Below are positions 1 to 64,000 of a DNA stretch of 64,000 nucleotides, in pieces. The notes under the pieces are model-generated. The model searched no databases, had not been told where the DNA came from, and saw nothing but the letters and a program-made list of their open reading frames with translations. The position numbers were made by a program, and so were the translations under genes. The first letter of the stretch is position 1. Every line of letters starts with the position of its first letter. The DNA is from Simmondsia chinensis (Eukaryota > Streptophyta > Magnoliopsida > Caryophyllales > Simmondsiaceae): the NCBI GenBank assembly GCA_018398585.1, contig JAGTTD010000010.1, positions 31,164,638-31,228,637 of the forward strand. The letters run 5' to 3'.

Positions 1-1665
1 ACATTGGGTATGATACGTCATTTACCACTAATTGTTTAGAACTAAACCTGAATAAGCTCATTTCAAACCATTAAAACGAATCACACCCAGTGTATGATTC
101 AATTTCAGACCACTTACCCCTAATTACTTGAAAAAACAGCAAAAGTTAATTTTTGGCCATTATAACGTATCATACATTGTGTATGATAAGTCATTTACAA
201 CTAATTCCTTGAAATAAACCTGAATAAGTTCATTTTACACCATTAAAACGCATCATACCCAGTGTATGATTCGATTTCATCCCACTGTAACAGTAATTAG
301 TTAAAAAAACCAATAAAAGTTGATTTTATGCCATTAAACCTATCATACATTGTGTATGATAAGTCATTTACCACTAATTGTTTTAATAAAACCTCAAAAG
401 GTTCATTTTAGACCATTTCAGAGTATCATACCCAGTGTATGATTCGATTTCAGACCACTTACCCCTAATTACTTGAAAAAAACAGTAAAAGTTGATTTTT
501 TGCCATTATAACCTATCATACATTGTGTATGACAAGTCATTTACAACTAATTGCTTGAAATAAACCTGAATAAGTTCATTTTACACCATTAAAACACATC
601 ATACCCATTGTATGATTCGATTCAGCCCTCTGTAACAGTAATTACAAGTAAAAACCAGTAAAAGTTAATTTTTTGACATTATAACCTATCATACATTGTG
701 TATGATAAGTCATTTACAACTAATAGCTTGAAAAGAACCTGAATAAGTTCATTTTACACCATTAAAATGTATCATACCCATTGTATGATTCGATTTCATC
801 CCACTGTAACAGTAATTAGTTGAAAAAAACAGGCAAAGTTGATTTTATGCCATTATAACCTATCATACATTGTGTATGACAAGTCATTTACCACTAATTT
901 CTTGTAATACACCTGAATAAGTTCATTTTACACCCTTAAAACGCATCATACCCAGTGTATGATTCGATTTCATCCCACTGTACATCTAATTACTTGAAAA
1001 AAAACAGCAAAAGTTGATTTTATGCGATTATAACCTATCATACATTGTGTATGATAAGTCATTTACCGCTAATTGTTTTAATAAAACCTGAAAAGGTTCA
1101 TTTTAGACCATTTCAGAGTATCATACCCATTGTATGATTAGATTTCAGCCCACTGTAACAGTAATTACTTGAAAAAAATAGCAAAAGTTAATTTTTTGCC
1201 ATTATAACCTATCATACATTGTGTATGACAAGTCATTTGCCACTAATTGCTTGAACTACACCTGAATAAGTTCATTTTATACCATTTTAACTCATCATAC
1301 CCATTGTATGATTCGATTTCATCCCACTGTAACAGTAATTAGTTGAAAAAAAAAGCAAAAGTTGATTTTATGCCATTATAACCTATCATACATTGTGTAT
1401 GACAAGTCATTTACCACTAATTGCTTGGAATACACCTGAATAAGTTCATTTTACACCATTAAAACGCATCATACCCAGTGTATGATTCGATTTCATCCAA
1501 CTGTACATCTAATTACTTGAAAAAAAACAGGAAAAGTTGAGTTTATATCATTATAACCTATCATACATTGTGTATGATAAGTCTTTTACCACTAATTTCT
1601 TGTGATACACCTGAATAAGCTCATTTTACACCATTAAAAGGAATCATACCCAGTGTATGATTTTA
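1..1665. repeat. Tandem satellite, about 174-bp monomer, 10 copies visible
   Basis: The motif ATCATACATTGTGTATGA recurs with starts near 169, 342, 515, 688, 862, 1037, 1211, 1385 and 1560, plus a cut copy at position 1, so the spacing is 173-175 bp. A second, related palindromic motif (ATCATACCCAGTGTATGAT) lies between successive copies, about 83 bp after and 90 bp before the first. Each monomer is therefore a diverged dimer of two half-units of about 87 bp. The array runs off the left edge, so its true length is unknown. The right end degrades near 1665. No coding potential. Confidence 0.93.
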
Positions 1666-2263
1666 TTAATTGCTTCAAGCACACCGAAACAAGGTCTGGG
1701 AGGGAAGAAGAAGAAAGGGCAAATTTGGAAATTATATTTTTTTTTTGACAAAAAAAAATTCAAAAGGAAAAAAAAAATGAAGAAAAGGAGAGTGAAAGGT
1801 CAAAAAAGTGTACTTTTGCCTGTCTTGCATTAAATGAGGAGAGAGAAAGAGAGAGAGAGAGAGAGGACGGATGAAGGGGGGGGGGGGGGGTGAGGTGGGA
1901 GGGCATTTTTATCCAAAAGAGTCTATTTATGGTTAAAGGGGTCTAAAAAACATTAAGGGGGGGCTGGGGGGTCCAATCCGTACGATTTTTCCTAATTTTT
2001 TAAAATTAATACTCTCTTTCTCCTTTCTCTCCCTCATCTCTCTCTTCAATTGTTTGTCATTCACATTGTACGAATACGCAGCCTGCGTCCGGTCTCCTCT
2101 ACAGTTCCAGCCAATTAGTCAACAAAAAACTAAATAAGCAACAGGTTTTTAATAATCTTAGCCCTTATTTTTTTAATGGGAAATTACAATAATTAATAGA
2201 TCTGTCTCATTTGCCACCATCTTTCTAAATTTTTTTACAATTGATGACTAAATTTTAATCAAC
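1666..2263. other. Low-complexity purine-rich spacer, no gene seen
   Basis: After the satellite comes an A/G-rich stretch with poly-A runs, a (GA)n microsatellite around 1843-1864 and a run of about 14 G near 1877-1890. AT-rich sequence with a CT-rich patch near 2010-2045 follows. No open reading frame or recognisable transposon end was found. Confidence 0.6.
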
Positions 2264-2817
2264 AATTTGAGCGCATAGTGAAAGAATTAGGGGAACGGAA
2301 AGATTCAACGGCCTTCCTTTTAATTTTGTTAATCTCTAATAAAAATTACAGGGGAAATGATAAAGTTTATCCTAATTCTCACACTTGAGAATAAAAGAAG
2401 CAAAACTCATTTCTAAAACAATTGACCTCTAAAACACCATAATTCCTCTTATATTTATAGAGGAGCTAATTGACTCTAGTTAAAATTCTAAGAGATAAAT
2501 AAAATACAAAAGATAAATATAAATACTAAGGATAAACATAAACACCTAAAATATAAATATAAAGATTCTGAAATATAAAATAAATCTAATCCTAGTAGAA
2601 GTCAAACCCCAATTAAAACTCAATCTCTAATCTTCACCGCGTACCATCCCTGCTGCCAACTACCCTTGCCGCCAACCCGTATCCTACCAAGTAATGCGCC
2701 ATTCAGGGACACGAGGCAACCTCTTCTCATCTTTTCTTGGTGTCCTCTTCGTGCCTACTCTCAGCTTCAAGGACTTGCACATCGAGATCCGCTAACGAGT
2801 ATTTGGCGGCTGCAACA
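2264..2817 (-). repeat. Gypsy LTR copy 1 (family G1, minus strand)
   Basis: This is homologous along its length to the LTRs at 3627-4199 and 4905-5469. Shared landmarks include the block of AAGATAAATA repeats and the GCGTACCATCC segment. The left edge (GAGCGCATAGTG) is a decayed version of TGATGCAGCGCGTAGTGG. The right edge GCTGCAACA corresponds to GCTGCATCA of copy 2. Read on the minus strand it starts after a purine-rich stretch (ACCGGGAGAAAA), which fits a 3' LTR behind a polypurine tract. Confidence 0.75.
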
Positions 2818-3626
2818 TTTTCTCCCGGTTGGAAAAAATTCGCCTTCGAATTCTCCAAGGGATCTTCCCGGCTGATCTCGTCATGTAGAGCCTCCTTGCT
2901 CCAGCCACCATTATAGCCCCTAGTAACCAACTCCCCCTTCTCGGTAGGGTTTCTTCAGGAACTTTGTTGTGCCGGCATTGCACTTCCCTTGTTGGCGATA
3001 AGCTATACGCCGTCCCAACAGGACACAACCCCTTCGATAGACCCCCAACCTTAACCGGCACCTCCTCCTCGGCATTGATGGGCTCGTCATATGTGGGCTC
3101 ATCAAATATGAGCGGAGAAGATAAATCAAGATGTGGTGCCCCATCAAAGATAAGTCCCCCGCTTGTGACGTCTAATGGTGTAGATGCCAACTCGAACAAG
3201 CGAACTTCGTCCTAAGTTTCCTCCACCACTATGACGGTTTTCTCTTCTTCAAACTCCGGGTTCTTAATCTAGAGACCGGATTCCCACCTTCGATCGTCAA
3301 AATCGTCTACATCTCCGGTAAAAGGCTGAGCTCTCCTCTGCCTTTGGTTCGGTAGCTTAGCAGCCGAGAACGGATTCTGAAAGCCCTCGTCCGTGTCATT
3401 ATTAACACCTGATGTTAATGGGCGTTGGGGCTAGGCTCCCAACTCCAATCCGAGATTTGCCTCTAGTTGAATCAAGCAACTCCTGATTCGCTGGAATCTT
3501 GCTTCCAAGTCCTTGAATCTCCGCTTGGTCTGCCGTAGAAAATCTCGATTAAAAACGTTTCCGATGGCAGCGTACCTCGGCCGCCCATGGGTCATATTGG
3601 AAGTTGTTCTGAGCTCTGATACCAAC
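2818..3626 (-). pseudogene. Short internal region of a non-autonomous gypsy element (gag-like remnants)
   Basis: This 0.8-kb internal segment lies between two LTRs and reads on the minus strand. From the primer binding site inward it encodes a gag-like start (MTHGRPRYAA, then a stretch ending in LRQTKRRFKDLEARFQRIRS). Fragments follow (LIFDEPTYDEPINAEEE) and a tail with the element's typical pre-LTR wording (RRIFSNREKML). The same wording recurs in the 60674-63886 element (IFDEPIYEEEE), so both belong to one family. Protease, reverse transcriptase and integrase are absent, so it can only have moved with proteins supplied by another element. Stops interrupt the frame near 3215 and 3430. Confidence 0.65.
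3613..3624 (-). other. Primer binding site, initiator Met tRNA
   Basis: The minus strand reads TGGTATCAGAGC, the standard complement of the 3' end of initiator methionine tRNA in plant LTR retrotransposons. It lies two bases inside the LTR end at 3627, which fixes the minus orientation of this element. Confidence 0.9.
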
Positions 3627-4199
3627 TGATGCAGCGCGTAGTGGAAGATTTATTGGAGCGGGGAGGTAGGTGCAACGGCCTTCCTTTAATTTTATTAATC
3701 TCTAATAAAAATTAGAAGGGGAAGGATAAAATTCATCCTAATTCGCACACTTGAGAATAAAAGAACCAAAACTCATAAAATATTTATAAAATAATTGATC
3801 GCCTAAAGCACCATAATTTCTCTTATATTTATGGAGGAGCTAATTAACTCTAGTTAAAATTCTAAAAGATAAATAAAATACAAAAGATAAATAGAAATAC
3901 TAAGGATAAACATAAACACCTAAAAGATAAATATAAAGATTCTAAAATCTAAAATAAATCTAATTCTAGTATAAGTCCCCAATTAAAACTCAATCTCTAA
4001 TCTTCACTGCTATCTTCACGGTGTACCATCCATGCCGCCTACTACCCTTGCCGCCAACCCATATCTTGCCAAGCAATGCGTCATTCACGAACGCGAGGCT
4101 GCCTCTTCTCATCTATTCTAGGCGTCCTCTTCATGCCTACTCTTGGCTTCAACGACTTGCTCATCAAGATCCACCAAGGGGTACTTGGCAGCTGCATCA
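3627..4199 (-). repeat. Gypsy LTR copy 2 (family G1)
   Basis: The LTR is 573 bp with perfect 9-bp inverted termini, TGATGCAGC at 3627 and GCTGCATCA ending at 4199. The primer binding site abuts it at 3613-3624. On its other side, on the minus strand, is the purine-rich GAGGAAAGAA preceded by the conserved GAATTCTCTCCAA. This one LTR therefore serves as the 5' LTR of the left unit and the 3' LTR of the right unit. Confidence 0.88.
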
Positions 4200-4904
4200 T
4201 TCTTTCCTCGTTGGAGAGAATTCGCCCTCAAATTGTCCAAGGGATCTTTCGGGTTAATCTCGCCATGTAGAGCCTCCTTGCTCCAGCAGGCTTTATAGCC
4301 CCGGTAACTAACTCTCCCTTCTCGGTAAGGCTTCTTCAGGAACGCCGTCTTGCAGGCGATGCTCTTCCCTTATTGGCGGTAAGCTATACGCCATCCCAAC
4401 AAGACACAGCCCCTTCGATAGACTCCCAAACATCATCGACGCCTCCTCCTCGTCATGGATGGGCTCGTCATATGTGGGCTCGTCATATATGAGCGGAGAA
4501 GATAAATCAAGATATTGTGCCTTATCGAAGATAGGTCCTCCACTGGTAACGTCTAATGGTGTAGATGCCAACTCAAACTCGCCAACTTCGTCCTAAGTTT
4601 GCTCCACCACTATGACGGTTTTCTCTTCTTCAAACTCCGGATTCTTAATCCAAAGACCGGATTCTGAAAGCTCTTGTCCGTATCATTATTAGCACCTAGT
4701 GTTAATGGGCGTTGGGGCTGGCTCCAATTCAGGATTTGCCCCAGTTGAACCAAGCAACTCTTGATTCGTTCTAATCTCACTTCCAAGTCCTCGAATCTCC
4801 TCTTTATCTGCCGTAGAAAATCTCGGTCAAAAACGTTTATGACGGCGGCGTACCTCGGTTGCCCATGAACCATATCAAAAGTTGTTTTGAGCTCTAATAC
4901 CAAT
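4200..4904 (-). pseudogene. Second short gypsy internal region (gag-like remnants)
   Basis: This is a 0.7-kb homologue of 2818-3626. Minus-strand translation gives MVHGQPRYAAVINVFDRDF near the primer binding site. Further in are SSPLIYDEPTYDEPIHDEEE at about 4450-4510 and GLCLVGMAYSLPPIREEH. Compared with the left unit it lacks about 100 bp around the LRRRAQPFTG-like segment. There are no pol domains. The frame is open for about 100 codons from 4915 (counted from inside the LTR) and 87 codons from 4571, with stops between. It is a deletion derivative, not an expressed host gene. Confidence 0.65.
4891..4902 (-). other. Primer binding site, one mismatch
   Basis: The minus strand reads TGGTATTAGAGC, one base away from the initiator Met tRNA complement seen at 3613-3624. 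It lies two bases inside the LTR that begins at 4905. Confidence 0.8.
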
Positions 4905-5469
4905 TGATGCAGCACGTAGTGGAAGATTTATGAGAGCGGAAAGGTTCAACAGCCATCTCTTTAATTTTATTAAACTATAATAAAAATTTCAAGAGGAAGA
5001 ATAAAATTCATAATAATTCTCACTTTTGAGAGCAGAAGAACCAAAACTCATAAGCTATTTCTAAACAATTGATCCCCTAAAACACCATAATTCATCCTAT
5101 ATTTATAGAGAAGGTAATTGACTCTAATTAAAATTCAAATTCTAAGAGATAAATAAAATATAAAAGATAAATATAACTACTAAGGATAAACATAAACACC
5201 TAAAAGATAAATATGAAGATTTTAAAATATAAAAAAAATCTAATCCCAGTATAAGTCAAATCTCAGTTAAAACTCAATCTCTAATCTTCACCACGTACCA
5301 TCCATGCTGCCTACTACCCCTTGCTGCCAACTCGTATCCTGCCAAGTAATGCGCCATTCACAGATGCGAGGCTAACTCTTCTCGTCTATTCTTCGCGTCC
5401 TCTGCACGCCTATTCTCGGCTTCAACGACTTGCTCATCAAGACCCGCCACGGGGTACTTGGTGGCTGCA
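4905..5469 (-). repeat. Gypsy LTR copy 3 (family G1), right end truncated
   Basis: It begins with TGATGCAGCACGTAGTGG and follows copies 1 and 2 for about 565 bp. It stops being homologous at GGTGGCTGCA, where GCTGCATCA would be expected. The sequence beyond 5470 is unrelated, so the terminal bases are lost. Confidence 0.8.
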
Positions 5470-6079
5470 CCGCAACTGCATATGAAAGTTATATTACTTG
5501 TATACAAAATTAATGAATTATTTAATCTACTAGATTTTCCATTTAAAATGGAGAGATATTTCAAAAAATTAGCCATATAATTGGTTCTTCATCCTAATTA
5601 TCACCTATAATTCAAGAAAGCGGCAATCAATCAGAGAACACTTTCACTGGCAACAATACATAGACGTATAATTTTATTTCGCTATATAGGTATGTTCATA
5701 TTTTTAATTTTCAAATTGACTTTATGTTATATATACACATAATTATTATTATTTTATTTTTGTTTTAATTTTTATTTTTTTATAATTTGGACCCCGCATC
5801 GTTAGAGTTCAGGACTCGCCACTGTTGAGTGGGCTTGCTAGGCACATACGAGCTGGCGGCCGGCTTTGCCGCATTGAGTCGACACGGCACGATGGGGTTT
5901 TTTCGGACTCATGATTTTATGATTACATCCATTTAATTGTGGAGTCGTTGCGGGACGTCGAAACAAGGGAAATTTGCTTCCTAGCAAAAGAATCTAGGCT
6001 CGAGGCATTGACAGCAATGATATTCCCCCACTCTAACTTGTTCGCCTTCTACTTGGGGTAACATATAAGAAAAAGAAAG
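5470..6079. other. Unclassified spacer with a GC-richer island
   Basis: 5470-5780 is AT-rich with no frame of note. 5788-6060 is clearly richer in G+C than its surroundings (GAGCTGGCGGCCGGC region) and may be a scrap of an LTR-element leader, but I recognise no domain, primer site or terminus. Confidence 0.4.
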
Positions 6080-6425
6080 AACAATCAAAATAAAAGAAAA
6101 ATGTTGATTTGATGTCTTTTGGGTGAAGATGTGCTTCTCTTCGTAAAGGGATGTGTCTCTTCATGAAAAAGACACTTATAAACTATAAATACCCTCTCTT
6201 TTCTTATGTTTAAATGATAATTAAAAACATAACTTGAGAAAATTATGTTGAAAAGATTATTCTCTTGTTTACATCTCGATTATCTTTCCTTTTTATACTC
6301 TATATCACATTGGTTATTAGTTTTCATTGTATCCCCGAGACTATTTTTTTAAGGATAGTGGCTCGCGACACGCCTTGAAGCCTGAGACTATTAATTGATA
6401 TCCGTTTTATATGATTTACCTAACA
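6080..6425 (+). repeat. 5' LTR of decayed copia A
   Basis: This matches the split LTR at 12659-12793 plus 17771-17981 from the GTCTTTTGGGTGAAG region through CTATAAATACC (TATA-like) to the end GATTTACCTAACA at 6425. The first bases are poorly preserved, so the 5' boundary is approximate. The bases right after it (ATCTTAAG) recur after two other copia LTRs in this window, in place of the usual TGGTATCAGAGC. Confidence 0.72.
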
Positions 6426-6550
6426 ATCTTAAGAATTATTTTCTTCTATGAAAGTGGCTTCTTCTCTTCGGACAATGATGGCGAACTTTATGAAATTGAT
6501 GTAAGAGGTTGAGAGAGAGAAATGGATTTCTTCTTGGATCTTTCTTTATA

Positions 6551-6613
6551 GAGTTTTTTTTGTATTTTACCACCTATATTTTATACTATCTAGCTTTCAA
6601 CCACTTAACTTTC

Positions 6614-6644
<31 letters not shown>

Positions 6645-8936
6645 TGCTTTTAGCCACCTAAAGTAAATTTCTGGTAGCAAATAACCATCATTTGACAACT
6701 CTATTGGAAAAACGGAATATTCCATCCAATTTTGAAATATTCTGTGTTCTTTCCCTGTATTTTATGATTTCTAACTTTTAACCATCTATATTTTATTATA
6801 TATAGCTTTTAACCCCTGCATTTTATAATTTCTAGCTTTCAACCAACTTTATTGTATGATACATAGCTTTTAACCACTTGCATGTTATGATATATGACTT
6901 TTAACCACATGTATTTTATTATTTCTAGCTTTTAACTATCTGTACTTTATGATATATAGCTTTTAACCACTTAATTTTTTTCTTAACCACATATTTCAGA
7001 AACATTCTCGAAAATCTGTGTGTTAACACATAGATTCTGTGTGTTAACACACAATCTTACCTCTGTGTTGAGACACAATAATTATGGCCATTACTTCGTG
7101 CGGGTTTTTTATAATTTTTGTAAAATTAATTTAGTTTATTTTGAAAGGTTGTGTCCCTTGATTAAAGACATGTTTAATAATATGTGTCTCTTTCTAAAAG
7201 GCACATGGATTTCTATTTATGTCATAACATGTGTGCAAACAAGAATTTGTACTAGACCTAAATACAAACATATGTCATAACCTGTAAAAATTGAATAACA
7301 AAAATATGTTGAAAATGTATCCTATACGTATAAAAGCTATACATGTCCATAAGCTTACATAAATCTTCAAGATGCAAAACTTCTTACCAGTCATGCCTAA
7401 TCATCTTTACGTAATAGTATAGTAACAAAAAAAAAACCACCAATAACCACCAACATCAAATATATCCCATACGTATGGGCCGGAGTGCAGGGCGATGAAA
7501 CAACAGCACACACAGAAGATGAAGGTGGCGGAGATGAGAATGCTGAGGTGGATGTGCAGACACACGAGGAAGGATAGGATCAGAAACGACGTTATAAGAG
7601 GCAAATTGGGCGTAGCCCCCATTGAAGATAAATTGAGGGAGCAACTTTTGAGGTGGTTCGGACATGTTAGAAGGAGACTGGACAACGCTCCAGTAAGGAC
7701 ATGCGAACAGCCCCTTACTACACTAGGCAGGAGAGGAAGACCCAGGCCAAAGAAGAGATGGTTGGAGACGATCTGACAAGACCTCACCCACCTAAACCTT
7801 CGAGAAGAGATGGCCTTAGATAGGGCCCAATGGAGGGCTAGTATAGGGGTTATAGATGCTCCAGTTAGAGTAGGGTAGTCTAGCTTACTAGTGCTAGGCC
7901 TTGACTTCCTCCTGGCGCACTTAGGTTGTGTACTTGCTCTCATGAGCTACTACGTGCTTACCTATCCTGTGATTTTCTTTGATTTCTTTGATTTCTACGT
8001 GTTCTGGCTTGCTTTGAGTTTGTTGTTTTGCTCGCGGTGTGTTTTGCCCTACTCATGCTTTGACGCTCTCTTGCTGCCAGGTTACATGCTCTATGCTGCG
8101 GACCAGCTTGTCAGGCTTCTCAGGTTGGGGGTTCTCGAAAACAGCCTCTTTCAGGGTAGCCCCTTGAAGGGGGAAGGCGGCGTACATCTACCCCCCCCCC
8201 CCCCCCCCCCCCCTCTCTCTCTCCTCTCAGACTCTACTTTTGCGGGAGGCCTTGTAGGCACTGGGTTTGTTGTTGCTGTTGTTGTTGTATCACATAATCA
8301 TCGATTCTATTTGACAATAAAAAGTAAGGCTATCGAAAAAAGAAAAAAAAAATTAATCAGTTTGACAACAAATCTTCCAGTGTGGCTTTTTATTGTTGGT
8401 AAGGCCTGTCATCACAACGATCTCAAACGACCATTATTATTTTCAAATTACTTCATTACGTTTAGCGACCGTAAAATTACTATCTCAAAACTTAGGTTAT
8501 TAATATGTAATTTATTCTAAAGTACAGGTGGTTAAAAGGTATATATCATAAAATATAGGTTGTTGAAAACTAAAAATAATAAAATATGGGTGTTTAAAAG
8601 ATATATATCATAAAATATAGGCAGTTAAAGACTAAATATCATAAAATAAAGGTCACTAGAAGTTAGAAATCATAAAATACAGGTGATTAAAAGCTATATA
8701 TCATAAAATATATGTGGTTAAAATCTAAAAATTATAAAATACAGTGAATGAACACAGAATATTCCAAAATTGGATGAAATATTCCATTTTTCTAATACAG
8801 TTGTCAAATGGCGGTCATTTGCCACCAAAGAATTTTTTAGGTGGTTAAAAGCAAAAAAAAAAAAAAAAAAAAAAAATATTAAGTGGTTAAAAGCTAGATA
8901 GTATAAAATATAGGTGGTAAAATGCAAAAAAAATTG
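6551..8936. mobile_element. Foldback (MULE-like) DNA transposon, 2,386 bp
   Basis: The outer ends are inverted repeats of roughly 400 bp: left 6551-7000, right 8520-8936. Each carries tandem units of about 34 bp built on a GTATTTTATGATATATAGC-type wording, with inner stretches such as ATATTCCATCCAATTTTGAA matching in inverse. The element is flanked by an exact 9-bp duplication TTCTTTATA at 6542-6550 and 8937-8945. Nine-base target duplications with long inverted ends are typical of Mutator-like elements. No transposase is present. The interior holds a LINE fragment (7470-8288) and short TGTGTTAACACA palindromes at 7015-7075. It is non-autonomous and inserted inside copia A. Confidence 0.87.
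7470..8288 (+). pseudogene. RTE-type LINE 3' fragment (C-terminal end of reverse transcriptase ORF plus 3' UTR)
   Basis: The reading frame at about 7475-7880 gives the C-terminal wording common to plant RTE-type non-LTR retrotransposons: VAEMRMLRWMCRHTRKD, IRNDVIRGKLGVAPIED, LRWFGHVRRRLDNAPVR, RGRPRPKKRW, then LREEMALDRAQWRASIGV and a stop near 7880. One in-frame TGA after LETI breaks it. The catalytic reverse transcriptase and endonuclease are missing, as expected for 5'-truncated LINEs. The 3' UTR (about 8110-8288) contains GAAAACAGCC, GGGGGAAGGC, GCGTACATCT, a run of 23 C (8191-8213), and ends in GTTGTTGCTGTTGTTGTTG. This tail is shared with the three SINEs in the window. Confidence 0.85.
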
Positions 8937-8945
8937 TTCTTTATA

Positions 8946-10880
8946 TAAATCGCTAAGGATTAAGGTTTGTTTTCATATTCAAATATATGTTAAATCATGA
9001 AGTTCTCACGATGTTTGAAAATTGTTGTTTTTTGCTTTGTTGTTTATGTGCGGAAAAAAGTTTATATGTGGTGTTAAAACCAAAGTTGAGAACTCATGAT
9101 CGGAAAGCTAGACATAATTTTGATGTGGTTTGTATCATGAAGTTCTTGGATCAAGTGATGAATATTATGATAGTTAAAATTGAATTTCATAAATTAAAAA
9201 AAAAAAAAAAGGGGGAATGAAGATGATTATTAAATAACCGCATGAAAATAAATTGAAAAGAAAGAAAAAAAAAAAAAAAAATGAAGCAAGTTCGAGTAGT
9301 GCAATGGGGTCGAACATGCGTCCGCCAAGGATAAAGTAGAGGCACTTAGCCATTGATCCCAAGTGACACTTTATGCATTAATTTAACAAAGAACATACAT
9401 TACCAATGCTTGATTTTGGCATCATGACAACCGCAAGCATTTGGCGGTTCAAATCTGGCATTTTATTAATTAATTCAGATCATAAGTAAAGTAAAATTAA
9501 GAATACATCCTTGTAAAGAACAGATAATATGAAAAACCTATTTTGGGTGGTTGTTAAATTCAGACATTTAGGCGATGTCAAAAAGGAAAATTCTTATTGG
9601 ATGGTTGTTGAAACCAGGCATCAAAGCGATGCCAAAACTAATAATACAACTTAAATGAATTTTGAATACATGCTTGTTAAATTTTTATTATCAATTGATA
9701 ATATGGAAAAGGTTGAAGGGGTATGCATATATATGATAATATTGTATTATTTTATGAAATTATTGCTTATACATGCTTGTTAAAAGCCAATTCAAGTGCT
9801 CTTAAAATTATATGTGATTTTGTATGCCAAATGCACATACCAAAAGAAATATATCTTGTGAAGATGTATCATATCTATAAGATCACATCTTATGTATGTG
9901 TGTATGTAAAAATGTACTTATTCGCGCTTTAGTTTGTGGTATATATTATATCATGCCATTATTAAAAATTTGGGTGTACAATTATAAGTAGAAAGAAATA
10001 ACAGGTTTTTCATGGACTATAAAAAAATATTCATAGTTTAACTTCATAACATGAGTATGTAATTGAGTAAAGGAAATTAAAGGTAAAATAATGATAAACA
10101 AAAATTTGATTTTTATTGTTGAGATCTGCATGTTTACTTTGCAATGTAATGCCCACTGAATATTGCATGCGTAAAAGCTGACACTAAAGTCAAACACTTC
10201 TGTGTGGTCGATGATACATGCTTGTAATGATTGATTGATAGTGACTTGTTTAACTTCCATGAGGCATCAAATTATGGATACATGATTGTTACAAATTTGT
10301 AAAAAAGTATAACCATGATTATAATTCTTAAAGAATCATGATGGTTGAAACAAAGTATTAATTATGTATTATGTATAGTAAATTCATTGTTTTATGAATT
10401 TGTAATATGAACAACAATTAGATTGAGGTTTACTGCACGTATGTTCATAACTATGAAAAGAATTTGATATAAGCATGTATATATATGATCATAGAATTAC
10501 AAGATTAATACATGTACGATTAATGTAATTAATTCATGCATGTTCATATATGTGAAATACAATTTAGGTATAAGCATGGATGTTAGTGCAGTTATGCAAT
10601 TAATGCATGTATGCATGTTAATGTAATCATGAATTTTTGTGATTTCAATATGTAAACATGAATGTTATATGTTTACTTGGTGAACACGAAGGTGGTTTGA
10701 ATTTAAGTGAAATTAAAAATTGTGGATCATGACAAAGTTATGTGATACTTGATGTTATATGTATATTGGATCATGAAAGGAAAAAGTTATGTACTTATTT
10801 CATATTGATCCAACGATGCCATGAATATTAAGACACTTGAATTGACTGTAGTTTATATACAATTATTACATGAAAAATAA
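8946..10880. other. AT-rich interior of copia A, no gene seen
   Basis: No protein domain is recognisable. Poly-A stretches lie near 9190-9290. Variants of ATACATGCTTGTTA recur (about 9668, 9768, 10213, 10279), and ATGCATG words cluster at 10440-10640, giving a loosely periodic texture. It probably represents leader and gag of copia A decayed past recognition; that is inferred from position only. Confidence 0.45.
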
Positions 10881-10899
10881 TTATGGTATGTGATTAATT

Positions 10900-12080
10900 A
10901 TCCATATATTATTATGTTATGAGTCATCAAAGTGGACAAATCATAAGAATGAATATAAATATGGAGGCAAAAGTGATTTTGAATCTTTTTTTGATATTGA
11001 AGAAATGTTGATGGATTATGATAATGTGAAGTAAAATATATAAAGATGAAATAGTTTTTGTACAATTCCTGGATTGAAAGTTCAAATTTTAATGAAAAAT
11101 GACATGTCTTTGTCATATGATGAAAATCATGTAGTGAGGGAAGAAATCCCTGAAAAGCTCTAGAACTTAAAAGAAGTAAAAGAGCAAGAATATAAAATCT
11201 TTCGGTTCAGATTTATAATATATTTCTAGTGAAATGAACTAGAGACAATGTAAATGTAAAGTTTGATATTATTGTATCATAGAATATGATCTTGTGATGA
11301 CTATATGAAGTCTTGTGATGTTGCTTTAGGAAAGAAGCAATAAATGAATCGAATAAATGCACATGTAACAAGTTTAATAATGATAAAGGAGTCATTATAT
11401 GTATATATGTTGATTATATGTTGATGTTTGGCACCAAATGAAGGTACTCTAATAGTACAATTGGAATATAAAAAGGTCCGATATAGCCTTTGTTGTTGAA
11501 AAGCTAAGTATATATAACTAGCAATGTAAGTGAAGTTTATTGGCATGTGGTACATAAGACACTAAAAATAACCATGGATTATGGTATTTTTTTAATGAGT
11601 ATTCTGCTATTTGGAAGAATACTTGGATGCCAGTTATATCTCTGATAAGAAGGACTACGCTTCTACAAAGCGGGTATCCCTACATGGTGGGGGTGTTGTC
11701 TCTTGGGTTTTAAGTAATAGACACGTATTAGTTCTATTATGATTGTAGAGTTTATTGCTCTAGTTTTTGCTTGTAAAAAAGCAGAATATTTAAAGGATTC
11801 TTTTGTTTAAGATTTCTTTGTGGCTTAAGCCAATATTGACTATTTCTATCCATTGTGATAGTGAGGATATGCTTTCAAATGCATAAGAGTAAAGTATATA
11901 ATTGAAGGTCCGGACATATTAGTGTGAGACATAGTTATGTGAAACAACTCATGAAAGATTGAGTGATCATTGTGGACTTTGAAAATACAAGTTAGAATCT
12001 AGTGGATCCCTTATTAAAAAGTGTTGCTAGAGGCTTAGTAATAAATACGAGTAATGGGATGGGTACAACCCGTCAATTTT
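10900..12080 (+). pseudogene. Copia A pol remnant (reverse transcriptase and RNase H)
   Basis: Pieces of Ty1/copia pol can be followed through many stops and gaps. About 11110-11230 gives a degenerate pre-RT linker (EIPEKL, KEVKEQEYKIFRFRF) resembling the RRSKRAR.EK.FG.DF wording of the family. 11400-11440 gives YVDYMLMFGT, the catalytic YVDD box with the second aspartate changed to tyrosine. 11640-11900 gives the RNase H part (STKR, GGGVVSWVL, then ISIHCDSEDML). 11900-12060 gives the end of RNase H (YNRRSGHISVRHSYVKQLM and DPLLKSVARGLV). Most of the reverse transcriptase palm before YVDD is deleted. It is inactive, and is the interior of the element whose LTRs are at 6080-6425 and 12659-17981. 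Confidence 0.75.
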
Positions 12081-12658
12081 AGTCACCCATGATGGAACCT
12101 TAACCCAACGCCTGGTACAACGCCAAGTCTTGCTTTCAATGATAGAGTTCCATCATTCGTGTGAATAGAAGCACTAAAAGTAAAATTCCATCCCGGCTGT
12201 AGTGCTTAGTAACCTATGACAAAGGGAAAAAGAGGTTGAGCTTGTGCTCTTAATGGACTCGAGTAAGCAATTGAATGCCGTGTCGCAGGGACATGATCAA
12301 CGGGGTCTACTTATGTGAGTGTGAAGTTTGGCCGCATCAAGAAGTGATTTATTGACAAGGGTTTGACTCTATAACACTCACGAAGAGTGCATGACACAAG
12401 GCCATAAATGTGCCAGTCTGGAAGATGAGATGTGTGTAGGAAGTAAGTCTTGTGTGTAGAGATGTATTCAATTAGTCAAATGGAATGTATGGTTCAAAGC
12501 TTAGTCTACCATTTCGTTCCAATTAATTATAACATATCTTCACTATGTGAGGGTTCAATAGAAACACACTCTCATTTATGCATAAAGACTTCCTTTTATT
12601 CTGAAATAATATTTGTATGAGAATGTATGTATTTTGTATTTTCAAAATAGTGGGGGAT
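12081..12658 (+). other. 3' untranslated part of copia A with polypurine tract
   Basis: This is non-coding sequence between the end of RNase H and the 3' LTR. It closes with AAAATAGTGGGGGAT at about 12645-12658, the usual polypurine tract immediately before a copia 3' LTR, which sets the LTR start at 12659. Confidence 0.65.
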
Positions 12659-12793
12659 TATTGGTGCATTTTCAAAATAAACAAAAGATGATTGGGTGTC
12701 TTTTGGGTAAAGAAATGTGTCTCTTCGTGAAGGAATGTGTAAACTATAAATACCTCCTCCTTTCTCATGTTTAAATGATGATGGAAAACATAA
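12659..12793 (+). repeat. 3' LTR of copia A, left part (split by insertion)
   Basis: It starts TATTGGTGC (a decayed TG start) just after the polypurine tract and runs to AAAACATAA, where the Tork-like element at 12794-17765 is inserted. The LTR continues at 17771. The two parts together total about 346 bp and align with 6080-6425. Confidence 0.8.
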
Positions 12794-13250
12794 TGTGCGG
12801 AAATAAACAATTTTCCCGGATCGCAATCGAATCAAATACCACGACAATAATAAGAAATAAATGAACTAAAAGAGAAAAGAAACAATTGACACAATAATTT
12901 ACGTGGAAACCCCTTTACAATCGAAAGGGGAGAAAACCACGGGCGAAGATTGGAGCTTTTATTATTGAATCAAAAGAAGAATTATAATATTCTCTCTCAC
13001 TCTCAATTTATTTGGTGGCGACGATGCTCAAGGAAAAAACCTCACTTTGAATTGGATAAATAATGACGTAACCCTACGTCCATATTTATAAGCGCTGGGA
13101 AACCGCACTTCCCGATCGATCGGCTTGCTCTCTGGAGGCGTCTTGCTTTTACGTAACTTTCCTGATCGATCGAGCTCCACCTCGATCGATCGGCCTCCTC
13201 ACGGCCCTTCTCCTTAAAATGTCAAGTAATTTTGAGACATTTTCCTAACA
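12794..13250 (-). repeat. 3' LTR of the Tork-like element
   Basis: 457 bp; on the minus strand it starts TGTTAGG and ends CCGCACA. A minus-strand TATA box (TATAAAT, plus positions 13084-13090) lies downstream of three CGATCGATCG-type palindromes at about 13112, 13163 and 13182. They are therefore about 20-100 bp upstream of the TATA box in the U3 promoter region. Confidence 0.92.
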
Positions 13251-13264
13251 AATCTCCACCTTAA
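13251..13264 (-). other. Polypurine tract
   Basis: The minus strand reads AAGGTGGAGATT directly before the 3' LTR start at 13250, the normal plus-strand primer position for a copia element. Confidence 0.8.
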
Positions 13265-13337
13265 CTCAAAATTAACATCAACAATAAAACAACTCCACCT
13301 TCCCCACAAACGCCCCCTCAACTGGGGCTAACATACA

Positions 13338-14964
13338 TCAGACTGAAAGACCCACCAAATCCGAGCAATGCTCGAACTTGCTCCCTGGTAGAACTTTAGT
13401 AAACATGTCAGCTGGATTGTCCTCAGTCCCAATCTTCCTCAACTCCACCTTCCGCTCGTCAATCCGATCTCTAATAAAGTGATACTTCACATCTATATGC
13501 TTGGTTCTTTCATGATGTGACATTTGATCTTTCGCTAGGAGAATGGCGGACTGACTATCACAGTAGACTCTAACTGTGCCCTGCTTCTGTCACTGCCATA
13601 TACTCGACCTCGCTAGTAGACTATGCTGTAATAGGCTGTAAACACGCTCTCTAACTGATAGCTATGTCACCTAAACAAAACACATACCCTGATGTGGACT
13701 TCCTCTTATCGAGGTCTCCACCATAATCAGAATCTATATACCCAACCAAACAACACTTACTTTTCCCATATTCCAAACATAAATCAGAGGTTGCACGAAG
13801 ATACCTGAGAATCCACTTCACTGCATGCCAATGTTCTTTACCTAGATTCTCCACGTACCTACTAACTCTACTCACTGCAAAAGCAATATCTGGACGTGTG
13901 CAAACCATTGCATATATAATACTACCCACTGCACTAGAATAGGGAATCTGAGACATATACCTGACGTCCTCCTCAGTCTGAGGGGAATCTAATGCTGAGA
14001 GTTTGAAGTGAGCTGCTAAGGGCGTGCTAACTGGATTAGCATCCTTCATATGAAACCTGCCTAACACCTTCACAATATACTTCTCCTAAGGCAAGTACAA
14101 TTTTCCTGCTTCTCGGTCTCTACGAATTTCCATGCCTAAGATCTTCTTAGCTGCTCTAAGATCTTTCATCTCAAACTCACTCTTCAACATAGATTTCAAA
14201 TCATCAACATCTTTCATGTCTCGTGCTACAATCAACATATCATCAACATACAAAAGCAAATAAACGAAGCTTGAATCAGTCCTTCTGAAGTATACACAAT
14301 TATCGTATTTACTCCTGATGTACCCATGACCTGTCATGAACTGATCAAATCTCCTATACCACTGCCTAGGAGATTGCTTCAAACCATATAAAGACTTTTG
14401 AAGCAAACACACATGATCTTCTTTTCCTTCTACAACAAAACCCTCGGGCTGATGCATAAAGATACTTTCTTCTAGTTCACCATGAAAAAATGCAGTCTTT
14501 ATATCTAACTGCTCAAGCTCTAAGTCATGCATAGCAACCAAAGACAACAGTGCACGAATCGAAGTATGTCTAACTACAGGTGAGAATATGTTATGAAAAT
14601 CAACACCTTGTACCTAACTGTAGCCTTTAGCTACCAAACGTGCCTTGTATCTTGCATCTTTAATTCCAGGAATACCCTCTTTTCTTTTGAAGACCCATTT
14701 GCATCCAATTAGTCTTTTACCTGTTTGAGGCTTCACCAATTCCCAAGTATGATTCTTATGAAGAGACTGCATCTCTTCATTCATAGCGACGAGCCACTTC
14801 TCAGCATCTGATCTCGATACAGCCTCTGAATATGAAGTCGGCTCGCAGTCATATAAAGACTCAGCAGTAGTAAGGGCATAAGCAATCATCTCCTCATACC
14901 CATATCTCTTTGGAGGCCTGATATGTCGCCTCGGTCTACCACCAGCTATAGTGTAATTCTCCAC
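13338..14964 (-). pseudogene. Tork-like copia reverse transcriptase and RNase H
   Basis: Domains in order on the minus strand: the start of reverse transcriptase (WLVAMNEEMQSL, GCKWVFKRK, YKARLVAKGYS; 14964-14614), the palm (LDIKTAFFHGELEE, LYGLKQSPRQWYRRFD, LLLYVDDMLIVAR; 14547-14086) with the catalytic YVDD box intact, the thumb and connection (YSSAVGSIIYAMVCTRPDIA, 14073-13651), then RNase H with DSDYGGDLDKRKST and the end [13 protein letters not shown] to [11 protein letters not shown] (13523-13338). Stops are single codons: GYS-stop-VQG at 14613 and LP-stop-EK at 14085 sit where glutamine is expected, and IS-stop-R near 13650 where tryptophan is expected. About 30 residues of RNase H between the EYMAVTEA and GTVRVYCDS segments (13540-13620) are deleted. 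No longer functional. Confidence 0.92.
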
Positions 14965-15192
14965 CTGCTGACCTGTTTCTGCATTATTAGTAATAATATC
15001 AGAAACCCGTACCTGTGGTGCTGGAATACTCTGTAGCTGAACAACCTGCTGATCTGACTGTATCTCTGTAACATCAGGTGTCTCAACCTGAATTGAATCA
15101 CTGTTAATGGAGGGTGTGTGTGGAGGATGTAGTAGAGCAGACTTATCAAAGGTAACATCTCTACTAGTCAGAAACTTCTGAGCACTGGGATC

Positions 15193-15831
15193 TCACAGTC
15201 TATATCCCTTCACACTTGACGAATAACCAAGAAAGATGTATTTCTTGGCCCTAGGCTCCCGCTTTCCATCTATCATATATGCATATGCAGGACAACCAAA
15301 AACTTTAATCCGAGAATAATCAGAAGTAGAACCAGACCATACCTCCTCAGGTGTCTTCATCTCCAATGAAGAATGCGGTGTCTTGCTCACAAGATAGCAA
15401 GCCATGCTAACTACTTCTGCCCACCATTCTCTTTTTAAACCTACATTTGAAAGCATACATCGAGCCTTCTCAAGTAACGTCCTGTTTAATCTTTCTGCCA
15501 CTCCATTTTGTTGAGGTCGACCTGTACATGTCCTGTATCTGACTATACCGTGATCTTCACAAAATCTAGTGAAGTCACCTTCAACGAACTCAAGACCATT
15601 ATCAGTCCTCAACCTCTTGATCGGCTTCCCTGTCTATTTTTCAAGCAGAATCTTCCATCTCTTGAAGACATCATACACTTTATTTTTCTGCTTCAGAAAA
15701 TAGACCCAAACTTTCCGTGAGTAATCATCAGTAAACGTTAGAAGATACCTGGACCCACCTTTAGAAGCCACTCTAGAAGGTCCCCACAAATCAGAATGCA
15801 TGTAATCTAACGTTCCCTTTGTCTGATGCAC
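15193..15831 (-). pseudogene. Tork-like copia integrase
   Basis: This is the integrase catalytic core, which would insert the element's cDNA into nuclear DNA. On the minus strand HSDLWGPSRVASKGG and YLLTFTDDYSRKVWVYFLK (15831-15634) hold the first two acidic residues of the DDE triad. RTDNGLEFVEGDF and GRPQQNGVAERLNRTLLEKA (15612 onward) hold the third region. KVFGCPAYAYM and KKYIFLGYSS form the C-terminal copia integrase signature. One in-frame TAG (LLEK-stop-TGK, about 15633) interrupts it where glutamine is usual. A TGA at about 15192 follows GYRL, where tryptophan is usual. The core is otherwise full length. Confidence 0.92.
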
Positions 15832-15855
15832 TGCTGACTTGAAGCTGACTCTCTT

Positions 15856-16764
15856 CTACTTCCCATAAATACAGTGCTCATAGAATTCCATCAGTCCTGT
15901 TGACTGACCACAAAGCAGTCCCCTCTTACTCTGCTCAGACAATGCCTTATCACCAATGTGACCCATTCTCATGTGCCACAGTCTTGTGATCTCTACATCT
16001 GTCATAGCAGATGTGGAAATAGCAACTGAACATGTCGCGGTAGTAACTGTAAGCTCATACAAAGTAGCATCCCTATTTCCTTTCATCACAACTAAAGCAC
16101 CCTTACTGACCAACATGACTCCACCTTCAGCAGTGTACTTGTACCCACTAGACTCAAGGGTACCTAGAGAAATTAAGTTCTTCTTTAAATACAGGACGTG
16201 ACTTACATCACTCAAGGTTCTAATAGCCCCATCAAACATTCTCACACTGACTGTCCCAATCCCCACTACCTTACAAGCAGCATCATTACCCAACAAGACA
16301 ACTCCACCATGTATAGACTTATGCGTGGAAAACCAGTCTCTATTTGGAGTAACGTGATATGAACAACACGAATCCATGACCCACTTATCCTTGGGTCTGG
16401 ACTGAGAATCAGAAACTAATAGAAACTCCCCTTCGCTATCCTCCTCTTCAACACTAGCCTCAGCGGACTTGTCTTTGCCCTGGTCACCCCTGTTACCCTC
16501 TTTCGATTTATTTTTGTATTTGTAACAGTCTTTTTTTACGTGCCCTTTCTTGTGACAATAATGGCACGACAGGTTTTTATGTCTAGATTTAGACCTAGAC
16601 TTTTTCCCACCATTGGATCCCCTATGTTCTGGTTTACCTCTCACATGCAAACCACTACCTGAGTCATTCCCCGAGTCAAATAACTCCCTATCTACCCTTT
16701 CTTTACTCACAAGGTTTCTTTTCACCTTATCAACAGTAATGGTTGGCTTACCCCCGTATGTCAT
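15856..16764 (-). pseudogene. Copia zinc knuckle, protease and pre-integrase domain
   Basis: The frame is open for 302 codons. In order: a basic linker, the nucleocapsid zinc knuckle CHYCHKKGHVKKDC (CX2CX4HX4C, complete) near residues 66-80, an acidic hinge, the aspartic protease start WVMDSCCSYHVTPNRDWF (the usual DSG/DTA active site reads DSC), its flap region VVLLGNDAACKVVGIGTV, and the pre-integrase motif LWHMRMGHIGDKAL near residues 263-276. It ends in CIYGK followed by TAG where the family has glutamine, then continues into integrase. The gag frame precedes it, separated by one stop. Confidence 0.92.
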
Positions 16765-16797
16765 GCTTTCTACGAAGCCCTTATACGAATTAGAGTG

Positions 16798-17238
16798 CTA
16801 ACACAGTAATATCATAGCTTGATCCTCGTCCTTAGGGACATCATCCAATTCCTTTAATTCTTGTATAATACAGGTAAACTCGCTAAGATGGTTTTTAAGA
16901 GATGTACCTTCTGTCATACGGAAAGTGAACAACCGACACTTTACTGCTAGTTTGTTGGAGACTGACTTGTGGCAAAACATGTCTAACAATTTCTCCCATA
17001 ACTCCTTTGCGATTTCCATCTCCAAAACCTCTGACAGAACATCATCAGCCAAATACATCTGTATCGTCGTGAGAGCCTTATCATCCATCTCTTCCCATTG
17101 TGCCTCGGTAATAGTCTCGGGTTTCTTCTCTTTCTCCTCCAGTACTTTCTTGAAGCCGTTCTGAGTCAGGAGTCCTTTCACACGGACTTGCCATAAGATG
17201 AAGCTTCCCTGATCATTGACCTTCTCTACCTCGATCAT
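16798..17238 (-). pseudogene. Copia gag (capsid) domain
   Basis: Structural capsid protein of the Tork-like element. I chose the ATG at 17238 (MIEVEKVNDQG), because the longer open frame to 17343 runs back through the primer binding site into the LTR. The sequence has the UBN2/Retrotran_gag wording: FILWQVRVKGLLTQ, WEEMDDKALTTIQMYLADD, AKELWEKLLDMFC, KLAVKCRLFTFRMTEGTSLK and HLSEFTCIIQELKEL. A stop after AMILLC (16798-16800) replaces the first residue of the usual SLP motif. The frame resumes as NSYKGFVESMTYGG in the next segment, so gag and pol were one polyprotein. Confidence 0.9.
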
Positions 17239-17274
17239 AATACCTAGTGCCACTGTATCAATTCGAAGAACCAG

Positions 17275-17286
17275 GCTCTGATACCA
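17275..17286 (-). other. Primer binding site, initiator Met tRNA
   Basis: The minus strand reads TGGTATCAGAGCC, a perfect match to the usual initiator Met tRNA primer complement, three bases inside the 5' LTR end at 17290. Confidence 0.93.
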
Positions 17287-17289
17287 ATT

Positions 17290-17765
17290 TGTGCGGAAAT
17301 AAACAATTCTCCCGGATTGCAATTGAATCAAATACCATGACAATAAAGAGAAATAAATGGACTAAAAGAGAAAAGAAACAATCGACACAATGATTTACGT
17401 GGAAACTCCTTTACAATCGAAAGGGGAGAAAACTACGGGCGAAGATTGGAGCTTTTATTATTGAATCAAAAGAAGAATTACAATATTCTCTCTCACTCTC
17501 AATTTATTTGGTGGCGGTGCCGCTCAAGGGAAAACCCTCACTTTGAATTGGATAAATAATGACGTAAACCTTCGTCCATATTAATAGGCGCTGGGAAATC
17601 GCGCTTCCCGATCGATCGGTACTTAACTGATTGATCGACTTGCTTTCTGGAGGCGTCTTGCTTTTACGTAACTTTCCTGATCAATCGAGCTCCACCTCGA
17701 TCGATCGACCTCCTCACGACCCTTCTCCTTAAAATACCAAGTAATTTTGAGACATTTTCCTAGCA
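17290..17765 (-). repeat. 5' LTR of the Tork-like element
   Basis: 476 bp, homologous to 12794-13250. The 19-bp difference is one extra block (GGTACTTAACTGATTGATCG) inside the CGATCGATCG-rich promoter part. The TATA equivalent has decayed to ATTAATA. It ends CTAGCA and is followed by the target duplication CATAA. Confidence 0.92.
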
Positions 17766-17770
17766 CATAA

Positions 17771-17981
17771 CTTGAGAAAATTATATTGAAAAGATCATTC
17801 TCTTGTTTACATCTTGATTATCTTTCCTTTCTACACTATATCTCACTTTGGTTATTAGCTTTCACTGTATCTCCAAGACTATTTCATTATCCACGAAATA
17901 AGTTTTGAGGATAGTAGTTCGCTACATGATTTGAAGCCTGAGACTGTTCGTTGATACCCATTTTGTAAGATTTACCTAACA
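17771..17981 (+). repeat. 3' LTR of copia A, right part
   Basis: It resumes with CTTGAGAAAATTATATTG after the CATAA duplication and matches 6236-6425, including CTGAGACTGTTCG and the terminal GATTTACCTAACA. It shows that the Tork-like element landed inside this LTR. Confidence 0.85.
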
Positions 17982-18189
17982 CTACTTCTATGATGGACTT
18001 GGATTTTTTTTTACATTTCTTTAACTGCCCGATTATACGCACAGAATTTCATTCTCCTCCCTTTTGTAACATTGCTTCTCCGCCACTCTGCTAAAGATTC
18101 TGCTTCTTCTTTTATTTTATATTTATAAGGAGTATAACAACATTTTCTCTAAATAAGAAAACCATTTGGGGATGGGGTGATGAGCGTTT

Positions 18190-20221
18190 TGTTGTGAAAA
18201 TTTAATTTATAGAACTAAATTTTTCCTTAATGAATTAGATCAGATGTAGTGGAATCAATTTTAGAAATCGTTAATTCTAAAACTAAGAATCTCTAATCTA
18301 ATATATACATAAGGATGTAGAATATGTAACCATAATAAATGGGAAAACTCCAAATACAAATAAAAATGCGAAAATTGAGGGAAAGAATAAAAGCAAAGGA
18401 ATCAGAAATACTTGGATTATAGACTGTAATTGTCACCTGGAACGAATCACTGAAACCGCATGACCTTCTCCATAATGACCCCTTGACACTCAAAGTGCGG
18501 ACTCCAAAAAAAATTTACTACGAAAATTTTTAAAGAGAAATACGTCCTCTTATTTTTCCAAGGAAGAATTTTTTTTAGAAAATATTAGATGTTAGACTGG
18601 GTTCTCAAAACCACTATTTATAGTAATCCATGGGCAAAAAATACTTTCCAAATACCGATGTGGGATCCCAAAATAAAACTAGAGAAATAGCGGTTAAAAA
18701 TTGAAGACAACAACGTTATACAATACAACAAAATGCTTACAGATTCACCAGCAGCAAAGCGGACTTTTTTTGCTAATTAGCACCCTTTTAAAAAAAAAAT
18801 TAGAAATATCCCATAATTCTAAAAATATTTAGCGAATTGGTACATTTAACTGTAGCAAAGTGGGTACACAATGTACGAAACCTCGTGCAGCAGTGTTGCA
18901 CGACGTTCCGTATGGCGTGCAATAGTGCCCAAATTTTTTTTTTTTTTTTTAGTTTTACATCTTTAAAATTAAAAAAAAATTAATCAAATTTCTTTTTAAT
19001 TTAAATTATTTTAATTTTTAATTTTATAATTTGAATAACTAAATACGTATATATTTTAAATTAAAAGGTATATGTATATTATTATTTGAACTATTAATAA
19101 GGAATATATAAATAACGGACACATTTAAATAAGGAGATAGTGATATATATATTATTATTTAAACTATCTCATACAGGAACTATGGTATTCTAATACTATT
19201 AATATGGAGGATATAAATGAGGGACACATTTAAATGAAGAGATGTTGATATTTCCAACAAAAAATCACGAGCTTACGCATTTGTACATTATTATTTAAAC
19301 TATTTTATTAGATACATGTAACTCAAAAGCTAATGTATATGAATTTTTAAAATATATTTTATAAACATGATTGGCCGTGACCGTGGGACCTTTCTATTAG
19401 ATATCCATGAGAAAAAATAACTTCAGCAGCTATCATTAGTTTTCTCACCTCTTTTATCTTAGTTCCCGACTCGCTCTTCTTGAACAATTTATCAATACAA
19501 AAAATAATTTCTATACTAATTCCAAATGTGAAACATATGGACTACTTTGGCCAAAGATTATCAAATCTATTTATATGCTTGTGAATCGACTAAAGGGACA
19601 TCTTTATCTCATAAGAGATCATAGATTCCTAGTAAAATAACTATTCTCGCTACACTTTATGCCGTTATCCAACGCATGTAAGATTTCAATCACATACTGT
19701 GACCTAATCTTTTTAGCTTATCAAAGCAACAAACATTCCATGCACGAGTTTAGACTATTTTCTAGATTTAGAGCCATTGTCTTACTAGAATGAATTAGTT
19801 ATATTTCTTATAGCAATTAAGAAATAAATAATTTAGCTGGTCCAGCTTAGCGTTCCAATCCTATAGACAAGACCAATATAAGACTTTTAGATTTCTATCC
19901 ATATAACCGAAACAAGTCATCTAAAGTATCATATTATAGTCTTATAAGACAAGTTATCCAAACTTGTCACCGATTATGAACGTACTTTGACAACATATTA
20001 TTAATTTGATAATAGTTTATCTGTGGCTCAATCTTATTGAACACTTAAACCAAACTTGGCATATCTTCTTGGAGTACGTCTATCTCATGTAACGTTTTAG
20101 AAAGCAATCACATGTATATTTGACTCATAAAACATAATCATACATAAAATAAATATGAAAATTTTATTTAATTATTATTTTAAACTAATTAATTGTATTT
20201 TTTAGGATACTAATTTCAACA
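18190..20221 (-). repeat. Probable solo LTR (copia-like), minus strand, interrupted
   Basis: Read on the minus strand it starts TGTTGAAATTAGTATCC at 20221 and ends TTTCACAACA at 18190, giving near-inverted TGTTG/CAACA ends. The flanks are CGTTT (18185-18189) and CTTTT (20222-20226), a possible 5-bp duplication with one difference. A minus-strand CTATAAATAGTGG at about 18632-18645 is a well-formed TATA box. No internal region or partner LTR is present. Without the inserted palindromic-family arm (18762-19369) the LTR would be about 1.4 kb. A shared AT-rich non-LTR repeat remains possible. Confidence 0.6.
18762..19369 (+). mobile_element. Single-arm copy of the palindromic element family
   Basis: This matches the left arm of the 48622-49769 palindrome from TTTTTTGCTAATTAGCACC through GTTGCACGACGTTCCGTA, the ATTTAAATAAGGAGATAGTG segment and AACTATTTTATTAGATACATG, to the loop sequence ending ATAAACATG. 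The opposite arm is missing. The insertion sits inside the probable solo LTR. Confidence 0.82.
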
Positions 20222-20224
20222 CTT

Positions 20225-20690
20225 TTTGAACCCAAGATCTCTTACTTCGGGGGTTTGGGGACAAACCACGGCACTATCACTTCCAACTGACTCCTTCCAT
20301 TATAAAGTGTATTGGGGCATGTTCTAGCTCTCCACCCAAGAATACGTATTAGTGGTGGGCACCGTGTTAACCCAGCGAGTCGGAGTGGCAACTGGTCCCA
20401 TTGTACTAATTTGGGGGGATAAACAACTTAGGGTAATGGTGAACTCCGTGGCACGACTGTTCTTTTGTGCTTGAGATTTGAGTGCTTGAGTTTTAGAGTT
20501 ACACTGTTCAAGTTCGAGGTTGTTTTTGCCCTAGCTTAAGGTTGCCCTTGTTCGAGGTTGGAGATTGGTCCTGCTCGGGATCTGTTCTGTATGACGTCCT
20601 GAGCTCTCTATTTAGGATTTGGTTTGTACAACTCTAGTTCCTTTTGTTTAGCATGAGTCAAGTTTTGGTTACTCACTGACATATTTTTCC
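20225..20690 (+). repeat. Dispersed repeat, copy 1
   Basis: This is similar in order and wording to 41190-41690: GGGCATGTTCTAG, a GGTCC..TTGTACTAAT segment, GTGAACTCCG, repeated AAGGTTG/GTTCGAGGTT phrases, GGTTTG then AGTTCCTTTTGT, and CATATTTTTC. It is non-coding. It precedes the copia B gag remnant and could be part of that element's LTR or leader; the second copy has no copia sequence next to it. Confidence 0.6.
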
Positions 20691-20699
20691 ACCAATCTA

Positions 20700-21454
20700 A
20701 ATCATTTATATGTAATATGTGGTGACAATATGGTTAATGTGGGTTTCATCAATTCTGATATGTTGAAAACTAACCTTTTAGATGGGAAATTCTGTAAGAT
20801 ATAGGTGGCCAAAATGGAGTTTTTCCTAGGTAAATTTAAGTTCATGATTTGCATTAAGATGATAAAGCACCATTTAGGTCAAACAAGGACTGCAAGAAAG
20901 ATAATCATACTTGCAGGGGAATACTTTTCATTACAAGGCTACACCACTATATCAAATTTGTTGGTAGATGGAAATAGCTAAGGAGATATCTGAAGCATTA
21001 CGGAATAAATATGGGTTTGATGATAGTGCTTCTAAAAAGCATATGTGTGGAGGTGGTTGTCCTATTTTATGACTGATGATAAGCTTATTTTAAATCAGAT
21101 ACATGAGTGTGAAATTGCCTTCCTCCAAGAATAATCAAAAGGTGCATTTGAAACACAAGATAGAGCACATAATTATCAAAAAAATTAGAGGACATGACAT
21201 CAGAAGAACGAATTTTCCATATCAATTTGGAGGATCAAAATTGAAAAAAAGTGAAAGGAAAATCCTCTAAACATTCTTCTTTGGTTGCCAATCTTGTAGA
21301 ATCCAAAAGTGTAGGAATAATGATAGGTATAAGACACCACGAAACAAGAGGACGATCAAACCCTCGGGCAGGTGGTTTGAGCAATAAAGACTTATTTCAA
21401 GAATCTAAAATGACAGATTTGGGGCAGGCTATTTTATAGGCAATTCTAGTTCAG
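20700..21454 (+). pseudogene. Copia B gag remnant, plus strand
   Basis: Three forward frames carry gag-like wording with many stops: a DGKF...W-type start near 20780-20830, EIAKEISEALRNKYGFDD at about 20969-21030 (the ALWxxLxxKY part of UBN2 gag), then a lysine-rich hinge (SERKILANILLWLPIL-like) and a Gly/Arg-rich stretch, RHHETRGRSNPRAGG, at about 21330-21375. No zinc knuckle survives. The copy is interrupted at 21455-21746 by a SINE and its 17-bp target duplication, after which protease-like sequence continues. Confidence 0.62.
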
Positions 21455-21471
21455 CATTAGGGTTTGACAAG

Positions 21472-21644
21472 AGGGCACCAACACGCTGTCACCGAATCCC
21501 ATTAGAACTCCAAAGTTAAGCGTGCTTGGGCGAGAGTAGTACCAGAATGGGTGACCTCCTAGGAAGTCCTCACCCTCAGGCTAGGGACATCGGGAAACAT
21601 CCTCTCTTCAGGTTAACACCCTGAAGGGGGAAGGCTGCGTACAT

Positions 21645-21683
<39 letters not shown>

Positions 21684-21729
21684 ACCCCACGTAAGCGGGA
21701 GCTCTTGAGGCACTGGGTATGTTCCTTTT
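21472..21729 (+). mobile_element. 5S rRNA-derived SINE, copy 1
   Basis: The head (about 21480-21580) is 5S rRNA: ATCCCATTAGAACTCC, AGTTAAGCGTGCTTGGGCGA and GAGAGTAGTACCAGAATGGG, then TGACCTCCTAGGAAGTCCT, covering the internal RNA polymerase III control boxes almost unchanged. The body (GGGAAACATCC, GGGGGAAGGC, GCGTACATCTG, 36 C at 21648-21683, AAGCGGGAGCTCTTGAGGCACTGGG) matches the RTE LINE 3' end at 8110-8288. It is flanked by an exact 17-bp duplication CATTAGGGTTTGACAAG at 21455-21471 and 21730-21746, which proves insertion by target-primed reverse transcription. Inserted into copia B. Confidence 0.93.
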
Positions 21730-21746
21730 CATTAGGGTTTGACAAG

Positions 21747-22020
21747 GAAATGTTGTTCTAAAACTCAAATCTAGAAAGTTTCTTTCCTTGGAAAATGTTT
21801 TAAGTGAAAAATCTAGTGCCTTGCAAAACAAAGCTGATTTTATACTGACGCTCAAGTCCAACAAATTGGGTATCACAAAAAATACAACCTTTATGAAAAT
21901 GGGTTTTTGTTATGGGCGCTTATTTGCCCTTGATGTTCAAATTGATGGAATGAATAAAACTAACTCCATTACTACTTATACTGTAGATTTATGGCATGTT
22001 AGATTCAGACATTGAACTTC
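21747..22020 (+). pseudogene. Copia B protease end and pre-integrase fragment
   Basis: Forward translation gives SFLGKCFK and similar scraps, then GRLFALDVQIDGMNKTNSIT and TTYTVDLWHVRFRH, which resembles the pre-integrase GNLFxLxV...LWHxRLGH motif. The frame is broken on both sides. It continues the copia B remnant after the SINE. Confidence 0.6.
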
Positions 22021-23160
22021 AGGCTCCATTTGTACTTTAGAGAAAAACTATATTCTAAGAAGTGGTTTTCCTTTTTTCTTTTGTTTGGTGTATCTTTTGC
22101 TTATAGAAAAGGTTTTCCGATGGAAAATCTTTTCTCTCAAATAAGGGAAGATTACTTCCCTTTCAAAAAGGGGGAAGTCATGATTCTAAGTGGACAAAAA
22201 AACTTTCATGGTAATCATCATGTAAATCTAGATCGAATCAAAATAAACCAGACTAGACTGTAGACACTTAACGTCATAACATCGGATAAGAATTAAGCCG
22301 AATAATTAAAAGTAGCTTGGAGGTTACTTTGTTATAGTTGCAACATAACAATTTTAATCATGTTGAATTATTGTATAATATGGTACAAGAAAATTATATA
22401 GGTGCTCTAATATTTTAGCATTTATTACATAGGTAATATGATATTTTTGTATTATACAATATTGTACCTTGATGTTTAAAAATTTTCTCATGAATCAAGT
22501 ATCTTTTGCCAAAATTTAGAAGATTTTAAATGCAAACAATAATTTATATGTATCCTCTATCATAATACGATAATTTTTTTGTCTGCAAAAGCTAATATTT
22601 TTTTGTCTAAAAAAGCTAACATGACACTTTTTTTTTTTTTATAATATATAAGTCATTTTTGTTAGAATGTAGACAACATTTTGATAGTGTGATTATAGTT
22701 TATACTACATCAGTTTTTAGGCAGAAATTAGCTAAATTTTAATAAAAATTCATCAGATTTTAACACAATATATACACTAGTAATAAAATTTCTTATCTCA
22801 GGACACCTCATTATTTATATATTAAAATGATGGGGTATTTAGATGATAAATGCTCAAATTTCAAACTACCGAAGAAACAGTTTTCTTAATTTATATGGCT
22901 TTGATAGTTAACCTTTTTTTTTGTTACTTCATATATGTTGTATTGTTACTTATGTTGTTCTATAACAAGATACAAAATAATTGGTGAAAAATATGTTTTT
23001 TAAAAATATGAGAAGACATAACAATGGGGAATTAAGTTTGCTTTTGAAACAAACAACGGCCCCACTCGAAATTTATATTTCCTTTGAAAATATATTTTTA
23101 TTTTTCAAGAAAAATTAATTCCTAGATTTTACTTTTTTGTCGAAACAAATGAAGCCTTAG
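22021..23160. other. AT-rich segment inside copia B, no gene seen
   Basis: About 1.1 kb separates pre-integrase from integrase of copia B, where intact elements have a short join. It contains no recognisable domain. The palindrome-like ATTGTATAATA...ATTATACAATA at about 22371-22465 suggests a small inserted transposon, but I could not fix its ends or a target duplication. Confidence 0.45.
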
Positions 23161-23169
23161 TTTAGCTAA

Positions 23170-23542
23170 GATATTCAAGCAAGTGGGTTTAATTTCTAAT
23201 TGTATGCAAACCAACTTAATAGATGTGAGGCATTTATTGTGGACAAGCATTGGAAAAAAAAAATTTTAACAATCGATTGAAAGAGCACCTAACCTAATCG
23301 AACTCATTCATAGTGACTTCTATGATTTTGAGAACACCATGATCAGAAATGGTAAAAAATACTTATATATTGTTTGTCATGACTGCTCAATATTCACTGA
23401 AGTCTATCCTTTGAGTTCTAAAGATGAGGTTGCAAAGATATTTCTCAAGTATAAAGCAAAGGTTAAAAACCAATTAGGCTTGAAATAAAAAAATTACGTA
23501 AGGTAGAGGAAGTAAGAATGATATTTGCTTTCTTAAGAAGTA
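23170..23542 (+). pseudogene. Copia B integrase, N-terminal part
   Basis: Forward translation gives a degenerate zinc-finger end (CEAFIVDKHWKKK), then LIELIHSDFYDFENTMIRNG and KKYLYIVCHDCSIFTEVYPL, then KDEVAKIFLKYKAKVKNQLG. This aligns with the first half of a copia integrase core (HxDL...GGxxYxxxFxDDxS...F..YK..VENQ). The second aspartate of the usual IDDYS reads HDCS, so the active site is damaged. The fragment stops at 23542, where copia C is inserted. The rest resumes at 29416. Confidence 0.82.
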
Positions 23543-24263
23543 TGTTAGAACAAATCTACGAAATACTTGCAAAATCCTTGCAAACGGGTAACCGAAAAAT
23601 CTCAGGTGTTAAGGCTATGTAATCACTTTCCTTAAGTTTTATTTCAAATATCCCCTGTGATACAACAACAACCAAATATAAAGTGAAGATATGTAAAGGG
23701 AGAGATTGATAGAGATGTAATGAGATTGAAGTTTTGTTACTCAAGAATACAACACAACAACACAAACACTTGAACCCACATAGTTCTTTCCAATCTCTTT
23801 TCTTCTCCAGTGTTTTTATTCAATTCAATTCATGTAAGTAACCCACATGAAATCTGGGAGAATATATATGTATAGCATGAAGATAGACGTCCCAAAAACC
23901 AAACAAGAAGAGCTGCATTGAACCTAGAAAGGAGCGCAAGAAAACTATTAAAAAACCAGTCCTGTGTGTCTACACACACATCGATACACAGGGTTATTGT
24001 AAGATTGCATGTCGATCCACAGTCCCTGTGTGTCGACACACACCGTTTCTCTTCGAGCGCTTCTGTAAAGGGCTATGTGTTGACACACAACTGTTCCCCT
24101 ATGTTTCTGTTGGATTGTGTGTCGATGTACATGGCCCATGTGTCAACACACACCCTTATCATACTTTAAACACTTAAACAAATATCTAGACAATCTCAAA
24201 CACATCTTATACATACTTAAACAACATTTTACATATCATTGAACATTTTGAAATACATCAATA
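23543..24263 (-). repeat. 3' LTR of copia C
   Basis: The LTR starts (plus strand) TGTTAGAACAAATC and ends CATCAATA. A minus-strand TATA-like ATATATAT is at about 23861-23872. Upstream of it in the promoter (23966-24155) stand several TGTGTCGACACA-type palindromes, such as the ones at about 24026 and 24077. Confidence 0.92.
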
Positions 24264-24955
24264 TTCCCCCACAATTTTTAAAATACAATCAATCTCAAAA
24301 TAACATATCAAATAAAAGATGCCTTATTGTGCATCAACGAGAGTGTCTCCCGATTGAACCCCCGACTAGTGAAAGACAATATAGTTAATCGGATCAAAAA
24401 TGGCAGATCAAGCTTTGAACCATGAAACCCATTTTACTAACCGACTATGCAATCACGCATAAGATGTACTCTCCGTACACACCCTACAACTTCCAGATCG
24501 ACTGGCCTTGTGTTCTGTACCCTTCGTGACTGTTTCAGGGCCAAACCCTTAGTCAAAAATCACCCCTTTGAAGTAGCCAAAATTCAACACACACTAAGGT
24601 GGACCTCATTGATCATGTCCATGCGATGCGACATTAAATAAGTTCTAAAACTAGGTCCATTAAGAGCATAAGCTCATCCTCTTAGAATCTTTGACGCATG
24701 TATCAAGCACTTCACACTCGGGATGGGGAATTCTCATTTAGTGCTTGCAGTCACACCGATGACAAGTCTCTCTCATTGAACCCGAGATCTCATACTAGGC
24801 GTCGAGTTGAGGGCCTATCATGGGCGACTAATAATGACATGTTTCAACACCATCCCTTCATTTGTTTTCAGAACCAAGTCTCTAGCCAGGCCTTTTGTAA
24901 ACTGATCTGTTAGATTCTGACTTGTTCTCACGAAGTCCACAGTGACAACACCTTC

Positions 24956-25326
24956 TTAAATAAGGTGTCTCACTATACTATGCCATACACCAATATGTCT
25001 GGACTTCCCATTGTACACCTCACTATATGCTCTAGAAAGCGTAGCCTGACTATCACAATGGATAGATATTGGTGAGACCAGCTCAGGCCATAAAGGTATC
25101 TCATACAAGAGATCCTTTAACCACTCGACTTCCTTAGCCGCAGATGCAACTTTGTAGAATCTGATATGCAAGTCTGTTTCTTTGAGCCCCAAGAAACCGT
25201 ACCCCCACCAAGCAAGAATATCCATCCACTTGTGGATGCATGGTCCTCCACGTCGGAGATCCAACTTGCATCAGAATACCCCTCCAAATTAAAAGGATAC
25301 CCTACATAAGAAAGACCATAACTCAT
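24956..25326 (-). pseudogene. Copia C RNase H
   Basis: The minus-strand frames give YPFNLEGYSDASWISDVED, STSGWIFLLGGGTVSWGSKK and, after a frameshift, SAAKEVEWLKDLLYEIPLWP then ISIHCDSQATLSRAYSEVYN, GKSRHIGVWHSIVRHLI. These are the conserved RNase H blocks of copia elements (GYSDADWAG, SGxxFxLxGGAISWxSKKQ, IxxDxQAAI, KRRHIxxRHxxVR). The first catalytic aspartate in YSDAS and the later HCDSQ are present. A frameshift lies between KKQTCISDSTK and the rest, so the protein would be truncated. Confidence 0.88.
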
Positions 25327-25329
25327 AGT

Positions 25330-26384
25330 CTTCTTAATTTACTTCAGTACACGATCCACAGCATTCCAATGGCTCTTACTTGGATTGCTAGTGTATCTAC
25401 TCATCTTTCCAACAACAAAGGCTATGTCAGGCCTTGTGCTCATCATGGCGTACATAAGACAACCAATGACCTAGGCATATCTCAGTTGTGACACTAGAGC
25501 GCCCTCATTTGGTACTAATTTCACACTAGGGTCCATTGGAACGGACACCCGTTGACACTCATCAAAGTGGAATTTTTTCAATATAGTTTCAACGCAGAGA
25601 GACTGTGTTAAGAAAATGGTATCACCTTTCCTTAAAATTCTTATACTGAAGATTTTCCAAGAGAAACTGTTTAGTGTTTTCTACTTGCTCCACAGCATTA
25701 CCAAATATCAGCATGTCAACGACATACAAATATATAATGACCCCTTTGCTATTATCAAACTTGCCATAGACATGTTTATCTGATTCATTTATAAGAATCC
25801 ATTGTTTAGAACAACATTATCAAACTTTTGGTACCATTGCTTCAGGGCTTGCTTTAGCCCATACAGAGAGCGTATGAGTTTACATAACTTTCTCGCTTGG
25901 CCAGGAACAACAAAACCTTTCGGTTGTTCCATTTACACTTCCTCTTCTAGTTCAGCATTCAGGAATGCCATATTGCCATCCATTTGGTAAATCGCTAGTT
26001 TATAAATTGAGGCAAGGGCTATCAAAACCCTTATCGTCGATATTCTTGCCACGGGGGCATACGTGTCGAAGTAGTCCATCCTATGTTTTTGGGTGAACCC
26101 TTAGCCATCAATCGGGTCTTGAGCTTATCAATCGCTCCATCGACCTTCATCTTCTTTTTGAAGATCCATTTACACCCAATGGGCTTACTACCTTGTGGAA
26201 GGTCCACTAGGATCCAGGTAGTATTACCAATGATAGAATCCATCTCATCATTCCCAACCTCTCGCCAAAAGGAGGCATCATGAGTCCTCATTGCCTCATT
26301 AAACATCATAGGATAACCTTCAATGACACAACAATATGGAACCACTTGGTCCACTTCATTCCTCGAAACTTCTACCAAAAACAT
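25330..26384 (-). pseudogene. Copia C reverse transcriptase
   Basis: The start of the domain is clear on the minus strand at 26384-26031: MMFNEAMRTHDASFWREVGN, DEMDSIIGNTTWILVDLPQG, GCKWIFKKKMKVDGAIDKLK, then RLMAKG. The palm is broken into pieces: a YGLKQALKQWYQKFDN-like segment at about 25830-25870 and, near 25690-25740, IYLYVVDMLIFGNAVEQVEN. The catalytic box reads YVVD instead of YVDD, so the first catalytic aspartate is lost in addition to the stops. The TRPDIAFVVGKMSRYTSNPS-like segment follows near 25390-25440. Confidence 0.85.
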
Positions 26385-26399
26385 GTAGAAGTCCGAACC

Positions 26400-27355
26400 G
26401 AAAGATTTCTCTTTCCTTGCTCTCTTACTCCTTCAGAGTTCTAGAGCATTTTTAGGGACATCTTCCCTCTCATGACGAACAATGTCATATGACACTTTAG
26501 TTTCACTCTCAATAGGTATATAATCCCTCGATCTTGGGGATAGAGCTAAATTGATTCTCATCAAATATGGCGTCTCCCAATTCTATTATTGTATTCACAT
26601 TGAAATAATCATTATATTCAATTGCATAGAACTGATATGCCTTGCTATGAGACGTATATCCAACAAAGATGCAATTAATGCCTCTTTCACCTTATTTCTT
26701 ACGTTTAGGTTTAGGGACTTTAACAACTTCCCTACTCCCTCACACTTTTAGATAAGTTAAATGCGGGGCTCGTTTGCTCCACAACTCATACGTGATTATT
26801 TTATTTCTCATATTTGAAACTCTATTTAGTATATAACAAGCCGTTAGCATTTCCTCACCCTAAAATCCATCACTGAGACCGGAATAGGATAACATTGAGT
26901 TAACCATTTCAGTTAGAGTCCGATTTTTCCTCTCAACCACACCATTCTATTGTGGCATATATGGAGCAGTTATCTCATGTATAATTCTAGTGGTTTTGAG
27001 ATACATGGGATCATAGTATTGCCCACCACGGTTCGACCTAAGGCATTTGAGGAAGGCCTAATAGTGTAACAAAGTTCCCGTTTTAAATGCTTTAAATCTA
27101 TCTAGCAAGTTATATTTTTTATCTATAAGATATACATAACAAAATCTCAAACTATCATCTATAAATGTTATAAAATATCGCTTTCCACCTAAACTCGGCA
27201 TGTTCTTGAAATCACTTAAATCCTATGTACAAGGTCAAGTAAATTAGTCTCTCTTTGCACCGAAGGAAATGGCAATCTCGTTATTTTTGTTAACATGCAC
27301 GTTTTACACTTATCATCAATTTTATCTATGCGGGGTATCAACAAAGAATTAACCA
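26400..27355 (-). pseudogene. Copia C integrase, heavily decayed
   Basis: The minus strand between reverse transcriptase and protease should hold integrase. Scraps can be read: the C-terminal CIFVGYTSHSKAYQF-like phrase at about 26630-26675, NGVVERKNRTLTEMVNSMLS-like wording around 26890-26960, and GGKRYFITFIDDSLRFCYVY-like wording near 27120-27190. No frame stays open beyond about 40 codons. The position and order are those of a copia integrase. Confidence 0.72.
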
Positions 27356-27359
27356 TTTC

Positions 27360-27835
27360 CTACAATCTATGAAAATTTACATGACCTAACCTTTGATGCC
27401 ACAAAAACGTCGAGTCAAGCGTGTTAACAACATTATCAATTTTATTATCAATGTTCATCTTGAATGTTCCATTACACAGATAACCATTACCAACAAAGAC
27501 TCCTCCTTTTGACAATACAAACTTGTCGGCCTCGAAGACCAACTTGAACCCAAACGATTTAACAGGTCAACGGACACGAGATTCTTCTTGACATCTGGAG
27601 CATAACATACATTGGTTAAAGTAAGGGTTTTTCCAGAGAAGAAAAGAAAATCAATTTTTCTCTTCCCTTTAACCAGTATGGTTGCCCCATTGCCCATGAA
27701 CAACACAGCTTCATTGTCCATGGGTTCAAAAGTCGTGAAGAACCCCTTGTCCGTACACACATGTTTCTTGGCCCCCGAGTCAACGCGCCAAGAATTATTG
27801 TCCTCGACTAGGTTGACTTCCGATATCATTGCCAT
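27360..27835 (-). pseudogene. Copia C protease and pre-integrase
   Basis: Minus-strand ORF 27835-27455 gives ISEVNLVEDNNSWRVDSGAK then KHVCTDKGFFTTFEPMDNEA, with the aspartic protease site VDSGA intact. VLFMGNGATILVKGKRKIDF, TLTNVCYAPDVKKNLVSVDL and LLNRLG follow. A one-base shift moves the frame to ORF 27542-27360, which reads VFEADKFVLSKGGVFVGNGY and STFLWHQRLGHVNFHRL, the pre-integrase histidine motif. The protease normally cuts the gag-pol polyprotein inside the virus-like particle. Confidence 0.9.
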
Positions 27836-27880
27836 GAGCCTATCGTTCGAATTTTTGGTGCGATGGTCAAGCCCCTTGCC

Positions 27881-28677
27881 TTACTTATTTTTATGATGGT
27901 AACCATTCCTATGTAGGTGACTGGGCTTCTGACACTCCCAACAGACCATTTTCACCTTCTTGTCATTTTTCTTCTTTTGGAAGTGTCCGATTTTCTTAGT
28001 TCCTTTACTCGGCTGGCCTTCTTCTATGACATTGATTTTACCAATGTCACTAGGAAGGTTTTTGTTATCATCCTGTACCCTGTAGCCTTCCACAACACAC
28101 AAATGGTTAGCCAACTCCTCAATTGACATATCTTCCTTACTATGTTTGAGACTTTTCTTAACATCTCTCCACAAAGGAAGAAGTTTGTCAATTAAGGAAG
28201 AAACAACTATGGTATCATCCATATTCAATTTATGTTGGAAATTATTCAATATTCGTTCGATTTTATGGAACTGCTCCATGACAGGATGATCATCTGCCAT
28301 TTTATAATTATTAAACTGAGCAACCATGAATTTTTGGCTTGTTGCATCCTCGACCATGTAGGGTGCCTCAAGTGCATCCCATAATTCCTTTACGGTCGGC
28401 ACGTTTAAGTAGATGTCAAGCATGGCATTAGTCATACCGTTGAGTATGTGCCCTCTGCAGATATAGACATTATTCTCCCACTTCAGTTCGGCCCTCTACT
28501 CGGCCAAAGTCTCCTCCTTCTTAGAAGCGGGGGACGGAAATGGTGTATTCATCACATACATCACATTCAAGTAGTAATGAGGAAGTGCATCTTCCTCTAC
28601 CATCGGCAGAAATTACCGCCATCAAATTGATCCAACTTAACAAAGCTGGCCGTCATTTCCCTAAGTGATGAAGCCAT
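27881..28677 (-). pseudogene. Copia C gag
   Basis: The start codon is probably the ATG at 28677 (MASSLREMTASFVKLDQFDG), because the plus-strand relative at 31576 has the same start. Several stops follow (28440-28600). The open part 28435-27881 then gives MTNAMLDIYLNVPTVKELWD, ALEAPYMVEDATSQKFMVAQ, FNNYKMADDHPVMEQFHKIE and SSLIDKLLPLWRDVKKSLKH, typical UBN2-type gag. The zinc knuckle reads CWECQKPSHLHRNGYHHKNK: the last cysteine of CX2CX4HX4C has become tyrosine or glycine, so nucleic-acid binding would fail. Inactive structural gene. Confidence 0.9.
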
Positions 28678-28708
28678 ATCCCAAAACCAGAATATAAACC
28701 TTAAGATT

Positions 28709-29410
28709 GTTAGAATAAATCTACAAAATACTTGTAAAATCCTCGCAAATGGGTAACCGAAAGATCTCAGGTGTTGAGGCTATGTAATAACTTTTCTTAA
28801 GGTTTATTTCAGTATATGAAATATCCTTGGGGATACAACAAAAACCAAAATATGAAGTGAAGATGTGTAAAAGGAGAGATTGATAGAAATGTAGAGAGAT
28901 TGAAGTTAAGAACACAACACAACAACACAAGAACACTTGAACCCTCAATGTTCTTTTTAATCTCGTTTCTCTCTTGTGTTTTTATTCAATTCAATTCATG
29001 TAAGTAACCCACATGAAATCTAGGAGAATATATATGTATAGCATGAAAAGGGACTTCTCAAAAACCAAGCAAGAAGAGCCACATTGAACCGGGAAAAGGC
29101 GCACAAGAAAATTGTCAAAAAACCAGTCCTGTGTGTTGACACACACTTCGACACGCAGGGTTGCTGTAAGAATGTATGTCGACACACCGTTTCTCTCTGA
29201 GCGCTTCTGTAAAGGGCTGTGTCACACACAGCTGTTCCCCTGTTTTTCTGTTGGATTGTGTGTCTACACACATGGCCCATGTGTCGACACACCTGCATAT
29301 CAAGCTTTAAACACTTAAATAAATACCGGGACAATCTCAAACCAATCTTATACATACATTAAACAATATTTTACGTATTATTGAACACACATTTTGAAAA
29401 TACATCAACA
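28709..29410 (-). repeat. 5' LTR of copia C
   Basis: Homologue of 23543-24263, ending CATCAACA on the plus strand. The TATA-like sequence is at about 29025-29038 and the TGTGT/ACACA palindrome cluster at 29125-29295. It is 19 bp shorter than the other LTR, partly through loss within the palindrome cluster. Confidence 0.92.
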
Positions 29411-29415
29411 AAGTA

Positions 29416-30830
29416 TCGTGTAGAAAATAGCATAATTCACATACACCCTATAGAATGGTATAGCTGACAAGAAAAGCATTATACTTAAGAACATGATGAA
29501 CATGCTGTCCGTGTGTCACGTGCTCATTATTTTTCCTCACAAAAAGCTAAATAAAACACCATATGAGATGTTGAAAGTTAATATGCCCCTAACCTTTATT
29601 ACATGAAAGCATGGTGGTTTCTAGTTAAGTAGATTTCCCTAAATTGAATAGAAATAGATGGGCCATAAAACTATATATATCATATTCATAGAGTATGCCG
29701 TTAACAATGCTCCACATAGACTCATATTGAAAAAATGATTCGTCTACTAGACTTGGTAGAATTGTGGAATCTCAATATAGTTAATTTGCAAGCAAACTTT
29801 TCCTATGAATGCATCCATATGCGTTTATTTGCCTTCTTCATCAGCTTTATCATCCTCTAGTTGTTTGTCTCATGAAAGTGAGGTTTCAGAATTTAGAAGA
29901 AGTACAAGAGGCCGAAGTATGACTAGTTTTGGACCTTGCATTATTATTGCTTTTCTATCTAAGCATTGTGCTTTTGATGAGCAAATTGTTAGCACATTCA
30001 TGATATACAACCTTTGATGAACTGTGAGATCTTTAGATGTCTCACTCTAGAGAGAGGCCAGCAATCATGAGTAGCAAACACGTGGGTGTTAATGGAATTT
30101 CCAATATAATGCAAAACCAATTAGGTATAAAACGGTGTTTAAAAAGAAACTAAAGACTGATAGTCTACTGGCATGTTTAAGGCTAGACTAGTGGCTAAAG
30201 GATATACCTAAAAACATGGTATTGATTTCTTTTATACTTATTTAGCTTTAACTAAGCTAGCCACTGTTAGAGCCTCAATAGGTCATGCATACATCCATAA
30301 TCTTATAGTACGTTAAATGGATGTAAAAATTGCCGTTTTGAATGGCAGCCTTATAGAAGAAATTTACAAGAAACAACTGAAAGGGTTCATTGTTCCTAGA
30401 ATGGAAAATAAAGTTTATATCACTGTATGGTCTTAAACAATGTCCCAGACAGTGGGATAGAAAATTTGACAATACATTGGTCACACATGCATTTGTTGTT
30501 TATATTGGTTATACGTACATGCATTTCAATATGATGGGAATGGTCGTGCAATCATTTATTTTTATGGTGTTAACATGATGCTTGGCACGAGTGTGAATGT
30601 TAGAAAGTAGGCTTTCTTGAGTTCATATCTTGATGTGAAAGATTTAGGAGAAGGAAATTCCATTCTCTGTGTATGAATCATTACAACACATGAGGGCTTA
30701 ACTCTTAGTCAATCCCTATTAGGACTCCATATGACTATACCATTTACTTTAAAAGGAACAAATATGATAGTGTATCATAGACTGTATGATAATGTATTTT
30801 CAAAATATATGTAATGAATAAAGTGTTTAG
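29416..30830 (+). pseudogene. Copia B integrase end and reverse transcriptase remnant
   Basis: This continues copia B after copia C. Degenerate NGVAERKNRTLKNMMNAML-like wording is at about 29449-29500 and a HKKLNKTPYEMLKV-like phrase at 29540-29580. A C-terminal integrase and linker segment runs to about 29930 (EVSEFRRSTRGRSMTSFG is the RRSxRxR linker). Reverse transcriptase follows: FKKKLKTDSLLA and ARLVAKGYxKN-like at 30150-30220, MDVKIAVLNGSLIEEIYK at about 30318-30370, and LYGLKQCPRQWDRKFDNTLV at 30428-30490. The YVDD region is largely lost. SSYLDVKDLGEGNSIL and THEGLTLSQS at 30620-30715 are the connection. The frame is broken many times. Confidence 0.82.
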
Positions 30831-30869
30831 GATTATCCCAATACTTTACTTTAAGTGTATATGACTTGC

Positions 30870-31544
30870 AGGGGGGGGGGGGGGGGGGGGTGTCGACACA
30901 CAGTCTTACAGAACTGAGGAAATGCAGCTGTGTGTCAATACATATGTCGCCTGAGTTGATACACAGGTCTTACAGAAGAGCACAGAAGAAGTCTATGTGT
31001 TGACACATAGGAACTATGTGTGGACACACGGGTTTACTATAAGCTGTATGTTGAAATGAGTGTCGACACTAACTTAAACACACAGACTTACAAAACTTTG
31101 AGTGTAAATGTGTGTGTCGGTACGCAGCTTAGACACGCAAGGATTTTTGACAGTTATTGCCTACGATTTTTTTCCCTTTTTTGGCTGTGTGTCTAGTACT
31201 ATTAGGATGTCTTCAGGCCTTTATTTACGTAGTATTTCCCTGGTTTAAACACAGATTTTGCACAAGAAAAGAATTGAGAGAAAGAAAGTAAAAGAACTTT
31301 GAAATAAAGATCAAAGTTTGAGTACAAGTATTCTTATGAAAGTTTGCAGAACATCAATCTCTTGATCTCACTCAATCTCTCCTCTTACACACTCTCACTT
31401 CATTTTGGTTGTTATTGTATCCCCAAGGATAATTTGTACTCTGAAATAAGCCTTAAAGAAAGTGATGACATGGGCTCAACATCTGAGATCATCTGGTTAC
31501 CCGATTGTAAGGATTTTGCAAGTTTTTCAAGGTTTGCACCAACA
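30870..31544 (+). repeat. Partial 5' LTR, plus strand, copia C relative
   Basis: The sequence begins abruptly after a run of 20 G (30871-30890) with TGTCGACACACAG, and carries repeated TGTGTCGACAC/TGTGTTGACACA words to about 31200. It then has the conserved late LTR part (TTGTATCCCCAAGGATAA, CATCTGAGATCATCTGG, GGATTTTGCAAG) and ends CACCAACA at 31544. ATCTTAAAG follows, as after the copia C LTR. The LTR's 5' part is missing. The G-run marks the junction to the copia B remnant. Confidence 0.82.
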
Positions 31545-31575
31545 ATCTTAAAGCTTACTTTTCTAGTTTTGGGAT

Positions 31576-31803
31576 ATGGCTTCATCACTTCGAGAAATGA
31601 AAGCCAATTTCGTGAAGTTAGATCAATTTGATGGCGGTAACTTCTATCGATGCCAGAGGAAGATGCACTTCCTCATAACGACCCTGAACGTGGTGTGCGT
31701 TTTGAATACACCAATTTCTAAGCCCGCTTCAAAGGAGGGGGAGATTTTAGCTGAGCAGAGGGCCAGATTGAAGTGGAAAATTGATGACTACTTATGTAGA
31801 GGG
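31576..31803 (+). pseudogene. Truncated gag start, copia C relative
   Basis: An open frame starts with MASSLREMKANFVKLDQFDG then GNFYRCQRKMHFLITTLNVV and AEQRARLKWKIDDYLCRGH. It matches codon for codon the start of the copia C gag (28677 downward). The usual W in the second motif (FxRWxxKMxFLL) reads C here. The gene stops at codon 76, where the CACTA transposon begins (31804). The expected continuation (ILNGMTNAMLD) is not found in this window, so the rest was lost or lies elsewhere. Confidence 0.88.
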
Positions 31804-31829
31804 CACTACAAAAAAAGTGGCCAATAGCA

Positions 31830-32285
31830 ATAAAGCAATTTTTGTTGCTATTGGCTATTTTTTTGTTACTACAGCTTTTAGCAACAGAATTTTGTCTGTT
31901 GCTACGTTGTTGCTGTTGCCGCTGTCACTAAAAGTTATAGCAACGGAAAATATGTGTTGTTGCTATTGCACCCCAATAGTAAGAAACTGGTGTTTGTTTC
32001 TATTGCCTTTTGCAACAACATAACAACTGTTGCTATTGGTTACAGCAACAAAGTGCTTTCTGTTGCTATTGGTTACAGCAACAAAGTACTTTCTGTTGCT
32101 ATTCTGTTGCTATTGGTTACAGCAATAAAGTACTTTATGTTACTATTGGTTACAGCAATAAAGTGCTTTCTGTTGCTATTGGTTATAGCAACAAAGTGTT
32201 TTCTGTTGCTATTAGTCACAGCAACAAAGTACTTTCTGTTGCTATTGGTTACAGCAGTAACAAAGTTACACTAACGTCATTATAA
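31830..32285. repeat. CACTA subterminal repeat array
   Basis: About eight copies of a roughly 36-bp word, TGTTGCTATTGGTTACAGCA then ACAAAGTRCTTTC, occur mostly between 32020 and 32275. Each contains a short inverted repeat, TTGCT...AGCAA. Arrays of short motifs next to a CACTA terminus are the usual binding sites for the element's own TNPA protein. The open frames across this array are only repeat translation. Confidence 0.85.
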
Positions 32286-32608
32286 TTCTGTCACTATTGC
32301 TATTAATAACAGCATTTTACTTATGTTTCTAAACTTCGTATTTTTCAACCAATTAGAACACATAATTGAAAATAACAAAACCAAAAACCCTGCATCATCA
32401 TACCAACGGACAAATTTGTTATGCATTATATACAATTAGAATCATCCATAAATCCAAACAAAAAAACACATAGTTGAGTAAAACACAACATTCAATACAA
32501 TTCTTCCCATCATTTTCAGGTTTAGCAAAAACACATAATGTCTGACAAATGGGAGAGTCAGAAGAAAGTAGTCCAACATAAGTATCTTGGCAATGGTGCG
32601 ACAAACAA

Positions 32609-35600
32609 TCATTCATTTAGGTCATCTTCCACTGCATCATCCTTGTCTTCTAAGACATCATCCCCATCTTGTTCCTCATAATAAACTTCATCATCATGAA
32701 ATGAACTAGCTTCCTGTAAAATAAAGATAAACAAACTAAAACTTTTGTAAGGGTGGAAATCACTTGCCTTTAGAGTGGGTAGTCACATGTCAAAAGTGAA
32801 TCGAGTGTTTTAAGTAAAAACATAGTCATGTTGCAACAGCTAGCAAGGCCAACGTTTAAAAGAGAACAATGCAAATCCAAAGCAATTAAAGAAACGATAT
32901 CCAACCGGGCCTAAAGAAAAGGTTAAATTAATTAAGTGGTCTACAAATTCATCACAGACAACCCAATCTTCTTAGTTATCTAATTTATATACCAAATATA
33001 CATAATATAAAATCACAGGCTTATAGAGCTATAATTATTTTAACAGTATTATCCCAAACCGTAAGCACCATTTGTATAACTACTTGGAACATAAGAAAAA
33101 AATACTAGTTTCAACAAAGACCAAAACTAGTACATACTTACATTCATACATTTTTTGGACCGGTTGGATATTGTTTTTTAGTTGCAATTTTTATGTAAAC
33201 TTGAGGGGGAGAGGAGAAAGGATGAGAGAAGAGAATGAATCATATGACAATCAACTATATGGAAATACAATAAGGGTAAAAGTAAACTTAAATAAATAAG
33301 CAACCACCTAAAATTCACCTCTCTAAAATTATAAGATTTGAAAAACACCACCACCAACAACAAAGCAACAACTTTTCCATCTTCGCTAAGATAACCTAAA
33401 AAAAGCCGAATACAACTGAGTTTAGAACTAGACCTAGCAGAAGTGGATCCAACCACCCAACAAGCCATGTTCTAAATCACTACAACTCGAGACCAACCCT
33501 GCTACATCCATCCAAGCCACCACAAAACTATGGATAGAAAATCCAAATAAATAAACTTCAACATTCAATCCAAAGCAATTAAAATTTCTATTATGTGGAA
33601 TTCCAAAGTAATGCAAAAGCACACTAACCTTGTTTCCCCTCTTTGTCATAGTTGCCATTTGAAAATCTACCCGCTCACATACAGATTTCAAGCTTTGTTT
33701 TACATCTTTGAGCTCAGCCTCCAACTTCCTATTTTTCTCTTGCTCTTAAGCCAAGAGAGAGCGTTTCACACTAGATTGAGGGACTTTAACGCCCAACCTA
33801 TATGTCTTCGCATATCCATTCTTGTCTTCTCCAACAACTTGTACAAAGATTTTTTTGCGTTCCTCAACTCGTGTTGCCTCATCAAGATCCTATAGAAGCT
33901 CTTCTAGTCTTTTGTCAATCTCAGCTTGATATCATATTAATAAATGATGACCTTAACTTTTAGAAGTGACATGGGAAAAAATTAAAATACAAAATAACTA
34001 AAGATAAACCATACTAGAGCAGTGGCAGATCCAACATCAAGTTTGGATAAAGATTTTGGCTGATGTGTTTGCTGAAACATTGCGAGCTCATTTGGTTGTT
34101 TCTCATTAGTTATCAACTACACACACATATGACTTGTACTTTTCAATAAAAATTCTGCAAAAAACACACCTCATTATTCAAAGCAAACTAAGAGACTAAA
34201 CCAACCTTCTCTTTGTGTTTTCTAGCAAGTGTCTTAGTGCCACAATAATGCCTCTGTTTTGATTTTTTTTGGTTTTTTGATGCCTCTCTCGCGGCGTTCC
34301 TAAACCCAAAACATGAGAAGTGAATAATACGTAACAGAATATATTGCGACAATACACTTAGGGAAACATATTAGTATACCTGTCCTTTTAGAGAAAAGCA
34401 AAATTTGACAAAATTCTTCCATTGTGCAACAGGTGTACCAGAAGGCCTATTCTTTAAAGATATATCTTTCGTCTTTCATTCAATGAGTTTGTTTCTCCAC
34501 GAACATTTGTTACTTCCCCACGCTTGATCCATCTTTGATTTCACCCATTCATATGGCTCTTTTCTTTCGGGAAAGTAGTATGATTGCTATATGCAAACAA
34601 AGAGCTATTAGCATTTACACTTTATTGGCATATTTTCTCATTCTACAATTATTATATATTCTGACCGATAATGCTAAGTCCTTTAAATTTACATGATAAG
34701 TATAAAATACATTATCTTCACTACATCCCATACGTGGGTAATCCTCCATTCCGACATACTTCTCCATTCCTCAACATCATTCGGCAATGTTCTAGGATCA
34801 CGTGAGTAAAATCCTGTTAAAGACGACATTTTTCGCTGTGAATCTGAACATGGCTAGCCATGGTCTTTAACATCTACAAAAATTGGTTCTTTTGGGGTGT
34901 GCATTTTGTTTCTTCCTCTCCTCTTTACAGATTGTTGTGGTCCTACAAACTTAATGTAGTTGTTTTAGTATAATTTTAAACCCAAATATAAGATTACTCA
35001 TTTTTCACACAATTGTGTAACACAACCTGAATTTTGACTATCATTGGTTGCTTGTGTTTCTCCTAGGGATGATGTAGGAACATGACTTTCAGAACCTATA
35101 TAAATGATCAAATCATCATAACATATCAAAATTCTTTTCATATGAGAAAAACAATAAACATTAGAGAAAATAATTGAATTGTGAAATAATATGCATATTA
35201 AAGAAGAAACTACACAAATGAGATTGCTTAACCTGCTCCCTCGGAACTCCCAGCATGTCCCTCCCCTTGAGGACAAATGGCGTCACCGCATTCAAAAGCT
35301 TAAAGATGAGAAGCATTATAATGTAGTTAGAAAGCACGATTAAAATATAAATAGATGAAGATCAATAAAGCCAACAAATAGAATGCATAAGCTCACCCTC
35401 TGGAGTCACTTGGCGTTCTGAATCTTTCCTAATATCTTCATGCACCTGTTGAGGTTTCCTAGGGCTTCTTCTAACAATAGAGGTCTGAAATAGGGCACGT
35501 CGAGCTTGGGTAACCGGTATATTCTGGGAGTTCTTGACATTACTTCCACATTGTGGTAAATTCTGGGGAGGCTCAATGCCATTTTGGTTCCTATGTGAAG

Positions 35601-35820
35601 ATGAAGAAACTAATCTAGGACTATGGCGCATTTGTACAGAAGATTATTGGAGCTTGTTCTTCTTCGACTCCATGAGACGCTACATAAAGATATAAACTCA
35701 GTTTCAATAAGTAATGTTACAATAACAAATACAAAAATATTTTAAAAATATGAGTCACACCTTTAAATCAGTTACCGTTACCATTTTCCTCTTTCCCTTG
35801 TTGCACTCAGTGGGGGCCAT
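32609..35820 (-). pseudogene. TNPA-like CACTA gene (plant transposase family 24), multi-exon
   Basis: The second gene of En/Spm-type elements; its product binds subterminal repeats and assists transposition. The start ATG at 35820 gives MAPTECNKGKRKMVTVTDLK. Later exons read RLMESKKNKLQ and MRHSPRLVSSSSHRNQNGIE (35631-35362), SESHVPTSSLGETQATNDSQ (about 35090-35000), and a core with EEWRSMSEWRITHVWDVVK-type sequence (34790-34730). EPYEWVKSKMDQAWGSNKC and RPSGTPVAQWKNFVKFCFSL (34560-34380) are the diagnostic part, followed by a basic KNAAREASKNQKK stretch. A coiled-coil-like AELKDVKQSLKSVCERVDFQ (33720-33660) follows. The acidic C-terminus DDEVYYEEQDGDDVLEDKDD ends at the stop 32611-32609. Introns separate the pieces. 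At least one stop (LQ-stop-SSV near 35645) suggests decay, but splicing could avoid it. Confidence 0.8.
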
Positions 35821-36062
35821 GGCGTCCTTTACAATTTAGGGCTAGAAAATGATGCAACATAATAGTATACATACAACGGTAAATATCAACACATCAAGTT
35901 CAATGACACAATTAAACCAAATATCACAACACTCAAACAGACAATAAGGAAATTTGAGAAAGAAGAAAATAGAAAATGTCAGAGTTATTTAATCATTCAA
36001 ATACAAAAAGTTTGTCATAAGCATGTAAAAATGTTGATAGCATGTCTCCTCAATCTTTAGTA

Positions 36063-39000
36063 TCAGTCATAATCATATAGGGTATCATCTTCTTCACTAT
36101 CACTATTGTAGAAGTACTCTTCATTATCTTCGTCAAGTAAAGTAGTCTCTTTTAAAGGTATGTGAATCATTGCCCCTTCAATATCTTCTCTAACAATGTC
36201 AAAATCATCAACATTGATATCCATCATTGCTATAGACAGAACGCAATCTATTTCAGGTATGTTTTCCTCTCCCATGTCAAATAAATCTCTTGGTTTTGTG
36301 TTAGTGACAACATGCCGTTCTTTTCTCTCATCATCAGGAGTGTAAAACATTTGCAATGAATGAAAAGCTAGCACAAAAGTTTCATCTGTTTTCCACAATG
36401 CTTTTAGGTTTACAAGAGTAAATCCAAGTCGATCTTTCTTGATACTCTTATTAGGATCAACCCAATCACATCGAAAAAGAATGACCTTTCTTCCTTGATA
36501 ATAGTTAAATTCTAGTATTTCTATTAGCACACCATAACATATTACCAAACCACCTGTATGTGTAGTAGCAATGACAACAACACCAAAATTTTGAGTTACA
36601 GCTTTAGTGTCCACACTTTTGACACGAAATCTAAAACCATTTCAAGTGATTCATGTCATTGTCTTTATCTGCATGTTAGGCCATTTACTAAACCATTGTA
36701 GGTCTTCTATTATAACAGGATCAGCAGGTAGATGAAGCTTTACCTAAAAAATTAAAAAGAAATTAGAATAATACACGTCTTCAAAATGTTGAAGTCGCTT
36801 GATAATGTTGGTGCCCAATATTATTTCGTCTTAGAACTTACATTAGACTCAAACCAAGTACAAAATTCTTTTCTGTGAATTTCTTTGATATCTAACTGTT
36901 GCATCTGGGTATTTTCAATTGAAAGCAGTTGTTTATGCTCTCTACAAAAAAAACCAACATAACATAATCAAAATAGATGATTGAATATGATAAGACGATT
37001 GAAATGGCATGAATCATGGAAATGACTTACCCGATGTAGATGTGGATTTCATCACAATTGAACAAAACAAACCTATGTGCCTCTTCTCTCAATTCATCAC
37101 AAGCAACTATATCCTTCTTCGATGTGTAACGACTTTTGAGAGAGAATATTGATAATCCTTTACGCATTTCACCATCATCTAAGTCTTCATTTCTCTTAGA
37201 ACGAGCCTCTCTTGTCTCAACACTATGCAAATACCTCGAGCAAAAACTTAAACACTCTTCTGCAAGGTATCCTTCAGCAATAGATCCTTCGGGCCGACTT
37301 CTATTACCCACATAATCTTTAAACCTATGGAGGAACCTAGCACAATACACACTAAGTTATTAATAAGACATTATTAGAAAAGTATGTGTTGATTATTTGT
37401 AGGAATACAAAATCAAAAAGACATACCTCTCTATTGGATACTTCCAGTGAAAATGTACAATACCAGCAACCTTTGCCTCATATGCCAAATGAATGGCTAA
37501 GTGCACCATTACATCAAAGAAGGAATGGGGCAATATTTGTTCAAGGTCGCAATGAACTATCTTCATGCAATCTTATAAGCACTCAAAGTCATGTTGCGTC
37601 GCCACCTTTGAGCATAACTTTCTTAAATAGTTGCATAGATCAATTATGACCCAACTCACCTCCTTATTTTTCATTTCTCGCATTGCTAATGGCAGCAACT
37701 GTTGCATCAAAATATGATGATCATGACTTTTCAATCCATATATCTTACGTTCCTTCATGTGCACACATAGTGCAATGTTGGATGCATATCCATCGGGGAC
37801 CTTAATTCTAGCCAACACATTTATAAGTTCCTTCTTCTCTTCACCACTTAGTGTGAAGCATGATGGAGGTAAAATTGTCCTTCCTCTTTCTTCTTTTGGG
37901 TGAAGATGCTTCCGAATATTCATATCTTGAAGGTCAAGGTGTGATTGTAATGTGTCTTTTGTTTTTCCTTCAATATCAAAAAGAGTTCCGATCAAACTTT
38001 TAGAGATATTTTTCTCAATATGCATAACATCCAAATTACGTCGTACTAGAAGATATTCCCAATATGGAAGTTGGAAGAATATGCTCTTCTTCTTCCAAGG
38101 TCCAACTTCATCTACCCATCCCTTGGTCTTTTGTTGAGATGCAAGACCCTTGCCTAGAGTCCCATTTAACCTTACCATCTGTTCCAACAACTCCGACCCT
38201 GATCTGAATTTTGGAGCACGCCTCCTTTCACTAGTTCTAATAAATGATTTTCTATTATGATGATATTTATGACCATCGCTAAGAAAGCATCGATGTTCCT
38301 GATAACATAATTTCCTACTCCTTTTCAAGTAATGAGAACATGTATCTATGTTACAATGGGGACATGCAAATTTTACTTTAACCCTATACCCACACAAATT
38401 ACCATAAGCCGAAAAGTCATTTATTGTCCACAATAATGCAGCTTGCAATGAGAAAGTCTCATTCTTTAAGGCATCATATGATGCCACGCTAGTCTCCCAC
38501 AACTCACTTAATTCCTAGATCAAAGGTTGTAGGTAAACATTAATATCATTGCCTGATGCGTTGGGCCCAAGTATGAGCAAATAAATCATGAAGTACTCTT
38601 GCTTCATACACATCCATGGGGGTAAGCTATACATCATCAGAACAACCGGCCATGTACTATATTGTGTACCCATTATCCCAAAGGGATTGAACCCATCACT
38701 TGATAGACTAAGCCTAACATTGTGTGGATCTGAAGAGAAATTAGGGTATCATTCATCCAAATGTTTCCAAGCCACTGTGTCTGCTGGATTATTAAGCTTA
38801 CCATCTTTTGTGCGCTCATCCGCATGCCATCTCATGTATCTAGATATTTTGAATGACATGAATATCCTCTTCAGTCTTGGTATCAAGGGAAAATGGCGAA
38901 GCACTTTGCTAGGAACTTTAGCACCGTTAACAAGTGATACCATAACCCCCACCATTTGTAGTTTTCCATCTTAATCCACCACAAATAGGGCATGTGTCAC

Positions 39001-39700
39001 AGTCTTTCAACTCCTACCAAAATAGCACACAATCATTGGGGCAAGCATTAATCTTTTTGTAGCCAAGACCCAATTTTCGAATTACACTTTTTGTTTTATA
39101 AAAAGGGTTCCGCAATGTCTCACCTTTTGGAAGAGCTCTTTTAAAAATCTTTAGAAAAGCATCAGATCCAGCATTACTCACTCCATGCAAGCATTTTAGA
39201 TGATATAATTCGACAATAAACAAGAGCTTTGTAAATTCATTGCATCCAGGATACAATGGTGTATCTGCATCTTCTATGAGTTTATATAAATTTTCAGCCT
39301 CAACATTGCGTTCCTTTTTAGGTGATTCTGATGATTCACTCAAATTAGGAGAATGCAATCCATAAGCATTCTCTAACATTTCATGCATACCATCATCTGA
39401 CAATTCATCAAAAGTATCCATCTCACTAGCAAAATCATTTAGCTAGGGATCCTCCACCTCCCCATGGAGATACCACTTGCTACATGCGAAATTATCATCC
39501 ATGCCTTTAAGTGTAAGGTGAAGTTTCACTCTATTTATGTCCAACTCATATCGATTTGCACGAGTATTACATGGGCAAGGTATCAACTCATCCACATCCA
39601 CAATAGCAAGTGCATCAGTAACAAATGCTTCCACACCATTGTGAAATTCAGGTGAAACTCGTGAGCTTTTTACCCAATCTTTGTTTTTAAAGACATCCAT
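36063..39700 (-). pseudogene. TNP2/TNPD-like CACTA transposase (Transposase_21)
   Basis: Catalytic transposase of the CACTA element, in order on the minus strand. The N-terminal transposase-associated domain reads DWVKSSRVSPEFHNGVEAFV and IPCPCNTRANR (39700-39443), then an acidic linker (DELSDDGMHEML). The Transposase_21 core follows: FPLIPRLKRIFMSFKISRYM, RWHADERTKDGKLNNPADT, VRLSLSSDGFNPFGIMG, YSLPPWMCMKQEYFM (38960-38580), then WETSVASYDA, CPHCNIDTCSHYL and RNLDVMHIEKNISKSLIGTL. DUF4218 wording is SHDHHILMQQLLPLAMRE and NRSRPEGSIAEGYLAEECLS (37710-37260). DUF4216 is at 36614-36063 (FGVVVIATTH, VILFRCDWVD). In-frame stops at about 38748 and 38516 make it a pseudogene. Introns lie near 37350 and 36780. 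Confidence 0.9.
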
Positions 39701-40286
39701 ATGGGAAAATCCTACACTTAGAATGTATAAATGCCATTAAAATAGGACAAAATATTAGTGAAATTACATTTATTAATCTCTTATTGACCACAAGAATAGT
39801 GCAAGATCTGATGATTCACTCAAATTAGGACTATGTAATCCACAAGAATCTTCTAACATTTCATCCATACCATCATCTGACGATTCATCAGAAGTATCCA
39901 TCTCACTAGCAAAATCATTTAGCTCGGGATACTCCAACTCCCCATGGAGATACCACTTGCTACGTGCATAATTATCATCCGTGCCTTTAAGTGTAAGGTG
40001 AAATTTCACTGTATCTATGTCTAACTCATATCGATTTGCACAAGTCTCACATGCGCAAGGTACCGACTCATAATAGCAAGGGCATTAGTAACAAATGCTT
40101 CCACACCCTCGCGAAATTTAGGTGAAACTCGTGAGCTTGTCACCTAAGCTTTGTTTTTAAACACATCCATATGGACAAATCCTACGCTTAGAATATACAA
40201 ATATCATTAAAATAGGACATAATATTAGTAAAATTACATTAATTACATATAGTAATCTCTTATTGACCATAGGAACAGTGCAAGAT
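39328..40286 (-). repeat. 480-bp tandem duplication inside the transposase gene
   Basis: 39328-39807 and 39808-40286 are direct copies, both starting CTGATGATTCACTCAAATTA and ending GTGCAAGAT. Each contains the transposase-associated exon and the intron before it. The right copy has small deletions (for example the IPCPC region loses the HPHP-type bases near 40065) and is more decayed. The gene has therefore a doubled first exon region. Confidence 0.88.
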
Positions 40287-41189
40287 TTGTTACAAGACTC
40301 AAATTTCATATAATTTGTACTTTACTAACTATAATCTGAATCAACAAATTAAATTCACTACACAAACACCAAAACAAATCAAAAGCTAAAAAACATGACA
40401 AAAACACAACTTGTCATCATGAAGCATAAAACATTATAATCTAATACACTAGAAGAACTCAATGAAATCTACATTTAAGAGAAGAAATATCTTAAAACAC
40501 CATATGCTTAGTTCATATTTTCTCAAAATCAAGCAAAAATTGAACAAACTAATCATTATAGCATAAATCAAAACTAAAACTACACCAAACATTAACACAT
40601 TAGGTAATTATACATTAAACTATTCAATGCTCAACAAATTGATAGCAATCGTACATTAAACTATGCAATCTTTAACAAATTGACATGAATCTTACATTAA
40701 CCCTGTTTTATTATAAACTAACCCTATTTTGTACCTGAAACAAAAGAACGATAAGACGAAAGAGTGAAGACATAAAGATGAGATTTATAATACTTTCAAA
40801 CAATGAATCTCGAAATTGATACCTTAGCAACAGAATCAAGCTTGCACGCTCCTCGAAATAACCATTCAAGACTATACTCACCAACATTCTTAGGGGACAT
40901 GCATACTTACTATATACTGATTCAAGTTGAAAAGACATTGGTATCATCAAGTGTGATGCCCCTTGCTCAGTAGTTTTTTCTTTTCTCTTTTGAAATTGAA
41001 TCAGGTGGGAGAATGTTGGAAATTTTGTGCTTTAATTTTGCTTCCACAATGGAGCTTCGTTTTTTTTTTCCATTATTAACTACCTAATTGCTCCCAACAC
41101 GAATCTCTGGCATATGAATTGGCTCCTTTTGAAGCTTGAAAAGCACGCCGAATTTCATTCATTTTCTAATATTCTTCTCCTAATTTTTA
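40287..41189. other. AT-rich 5' part of the CACTA element and junction, no gene seen
   Basis: This should contain the transposase promoter and the right end of the CACTA element. I see neither a CACTA terminus nor a second subterminal array. The 79-codon frame at 40950-40711 has no recognisable motif. Confidence 0.5.
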
Positions 41190-41690
41190 TATACCTCTGT
41201 GCTCAAGGTTCTCATTTTCCCAATGCAAAGCATATTCGGGCATGTTCTAGTACTCAACCCAAGAGAACACTTTAGTTGTGGGGGCCATTTCAACCTTTGG
41301 AGTCCTAAAGCTAGTTGGTCCATTTGTACTAATCAGGGACATAATTGACTTATGGTAGTAGCGAACTCCGCGTGATTTCATCTTTATCTTATTTTTCCTA
41401 TTGACTAACCTTTCTTTCATTTCTACATGTGATTGAGGTCGCTCCAATTCAAGGTCAAGTTTGATCTCTGGCTCATTGTTTCCTATTGAATACCCTTTAT
41501 CTCTGATTCATTGTTTCTTATTGAACTCCATGCTCAAGGTTGGTCCCGTTCGATGTCAAGTTTGATCCTAATCAAGATGTATTTTGTTCGAAGTGTTGGA
41601 TTTTATCTTTAAGGTTCGGTTTGTCTTGAGTTCCTTTTGTCTAGCTCAAGTATAATTTTTTGTTATTCATTAGCATATTTTTCAACATGC
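41190..41690 (+). repeat. Dispersed repeat, copy 2
   Basis: Partner of 20225-20690 with the same order of phrases (GGGCATGTTCTAG, TTGTACTAAT, GCGAACTCCG, GGTTGGTCC, GGTTTG then GAGTTCCTTTTGTCTAG, CATATTTTTC). Similarity is patchy but colinear over about 450 bp. Confidence 0.6.
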
Positions 41691-41792
41691 TTTTGTTGAT
41701 ATATGGCTATTAAAAAATTTGCATATGCGGAAAATAAATATAGTTAGATTTTTGTGTCATATTAGTATTTTCTCGCAAAAATCAATTATATT

Positions 41793-41828
<36 letters not shown>

Positions 41829-41829
41829 G
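41793..41829. repeat. (CA)n(TA)n microsatellite
   Basis: An uninterrupted CA run of about 11 units passes into about six TA units, in a spacer. Confidence 0.95.
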
Positions 41830-41890
41830 GGGATAAGGTGTGGCCCAACCTTACCCCTACAAAGCGCTACCCGATAGAGAGGTTGTTTTA
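41830..41890 (-). repeat. Fragment of the shared LINE/SINE 3' body
   Basis: The minus strand reads AACCTCTCTATCGGGTAGCG then TAGGGGTAAGGTTGGGCC. This is the CCTCTC...GGGGTAAGGT segment typical of plant SINE and RTE LINE 3' bodies, as in copy 3 here (46640-46690). Only about 60 bp remain. Confidence 0.55.
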
Positions 41891-42320
41891 TTAGTACTAG
41901 GGGGTATAAATAAGCCATGCCAGCTTGCAAATGCTCACAAGCCGGCTCGTCATAAAGCCCGAAAGGCTTGGCTCCTTTTGAGCTCGAGCCAACTCAAGCT
42001 TGCTTGTTTAGCTTATCGAGCTTAGCATGAGTCCTGGGAAGCTTGAGCCCGTAGGCTTGATTGCCTAAATGAGCCTAAGCGTGCATTTTTCTAATATAAT
42101 ATATTTGCTTAAATTTGCCCCATTAAGCCAAATTTGAGCCTAAGTGAGCCAAGCCCGAGCTTAAATAAGCCAAAACGAGCCTAGATTAAGCTTTCCACGA
42201 GCCGATCTCAAGCTTGAACTTTATAATTTCGACAGGCCTTGAACAGAGCCCGAGCCAAACAAGCTGAGCCTCAAATTTAGCAAGCTTGAACTCGGCTCAG
42301 CTCAAAGTTAATACTCACTA
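41891..42320. repeat. Degenerate AGCTCGAGCC-word repeat
   Basis: Words such as GAGCTCGAGCC, AAGCTTGAGCC, GAGCCTAAGC and GAGCCAAGCCCGAGC recur irregularly in both orientations for 430 bp. There is no coding frame. Several units are near-palindromic. I do not recognise the parent element. Confidence 0.7.
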
Positions 42321-42609
42321 CTTTATGAGACAAAAGCTTCAAAAAGTCCAAGAAACAGCCAAGAAACCACATCAACAATAAATAAGCTTAGAGAGCAATT
42401 AAACACAAGAAAGGCCATGGTTGGGCATGAAATTGAATAATACATAATGTGCCAGTTGTATTAAAAATAAGAAGGGGTCCAGTTTGCCGGCAAAAGAGGG
42501 ATGAAGTGTTAGTGGAATTGTTGTTGTTTAGTGTAATCACATCTCATTTTCGCCTTCATTATTTGGGTTGTTAGTCGAAAAGACTGCTCCCATTATGTGT
42601 TTGCCAGCT

Positions 42610-44030
42610 AAACATGAAGCTAGAAAGGAACAACTTTTGGCTCGATCGTTGGGCTACTAATTTTTCTTTAATTAGTACGCTAAGGGAGGGTGATCATGTC
42701 GAGGACACTACCGTGAAAGTCGCTGATTTTATCGCAGGTGGGGAGTGGGACACGAAAAAGATTAGATGTGAGGTCCCTTTGTACCTTTGTCACAATATTC
42801 TGGGTGTTTCGATTCCTAAGACAAATGTAGAGGACAAGCTTTGTTGACGTTACTCTAGTACAAGTTTACTATCAAATATGTAACTTGGCTGGCCATAACT
42901 TTGATTGGTCGGGAAGGAATTCCTGAGAGTTTCAATAGATTTGAAATCTTGAAATCCCTTTCAAACTTAAAGTCTTTCTATAGCAGGCATTGAGTGACTA
43001 CCTTACTACAGGTGTTCAAGTTAAAAAAAAACATATTCCCTCATATGAGAGTACTTCTGTCTGGTGGAAGTCTGTTAATGAGGACTTGTCTCATGTTCTA
43101 GTTTCATGCTTGAGAGCTAAAGACATGTGGAAAGTGGCTAAGGCTCCGCGATACTATGCCCCACTATTCCAACTTCATGGACAAATTGAAGTCCCCGCAA
43201 ATTGCGTAGAAACCTCCCCAATTTGATTTATCACTGCTAGCATATTTGGAACGACAGTAACAATGTACTATTTCGGAATTAGAAGACAAGTCCAACTAAG
43301 CCCTTTATTCTAGCCAGACATATGTGTGTGGGAATGGTCATGTTGGGGAAAAATGTATGAAGGAGTTGTTAATCTTAGTAGGTCGAAAAGCAAGGAAGGT
43401 AATAAGAAGACTAGATGGGTCTCGCGATACCCTTCCCCTCAAGGCTGGGTTAAGGAAAATTTTGATGATTCTAAGTGTGGGAATTTGGCTGCGTACGTTT
43501 TATTATTCGAGATCAGCGCGGGAATATTATTCTAGCCGGAACAAGAAAACTCCATTGAGCTCCAATTATTATGGTTGAAGCTACTGCTGATAAAGACGCC
43601 TTGGTTTATGCAATCAGGAGTGGCATAAGTAGGATATTACTGGAAGGAGATAATGATATTGTAATAATGAGGTGGTCATGAAAACGCTTAAGGGCATCTA
43701 TTTGACTCCAACTGATATTGTGACTGTTGTGGAAGACATTCATACTATCAGATCATGAAAACGCTTAAAGGCATCTATTTGACTCCAACTGATATTGTGA
43801 CTGCTGTGGAAGACATTCATACTATCAGTGCATCGGTTGAGGACATCTCTTACAATCACGTGTTTAGAGAAGCAAATCGTTCTGCGGACTCATTAGCCAA
43901 CGCTGGCCAAGAGTGCTCCGATGTTTCTATCTGAGATCATGCTCACTTTCGAGCCCTTCTTTTGATTTCTCGGGTTGAATCCCTGGGTTTCCCTCGTATG
44001 AGGAGGCAATATTAAAGATCTTTTAGTCTT
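42610..44030 (+). pseudogene. L1-type LINE 3' end (zinc-finger domain and RNase H)
   Basis: 5'-truncated non-LTR retrotransposon. It starts after the reverse transcriptase with LERNNFWLDRWATNFSLIST (the FWxDxW motif; 42614-42847). The zf-RVT region follows (VWWKSVNEDLSHVLVSCLRA then KDMWKVAKAP; 43060-43160), close to the usual C...E...HxLxxCxxAxxxW. Next is a tethered RNase H: RWVSRYPSPQGWVKENFDDS (43410-43470), decayed motifs and an EGDN-like step near 43640, and finally FREANRSADSLANAGQEC (43861-43920), the usual C-terminal RNase H box. It is broken by frameshifts, including a 77-bp duplication at 43676-43829. No poly-A tail is evident. Confidence 0.85.
43676..43829 (+). repeat. 77-bp tandem duplication in the LINE
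   Basis: Two copies, 43676-43752 and 43753-43829, start TCATGAAAACGCTTAA and end ACTATCAG. They differ at two positions. As 77 is not a multiple of three, the duplication shifts the RNase H frame. Confidence 0.95.
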
Positions 44031-44064
44031 GTCTTTACCATTTTTAAAAAAAAGATATTTTCTT

Positions 44065-44475
44065 AAAAATCATCCATATTTTAGGTGCGGCTTTAAAAAT
44101 TTATCTAAATTTTTTTTATTTTTTAATGTTATACTTAACTTTTTTTCAAAAAATTTCAATGTTACATTTTGATGTGACATCGTTGACATCTATTAAATTT
44201 TACTGATATAGCCTTTTGAAGAAAGAGAAAATAATTAAAAATTTGGAATTTATATTCAAATAATTTAAAAATATTTTAAATGTTTTAAAAAAATGTTTCA
44301 AATATCTAAAAATTTATAAATATTAAGAAAAATAATTTATATATTCAAAAAAATTTTAAATGCCACATTAGCAAAAATTAACGAATGTTAACATGTCTGA
44401 TTAAGCTGTGACATTAAAAAGTTAGAAACTTTAGGTGATTTTTTGAAACTACATATGAAGTATAAGTGATTTTTA
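44065..44475 (+). mobile_element. MITE copy 1 (inverted-repeat element)
   Basis: The left end AAAAATCATCCATATTTTAG is the inverse of the right end CTACATATGAAGTATAAGTG then ATTTTTA. The interior is AT-rich with GTTGACATCTATTAAATTTT and GTGACATTAAAAAGTTAG. The same interior appears in inverse at 46901-47330. Confidence 0.72.
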
Positions 44476-45000
44476 AACAAAATAAAACCTATACTATATT
44501 CAAATAAATACTAGTGTACAAAACAAAAGGTTATAGGTCAATTACATAATAACCATTTCTAGTTTGTTAACTGTGTAATTTGGACTTTATACAATTCACA
44601 TTATATCAATTTAATCATAAAGTGAATTCATGTTAGTTAACTACAGATTTTTGGTAGTTGGGGTGTGGGTGGGTTTAAATCGGTCAAAGGATGGATTTGT
44701 ATTGATTCGCTTGCACTTGACATGACCAAGTCTTCCGAAATTAATGTCAACAGCTGAACTTAAATTTCACCCTAGGAGTGAATTAATACAATACATATTT
44801 TATACGGACTAAATTAACAAAACTAAAACTAAAAAAGGACTACATTTAATTAATGGGCCAAGTTCGTCAATTATGTTCTTAATTTTTAAAATTTTTTTTT
44901 TAAATTGTGACGATTTAGTTCTCCTGCATAAACCAAAGTTTTAATGTTTTTAAGAGTGTTAATTTGGGACTATCATTGTATAGGGATGGAAAGCTAAGAG
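44476..45000. other. Spacer, no gene seen
   Basis: Unique-looking AT-rich sequence between a MITE and a SINE. There is no open frame or terminus. A poorly preserved TGTATAGGGATGG at about 44979-44991 may be the left target duplication of the next SINE. Confidence 0.5.
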
Positions 45001-45256
45001 GGCACCAGATCCCATTAGAACTCCGAAATTAAGCGTGCTTGGGTGAGAGTGGTATCAAGATGAGTGACCTCCTGAAAAGTTCTCGTATTGCACCCTTCAG
45101 GTTGGTAATTCTTGGAAACAGCCCCCCTTCAAGGTGCTACCCTAAAGGGGGAAGGCTGCGTATATCCCCCCCCCCCCCCCCCCCCCCCTCCCCCCCTCCC
45201 AAAAAAATCCTGCTTAGGTTGGAGCTCTTGAAGCATTAAGAATGTTGCTTTTTTAC
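45001..45256 (+). mobile_element. 5S rRNA-derived SINE, copy 2
   Basis: It begins AGGGCACCAGATCCCATTAG and carries AAGCGTGCTTGGGTGAGAGT, ATGAGTGACCTCCTG and AGTTCTCGTATTGCACCC, the complete 3' part of 5S rRNA. The LINE-like body follows: GGAAACAGCC, GGGGGAAGGCTGCGTATATC, 23 C (45166-45188), then GGAGCTCTTGAAGCATTAAG. More diverged than copy 1 (for example box C GATGAGTGACC). Possible degenerate target duplication TGTATAGGGATGG / TGTAGAGGGATGA around 44979 and 45257. Confidence 0.88.
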
Positions 45257-45259
45257 TGT

Positions 45260-46360
45260 AGAGGGATGACAATCACGTAGAATCACTATCTGAAATCCTA
45301 CTTTTCTTGTTTTGTCTTTACGTTGAGCTATTCGATATTGAGATACAAACATTACCTATGCTGACAACTTTTAACAATTGTCCGTCAATAGATTAAATGC
45401 TACTGCTTGTAATCTCTTACCACATAATTATGAATCATATTCCTCTGTGACATATTATGAAACCAAGCCCTTGAATCTAAAATAAAAAATCTACCAAAGA
45501 TTGTACATCAAAAATAGAGCATCCTGCACGTTCTTAGTTGTGACATTGACTAAGTTAGGATTAGATTTCTCCATGACTCAGCAAGTCCATTTCAAGTATT
45601 ATTATTTTCCTTACTCCAACACGAGCCCATTCGGCATTCTCTATTCTTCTTCAACAAGACACTTCTCCACACGAAGTTTTATCTAAATCCCTCCCTCGTT
45701 CCACAACTAAAACTAGATTTAAAACATATATCACTAAAATAGGTCAGGGCACTCATTGCCCGCTATAAAATCACTTATGTTGTGATGTATTCAATTTATT
45801 TTTTGGGCATTGTTCTTGCCAAAGTTAAATTTGTTAATGTCAAAGCAATCATGTTGTAAAAAGATGAACTTGCTTTGGCATAAACAAATTTGGACCTAGC
45901 AATAATATTTAATTTATTTTTATTAGCATTATAACGACTTGCCAACATTTGAGCAGGATACCAAGAAAACTAATGCTTGAGTTTCACTGTCATATTTTTT
46001 CTCCACAAATTTTAACTGATCAACAACGATACTGAATTCATTCATAAAATTTTGTAAAATTGATCGCGATAAGCTCAAATGAATCTAACGCAAAACCTAT
46101 AAATCAAGAAGGTTTCAATTCTCTTATAACATATTATTAGACTTGTCCCCAAATATTGAAGGATGAAGTTTCATATTATAGAGAGTATAATTTGCGTCTT
46201 TCAATACCCAAAATATGTTTCATCAAATTCCATAATTCTAGAAATTTGCACATCCTCAATCGAGACAATCTTTTAGAACTATATTTTAAAAAATCAAGTC
46301 ATTCCAGACCGATTCAATTCGCCAGACGAGTCCAGTTCATGAATCAACTCGATTAGTTTG
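45260..46360 (-). pseudogene. Copia gag-protease remnant, minus strand
   Basis: Very decayed. Minus-strand wording at about 46055-45930 (FTKFYEFSIVVDQLKFVEKK then SETQALVFLVSCSNVGKSL) resembles the UBN2 gag segment FNxIVxxLxxLGxxxxDExxALxLLxSLP. Near 45480-45400, WLDSRAWFHNMSQRNM resembles the protease start WxLDSGASFHMTxxRxxF. No zinc knuckle is clear and every frame has many stops. The assignment rests on the order of two weak matches. Confidence 0.42.
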
Positions 46361-46575
46361 GTTTCTCCATTAGCAATATTTATAGTACAGCGTACTTCAA
46401 CAATTCAGTTAGTTGTCATATTAAAAAAAAAAAAAAAAAAAAAAGCAAATACAAGCAAACCATGCATATGGTAGTTAAAAAAAAAAGTTATTTTCCCTTT
46501 TCTACACTTTGTGCGTTCCCTTCAGATTTCCTTCAAAAAGATACCATCTTTTGTATTGCGAGTTTTTCCTCGCTA

Positions 46576-46822
46576 CAAACAACAACAACAACCAACCCAA
46601 TACCTCAAGGAGTCCCGCCTAAGCGGGTTTAGGGGGGTGGATGTACGTAACCTTACCCCTTCAGGGTGTAACCCTGCCGAGAGGCTATTTCTGAGGATCT
46701 CCAACCTTATAGGGTTAGCAACAAGAGAACTTGCCTAGAGGCCACCCATCCTGGTATTACTCTCGCCCAAGCACGCTTAATTTCAGAGTTCTAATGGGAT
46801 CCGGTGCATTAGTGCCTGATAA
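46576..46822 (-). mobile_element. 5S rRNA-derived SINE, copy 3 (minus strand)
   Basis: The minus strand reads ATCAGGCACTAATGCACCGG then ATCCCATTAGAACTCTGAAA, AAGCGTGCTTGGGCGAGAGT and ACCAGGATGGGTGGCCTCTA: the longest 5S part of the three, including the upstream CACTAATGCACCGGATCCC. The body carries AGAAATAGCCTCTC, CCTGAAGGGGTAAGG, TACGTACATCC without a long C-run, CTTAGGCGGGACTCCTTGAG and TATTGGGTTGG, ending in the tail TTGTTGTTGTTG. This copy keeps the (TTG)n tail that marks RTE-type 3' ends. Confidence 0.92.
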
Positions 46823-46900
46823 ACAAACCCTAGTAAAAATTATTGAAAAAATGCACTAGTAAAAATTATTGTTATCAAATTGGTTTCTTTTTTTTACTAA

Positions 46901-47330
46901 AAATCACCTAAATTTTAGATGCGATTTCATAAAATTGCATATATTTTGTAATTTTTCAAAAAATTACCTAAACTTTATAAAATTTTTTGAATGTCATAAC
47001 TTAATGTTAGTGTCATTGGCATCCTTTCTTTTTTACTGATGTTCCATTTAAGAAACATTTTTAAAAATATAAAATATAATTTTATGCGTTTATAAATTTT
47101 TAGATATTTAAAATATCTATTAATAGTCTAAAATTATTTTATATGTAAATTCTAATTGTTTAAATTTATTTTCTTTTTCTCCTTCAAAAGCCATGTCAGC
47201 AAAACTAATGGATATTGACGATGTTAACATTAAAGTGTGACATTGAAAAATTTTGTAGAGTTTAGGTGATTTTATAAGAAATTAAAGAATTTAAGCAACT
47301 TTTTAGAACTGCACTTAAAATTTAGAAAAT
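46901..47330 (-). mobile_element. MITE copy 2 (opposite orientation)
   Basis: Inverse of copy 1 at 44065-44475: the GACATCGTTGACATC / GATATTGACGATGTTAACAT segments and the GCCTTTTGAAGAAAGAGAAA / TTTCTTTTTCTCCTTCAAAAG segments match in inverse. Ends AAAAATCACCTAAATTTTAG and CACTTAAAATTTAG are inverted. Confidence 0.72.
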
Positions 47331-47359
47331 ATTGAGTAACTAACATGTTAAATATAACA

Positions 47360-48485
47360 AAGGGCAAATAGTAAGACCTCCTAAATTTTGTTATTAATCA
47401 CAACACACTCCCTGTACTTTTAATTTCAAAAAATAGCCTCTTTAACTTTATAATTAAATACAATACACCTCCTGCACTTTTAATTTCGTAAAATAGCACA
47501 CTAAATTTTGTAATTAAGCACAACATATCCCCTGCATTTTCAATTTCTACAAATAGCCGATTAACTTTGTTATTACATACAACTCACCTCCCCCGCCCCC
47601 CGAACTTTGTTATTAAACATAACACACCCCTTAGACATTAATAAATATGAAATTAAGAAGAGGTATGAAATTAAAAAAATGGAAACAAATTATGAAAAAT
47701 TATATATATATATATATGTTTTTGAAAAAAGCTTCAAAATTTTAATAATATTTTTAAATTTTATTCTTTAGTGTTTTTCAAATTTTAGCATTAATTTTCA
47801 AAATTTTAATTTCGTATATTTTTTTTGTTGTAAATTTTTATATAATTTTAGAATTTATTTTTTAAAAAAATTATTACATTTTGTCTTATAGTACTTTTTG
47901 TAGAAATTTTAAAAAACTTCATTATATTCTAAGTTTATAATTTTCTACTAGAATTGATTAAAATAACTATTTTGTGTAAATATCAGAAAATCCTCTTAAT
48001 TTTTTGCCTAAATATATAAAGGTCCTACCTTTCTTCTAAAGACATAAATTACTATCTTTGGTATAAGATTAAAAAAGTCCCTGATTTTTAATCTAATAGA
48101 TTTTTTTAATTTTAAATTTATTAATTTAATTTTTTTCCAAGTTAAAAAATATTGTCATATTTTTTCAAATTTTTTTCATAGTTTGTTTTAAACTTTTAAA
48201 TTTCGTAAATTTTTAATTTGAAATTTATTAATGTATAGGGATGAGTTTTATTTAGTAACAAAGTTCGAGGATGAATTGTGTATAATAATAAAATTTAGGA
48301 TACTGTTTTATAAAATTGAAAATACATGGGATATATTGTATTTAATTATAAAATTTAGAAGATTATTTTATAAAATTAAAAATATAAAAGATATATTATA
48401 CTTAATTATAAAATTTAAAAGACTATTTTTTAAAGTTAAAAATGCAGAAGGTACATTGGGTTGCGGTATAAGAAAAGTTAAGTAA
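47360..48485. mobile_element. Foldback element with minisatellite arms
   Basis: The left arm (47365-47640) has four units of about 70 bp built on CTTTTAATTTCRWAAAATAGC then AACTTTGTTATTAAxxACAA. The right arm (48236-48475) carries the inverse (TTGTATTTAATTATAAAATTT then TATTTTATAAAATTAAAAAT) in three to four units. The interior is AT-rich without coding sequence. The architecture is like that of 6551-8936, but the unit and interior are different. A target duplication was not identified. Confidence 0.68.
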
Positions 48486-48621
48486 AATGGACAAGGAAGA
48501 AACGGAAGGGAGAGACAAGGAGACTTCAGTCCCGGAAAAAACGGGGTGCATGTCCTTTTCCCCCACGCCTCCCCACGATGGGGCATCCCCACGTCCCCAT
48601 GCGACTTCCCTTTTCTTTCCG

Positions 48622-49769
48622 AGTCTTTTTGCTGATTAGCACTTTTTTTTTAAAAAATTAAAAATTTGACATAATTTTAAAAATATTTAGTAAATTAGTA
48701 TATTTTACTGTAACAAAATAGGTGCACGAAGTACAAAAAATCGTGCAACAGAGAGGCACTGTTGCAAGACGTTCCGTACGGCATGCAACAGTGGCCAATG
48801 TTTTTTTTTTTAAGTTTTACCTCTTTAAAATTAAAAAAAAATTAGTAAAATTTCTTTTTAATTTAAATTATTTTAATTTTTAATTTTATAATTTGAATAA
48901 CTAAATACGTATACATTTTAAATTAAAAGGTATATGTATATTATTATTTGAACAATTAATAAGAAAAATATAAATGAGGGACACATTTAAATAAGGAGAT
49001 GGTGATATGTATATTATTATTTAAACTATCTCATACAACAATTATGGTATTATAATACTATTAATAAGGAGAATATAAATGAGGGACACATTTAAATGAA
49101 GAGATGTTAATATTTCCAATACAAAATTACGAGTTTACGCATTTATGCATTATTATTTGAACTATTTTATTAGATACATGTTTATAAAATATATTTTAAA
49201 AATTCATATACATTAGCTTCTAAATTACATGTATCCAATAAAATAGTTTAAATAATAATGTACAAATGCGTAAACTCGTGATATTTTGTTGGAAACATCA
49301 ACATCTCTTCATTTAAATGTGTCCCTCATTTATATCCTCCTTATTAATAGTATTATAATACCGTAGTTCCTATATGAGATAGTTTAAATAATAATATACA
49401 TATCACCATCTCCTCATTTATATGTGTCCCTCATTTATATCTTCCTTATTAATAATTCAAATAATAATATACATATACCTTTTAATTTAAAATGTATTCG
49501 TATTTAGTTATTCAAATTATAAAATTAAAAATTAAAATAATTTAAATTTAAAAAAAATTTATTAATTTTTTTGAATTTTAAAAAGGTAAAACTAAAAAAA
49601 AAGGGCACTGTTGCACGCCGTACGGAACGTCATGCAACACTGCGGCACGACGTTCCGTAAGTCATGCACCTACTTTGCTACAGTGAAACGTGCCAATTCG
49701 CTAAATATTTATAGAATTATGCCAAATTTCTAATTTTTTTTTAAAAAGGTGCTAATTAGCAAAAAAAAG
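48622..49769. mobile_element. Near-complete palindromic element, about 1.15 kb
   Basis: Two arms of about 550 bp are inverse copies: the left starts TCTTTTTGCTGATTAGCAC and the right ends GTGCTAATTAGCAAAAAAAAG. The loop (about 49182-49230) is TTTATAAAATATATTTTAAA onward. Each arm carries the subterminal hairpin GTTGCACGxCGTxCGGxACG-like block and copies of ATGAGGGACACATTTAAAT. No coding capacity. A single arm is present at 18762-19369. Likely a non-autonomous DNA transposon; no sure target duplication. Confidence 0.88.
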
Positions 49770-50461
49770 TCTTTCTTTCCTAACATAAAAGTTAGATTAT
49801 TTTATTTTAATATTTTGATACTTGTTTAAATATTTTTTAATCTTTTTATTTAATTTTCTAGTATCTTGGATTTATTTGTATTAATAAATCGGACCTTATG
49901 TTATATGATGACATCATATTTTGAAGAACGTCATAGTCCAAGTAGAAAACTGACGGGCAGGTTACTTTAAAATATCCATTACAGTATATTCACGAAAATA
50001 TCCCGCATTATATGCCATGTCACTTACTCAATAAAGTAACTTTGTATTAATGGTTGAAAATAAAGTTCTTCTTTTTAGAAAAAGAGGTCAAATAGGATAT
50101 TTTCATCAATGTACTCAGATGATATTTAAAGTGACATGCCTCGTCAATTTACTCATAATATAATATCATCGTGTCAGAAAGGGTCATATTTATTAATATG
50201 AATAAAATTAAGGTATTAAAAAAATAAAGAAATAAAAGTTAGAAGCTCTTTTATTATTTTCACACACATTTGGTACTAAAATATAAATAAACCTAACTTA
50301 AATGATACTTATATTAATATATTATGGATTTCTGAACACATTCTCCCTGTGTCATCCATTTGGCTGCTGACATCATTTTTCTTTCACCTGACCTGCCTTC
50401 CTTCTCTTCAAGCAAATGTGTGTTCAGAATTCACTCTTTAACTCTCATCCTCTTATAAGAG
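49770..50461. other. AT-rich spacer, no gene seen
   Basis: No frames or termini are recognised. It contains a pair TTTCTGAACACATT (about 50330) and AATGTGTGTTCAGAA (about 50415) that are inverse to each other, perhaps the ends of a very short element. It is the left flank of the chromovirus insertion (target duplication AAGAG at 50457-50461). Confidence 0.55.
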
Positions 50462-50801
50462 TATCAGGGTTTAACGTTGATTCTTGAGAGAAAGAGTAGA
50501 GAAAAGTAGTGTCAACTATGAAGACAGATGAGAGAGTGGGGAGAGAGAGAGAGAACATGATTGAGAGGTAAGAAAGAGAGAAGAAGGTTCAGGAATTGGG
50601 AAGAAAAGGGAAAATTATTATTTCTTTGGATAGATCATTACAAGCTAATTGGCCCTCATTTATACTAAGTACAAGTATTAACCAACTCTTTGACAAACAC
50701 TTAACAAACTAACAAACTCAACTCTTTTACTCTTCATCAATTACAAGTGTGGGTAATACAAGTATATGTAAAATTGCACAATTCTAAGTGAATTCATGAC
50801 A
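50462..50801 (-). repeat. 3' LTR of the chromovirus
   Basis: 340 bp, colinear with 55375-55714. The left end reads TATCAGGGTTTAAC, a decayed TGTCA. A minus-strand TATA box (TATAAAT, plus 50658-50664) is present. Confidence 0.94.
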
Positions 50802-50819
50802 TTAGCCATCCCTCATGAC

Positions 50820-50985
50820 ATCCTTGTCCTGAAGGATGAGCTGCGAAATCAGGAAACTGAGCTCTAATGGCTGTGTAGTCCTCCCATGTGGCCTCTTCTT
50901 CACTCAAATTTATCCATTTAATGAGCCATTGAGTTGCAGTCTGGTTTTGTCTTTCTACCACTCATCTAGCTAGCACCTATTCTAG
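50820..50985 (-). pseudogene. Chromodomain of the chromovirus
   Basis: The minus strand just before the 3' LTR encodes QTATQWLIKWINLSEEEATW then EDYTAIRAQFPDFAAHPSGQ. WLIKW...LSEEEATWED is the conserved core of retroviral-type chromodomains (aromatic W residues and the EATWE segment), normally used to steer integration to methylated-histone chromatin. Upstream the frame is degraded (a stop before MSGRKTKP-like sequence at about 50970), so it is no longer joined to a whole integrase. Confidence 0.85.
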
Positions 50986-51028
50986 TGCAATCTTCAATTC
51001 ACCAAGGAGATTTGCTTGAGGCAATTGC

Positions 51029-52130
51029 TTAGTAACTATAGCCTGTGTTCCCATCTTCTTTTTTGAGCTGAGACACATGAAATACAAGGTAAATAAGACA
51101 CCCTTGGGGCAGTTGGAGTTTGTAAGCAACCTGGCCCACCCTCTGCACCACTAGGAAGGGCCCATAGAACTTGGAGGAGAGCTTGAGACTTCTTCTAATG
51201 GCAGCTAAGGCCTGCCTATGTGGTTGAAGCTTCAAGTAGACCCACTCCTCTGGCTGTAGGATGCACTCAGACCTGTTCTGATCAGCATAATGTTTCGTCC
51301 TAGACTGAGCCAGCACCAATCTATGCTTCAGCTACTGTATGGCAGGCCTCCTTTCCTGCATCCAATCTTCTACTGATGCCACTACAGGAGTAGGACTTGG
51401 GAGATTGTCCAGGTGCAATTGGGGAGCCTCATAACCATACAAGACTTCAAAAGGTGTGATCTTTAGGTTGTTGTGGTAATTAGTATTATACCATAATTCT
51501 GCAAGTGAGAGCCATTTATTCCAGTGTTTGGGTTTATCCAAACAAAAACATCGTAAGTAAGTTTCTAAACATTGATTCACCCTCTCAGATTTCCCATCTG
51601 TTTGAGGGTGGTATAAGGAGCTCATATCACGAGAGCTTTCCAATAACTTGAAAAGTTTCTGCCAAAATTGGCTAAGGAATACTTTGTCTCTGTCTGAGAC
51701 AATACTTTCGGGAAGGCCATACAATTTATGGACATTGTCCATGAATACCCTTGCCACATGAGTGGCAGTATAAGGATGAGATAATGACATAAAATGTGAG
51801 TTTTTGTGAGCCTATCCCTTCCTTCTGAGGGTGGAAGGCCCTTTATAAAGTTCATTGCAATATGGGACCAGCACTGCTTTGGTACAGGTAATGGCTACAG
51901 CAGCCAAGGGCAAGCAACATGTTCAGACTTGCTCCTTTGACATATGTCACATTCAGCTGCCAACCTGCAGACATCAGCCTTTAATTGTGGCCAATGGAAC
52001 ATTTTCTTCAATCTTTGGTAGGTGGCATTCATGCCTGAATGCCCCCCTACAAGAGAAGAATGAATGGTGGACACAAGCTGAGCTCTCAAGTATAGTCCCT
52101 AGCCAACATATAATCTTCCCTGGAACCTAA
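51029..52130 (-). pseudogene. Chromovirus integrase
   Basis: On the minus strand: the zinc-binding H2C2 domain (TIHSSLVGGHSGMNATYQRL, MFHWPQLKADVCRLAAECDI, CQRSK; 52089-51895), the core start [16 protein letters not shown] (about 51855), then the open segment 51790-51332 with [40 protein letters not shown] and SSLYHPQTDGKSERVNQCLE (second and third catalytic acidic residues). The C-terminal GPY-type module is GPFLVVQRVGQVAYKLQLPQ and VFHVSQLKK (51319-51029). Frame changes occur near 51895, 51800 and 51330; at 51330 a TAG replaces an expected sense codon after RRPAIQ. Confidence 0.93.
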
Positions 52131-52299
52131 GGATTCCATTTTTAAGCTTATATTTAAGGTGACTGTTAGGAGCAATTAGCATCTCAGCCAAAAATTGTGA
52201 ACACACAGTGTTATTCTCATAGCTTTATACAATTTCATTCACCCATGTTGGCTACACTACAGAGACAGTAATAGCCAAAAAAGAATCTTGAAATCTCCT

Positions 52300-52861
52300 T
52301 AATAAGGCATCAGCCACTTTATTTTCTTTCCCCTTTTTGTAAGAAATAGTGTAGTCTAAGCCGAAGAGTTTAGACATACCTTTTCATTGAATAGTTGTTG
52401 TTATTCTCTACTCCAAAAGATGCTTGAGAGCCTGTTGATCTGTCTTAATCAAAAAGGTGCCTACCTGAAGATAATGCCTCCATTTGTAGACAACTAAGAG
52501 AATAGCCATGAACTCTTTTTCGTAGGCTGATAGCCCTGCATTTTTAGGACCAAGAGCCTTGCTAAGGCAGGCAAGCGGCTTCCCTTATTGCATTAGAACT
52601 GCCCCCCATTCCCTTGTCACTTGCATCAGTCTCAAGGACAAAGGTTAATGAAAAATCTGGCAAGGCTAGGACTGGAGCTTCAGTCATGGCTGTTTTTAGG
52701 GCCTGAAAAGCCATTTATGCCTCATTTGTCCAGCAAAACCCAACTTCTTTGAGCTGGTCAGTCAATGGTTTGGTTGTACTACCATAATTTTTCACAAATT
52801 TGCAGTAATACCTAGTGAGACCCAAAAAGGATCTTAGTCCTTTGACATTTCGAGGAGAAGG
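52300..52861 (-). pseudogene. Chromovirus RNase H region, degraded
   Basis: The minus strand after the reverse transcriptase stop (52862) continues in the same sense: PSPRNVKGLRSFLGLTRYYC, KFVKNYGSTTKPLTDQLKEV, then [20 protein letters not shown] and [17 protein letters not shown]. These are the RT connection and the first RNase H motif (TDAS). Stops and a frameshift follow. Further scraps (EKEFMAILLVVYKWRHYLQV-like wording, then GTFLIKTDQQALKHLLE-like wording near 52430-52530) complete the RNase H order. Confidence 0.85.
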
Positions 52862-54112
52862 TCAAGAGGTCATAGCCTCAACCATAGTGGGATCTGTAGC
52901 CACACCAGAAGCTAAAATAATGTGACCCAAATATTCAATTTTGGGTTGAGCAAAGCTGCATTTGGACCATTTTGCAAAGAGCTTATGTTTTTTGAGTGGT
53001 TGCAGCGCAACTCTTAAGTGTTCAACATGGGAAGCAAGTGAAGTACTGTATACTAAGATGTCATCAAAGAACACCAAGACATACTTCCTCAAATAAGGGC
53101 CAAATACATCATTCATCAAGGACTGAAAAATGGCTGCGTCATTTGTAAGCCCCAAAGGCATGACTCTAAACTCGAAGTGGCCATGATGAGTCCTAAATGC
53201 AGTTTTGGGAATGTTAGGCTCATGAACCCTCACTTGGAAGTAGCCAGCCCTCAGGTCTAACTTGGAAAAGACTGATGCTCCTTTGAGTTCATCTAGAAGG
53301 TCATCTATGTGAAGTAAAGGGAATTTATTTTTGATTGTATTTCCATTAAGCTCTCTATAATCAACACAAAATCTCATTGTTCTATCCTTTTTCTTAACTA
53401 GTAGTACAAGGGAAGCGAATGGGAAACAACTTGGTTGTATAATTGAGGCTTCCAACGTCTCCTTCACAAGCTTTTCTATTTCATTCTTTTGTAGGTAGTG
53501 ATATCTGTAAGGTCTGATACTAACTGGCTTAGTATCGAGTCTTAATGGTATATGGTGGTCATGTGACCTGGGAGATGGCAAGGATTTTGGCTCCATGAAC
53601 GCATCATTATACTCAGCTAATAATGACAAAATGGAAGAAGGAGTGGATGATTCAGATACCTCACAAGCCTCATTGCCTTGTACTAGTATTAGGGTAGCCA
53701 TGAAGTACTCCTCATTCTTTTGGCAGAGACCTTGCATCTTTTGTCCTGTGCCACTCTCTTTTATGCCAGTCAGTTCCACTACTTTGCCTTCTTTACTGAA
53801 GTTGAGCTTGAGCCGGTTAAAGTCCAAGGATACAGAGCTGAATTGCTTCATCCAATCAACACTAAGCAACATATCACATCCCCCAATCTTCATTAACCGA
53901 ATGTGGTATGAAAAATTATGGCCTTTCATTTGCCAGCTTGCCAAACATTGTTGTTTACACATCATAGTTTGGCCATTAGCCATTGTAATCCCCAAAGAAG
54001 CAGCATCTTCCAGGGTGAACCCTACTAACTTAGCTAACCTCGGGTCTAAGACACTGTGGGTACTCCCACTGTCTATCAGTATAACCACTGATCTTGTGCA
54101 CAAATGGCCCAA
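52862..54112 (-). pseudogene. Chromovirus protease and reverse transcriptase
   Basis: The longest open frame of the window, 416 codons. It opens with the aspartic protease (SVVILIDSGSTHSVLDPRLA; DSG active site) near residues 7-26. A linker follows, then the reverse transcriptase: PYRYHYLQKNEIEKLVKETL, FASLVLLVKKKDRTMRFCVD, YRELNGNTIKNKFPLLHIDD, FSKLDLRAGYFQVRV, FRVMPLGLTNDAAIFQSLMN and YVLVFFDDILVYS. The FFDD catalytic box is the normal form in chromoviruses. The frame ends with TGA where MTSWPSPRNVKG is expected (a TGG to TGA change), so only this one codon separates it from the RNase H part. Confidence 0.95.
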
Positions 54113-54169
54113 GATTTTTATGGTACTAGAAGAAGAACTACCAGTAAGGGCATGGACATAGACCTTTTC

Positions 54170-55313
54170 AGCTCTTTCATCACACTTGTTTGTCAGCAGG
54201 TCCTCTTCTGTCTCAGTTACTGATGATTCTTCAGGATCAGGTCCTGGGTCAAGTAATCCAGCTACCTCTATGCTGTGAAGGGTCTGGTTGTCACACTTAT
54301 GACCTGGATAATACCTTTTGTAACATTTATAGCATAAGCCTAGGTTTCTAGGTGATTGATGCCTGGTTCAGTTCTGGGTGATTTTAGGATGGGCTTGGTT
54401 ATATTTTTGTGGGTTACGGGTTATGGCTGCAGGAGTGTTATGGGTTTTGAGGAGATTTCTTCCTTTTTGCTATGTATTTTATGAGGATTGGGACAGTAAA
54501 CGGGCCTTGCTGAATGTCTCTCAGAGAGATTTAGGTTGAAGGGCCTAGATTATTGGATGGATCTCCTTGTCAAGGCTAGATATGTATGATGATACGAAAT
54601 AACTCTCACTGACAGAGCTATTAGTTGCAAGCATATGAGATCTTAATTCTTCAAATCGTTCCTAGTATTCAATGATTTAACTGTTCTGCCTTAACTTGTT
54701 GAACTGACTGACAATGTCAGTTTCACCATGGTCCTCAAACTTCACATAAAGCTCTTTACAAAATTCATGCCACCCGATGCTTCCCTTATCAACTATCAGA
54801 CCGTCCAACCAAACATCAGTCATATCATCTAAATAGGCAGCCGCCATTCCCAACTTCTCGGCATCTGATACCCAATAGAATGCGAAATACCTCTAGCAGC
54901 ACCTAACCCAACTCCTAGGGTTCGCTCCAGTAAAGATAGGGAAGTCCATTTTTTGGTTTAGGTTGGGAACTATTACCTCCGCAAGAGCCTCCACCGTTAC
55001 TGTTGTCACTGGTTTCCGGGTAAGCACCCAAGATCAGGGGCTTCCAGGCGTTCATTCGGCCTATGCGAACCTTGGACTTAGAAGGTCAAGCTTCTGGCTC
55101 TGGATCCTTGTTGGAGTTCGCTGCATGCGAAGTATTGATTACCAATTACTGCATCAAGGCAAACATTTGCGAATTGTTCTGCTGCATGAGTTCCAAGAGT
55201 TGTTGACACCGTTCCTTGGACCTCTGTTGTGACTCCATAACTCTCTGAGTAAGGCCCTGCACTTGGCTTTCGATCTCTGCAATGGAAGGTCGTCCTTTTC
55301 CTCTAGCCAGCAT
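54170..55313 (-). pseudogene. Chromovirus gag
   Basis: I take the ATG at 55313 (MLARGKGRPSIAEIESQVQG) as start. The open frame extends upstream without ATG into the primer binding site. A short coiled-coil-like, Q-rich stretch (QQRSKERCQQLLELMQQNNS) follows, then a stop at about 55146. Behind it the usual gag words are readable in shifting frames: LPYLYWSEPQEWVG-like, WRLPIXMTDVWLDGLIVDKG and HEFCKELYVKFEDHGETD (about 54890-54730). Near the end comes a chromovirus-type zinc knuckle, CYKCYKRYYPGHKC, at about 54345-54300. Many stops; inactive. Confidence 0.85.
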
Positions 55314-55359
55314 ATAACTTGGTTCAGTTTGATTAAGATGAAGGTTTACCTCAAGATCG

Positions 55360-55373
55360 AGCTCTGATTCCAA
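55360..55373 (-). other. Primer binding site, one mismatch
   Basis: The minus strand reads TGGAATCAGAGC two bases inside the 5' LTR, differing at one position from the initiator Met tRNA complement TGGTATCAGAGC. Confidence 0.85.
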
Positions 55374-55374
55374 T

Positions 55375-55714
55375 TGTCAGGGTTTAACCCTGATTCTTGA
55401 GAGAAAGAGTAGAGAAAAGCTGTGTCAGCTATAAAGATAGATGAAAGAAGGGAGAGAGAGAAAGAGAACAGAATTGAGAGGTAAGAGAGAGAGCAGAAGG
55501 TTCAGGAATTGGGGGGAAAAGGGAAAATTATTATTTCTTTGGATAGATCATTACAAGCTAATTGACCCTCATTTATACTAAGTACAAGTATTAATCAACT
55601 CTTTAACAAGAACTTAACAAACTAACAAACTCAACTCTTTTACACTTCATCAATTACAAGTGTGGGCAATACAAGTATATGTAAAAGTGTACAATTGTAA
55701 GTGAATTCATGACA
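55375..55714 (-). repeat. 5' LTR of the chromovirus
   Basis: 340 bp, TGTCAGGGTTTAACC to GAATTCATGACA. A minus-strand TATA box TATAAAT lies at plus 55571-55577. Same length as the other LTR and only scattered differences, so the insertion is comparatively young. Confidence 0.94.
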
Positions 55715-55719
55715 AAGAG

Positions 55720-57759
55720 TTATTGGGATCGAGTTGAGCACATAAGGCACCTCAAGGAAGTGTTGAATATCTTGAGGGAGCAACATCTATTTGCCACTTT
55801 GAAGAAGTGCGAACTTTTGAAGGATCAGGTGAAGTTCCTTGGTTTCGTTGTGTTCAAGGACGAAATCTCAACTGATGAGGGGAACATAGCAGCCGTCCGC
55901 GATTGGCCTCAACCGAGGACAATTGGGGAAGTTTAGATTTTTCACGGATTGGTGTCTTTCTACAAGAGGTTTGTGCCTCACTTCAGCACGATAATGGAGC
56001 CAATAACTGATTGCATGAAGCAGGGTGCTTTCACCTAGATGCCAAAGGCTACTACCACCTTTGAAAAGATCAGGAGGCGGCTCACTTCGGCGCTAGTGCT
56101 AGCTTTGCCAGGCTTCCAAAAGACATTTGAGCTACACACGAATGCATCCAAGGTGGGGATTGGCGCTCTACTTAACCAAGAAGGGAGACCCATCACCTAC
56201 TTAAGTGAGAAGCTTGACGGAAGCAAGCCAAACTATTCCATGTATGATGTTTAGTTCTATGCGGTGGTCCAGACGCTGAGGCATTCAAAGTCTTACCTTA
56301 CCAACAGAGAGTTCATGCTATACACGGACAACATCGCCTTGAAGTACATCAACAGTCATGAGAAGCTCTCAGATCGTCCAAGTGGGCAGGGTTCATTCAA
56401 CTCTTTCACTTTGTGATAAAGCACAAGTTAGGCGCCATGAATAAGGTGGCAAACGCATTGAGCAGGCGGAGCCTTATCATGAGGGAGAGCAAGATGGAGG
56501 TCATAGGGTTTGAGCAGTTGGAGAGTCAATACCACGATGACCCTGCGTTTGGCGAGACATGGCGGGAAGCACAGTCAGGGAGTGTTCCCGGATGCTTATC
56601 TATTCAAGGGCAATCAGCTGTGCATCTCAAACTCAAGCTAGCGGCTTAATATCATTAAGGAGAAGCAGAATGCCGGGCATTTGGGGTGAGACAAGATGTT
56701 GCATCTTATTACCACCAAGTACTTTTGGCCTACCATATGCAAGGAAGTGGAGAGGTACGTTAAAAGATGTCATGTTTGTCAGGTTTCAAAGGGAGGAATG
56801 ACCAATGCTGGCTTATGCATTCCATTACCGATTCCAAATCAGCCGTGGACAAACGTCAACATGGACTTTGTTCTGGGCTTACCGAGAACGACTAGCAGCA
56901 TTGACTCCTCCTTTTGTTGTTATGGACTATTTCTCCAAGATGGGGCACTTCTTCAGGTGCAAGAGAGCTGCTGATGCCATACATGTGGGAGGACTCTACT
57001 TCCGGGAAGTATACAAGTTACATGGACTTCCATCTAGCATAGTTTCTGATCGAGACGTCACGTTTGTGAACCACTTATGGTGGATATTGTGGAGGATGGC
57101 GAACACATCTCCCACTTTTAACACAGTTCACCATCCTCAAAACGGATGGGCAAACCGAGGTCACCAACAGGTCTTTGGGAAATCTTCTCCGGTCTTGTTG
57201 TTGATAACGCCAGGGGATGGGAGGTGAAGTTGCATCAAGCATAGTTCACCTATAATAGCTCCATTAATAGGAGCACAGGGTTCACGCCATTCACGATAGT
57301 TTATAGCTTTGTTCCCCGCTCACCGATGGACTTGACGCCTACACCGAATTTCACATGCCCGCATGGGAAGGCAGAAGACCTAATCACTTCACGTAAAGAC
57401 ATCCATGTCCAAACCAGGACCTGGTTATTGGAAGCCGTCACCAAGTTCAAGACAGCAAGTGACAAGAGGCGCCGAGCAGTTCAATTCTAAGTTGGTGAGA
57501 AAGTTTGGGCAATTCTGACATGAGAACATTTCCCAGCATGAGAGTACAACAAACTGACAACCCAGAAGATAGGACCATTGGCAGTGCTGGAGAAGACAAA
57601 CGATAACGCCTATCGCCTCAGCTTCCACCCAGCATGAGGACCTCTGATGTCTTCAATGTCAGGCATATTGTTCCCTACTTTGGTGAGAATGACCATGTTG
57701 ACCCTCAGGCGAATTTGAAGGCGAATTCTCTCCAACCCGGGGAAGATGATGTAGCCTAA
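55720..57759 (+). pseudogene. Gypsy pol remnant, plus strand (RT end, RNase H, integrase)
   Basis: It begins inside reverse transcriptase: VEHIRHLKEVLNILREQHLF, KKCELLKDQVKFLGFVV (55726-55936). Next: [24 protein letters not shown], LALPGFQKTFELHTNASKVG and IGALLNQEGRPITYLSEKLD (RNase H; DAS reads NAS, so a catalytic aspartate is changed), EFMLYTDNIALKYINS, then IKHKLGAMNKVANALSRR. Integrase: LITTKYFWPTICKEVERYVK, RCHVCQVSKGG (56696-56800), FVVMDYFSKMGHF, KLHGLPSSIVSDRDVTFVNH and NTVHHPQNGW (56900-57150). The C-terminus SDVFNVRHIVPYFGENDHVD then PQANLKANSLQPGEDDVA ends with TAA at 57757-57759, inside the 3' LTR. gag, protease and most of RT are absent. Several frameshifts. Confidence 0.92.
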
Positions 57760-58129
57760 TGTTGAGGTTCTAGATCTGGGCAGCACATGCTTGGCGCCAA
57801 AGTCTTGGTGGATGCGGAGGGCAAGGATGCACAGGCGGAGTTTGAGATAGAGTAGGATTAGTTTAAGCTAAATTTCAGATTTAATTTTTGCATTAATCTT
57901 TAGAATTTGATTCAAATCAGGATTAGCCTCTCTATATATACATAGAGAAATCTAGGATTTTGAGTGGTTCATAATTTCATATTTTTTCCTCCCTTTTAGA
58001 GCCTCTTTCTCAGGTTGTGAGATTAGAGTGCTTATTTTCCCCTATTTGTTTTATTAGCAGTTAATAAAATTAAGGGAAGGCCGTTGAACCTTCCCGTTTT
58101 CCCTAAATTTCCATTGACGTGCTACATCA
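57749..58129 (+). repeat. 3' LTR of the plus-strand gypsy remnant
   Basis: 381 bp with perfect 9-bp inverted ends TGATGTAGC / GCTACATCA. The purine tract GGGGAAGA immediately precedes it. A TATA-like CTATATATA is at 57932-57940. The family ends resemble those of G1 (TGATGCAGC/GCTGCATCA), but the interior differs. Confidence 0.9.
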
Positions 58130-60673
58130 TCACATATGAGACAACAATCACAACCTAACCCAAAATGTATCTTTGCATATGTTTCAAAATTTCCCTTATC
58201 AATTCATTCGCTAAGAAGATAAATCTTTATTTATTATATGGTCATATTTGTTCATATGCACTTGTTTTATTAATCTTGTGATTATTCTGAGATTTTGATG
58301 TATTAGTTGACTAATTAATTTTTATATAGAAGCGATAAATAGTTGGTGTTGGAAACTTGAAAGTACTTTTTTAATATTATTTTAAAACAATATAATTCTT
58401 ATTATGGGTCAATGAATTATGAATTTGGGTTGAATATCATTTCACATGCACTTTTGAATATTGTTTAAATTTTAATTAGTAAATGAGTTATTAATGACAT
58501 GATTGAGTTGGATAAGGTTTTTAATGGGTTTAATATTAGTAAATGCAAATCCAACTCAAATATGACGCATTATCGTCCATGGTTTGGGAGATATTCATTT
58601 AAGGGACATTGTTTCTTTCAATCTTCATTTTACAATGAAATTGGAGCTATTGAAGTCCAAGTTCACTCATGTTTCGTCTGAACTAGAAGATAGATCGAGA
58701 AATCGAGTAGCTGATCACAAGAAGCTCCTTGGGATGAATTTTTATCCATTAGAAAGGAATTGCAGTCGTGGCTAAATGGTAAAATAGCTGATTCGATTGG
58801 TGACTTATGTCAAAAAATATGTTGAGTTTATATGTAGAGTTGTATTGGGTTTATATATAGGATAAAGGATTAAGTCCATTTGATTTAAACTCATGTTACA
58901 CTAGGGTTTAATATTTGGCTCTATATACATAGTACTACAAATTTGAATGTTGGTATGACAAGAGCATCTTAGTTTATATGAACTCAATTTCGGACTCAAC
59001 CATGTCCATTATGGCTAAGGACATTGCTAATGAGACCATAGTGGGAGTTGTGCGTGTTATCTTACGGTAGCCTAGGGCTAAAATGGTCTAATCAATCTGG
59101 TAAGGGAGGAAGTGAGACAAATGAAGTCCGCTTTCTTCACTATAGAAAAAGAAAAATACAGTACCCCTACACAATCTCCTTAAGAACTGGGGTTGTAATC
59201 TGTATCTGGTATTGAACTGTAGAAAATCTTAAAAGCCAAAAAAACCAAGCAAATGAAAGACATAGTTACAGAGGAGTATGTGGAGATATGAGACTAATAA
59301 CTCCTCTTGTCACCCAGAATACAGTAACTAGGGGGCATGGAAATGCTTCTAACTCTACCGTCACTTCCATAGGGAGTTTAACCATGTCCCATGTAGTTGA
59401 GCTAGCCTTTACGACTAAGGGTAGGTGAATACCTCTCAACCTCAAGAACTAGTAGCTAACCCAGACCAGGAGTATGAATGCAATTGCAAGTGTGTCCCAG
59501 ACAATCCAAACATTGCTAGGAACTCTAGCACATCATAGAATACTTTAAAAATGAGAAACTTATGTTCACCATGACCCCTTTAGGAGCCTGAGGGTATTTG
59601 GCGAACCTTTTAGGTTTTGGAGGTTTGAATAAAATCCCACATAACCAAGGCCAAGTACCCCTTGTGAACTGGATAGTAATGATTACTAAAGGAAATCTCT
59701 TAGACCCCTAGAGGAATTTAAAACATTATGGGGGACGGGTGCCTGCCGGCAATCAGGTGAGAAATTCGCCCCTTCAGCACCATTTGGGCAACATAATGGA
59801 GCAAATTTATGTCCCTATAATGAAGAGGGATAATAGGGACATTCATACTAAGCCTTCCTAAGATTATATTAATAGAATCTACTCTTTGCATAGATGGTTC
59901 AAGATACCTGAATTTACCCTCTTTTCTGTAGAACGGAATGTGTCAACCCATGAGCATCGGGAAAGGTTTAATTGTCAGTTAGAAATGCAACTGACAATTA
60001 GTTACTCAACAGAAAGCTCTTTCCAAGCTCCAGCCAAGAATGAGAGGGCAAAGGAGAAAGGAGAAAGAAAGAAGAGAAGAATAGAGAGAAAGGAGGCTTC
60101 GAGAGCTTTGTTTGGAGCTCAATTTTGAGATTCAGTTTGTGGACTTTTGGTTTTACTTTTGGTCATCTTCTTTCGTTGAATTTGGATAAGGTTTCTTTCA
60201 CTCCTTCCTCGATTTCTTGTTTGAAATCTCTTTAGTCCCTTTAGGTTAAGTCTAGATGCTCGTCTATGATTTTAAACTTAAATTACTGATAGTGAAAAGA
60301 CTTCTCTAGAACCCGAATCTCGTGGATGTAGGTTCACTAGGAGCAGACCCACATATACCTCGTGTGTTCTTAAATTTTGTATTTTTTTGGGTTAGTTTGT
60401 TTATTTTCAATATACTTCATTATTTGTCACTATTGTTTCTTTTTCAGCTGTTTTCATGTTTGATCTTTTGATGGTACTAGGTCTGATTGTAGGTACCTCA
60501 AGCATAAGCATCATGTTTAGTTGAACGAGTGTGTACCCAAGTGTTTGGGTTGAGTGTTGTTTTTGTGTGCATAACCTTGAGGTTTAAGCCCTATGTGTAA
60601 GAACTGTTTTCTTGCATGATTGATCTAGGTGAAAAGATCCTTGAGAAGGGCTACTAGATGCATGTATATTGTA
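58130..60673. other. Unassigned 2.5-kb spacer, no gene seen
   Basis: No transposon protein or terminus is recognised. Two short open frames exist: 58584-58775 with no known motif, and 59886-60128, K/E/R-rich at its end. A perfect 12-bp hairpin lies at 59969-60000. The stretch 60290-60370 (CTCGTGGATGTAGGTTCACT region) resembles the last part of a plant LTR by general texture only. Confidence 0.5.
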
Positions 60674-61128
60674 TGATGTAGCTGCATATGCGACTTGGCA
60701 ACTAATGGATCCAGGCAGAGACGACGCCACCAAGATGGAAGCTTGGCGGGATTCCCGGCTTGGTGGATTGGCGTAGATGTGAGGCATTTATAGAGTTTTA
60801 CTTTATTTATAGAAGTTCAGTTTTAATTAGGCCAGGAGATAATTGTTAGGATAGTTTAGATAATTAAGAGTTATTTTTATTTATCTTTAAATCATTTTTA
60901 AGGGTTAGTTGCCTCCTCCATATTGGGGAGAGGCACTATAGGCTTTTGAGGAATTCAATTGTTCTAGAGATTTTTATTATTATTAATGTATTCTTTCCAG
61001 TTCTGAGAGTGAGAGTTTAGTTAGACTCTTGATTCCCTTTTGTTCTTAATTATTTTCGTAATAAGAATATAAAAGAAGGTTGTTGAACTTTCTGTTTCCA
61101 TTAATTTTCAATCTTCTCACTGCATCAG
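60674..61128 (+). repeat. 5' LTR of the deleted gypsy element
   Basis: 455 bp, TGATGTAGCTGCATATGCGA to CACTGCATCA. It is followed by GT and the decayed primer site at 61131-61142. Confidence 0.9.
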
Positions 61129-61143
61129 TTAGTATCAAAGCTC

Positions 61144-61660
61144 AGAACAATTTCTAAGATGGCCCATGGGCGACAGAGATATGCCACCTCAGAAACGTAT
61201 ACGACCGTGATTTTCAATGGCGGACTGAGAGAAGATTTGAGGACTTCGAAAAGAGATTTCGGTGAACTCAGTTGTGTTTGGTTCAATTGGGAGTGAGTCC
61301 CAACCATACGCTGGTAGCTCAGCCTTAAAACCAACCAGTAGGGGTTGGCAAGGACGAAATGGACGAGATTATCCAGGAGCCATATCCGGAGGATGAAGAT
61401 CATGGGCGTAACATGCGAGAGACTTGAATGAATATTGGAGCTTCTGATTGTTTAGGCAAAAAGGGGTGGAAGTTCGGGCTTCGTGAAGAATTTTCAGAGT
61501 TCGAAAATGATGGCGTCATAGTGGTAGAAGAGGCTCAGGATAGGCTAGCATCACTGACGAAAAGGGGGTAGCGAGTGAAGAGGGTGGCTTGCTATTGTTT
61601 GGGCGGATTGGCTTCACGTTTAAGGAAGCAGAAGGAGATGAATGGCTTTGACACAACATC
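61144..61660 (+). pseudogene. gag-like remnant of the deleted gypsy element
   Basis: Translation from 61150 gives MAHGRQRYATSETYTTVIFN and, after changes, RSEDFEKRFR-like wording. This corresponds to the MTHGRPRYAA / DLEARFQRIR gag start of the short elements at 2818-4904 and shows they are one family. Stops prevent any full-length product. No zinc knuckle is recognised. Confidence 0.65.
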
Positions 61661-62320
61661 TTCTAGATGATATGTACAATTGGCGAGAGGGTATGCCGCC
61701 TAATCATCAGCTCCGAGAGCTATGAGAATGCCATCTCCGTGAAAGCCGTCCAAAAGCTAGGGTTGGAGATGGAGGATTATCCGAACCCTTATAAATTTTC
61801 ATGGCTCGAGAAAGGAGATCAAGTAACAGTAACTAAATGTTGTCTGGTTAGTTTCTTGATTGGGACGAAGTACCAGGACGCAGTGTCGTGAAATGTTATT
61901 GCCATGAATGTGTGTCATCGGCTAATGGGAAGACCTTGGCAATATGACAGAGGTACTACACATAACAGAAGAAAAAAACATGTATAGCTTTATCTTTGAG
62001 GGAACAAGGATAATCTTGTTGCACAAGAAAGACGAGGAACCACGTGCGTCAAAGACCAAACCAAAATCAGAAGATAGGGCTATGTTCTCAAATTCAGTTG
62101 GCGAGGAAGAGATGGCTTCGGCATTGATAGGCGACATTAGGAGAAAACCTATCTTTGATGAGCTAATCTATCTTGATTTGTTTTCTCCATCCATCTTTGA
62201 TGAGCCCATCTATGAAGAGGAGGAAGTGTTGAATGAGGTAGGGAGTCTGTTAGAGGAGGTTCGTCCAAAAGGGTCGCCATATTTCTTGCCGCCAATAAAA
62301 GGATTCCATACCAAGTAGAT
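61660..62320 (+). pseudogene. Protease region of the deleted gypsy element
   Basis: Frame 61667-61891 gives VCRLIISSESYENAISVKAV, QKLGLEMEDYPNPYKFSWLE and KGDQVTVTKCCLVSFLIGTK. This fits gypsy protease wording of the type xxxIIDGGSCENVVS, KLGL, HPxPYKLxWL, V.FSIG..Y, with the catalytic DGGS changed to SSES, so the enzyme is dead. Then CHRLMGRPWQYDRGTTH at about 61915-61965 continues the same domain. Frame 61944-62318 contains IFDEPIYEEEEVLNEVGSLL, the acidic linker also present at 2920-3199 and 4308-4571. Confidence 0.75.
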
Positions 62321-62534
62321 TGGGTTCTAGATGATGCGCTACCAAGACAGCCTCATTCTCGAGTGAGCCTCGTAAAGTGTGAGGATATCAATCGCCAAGT
62401 TTGAAGCTGCTCGCCAGGAGATACCTAAGAGAGAACCTGAAGGGCGGATTAGCAGCCTTGACGCCAACAAAGGACTGAACTTGGCAAACATGCCTTGGTA
62501 ATAAGACCGTCAGTAACTCACAGTATGATGTCGA

Positions 62535-62930
62535 ATGCCCACTACGAGGTTGGATGATTTAAAGGCGATGGTGTCTAGCAGATCGTGTTTGAAGGACAAA
62601 TTCCACCAGAGTCGTGCCTTGCTAGGGGAATGGTGGAACATCATTTTTGAAATCCAAGAAGAGCTACCCATGAGATATATGCATGGCTTAGCTCCCAACG
62701 TTGTAACGAACAGGGATGAACACTTTGTGTGCTGTATTTGGAAGCCAATATGGAAGATGGTGAGAATAACTATCACCTTTAATTTTGTTCTTCACCCGTC
62801 AATGGAAGACCAGGCTGAAGCGACGAGCAGAAATTGGACGACCTTCTTCGATGCCCTGTTTCAGAGAACGTCAAGGAATGGGAGTAGAAGTTATATGAAG
62901 CTGAGATGGTTTACAACGCTAAAGAGATAG
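62535..62930 (+). pseudogene. Integrase remnant of the deleted gypsy element
   Basis: Frame 62535-62930 gives MHGLAPNVVTNRDEHFVCCI, WKPIWKMVRITITFNFVLHP, SMEDQAEATSRNWTTFFDAL. This aligns with the gypsy integrase core GLPxSIVSDRDxxFxSxFW...HPQTDGQTExxNRxLxxLLR. The second catalytic aspartate survives as NRDEHF, while HPQTDGQTE reads HPSMEDQAE. The sequence before it (62320-62530) lacks reverse transcriptase and RNase H, which marks the internal deletion. Confidence 0.8.
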
Positions 62931-62964
62931 CGTGAAGTACAAGTTGGTGAATTTGAAGCAATGG

Positions 62965-63445
62965 CACAGTTGAGGGCGAATTCTCTCCAACCGGGGAGGA
63001 TGATTAAGCCTGCGTCATGGCAAGTTAGGTTGCAACCCATGTATTGGCGGATTAGGTCAATGGACTACATCTTGGCAAATTTGGCGAAGTAGAAAGGCAA
63101 GGGACAAGAAAAGACAATTCACATCCTAACAAGCTTGGCGAGATGGAGAATGGGCGAGCAAGAACATAGTTTGGCCAAAATGACCCACAAGATCCGTTGC
63201 GAATTCGAGGACGAATTCTCTCCAATAAGAGAGAATGATGCAGCCCCACCTTTGTATTTGACAGATATCTTGGTAGATTGGGTCAACAATCCACGTTCGG
63301 GCAAGCTTAGCAAGTTGGAGCTTGAAGAGATGGGAGACCGGCATGCGGAAACATGACTTTGTGAGTTTACGACTTGGCAATGATAGCCCAAAAATTCCTT
63401 CGGTGAATTTGAGGACGAATTCTCTCCAGCCCAGAGAAAATGGTG
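62965..63445 (+). repeat. Triplicated pre-LTR module of the deleted gypsy element
   Basis: The phrase GAATTCTCTCCAA plus a purine-rich step plus an LTR-head-like start occurs three times: about 62976-63010 (GGGGAGGATGATTAAGCC), 63211-63245 (AGAGAGAATGATGCAGCC) and 63416-63450 (AGAGAAAATGGTGCAGCC). The spacing is about 235 and 205 bp. Only the last starts the full 3' LTR. Confidence 0.75.
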
Positions 63446-63886
63446 CAGCCGCATATGCGATTTGGCGACTTGCAGGTCTAGGCAGAGACGACGCCACCAA
63501 GATGGAATCTTGGTTGGATTAAGTAGGTAGGATTCCCAGCTTGGCGGATTGGCGTAGATGTGCTGCATTTATTGAGTTTTACTTTAATTATGGAAGCTCA
63601 GTTTAAATTACGTTAAGAGATAATATTTAGGATATTTTAGATCATTAAGAATTAATTTTATTTATCAATAAATCTTTTATTTAGGGTTAGTTTCCTCCTC
63701 TATGTAAGGGATAGGAAGTCTGGGGTTCCGAGGAATTCAATTGTTTTAGAGAGTTTTATCATTGTTTATGTGTTCTTTCTGGTTCTTAGGGTAAAAATTT
63801 AGTTAGACTCTTTATTCCCCTTTGTTCTTAATTATTTTCGTAGTAAGAATTTAAATTCCGTTAATTTCCATCTACGCACTATTTCA
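63441..63886 (+). repeat. 3' LTR of the deleted gypsy element
   Basis: 446 bp starting TGGTGCAGCC behind the purine tract AGAGAAAA and ending GCACTATTTCA. Target duplication TTGTA follows. Confidence 0.88.
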
Positions 63887-64000
63887 TTGTATTTCAAGTT
63901 TCTTTGATATTCAGTATGATGTATGTTGGAACCAATTGTAGGAAATATTATACAGAGCATACGAAATAGAAAGATATTACCTGGAACCCATGGAAATTAC

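Follow-up and report, generated by a model that had tools for sequence, protein, structure and literature searches.

According to the available text of PMC9033089, plant SINEs derive from tRNAs. One of them, tobacco TS, has about 100 bases in common with an RTE LINE, and each of the two elements terminates in TTG repeats (PMC3747384). Plant RTE LINEs and their SINEs have (GTT)n and Tn 3' ends, and a T-stretch lies about ten bases upstream of a target duplication whose first base is T and whose second is typically A (PMC13295347). SINEs with a 5S head and a LINE-derived 3' end are described from animals and a fungus as SINE3 or 5S-derived SINEs (zebrafish SINE3, AmnSINE1, springhare Ped-1, Helicoverpa HaSE3 and the Aspergillus 5S-related SINEs; PMC3747384, PMC13295347). 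In springhare Ped-1, the 5S head is paired with BovB, a LINE of the RTE clade (PMC3747384, PMC13295347). In plants, 5S sequence is found in the middle of the LTR of the retrotransposon Cassandra (PMC10853983). The copies analyzed here are best read as a plant SINE family that joins a head derived from 5S rRNA to a body taken from the 3' end of an RTE-type LINE, a reading to which we assign a probability of roughly 0.93.

The window, that is, the whole 64-kb stretch of Simmondsia chinensis DNA that was analyzed, contains three copies, one from each of three subfamilies (A, B, and C), together with remnants of other transposons.

21455..21471, plus strand: left target site duplication of copy 1, CATTAGGGTTTGACAAG, an exact 17-bp direct repeat
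21472..21576, plus strand: 5S rRNA-derived head of copy 1 (subfamily A), without the 5S 3'-end piece GTGTTGC; Rfam 5S, 60.0 bits
21577..21729, plus strand: body of copy 1, a domain resembling a LINE 3' end, with a C36 run and a CCTTTT tail, common to copies 2 and 3 and LINE ends
21730..21746, plus strand: right target site duplication of copy 1, an exact repeat of CATTAGGGTTTGACAAG
about 44989..45096, plus strand: 5S-derived head of copy 2 (subfamily B), from Rfam 5S (42.2 bits) and alignment
45097..45256, plus strand: body of copy 2, with a C23 run and a T6 tail, from blastn, a profile scan, and alignment
46713..46830, minus strand: head of copy 3 (subfamily C), the most complete 5S, with a GGGT start like host 5S +1; Rfam 5S, 55.5 bits
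46576..46712, minus strand: body of copy 3, with a (GTT)n end, from alignment
14086-17343: copia-type gag and reverse transcriptase remnant
27881-28435: second copia gag remnant
36063-38502: tnp2 transposase remnant, with DUF4216 nearby
52862-54112: remnant of an element with RVT_1 and an aspartyl protease

Positions 1-120 of the Rfam 5S model (gathering score, 38) were matched by copy 1 at 60.0 bits (E 4.6e-10), by copy 2 at 42.2 bits (E 2.3e-05), and by copy 3 at 55.5 bits (E 6.8e-09). When copy 1 was compared with the window by blastn, copy 2 was 75% identical over 253 bp (E 2.5e-43); for copy 3, the identity was 77% over 177 bp (E 2.2e-31). The initial annotation had described three copies, each with a 5S-like head joined to a common body; the Rfam matches, and the recurrence of head and body together in the blastn search, bear this out. 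Its proposal that the three belong to one family stood as well, with the refinement that they represent three subfamilies. Likewise, the non-rRNA body of about 150 bp is shared as claimed; it follows the head on the 3' side, measures roughly 140 to 160 bp, and can now be specified as a LINE 3' end (see below). In the alignment, the head of copy 2 has a shorter 5' part than the B copies of the random genome sample and keeps the 5S 3' end. Upstream of copy 3 and touching its start, AATAATTTTTACTAG occurs twice, 26 bases apart, on the minus strand of window positions 46830-46870.

Copies 1 and 3 then served as queries against the host genome, which comprises 831 Mb in 35 contigs. For copy 1, the best 40 of 5123 candidates were scored; they were spread over 22 contigs, and all of them, copy 1 itself included, began at query base 1 or 2. 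Among 19 further rows of this search, 18 were 3' pieces of the same copies and 1 was an adjacent partial head. For copy 3, 33 of the best 40 of 7730 candidates (itself included) began at query base 1, and those other than itself were 85 to 88% identical to it, although best-40 lists favor young copies and thus bias identities. The 5S matches had a different distribution: among the best 47 of 51,838 candidates, which leave room for 5S genes elsewhere, 46 lay in two stretches of contig C8 and 1 lay on C29. The latter, L054 (C29:34924734-34924852, 111 bits), is a lone full-length match outside the C8 arrays. The initial annotation had named dispersed copies with a common head-body junction as support for a SINE family and had held that copies confined to 5S clusters, or a junction unique to each copy, would mark ordinary 5S pseudogenes. 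The supporting pattern was the one found, with the best 40 copies on 22 contigs against listed 5S matches on C8 and C29 and with the 5S-body junction common within subfamilies.

The copy number was estimated with nhmmer in 20 random 10-kb stretches (20 of 60 drawn regions, from the 19 of 35 contigs that were eligible, representing 616 of 831 Mb). Ten of 25 rows were counted as headed copies (E ≤0.01 with a model start at ≤40), one of them spanning model positions 2-147 only; the other 15 rows, with a model start at ≥79, were left out of the headed count. Ten headed copies in 200 kb extrapolate to about 40,000 (41,600) in 831 Mb, and since the Poisson range for a count of ten is 4.8 to 18.4, the range is 20,000 to 76,000. 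The window, with three headed copies in 64 kb, is close to this genome average and contains no cluster.

The three subfamilies differ in how much of the 5S they retain and in their tails. In subfamily A, the 3' end of the 5S is partly missing and the tail is a T-run; subfamily B retains this 3' end, and its tail is of the CTTT type; subfamily C, whose 5S head is the most complete, has a longer junction and ends in (GTT)n. Copies from the random sample were put into subfamilies by eye, and the L065 copy at 3272-3524 aligns as C type though it was labeled B in the duplication test. In B and C, the 5S is joined at or near its mature 3' end. These differences raise the question of whether LINE ends captured 5S at least twice, in separate events behind the A/B and C lineages, instead of giving rise to one diversifying family: the two lineages have distinct 5' starts, junctions, body hairpins, and tails (T-run type versus GTT). 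However, the LINE part starts at the same AGGTTGG point in all aligned copies of A, B, and C. A single origin is therefore simpler, and separate captures appear unlikely. Long C-runs occur at the same body position in LINE and SINE sequences (8191-8213, C23; 21648-21683, C36; 45166-45188, C23; and L079). The longest C-run varied from 4 to 36 across 30 subfamily A copies and was long in L079; its length may reflect slippage or an assembly effect.

To describe the body, three further features of the window are needed.

7447..7773, plus strand: 109-aa remnant of the C-terminal coding part of the partner LINE, with tblastn relatives
8118..8290, plus strand: 3' end of the LINE remnant, with a body-like domain, a C23 run, and a (GTT)n tail; nhmmer, 115.8 bits
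41829..41889, minus strand: weak body-like fragment; nhmmer, 17.6 bits, E 4.3e-05

The profile scan placed its strong match at 8115-8279 and its weak one at 41889-41844. The weak fragment had an E value of 8.3e-05 with a wider profile, and the best match in 20 shuffled windows was 4.1 bits. The stretch 7447-8290, with its C-terminal remnant, 3' flank, C23 run, and GTT tail, looks like a degenerate RTE-type LINE 3' end. The remnant at 7447-7773 gave no Pfam match at E 1, and its tblastn relatives were found in L074 (76% over 103 aa) and L055 (55% over 87 aa). A LINE C-terminal piece followed by a body-like 3' end was present in the same order in L055, L074, L071, and the window, and in L055 both are preceded by a reverse transcriptase domain (RVT_1; Pfam, E 1.6e-13). 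Among six LINE pieces scanned against Pfam, L055 alone gave a match, and no endonuclease match was obtained. Solved-structure matches of L055 were weak (maturase, RNA-directed DNA polymerase, and LINE-1 ORF2; E 0.0022 to 0.047).

A fourth body relative at 8118-8290, absent from the list of the initial annotation, proved to be a LINE end. With this sequence as the query, the best 40 of 3778 genome candidates were scored (itself included), and 12 LINE-end loci from the upper half of the match list were examined with their upstream sequence. At least 6 of the 12 (L075, L079, and L081 to L084, judged by eye) share about 80 to 100 bases of upstream flank with the window copy; the others share it partly or not at all. 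With ≤300 bases of upstream sequence per locus, clear duplications were found at 2 of the 12 (L077 and L086, exact over 18 and 17 bp, respectively); of the other 10, 8 had none that was convincing and 2 were left out of the assessment. Readings of 8118-8290 as a tRNA-headed SINE or a head-less 5S SINE were dropped, since its genome relatives share the LINE 3' flank. Because of this shared flank, the C-terminal remnants upstream, and the reverse transcriptase in L055, we identify the body of the family as a LINE 3' end, so that, as in SINE3 elements, the 3' end comes from the partner LINE. The partner is most likely of the RTE type, as judged from how the copies insert, from their (GTT)n tail, and from RTE-like protein motifs. 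The mobility of the SINE presumably depends on this LINE. In four of four single-copy folds, the body RNA was no more stable than shuffles. Two body patterns were without a match among viral and prokaryote contigs, a result of little weight, since these are not plant collections. Junction-pattern matches at three loci in viral contigs fell within phage-like DNA that has no 5S match, and we attribute them to chance.

A SINE of tRNA origin could also have given rise to these elements, if the promoter half of a tRNA-headed plant SINE had been replaced by 5S, instead of a LINE end being fused directly to 5S. The body starts with GGTTGGRGATCCT, which loosely resembles a tRNA B box. Tobacco TS also offers a precedent for a tRNA-headed SINE with an RTE LINE 3' end (PMC3747384, in the part available). 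However, the LINE ends carry the same AGGTTGGGGGTCC stretch, and therefore no SINE intermediate is needed; moreover, no tRNA gene was called in the 64-kb window. We consider promoter replacement rather improbable and favor the direct fusion of a LINE end with 5S. The tRNA head with A and B boxes that is typical of tRNA-derived plant SINEs is not what these copies have; their head is 5S.

Next, the flanks of the copies were examined for target duplications. The perfect 17-bp duplication claimed for copy 1 was exact (21455-21471 and 21730-21746), whereas none of 2000 random 40-bp flank pairs at equal spacing shared a word longer than 12. That of copy 2 was weak, with 12 bp and 1 mismatch (44977-44988 and 45257-45268), and its score of 9 was reached by 4 of 156 mismatched controls. 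At the flanks of copy 3, a target duplication was sought and none was found. For subfamily A, duplications were sought beside the ACCAAAG start and the tail in all 40 scored copies, and 29 of the 40 loci (copy 1 included) had one, versus 0 of 194 mismatched flank-pair controls; 24 of the 29 were perfect and ≥12 bp, and 23 of the 29 were 16 to 19 bp long. Six subfamily C loci, drawn from the top 8 rows of the copy 3 match list, yielded five duplications versus none in 30 controls, with three of the five ending directly before GGGT and two ending one or two bases earlier. No clear duplication was present at 11 of the 40 A loci and 1 of the 6 C loci. Target duplications thus extend well beyond copy 1. 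In the random sample, 4 of 10 copies had a duplication score of ≥12, one of these within a TA-repeat, and a fifth had an exact 10-bp match whose score was reached by 2 of 156 controls. As in SINE3 families, these are dispersed, short non-LTR copies with target duplications of variable length.

The insertion sites also had a characteristic composition. Among the 29 subfamily A loci with a duplication, T was found at -10 in 25, the duplication began with TA in 16, and TTT was present within -13..-7 in 18, versus 16% at random TA sites. The duplication of copy 1 itself starts with CA, not TA. The plant RTE-associated SINE pattern, a T-stretch about 10 nt before a TA-starting duplication, is therefore seen here.

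It is very improbable that the window copies are solo LTRs or fragments of Cassandra, whose target duplications are 5 bp long; the features of that element (two LTRs, TG...CA ends, a 5-bp duplication, and 5S within the LTR) were not found, and the copies are single units. Cassandra is indeed a known plant element with a 5S promoter (PMC10853983, PMC10886601), but the duplications here are 16 to 19 bp in 23 of the 29 positive A loci, the ends read ACC...TTTT or GGGT...(GTT)n, the 5S is at the 5' end and not in the middle of an LTR as described in the available part of PMC10853983, and the body is a LINE 3' end with a LINE-like insertion signature. A Cassandra solo LTR, 5S pseudogenes, and chance were all rejected. 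Scattered 5S pseudogenes joined by chance to neighboring repeats can practically be dismissed: such pseudogenes occur in plants and the window copies carry mutations, but the same head and body recur, with a shared junction, in the best 40 matches of copy 1 and in the best 40 of copy 3, and the loci inspected for them had sharp ends and duplications.

We then considered the SINE family with respect to its head. The majority sequence of 30 subfamily A copies was 233 nt with the C-run shortened, and the copies had a mean identity to it of 96.7%, a value biased toward young copies. The initial annotation had called for the heads to be aligned with host 5S, and they are collinear with it from +1; the subfamily A majority sequence aligns without gaps over positions 13 to 105, with 84 of 93 identical and in the same register. 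Because of this ungapped register, element base 1 corresponds to 5S transcript base 1, the arrangement predicted if the 5' end is fixed by where Pol III initiates. In subfamilies A and B, the first 12 bases do not resemble 5S; the subfamily C head starts with GGGT like host 5S and reads on to CACTAATGCACCGG.

As in SINE3 elements, the 5S-derived 5' head of all three window copies includes the internal control region. The claim that control boxes are retained holds in part: the C-box core is AGGATGGGTG in copy 3 but AGAATGGGTG in copy 1 and AAGATGAGTG in copy 2. The core of copy 3 is the canonical one of 5S (PMC10853983, in the part available) and was found in 32 of the 40 subfamily A loci (2 of the 40 were not read). 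An internal TTTT was absent from all 36 subfamily A copies with readable ends; a T-run does interrupt at least one old copy, L066. On these sequence grounds, the family is presumably transcribed by Pol III. The C box of the host 5S array was AAGATGGGTG in 10 of 10 units (L034 to L043). Several random-sample subfamily B copies share the host reading (AAGATGGG), and A and C mostly have AGGATGGG; the match between B copies and the host array recalls the promoter mirroring of Cassandra. CATTAG was dropped as a SINE hallmark, since host 5S arrays carry the same variant and it is therefore not SINE specific.

From what was directly observed (dispersal, sharp ends, duplications, the insertion signature, the shared LINE 3' end, and a LINE remnant with reverse transcriptase), the family is of the SINE3 type, that is, 5S headed, and is most likely mobilized by an RTE-type LINE. 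The internal control region of the 5S head would direct RNA polymerase III to start at 5S +1, the 5' end of the element, and the transcript would read through the body and stop at or beyond the tail. The LINE protein would recognize the 3' end common to LINE and SINE, nick at a TA about ten bases after a T-stretch, and reverse-transcribe the SINE RNA in place, leaving a duplication of mostly 16 to 19 bp. The founder probably arose by a template jump, in which a LINE reverse transcriptase would have left the LINE RNA and moved onto the 3' end of a finished 5S rRNA; the point of arrival is suggested by subfamilies B and C, in which 5S is joined at or near its mature 3' end. Tentatively, at somewhat less than even odds, we propose that a plant lineage built its own 5S-headed SINE, possibly twice, by a jump of an RTE reverse transcriptase from the LINE 3' end to mature 5S rRNA and that the resulting family of about 40,000 copies is the first SINE3 from a plant and a present-day model of the SINE3-to-LTR origin proposed for Cassandra.

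If this is true, a 5S-headed SINE present tens of thousands of times in a plant genome breaks the rule of tRNA origin for plant SINEs, and plant non-LTR retrotransposition can capture a 5S promoter. It would also supply the plant SINE3 required by the SINE3 origin of Cassandra speculated on in the available text of PMC10886601. The subfamilies, tails, and shared LINE end make 5S capture testable across related species. No plant 5S-headed SINE was found in the open-licence literature searched, where 5S SINEs are reported from animals and one fungus and where the plant element with 5S is Cassandra. The part of PMC3095306 available mentions 5S-homologous SINE3 sequences in plants, citing its Cassandra reference. 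Within this literature, the kind of element is known from animals; its presence in a plant and its combination with this LINE appear to be new. AnnoSINE discards candidates nearly identical to Rfam RNAs (PMC8825457, as excerpted), and 5S-headed families may therefore be underannotated.

Like the animal and fungal SINE3 elements, including Ped-1 with its RTE-clade partner, the family joins a 5S head to a LINE-derived 3' end. In contrast to them, its host is a plant, its body is a plant LINE end, and its head carries the CATTAG 5S variant of its host, where the 5S of other plants reads CATCAG; its origin is presumably independent of theirs. A conserved 3' domain of 37 bp reportedly defines the Angio-domain SINE superfamily of Seibt et al., and the Au/Angio-domain SINEs probably belong with the plant RTE-associated SINEs. 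A TS end used as the query gave 31.0 bits to copies 1 and 3 and 19.3 bits to copy 2, and an Au end gave 22.9 to 27.4 bits. With the plant RTE-associated SINEs (tobacco TS and legume SINEs; PMC3747384 and PMC13295347, in excerpt), the family has in common a 3' end shared with a LINE, the T-stretch and TA signature, and a tail that is either a T-run or (GTT)n; the head of TS comes from a tRNA (PMC3747384), whereas the head here is 5S. Cassandra is likewise a plant element using a 5S internal promoter, but it is an LTR retrotransposon with 5S in mid-LTR, whereas the family described here is non-LTR, with 5S at its 5' end.
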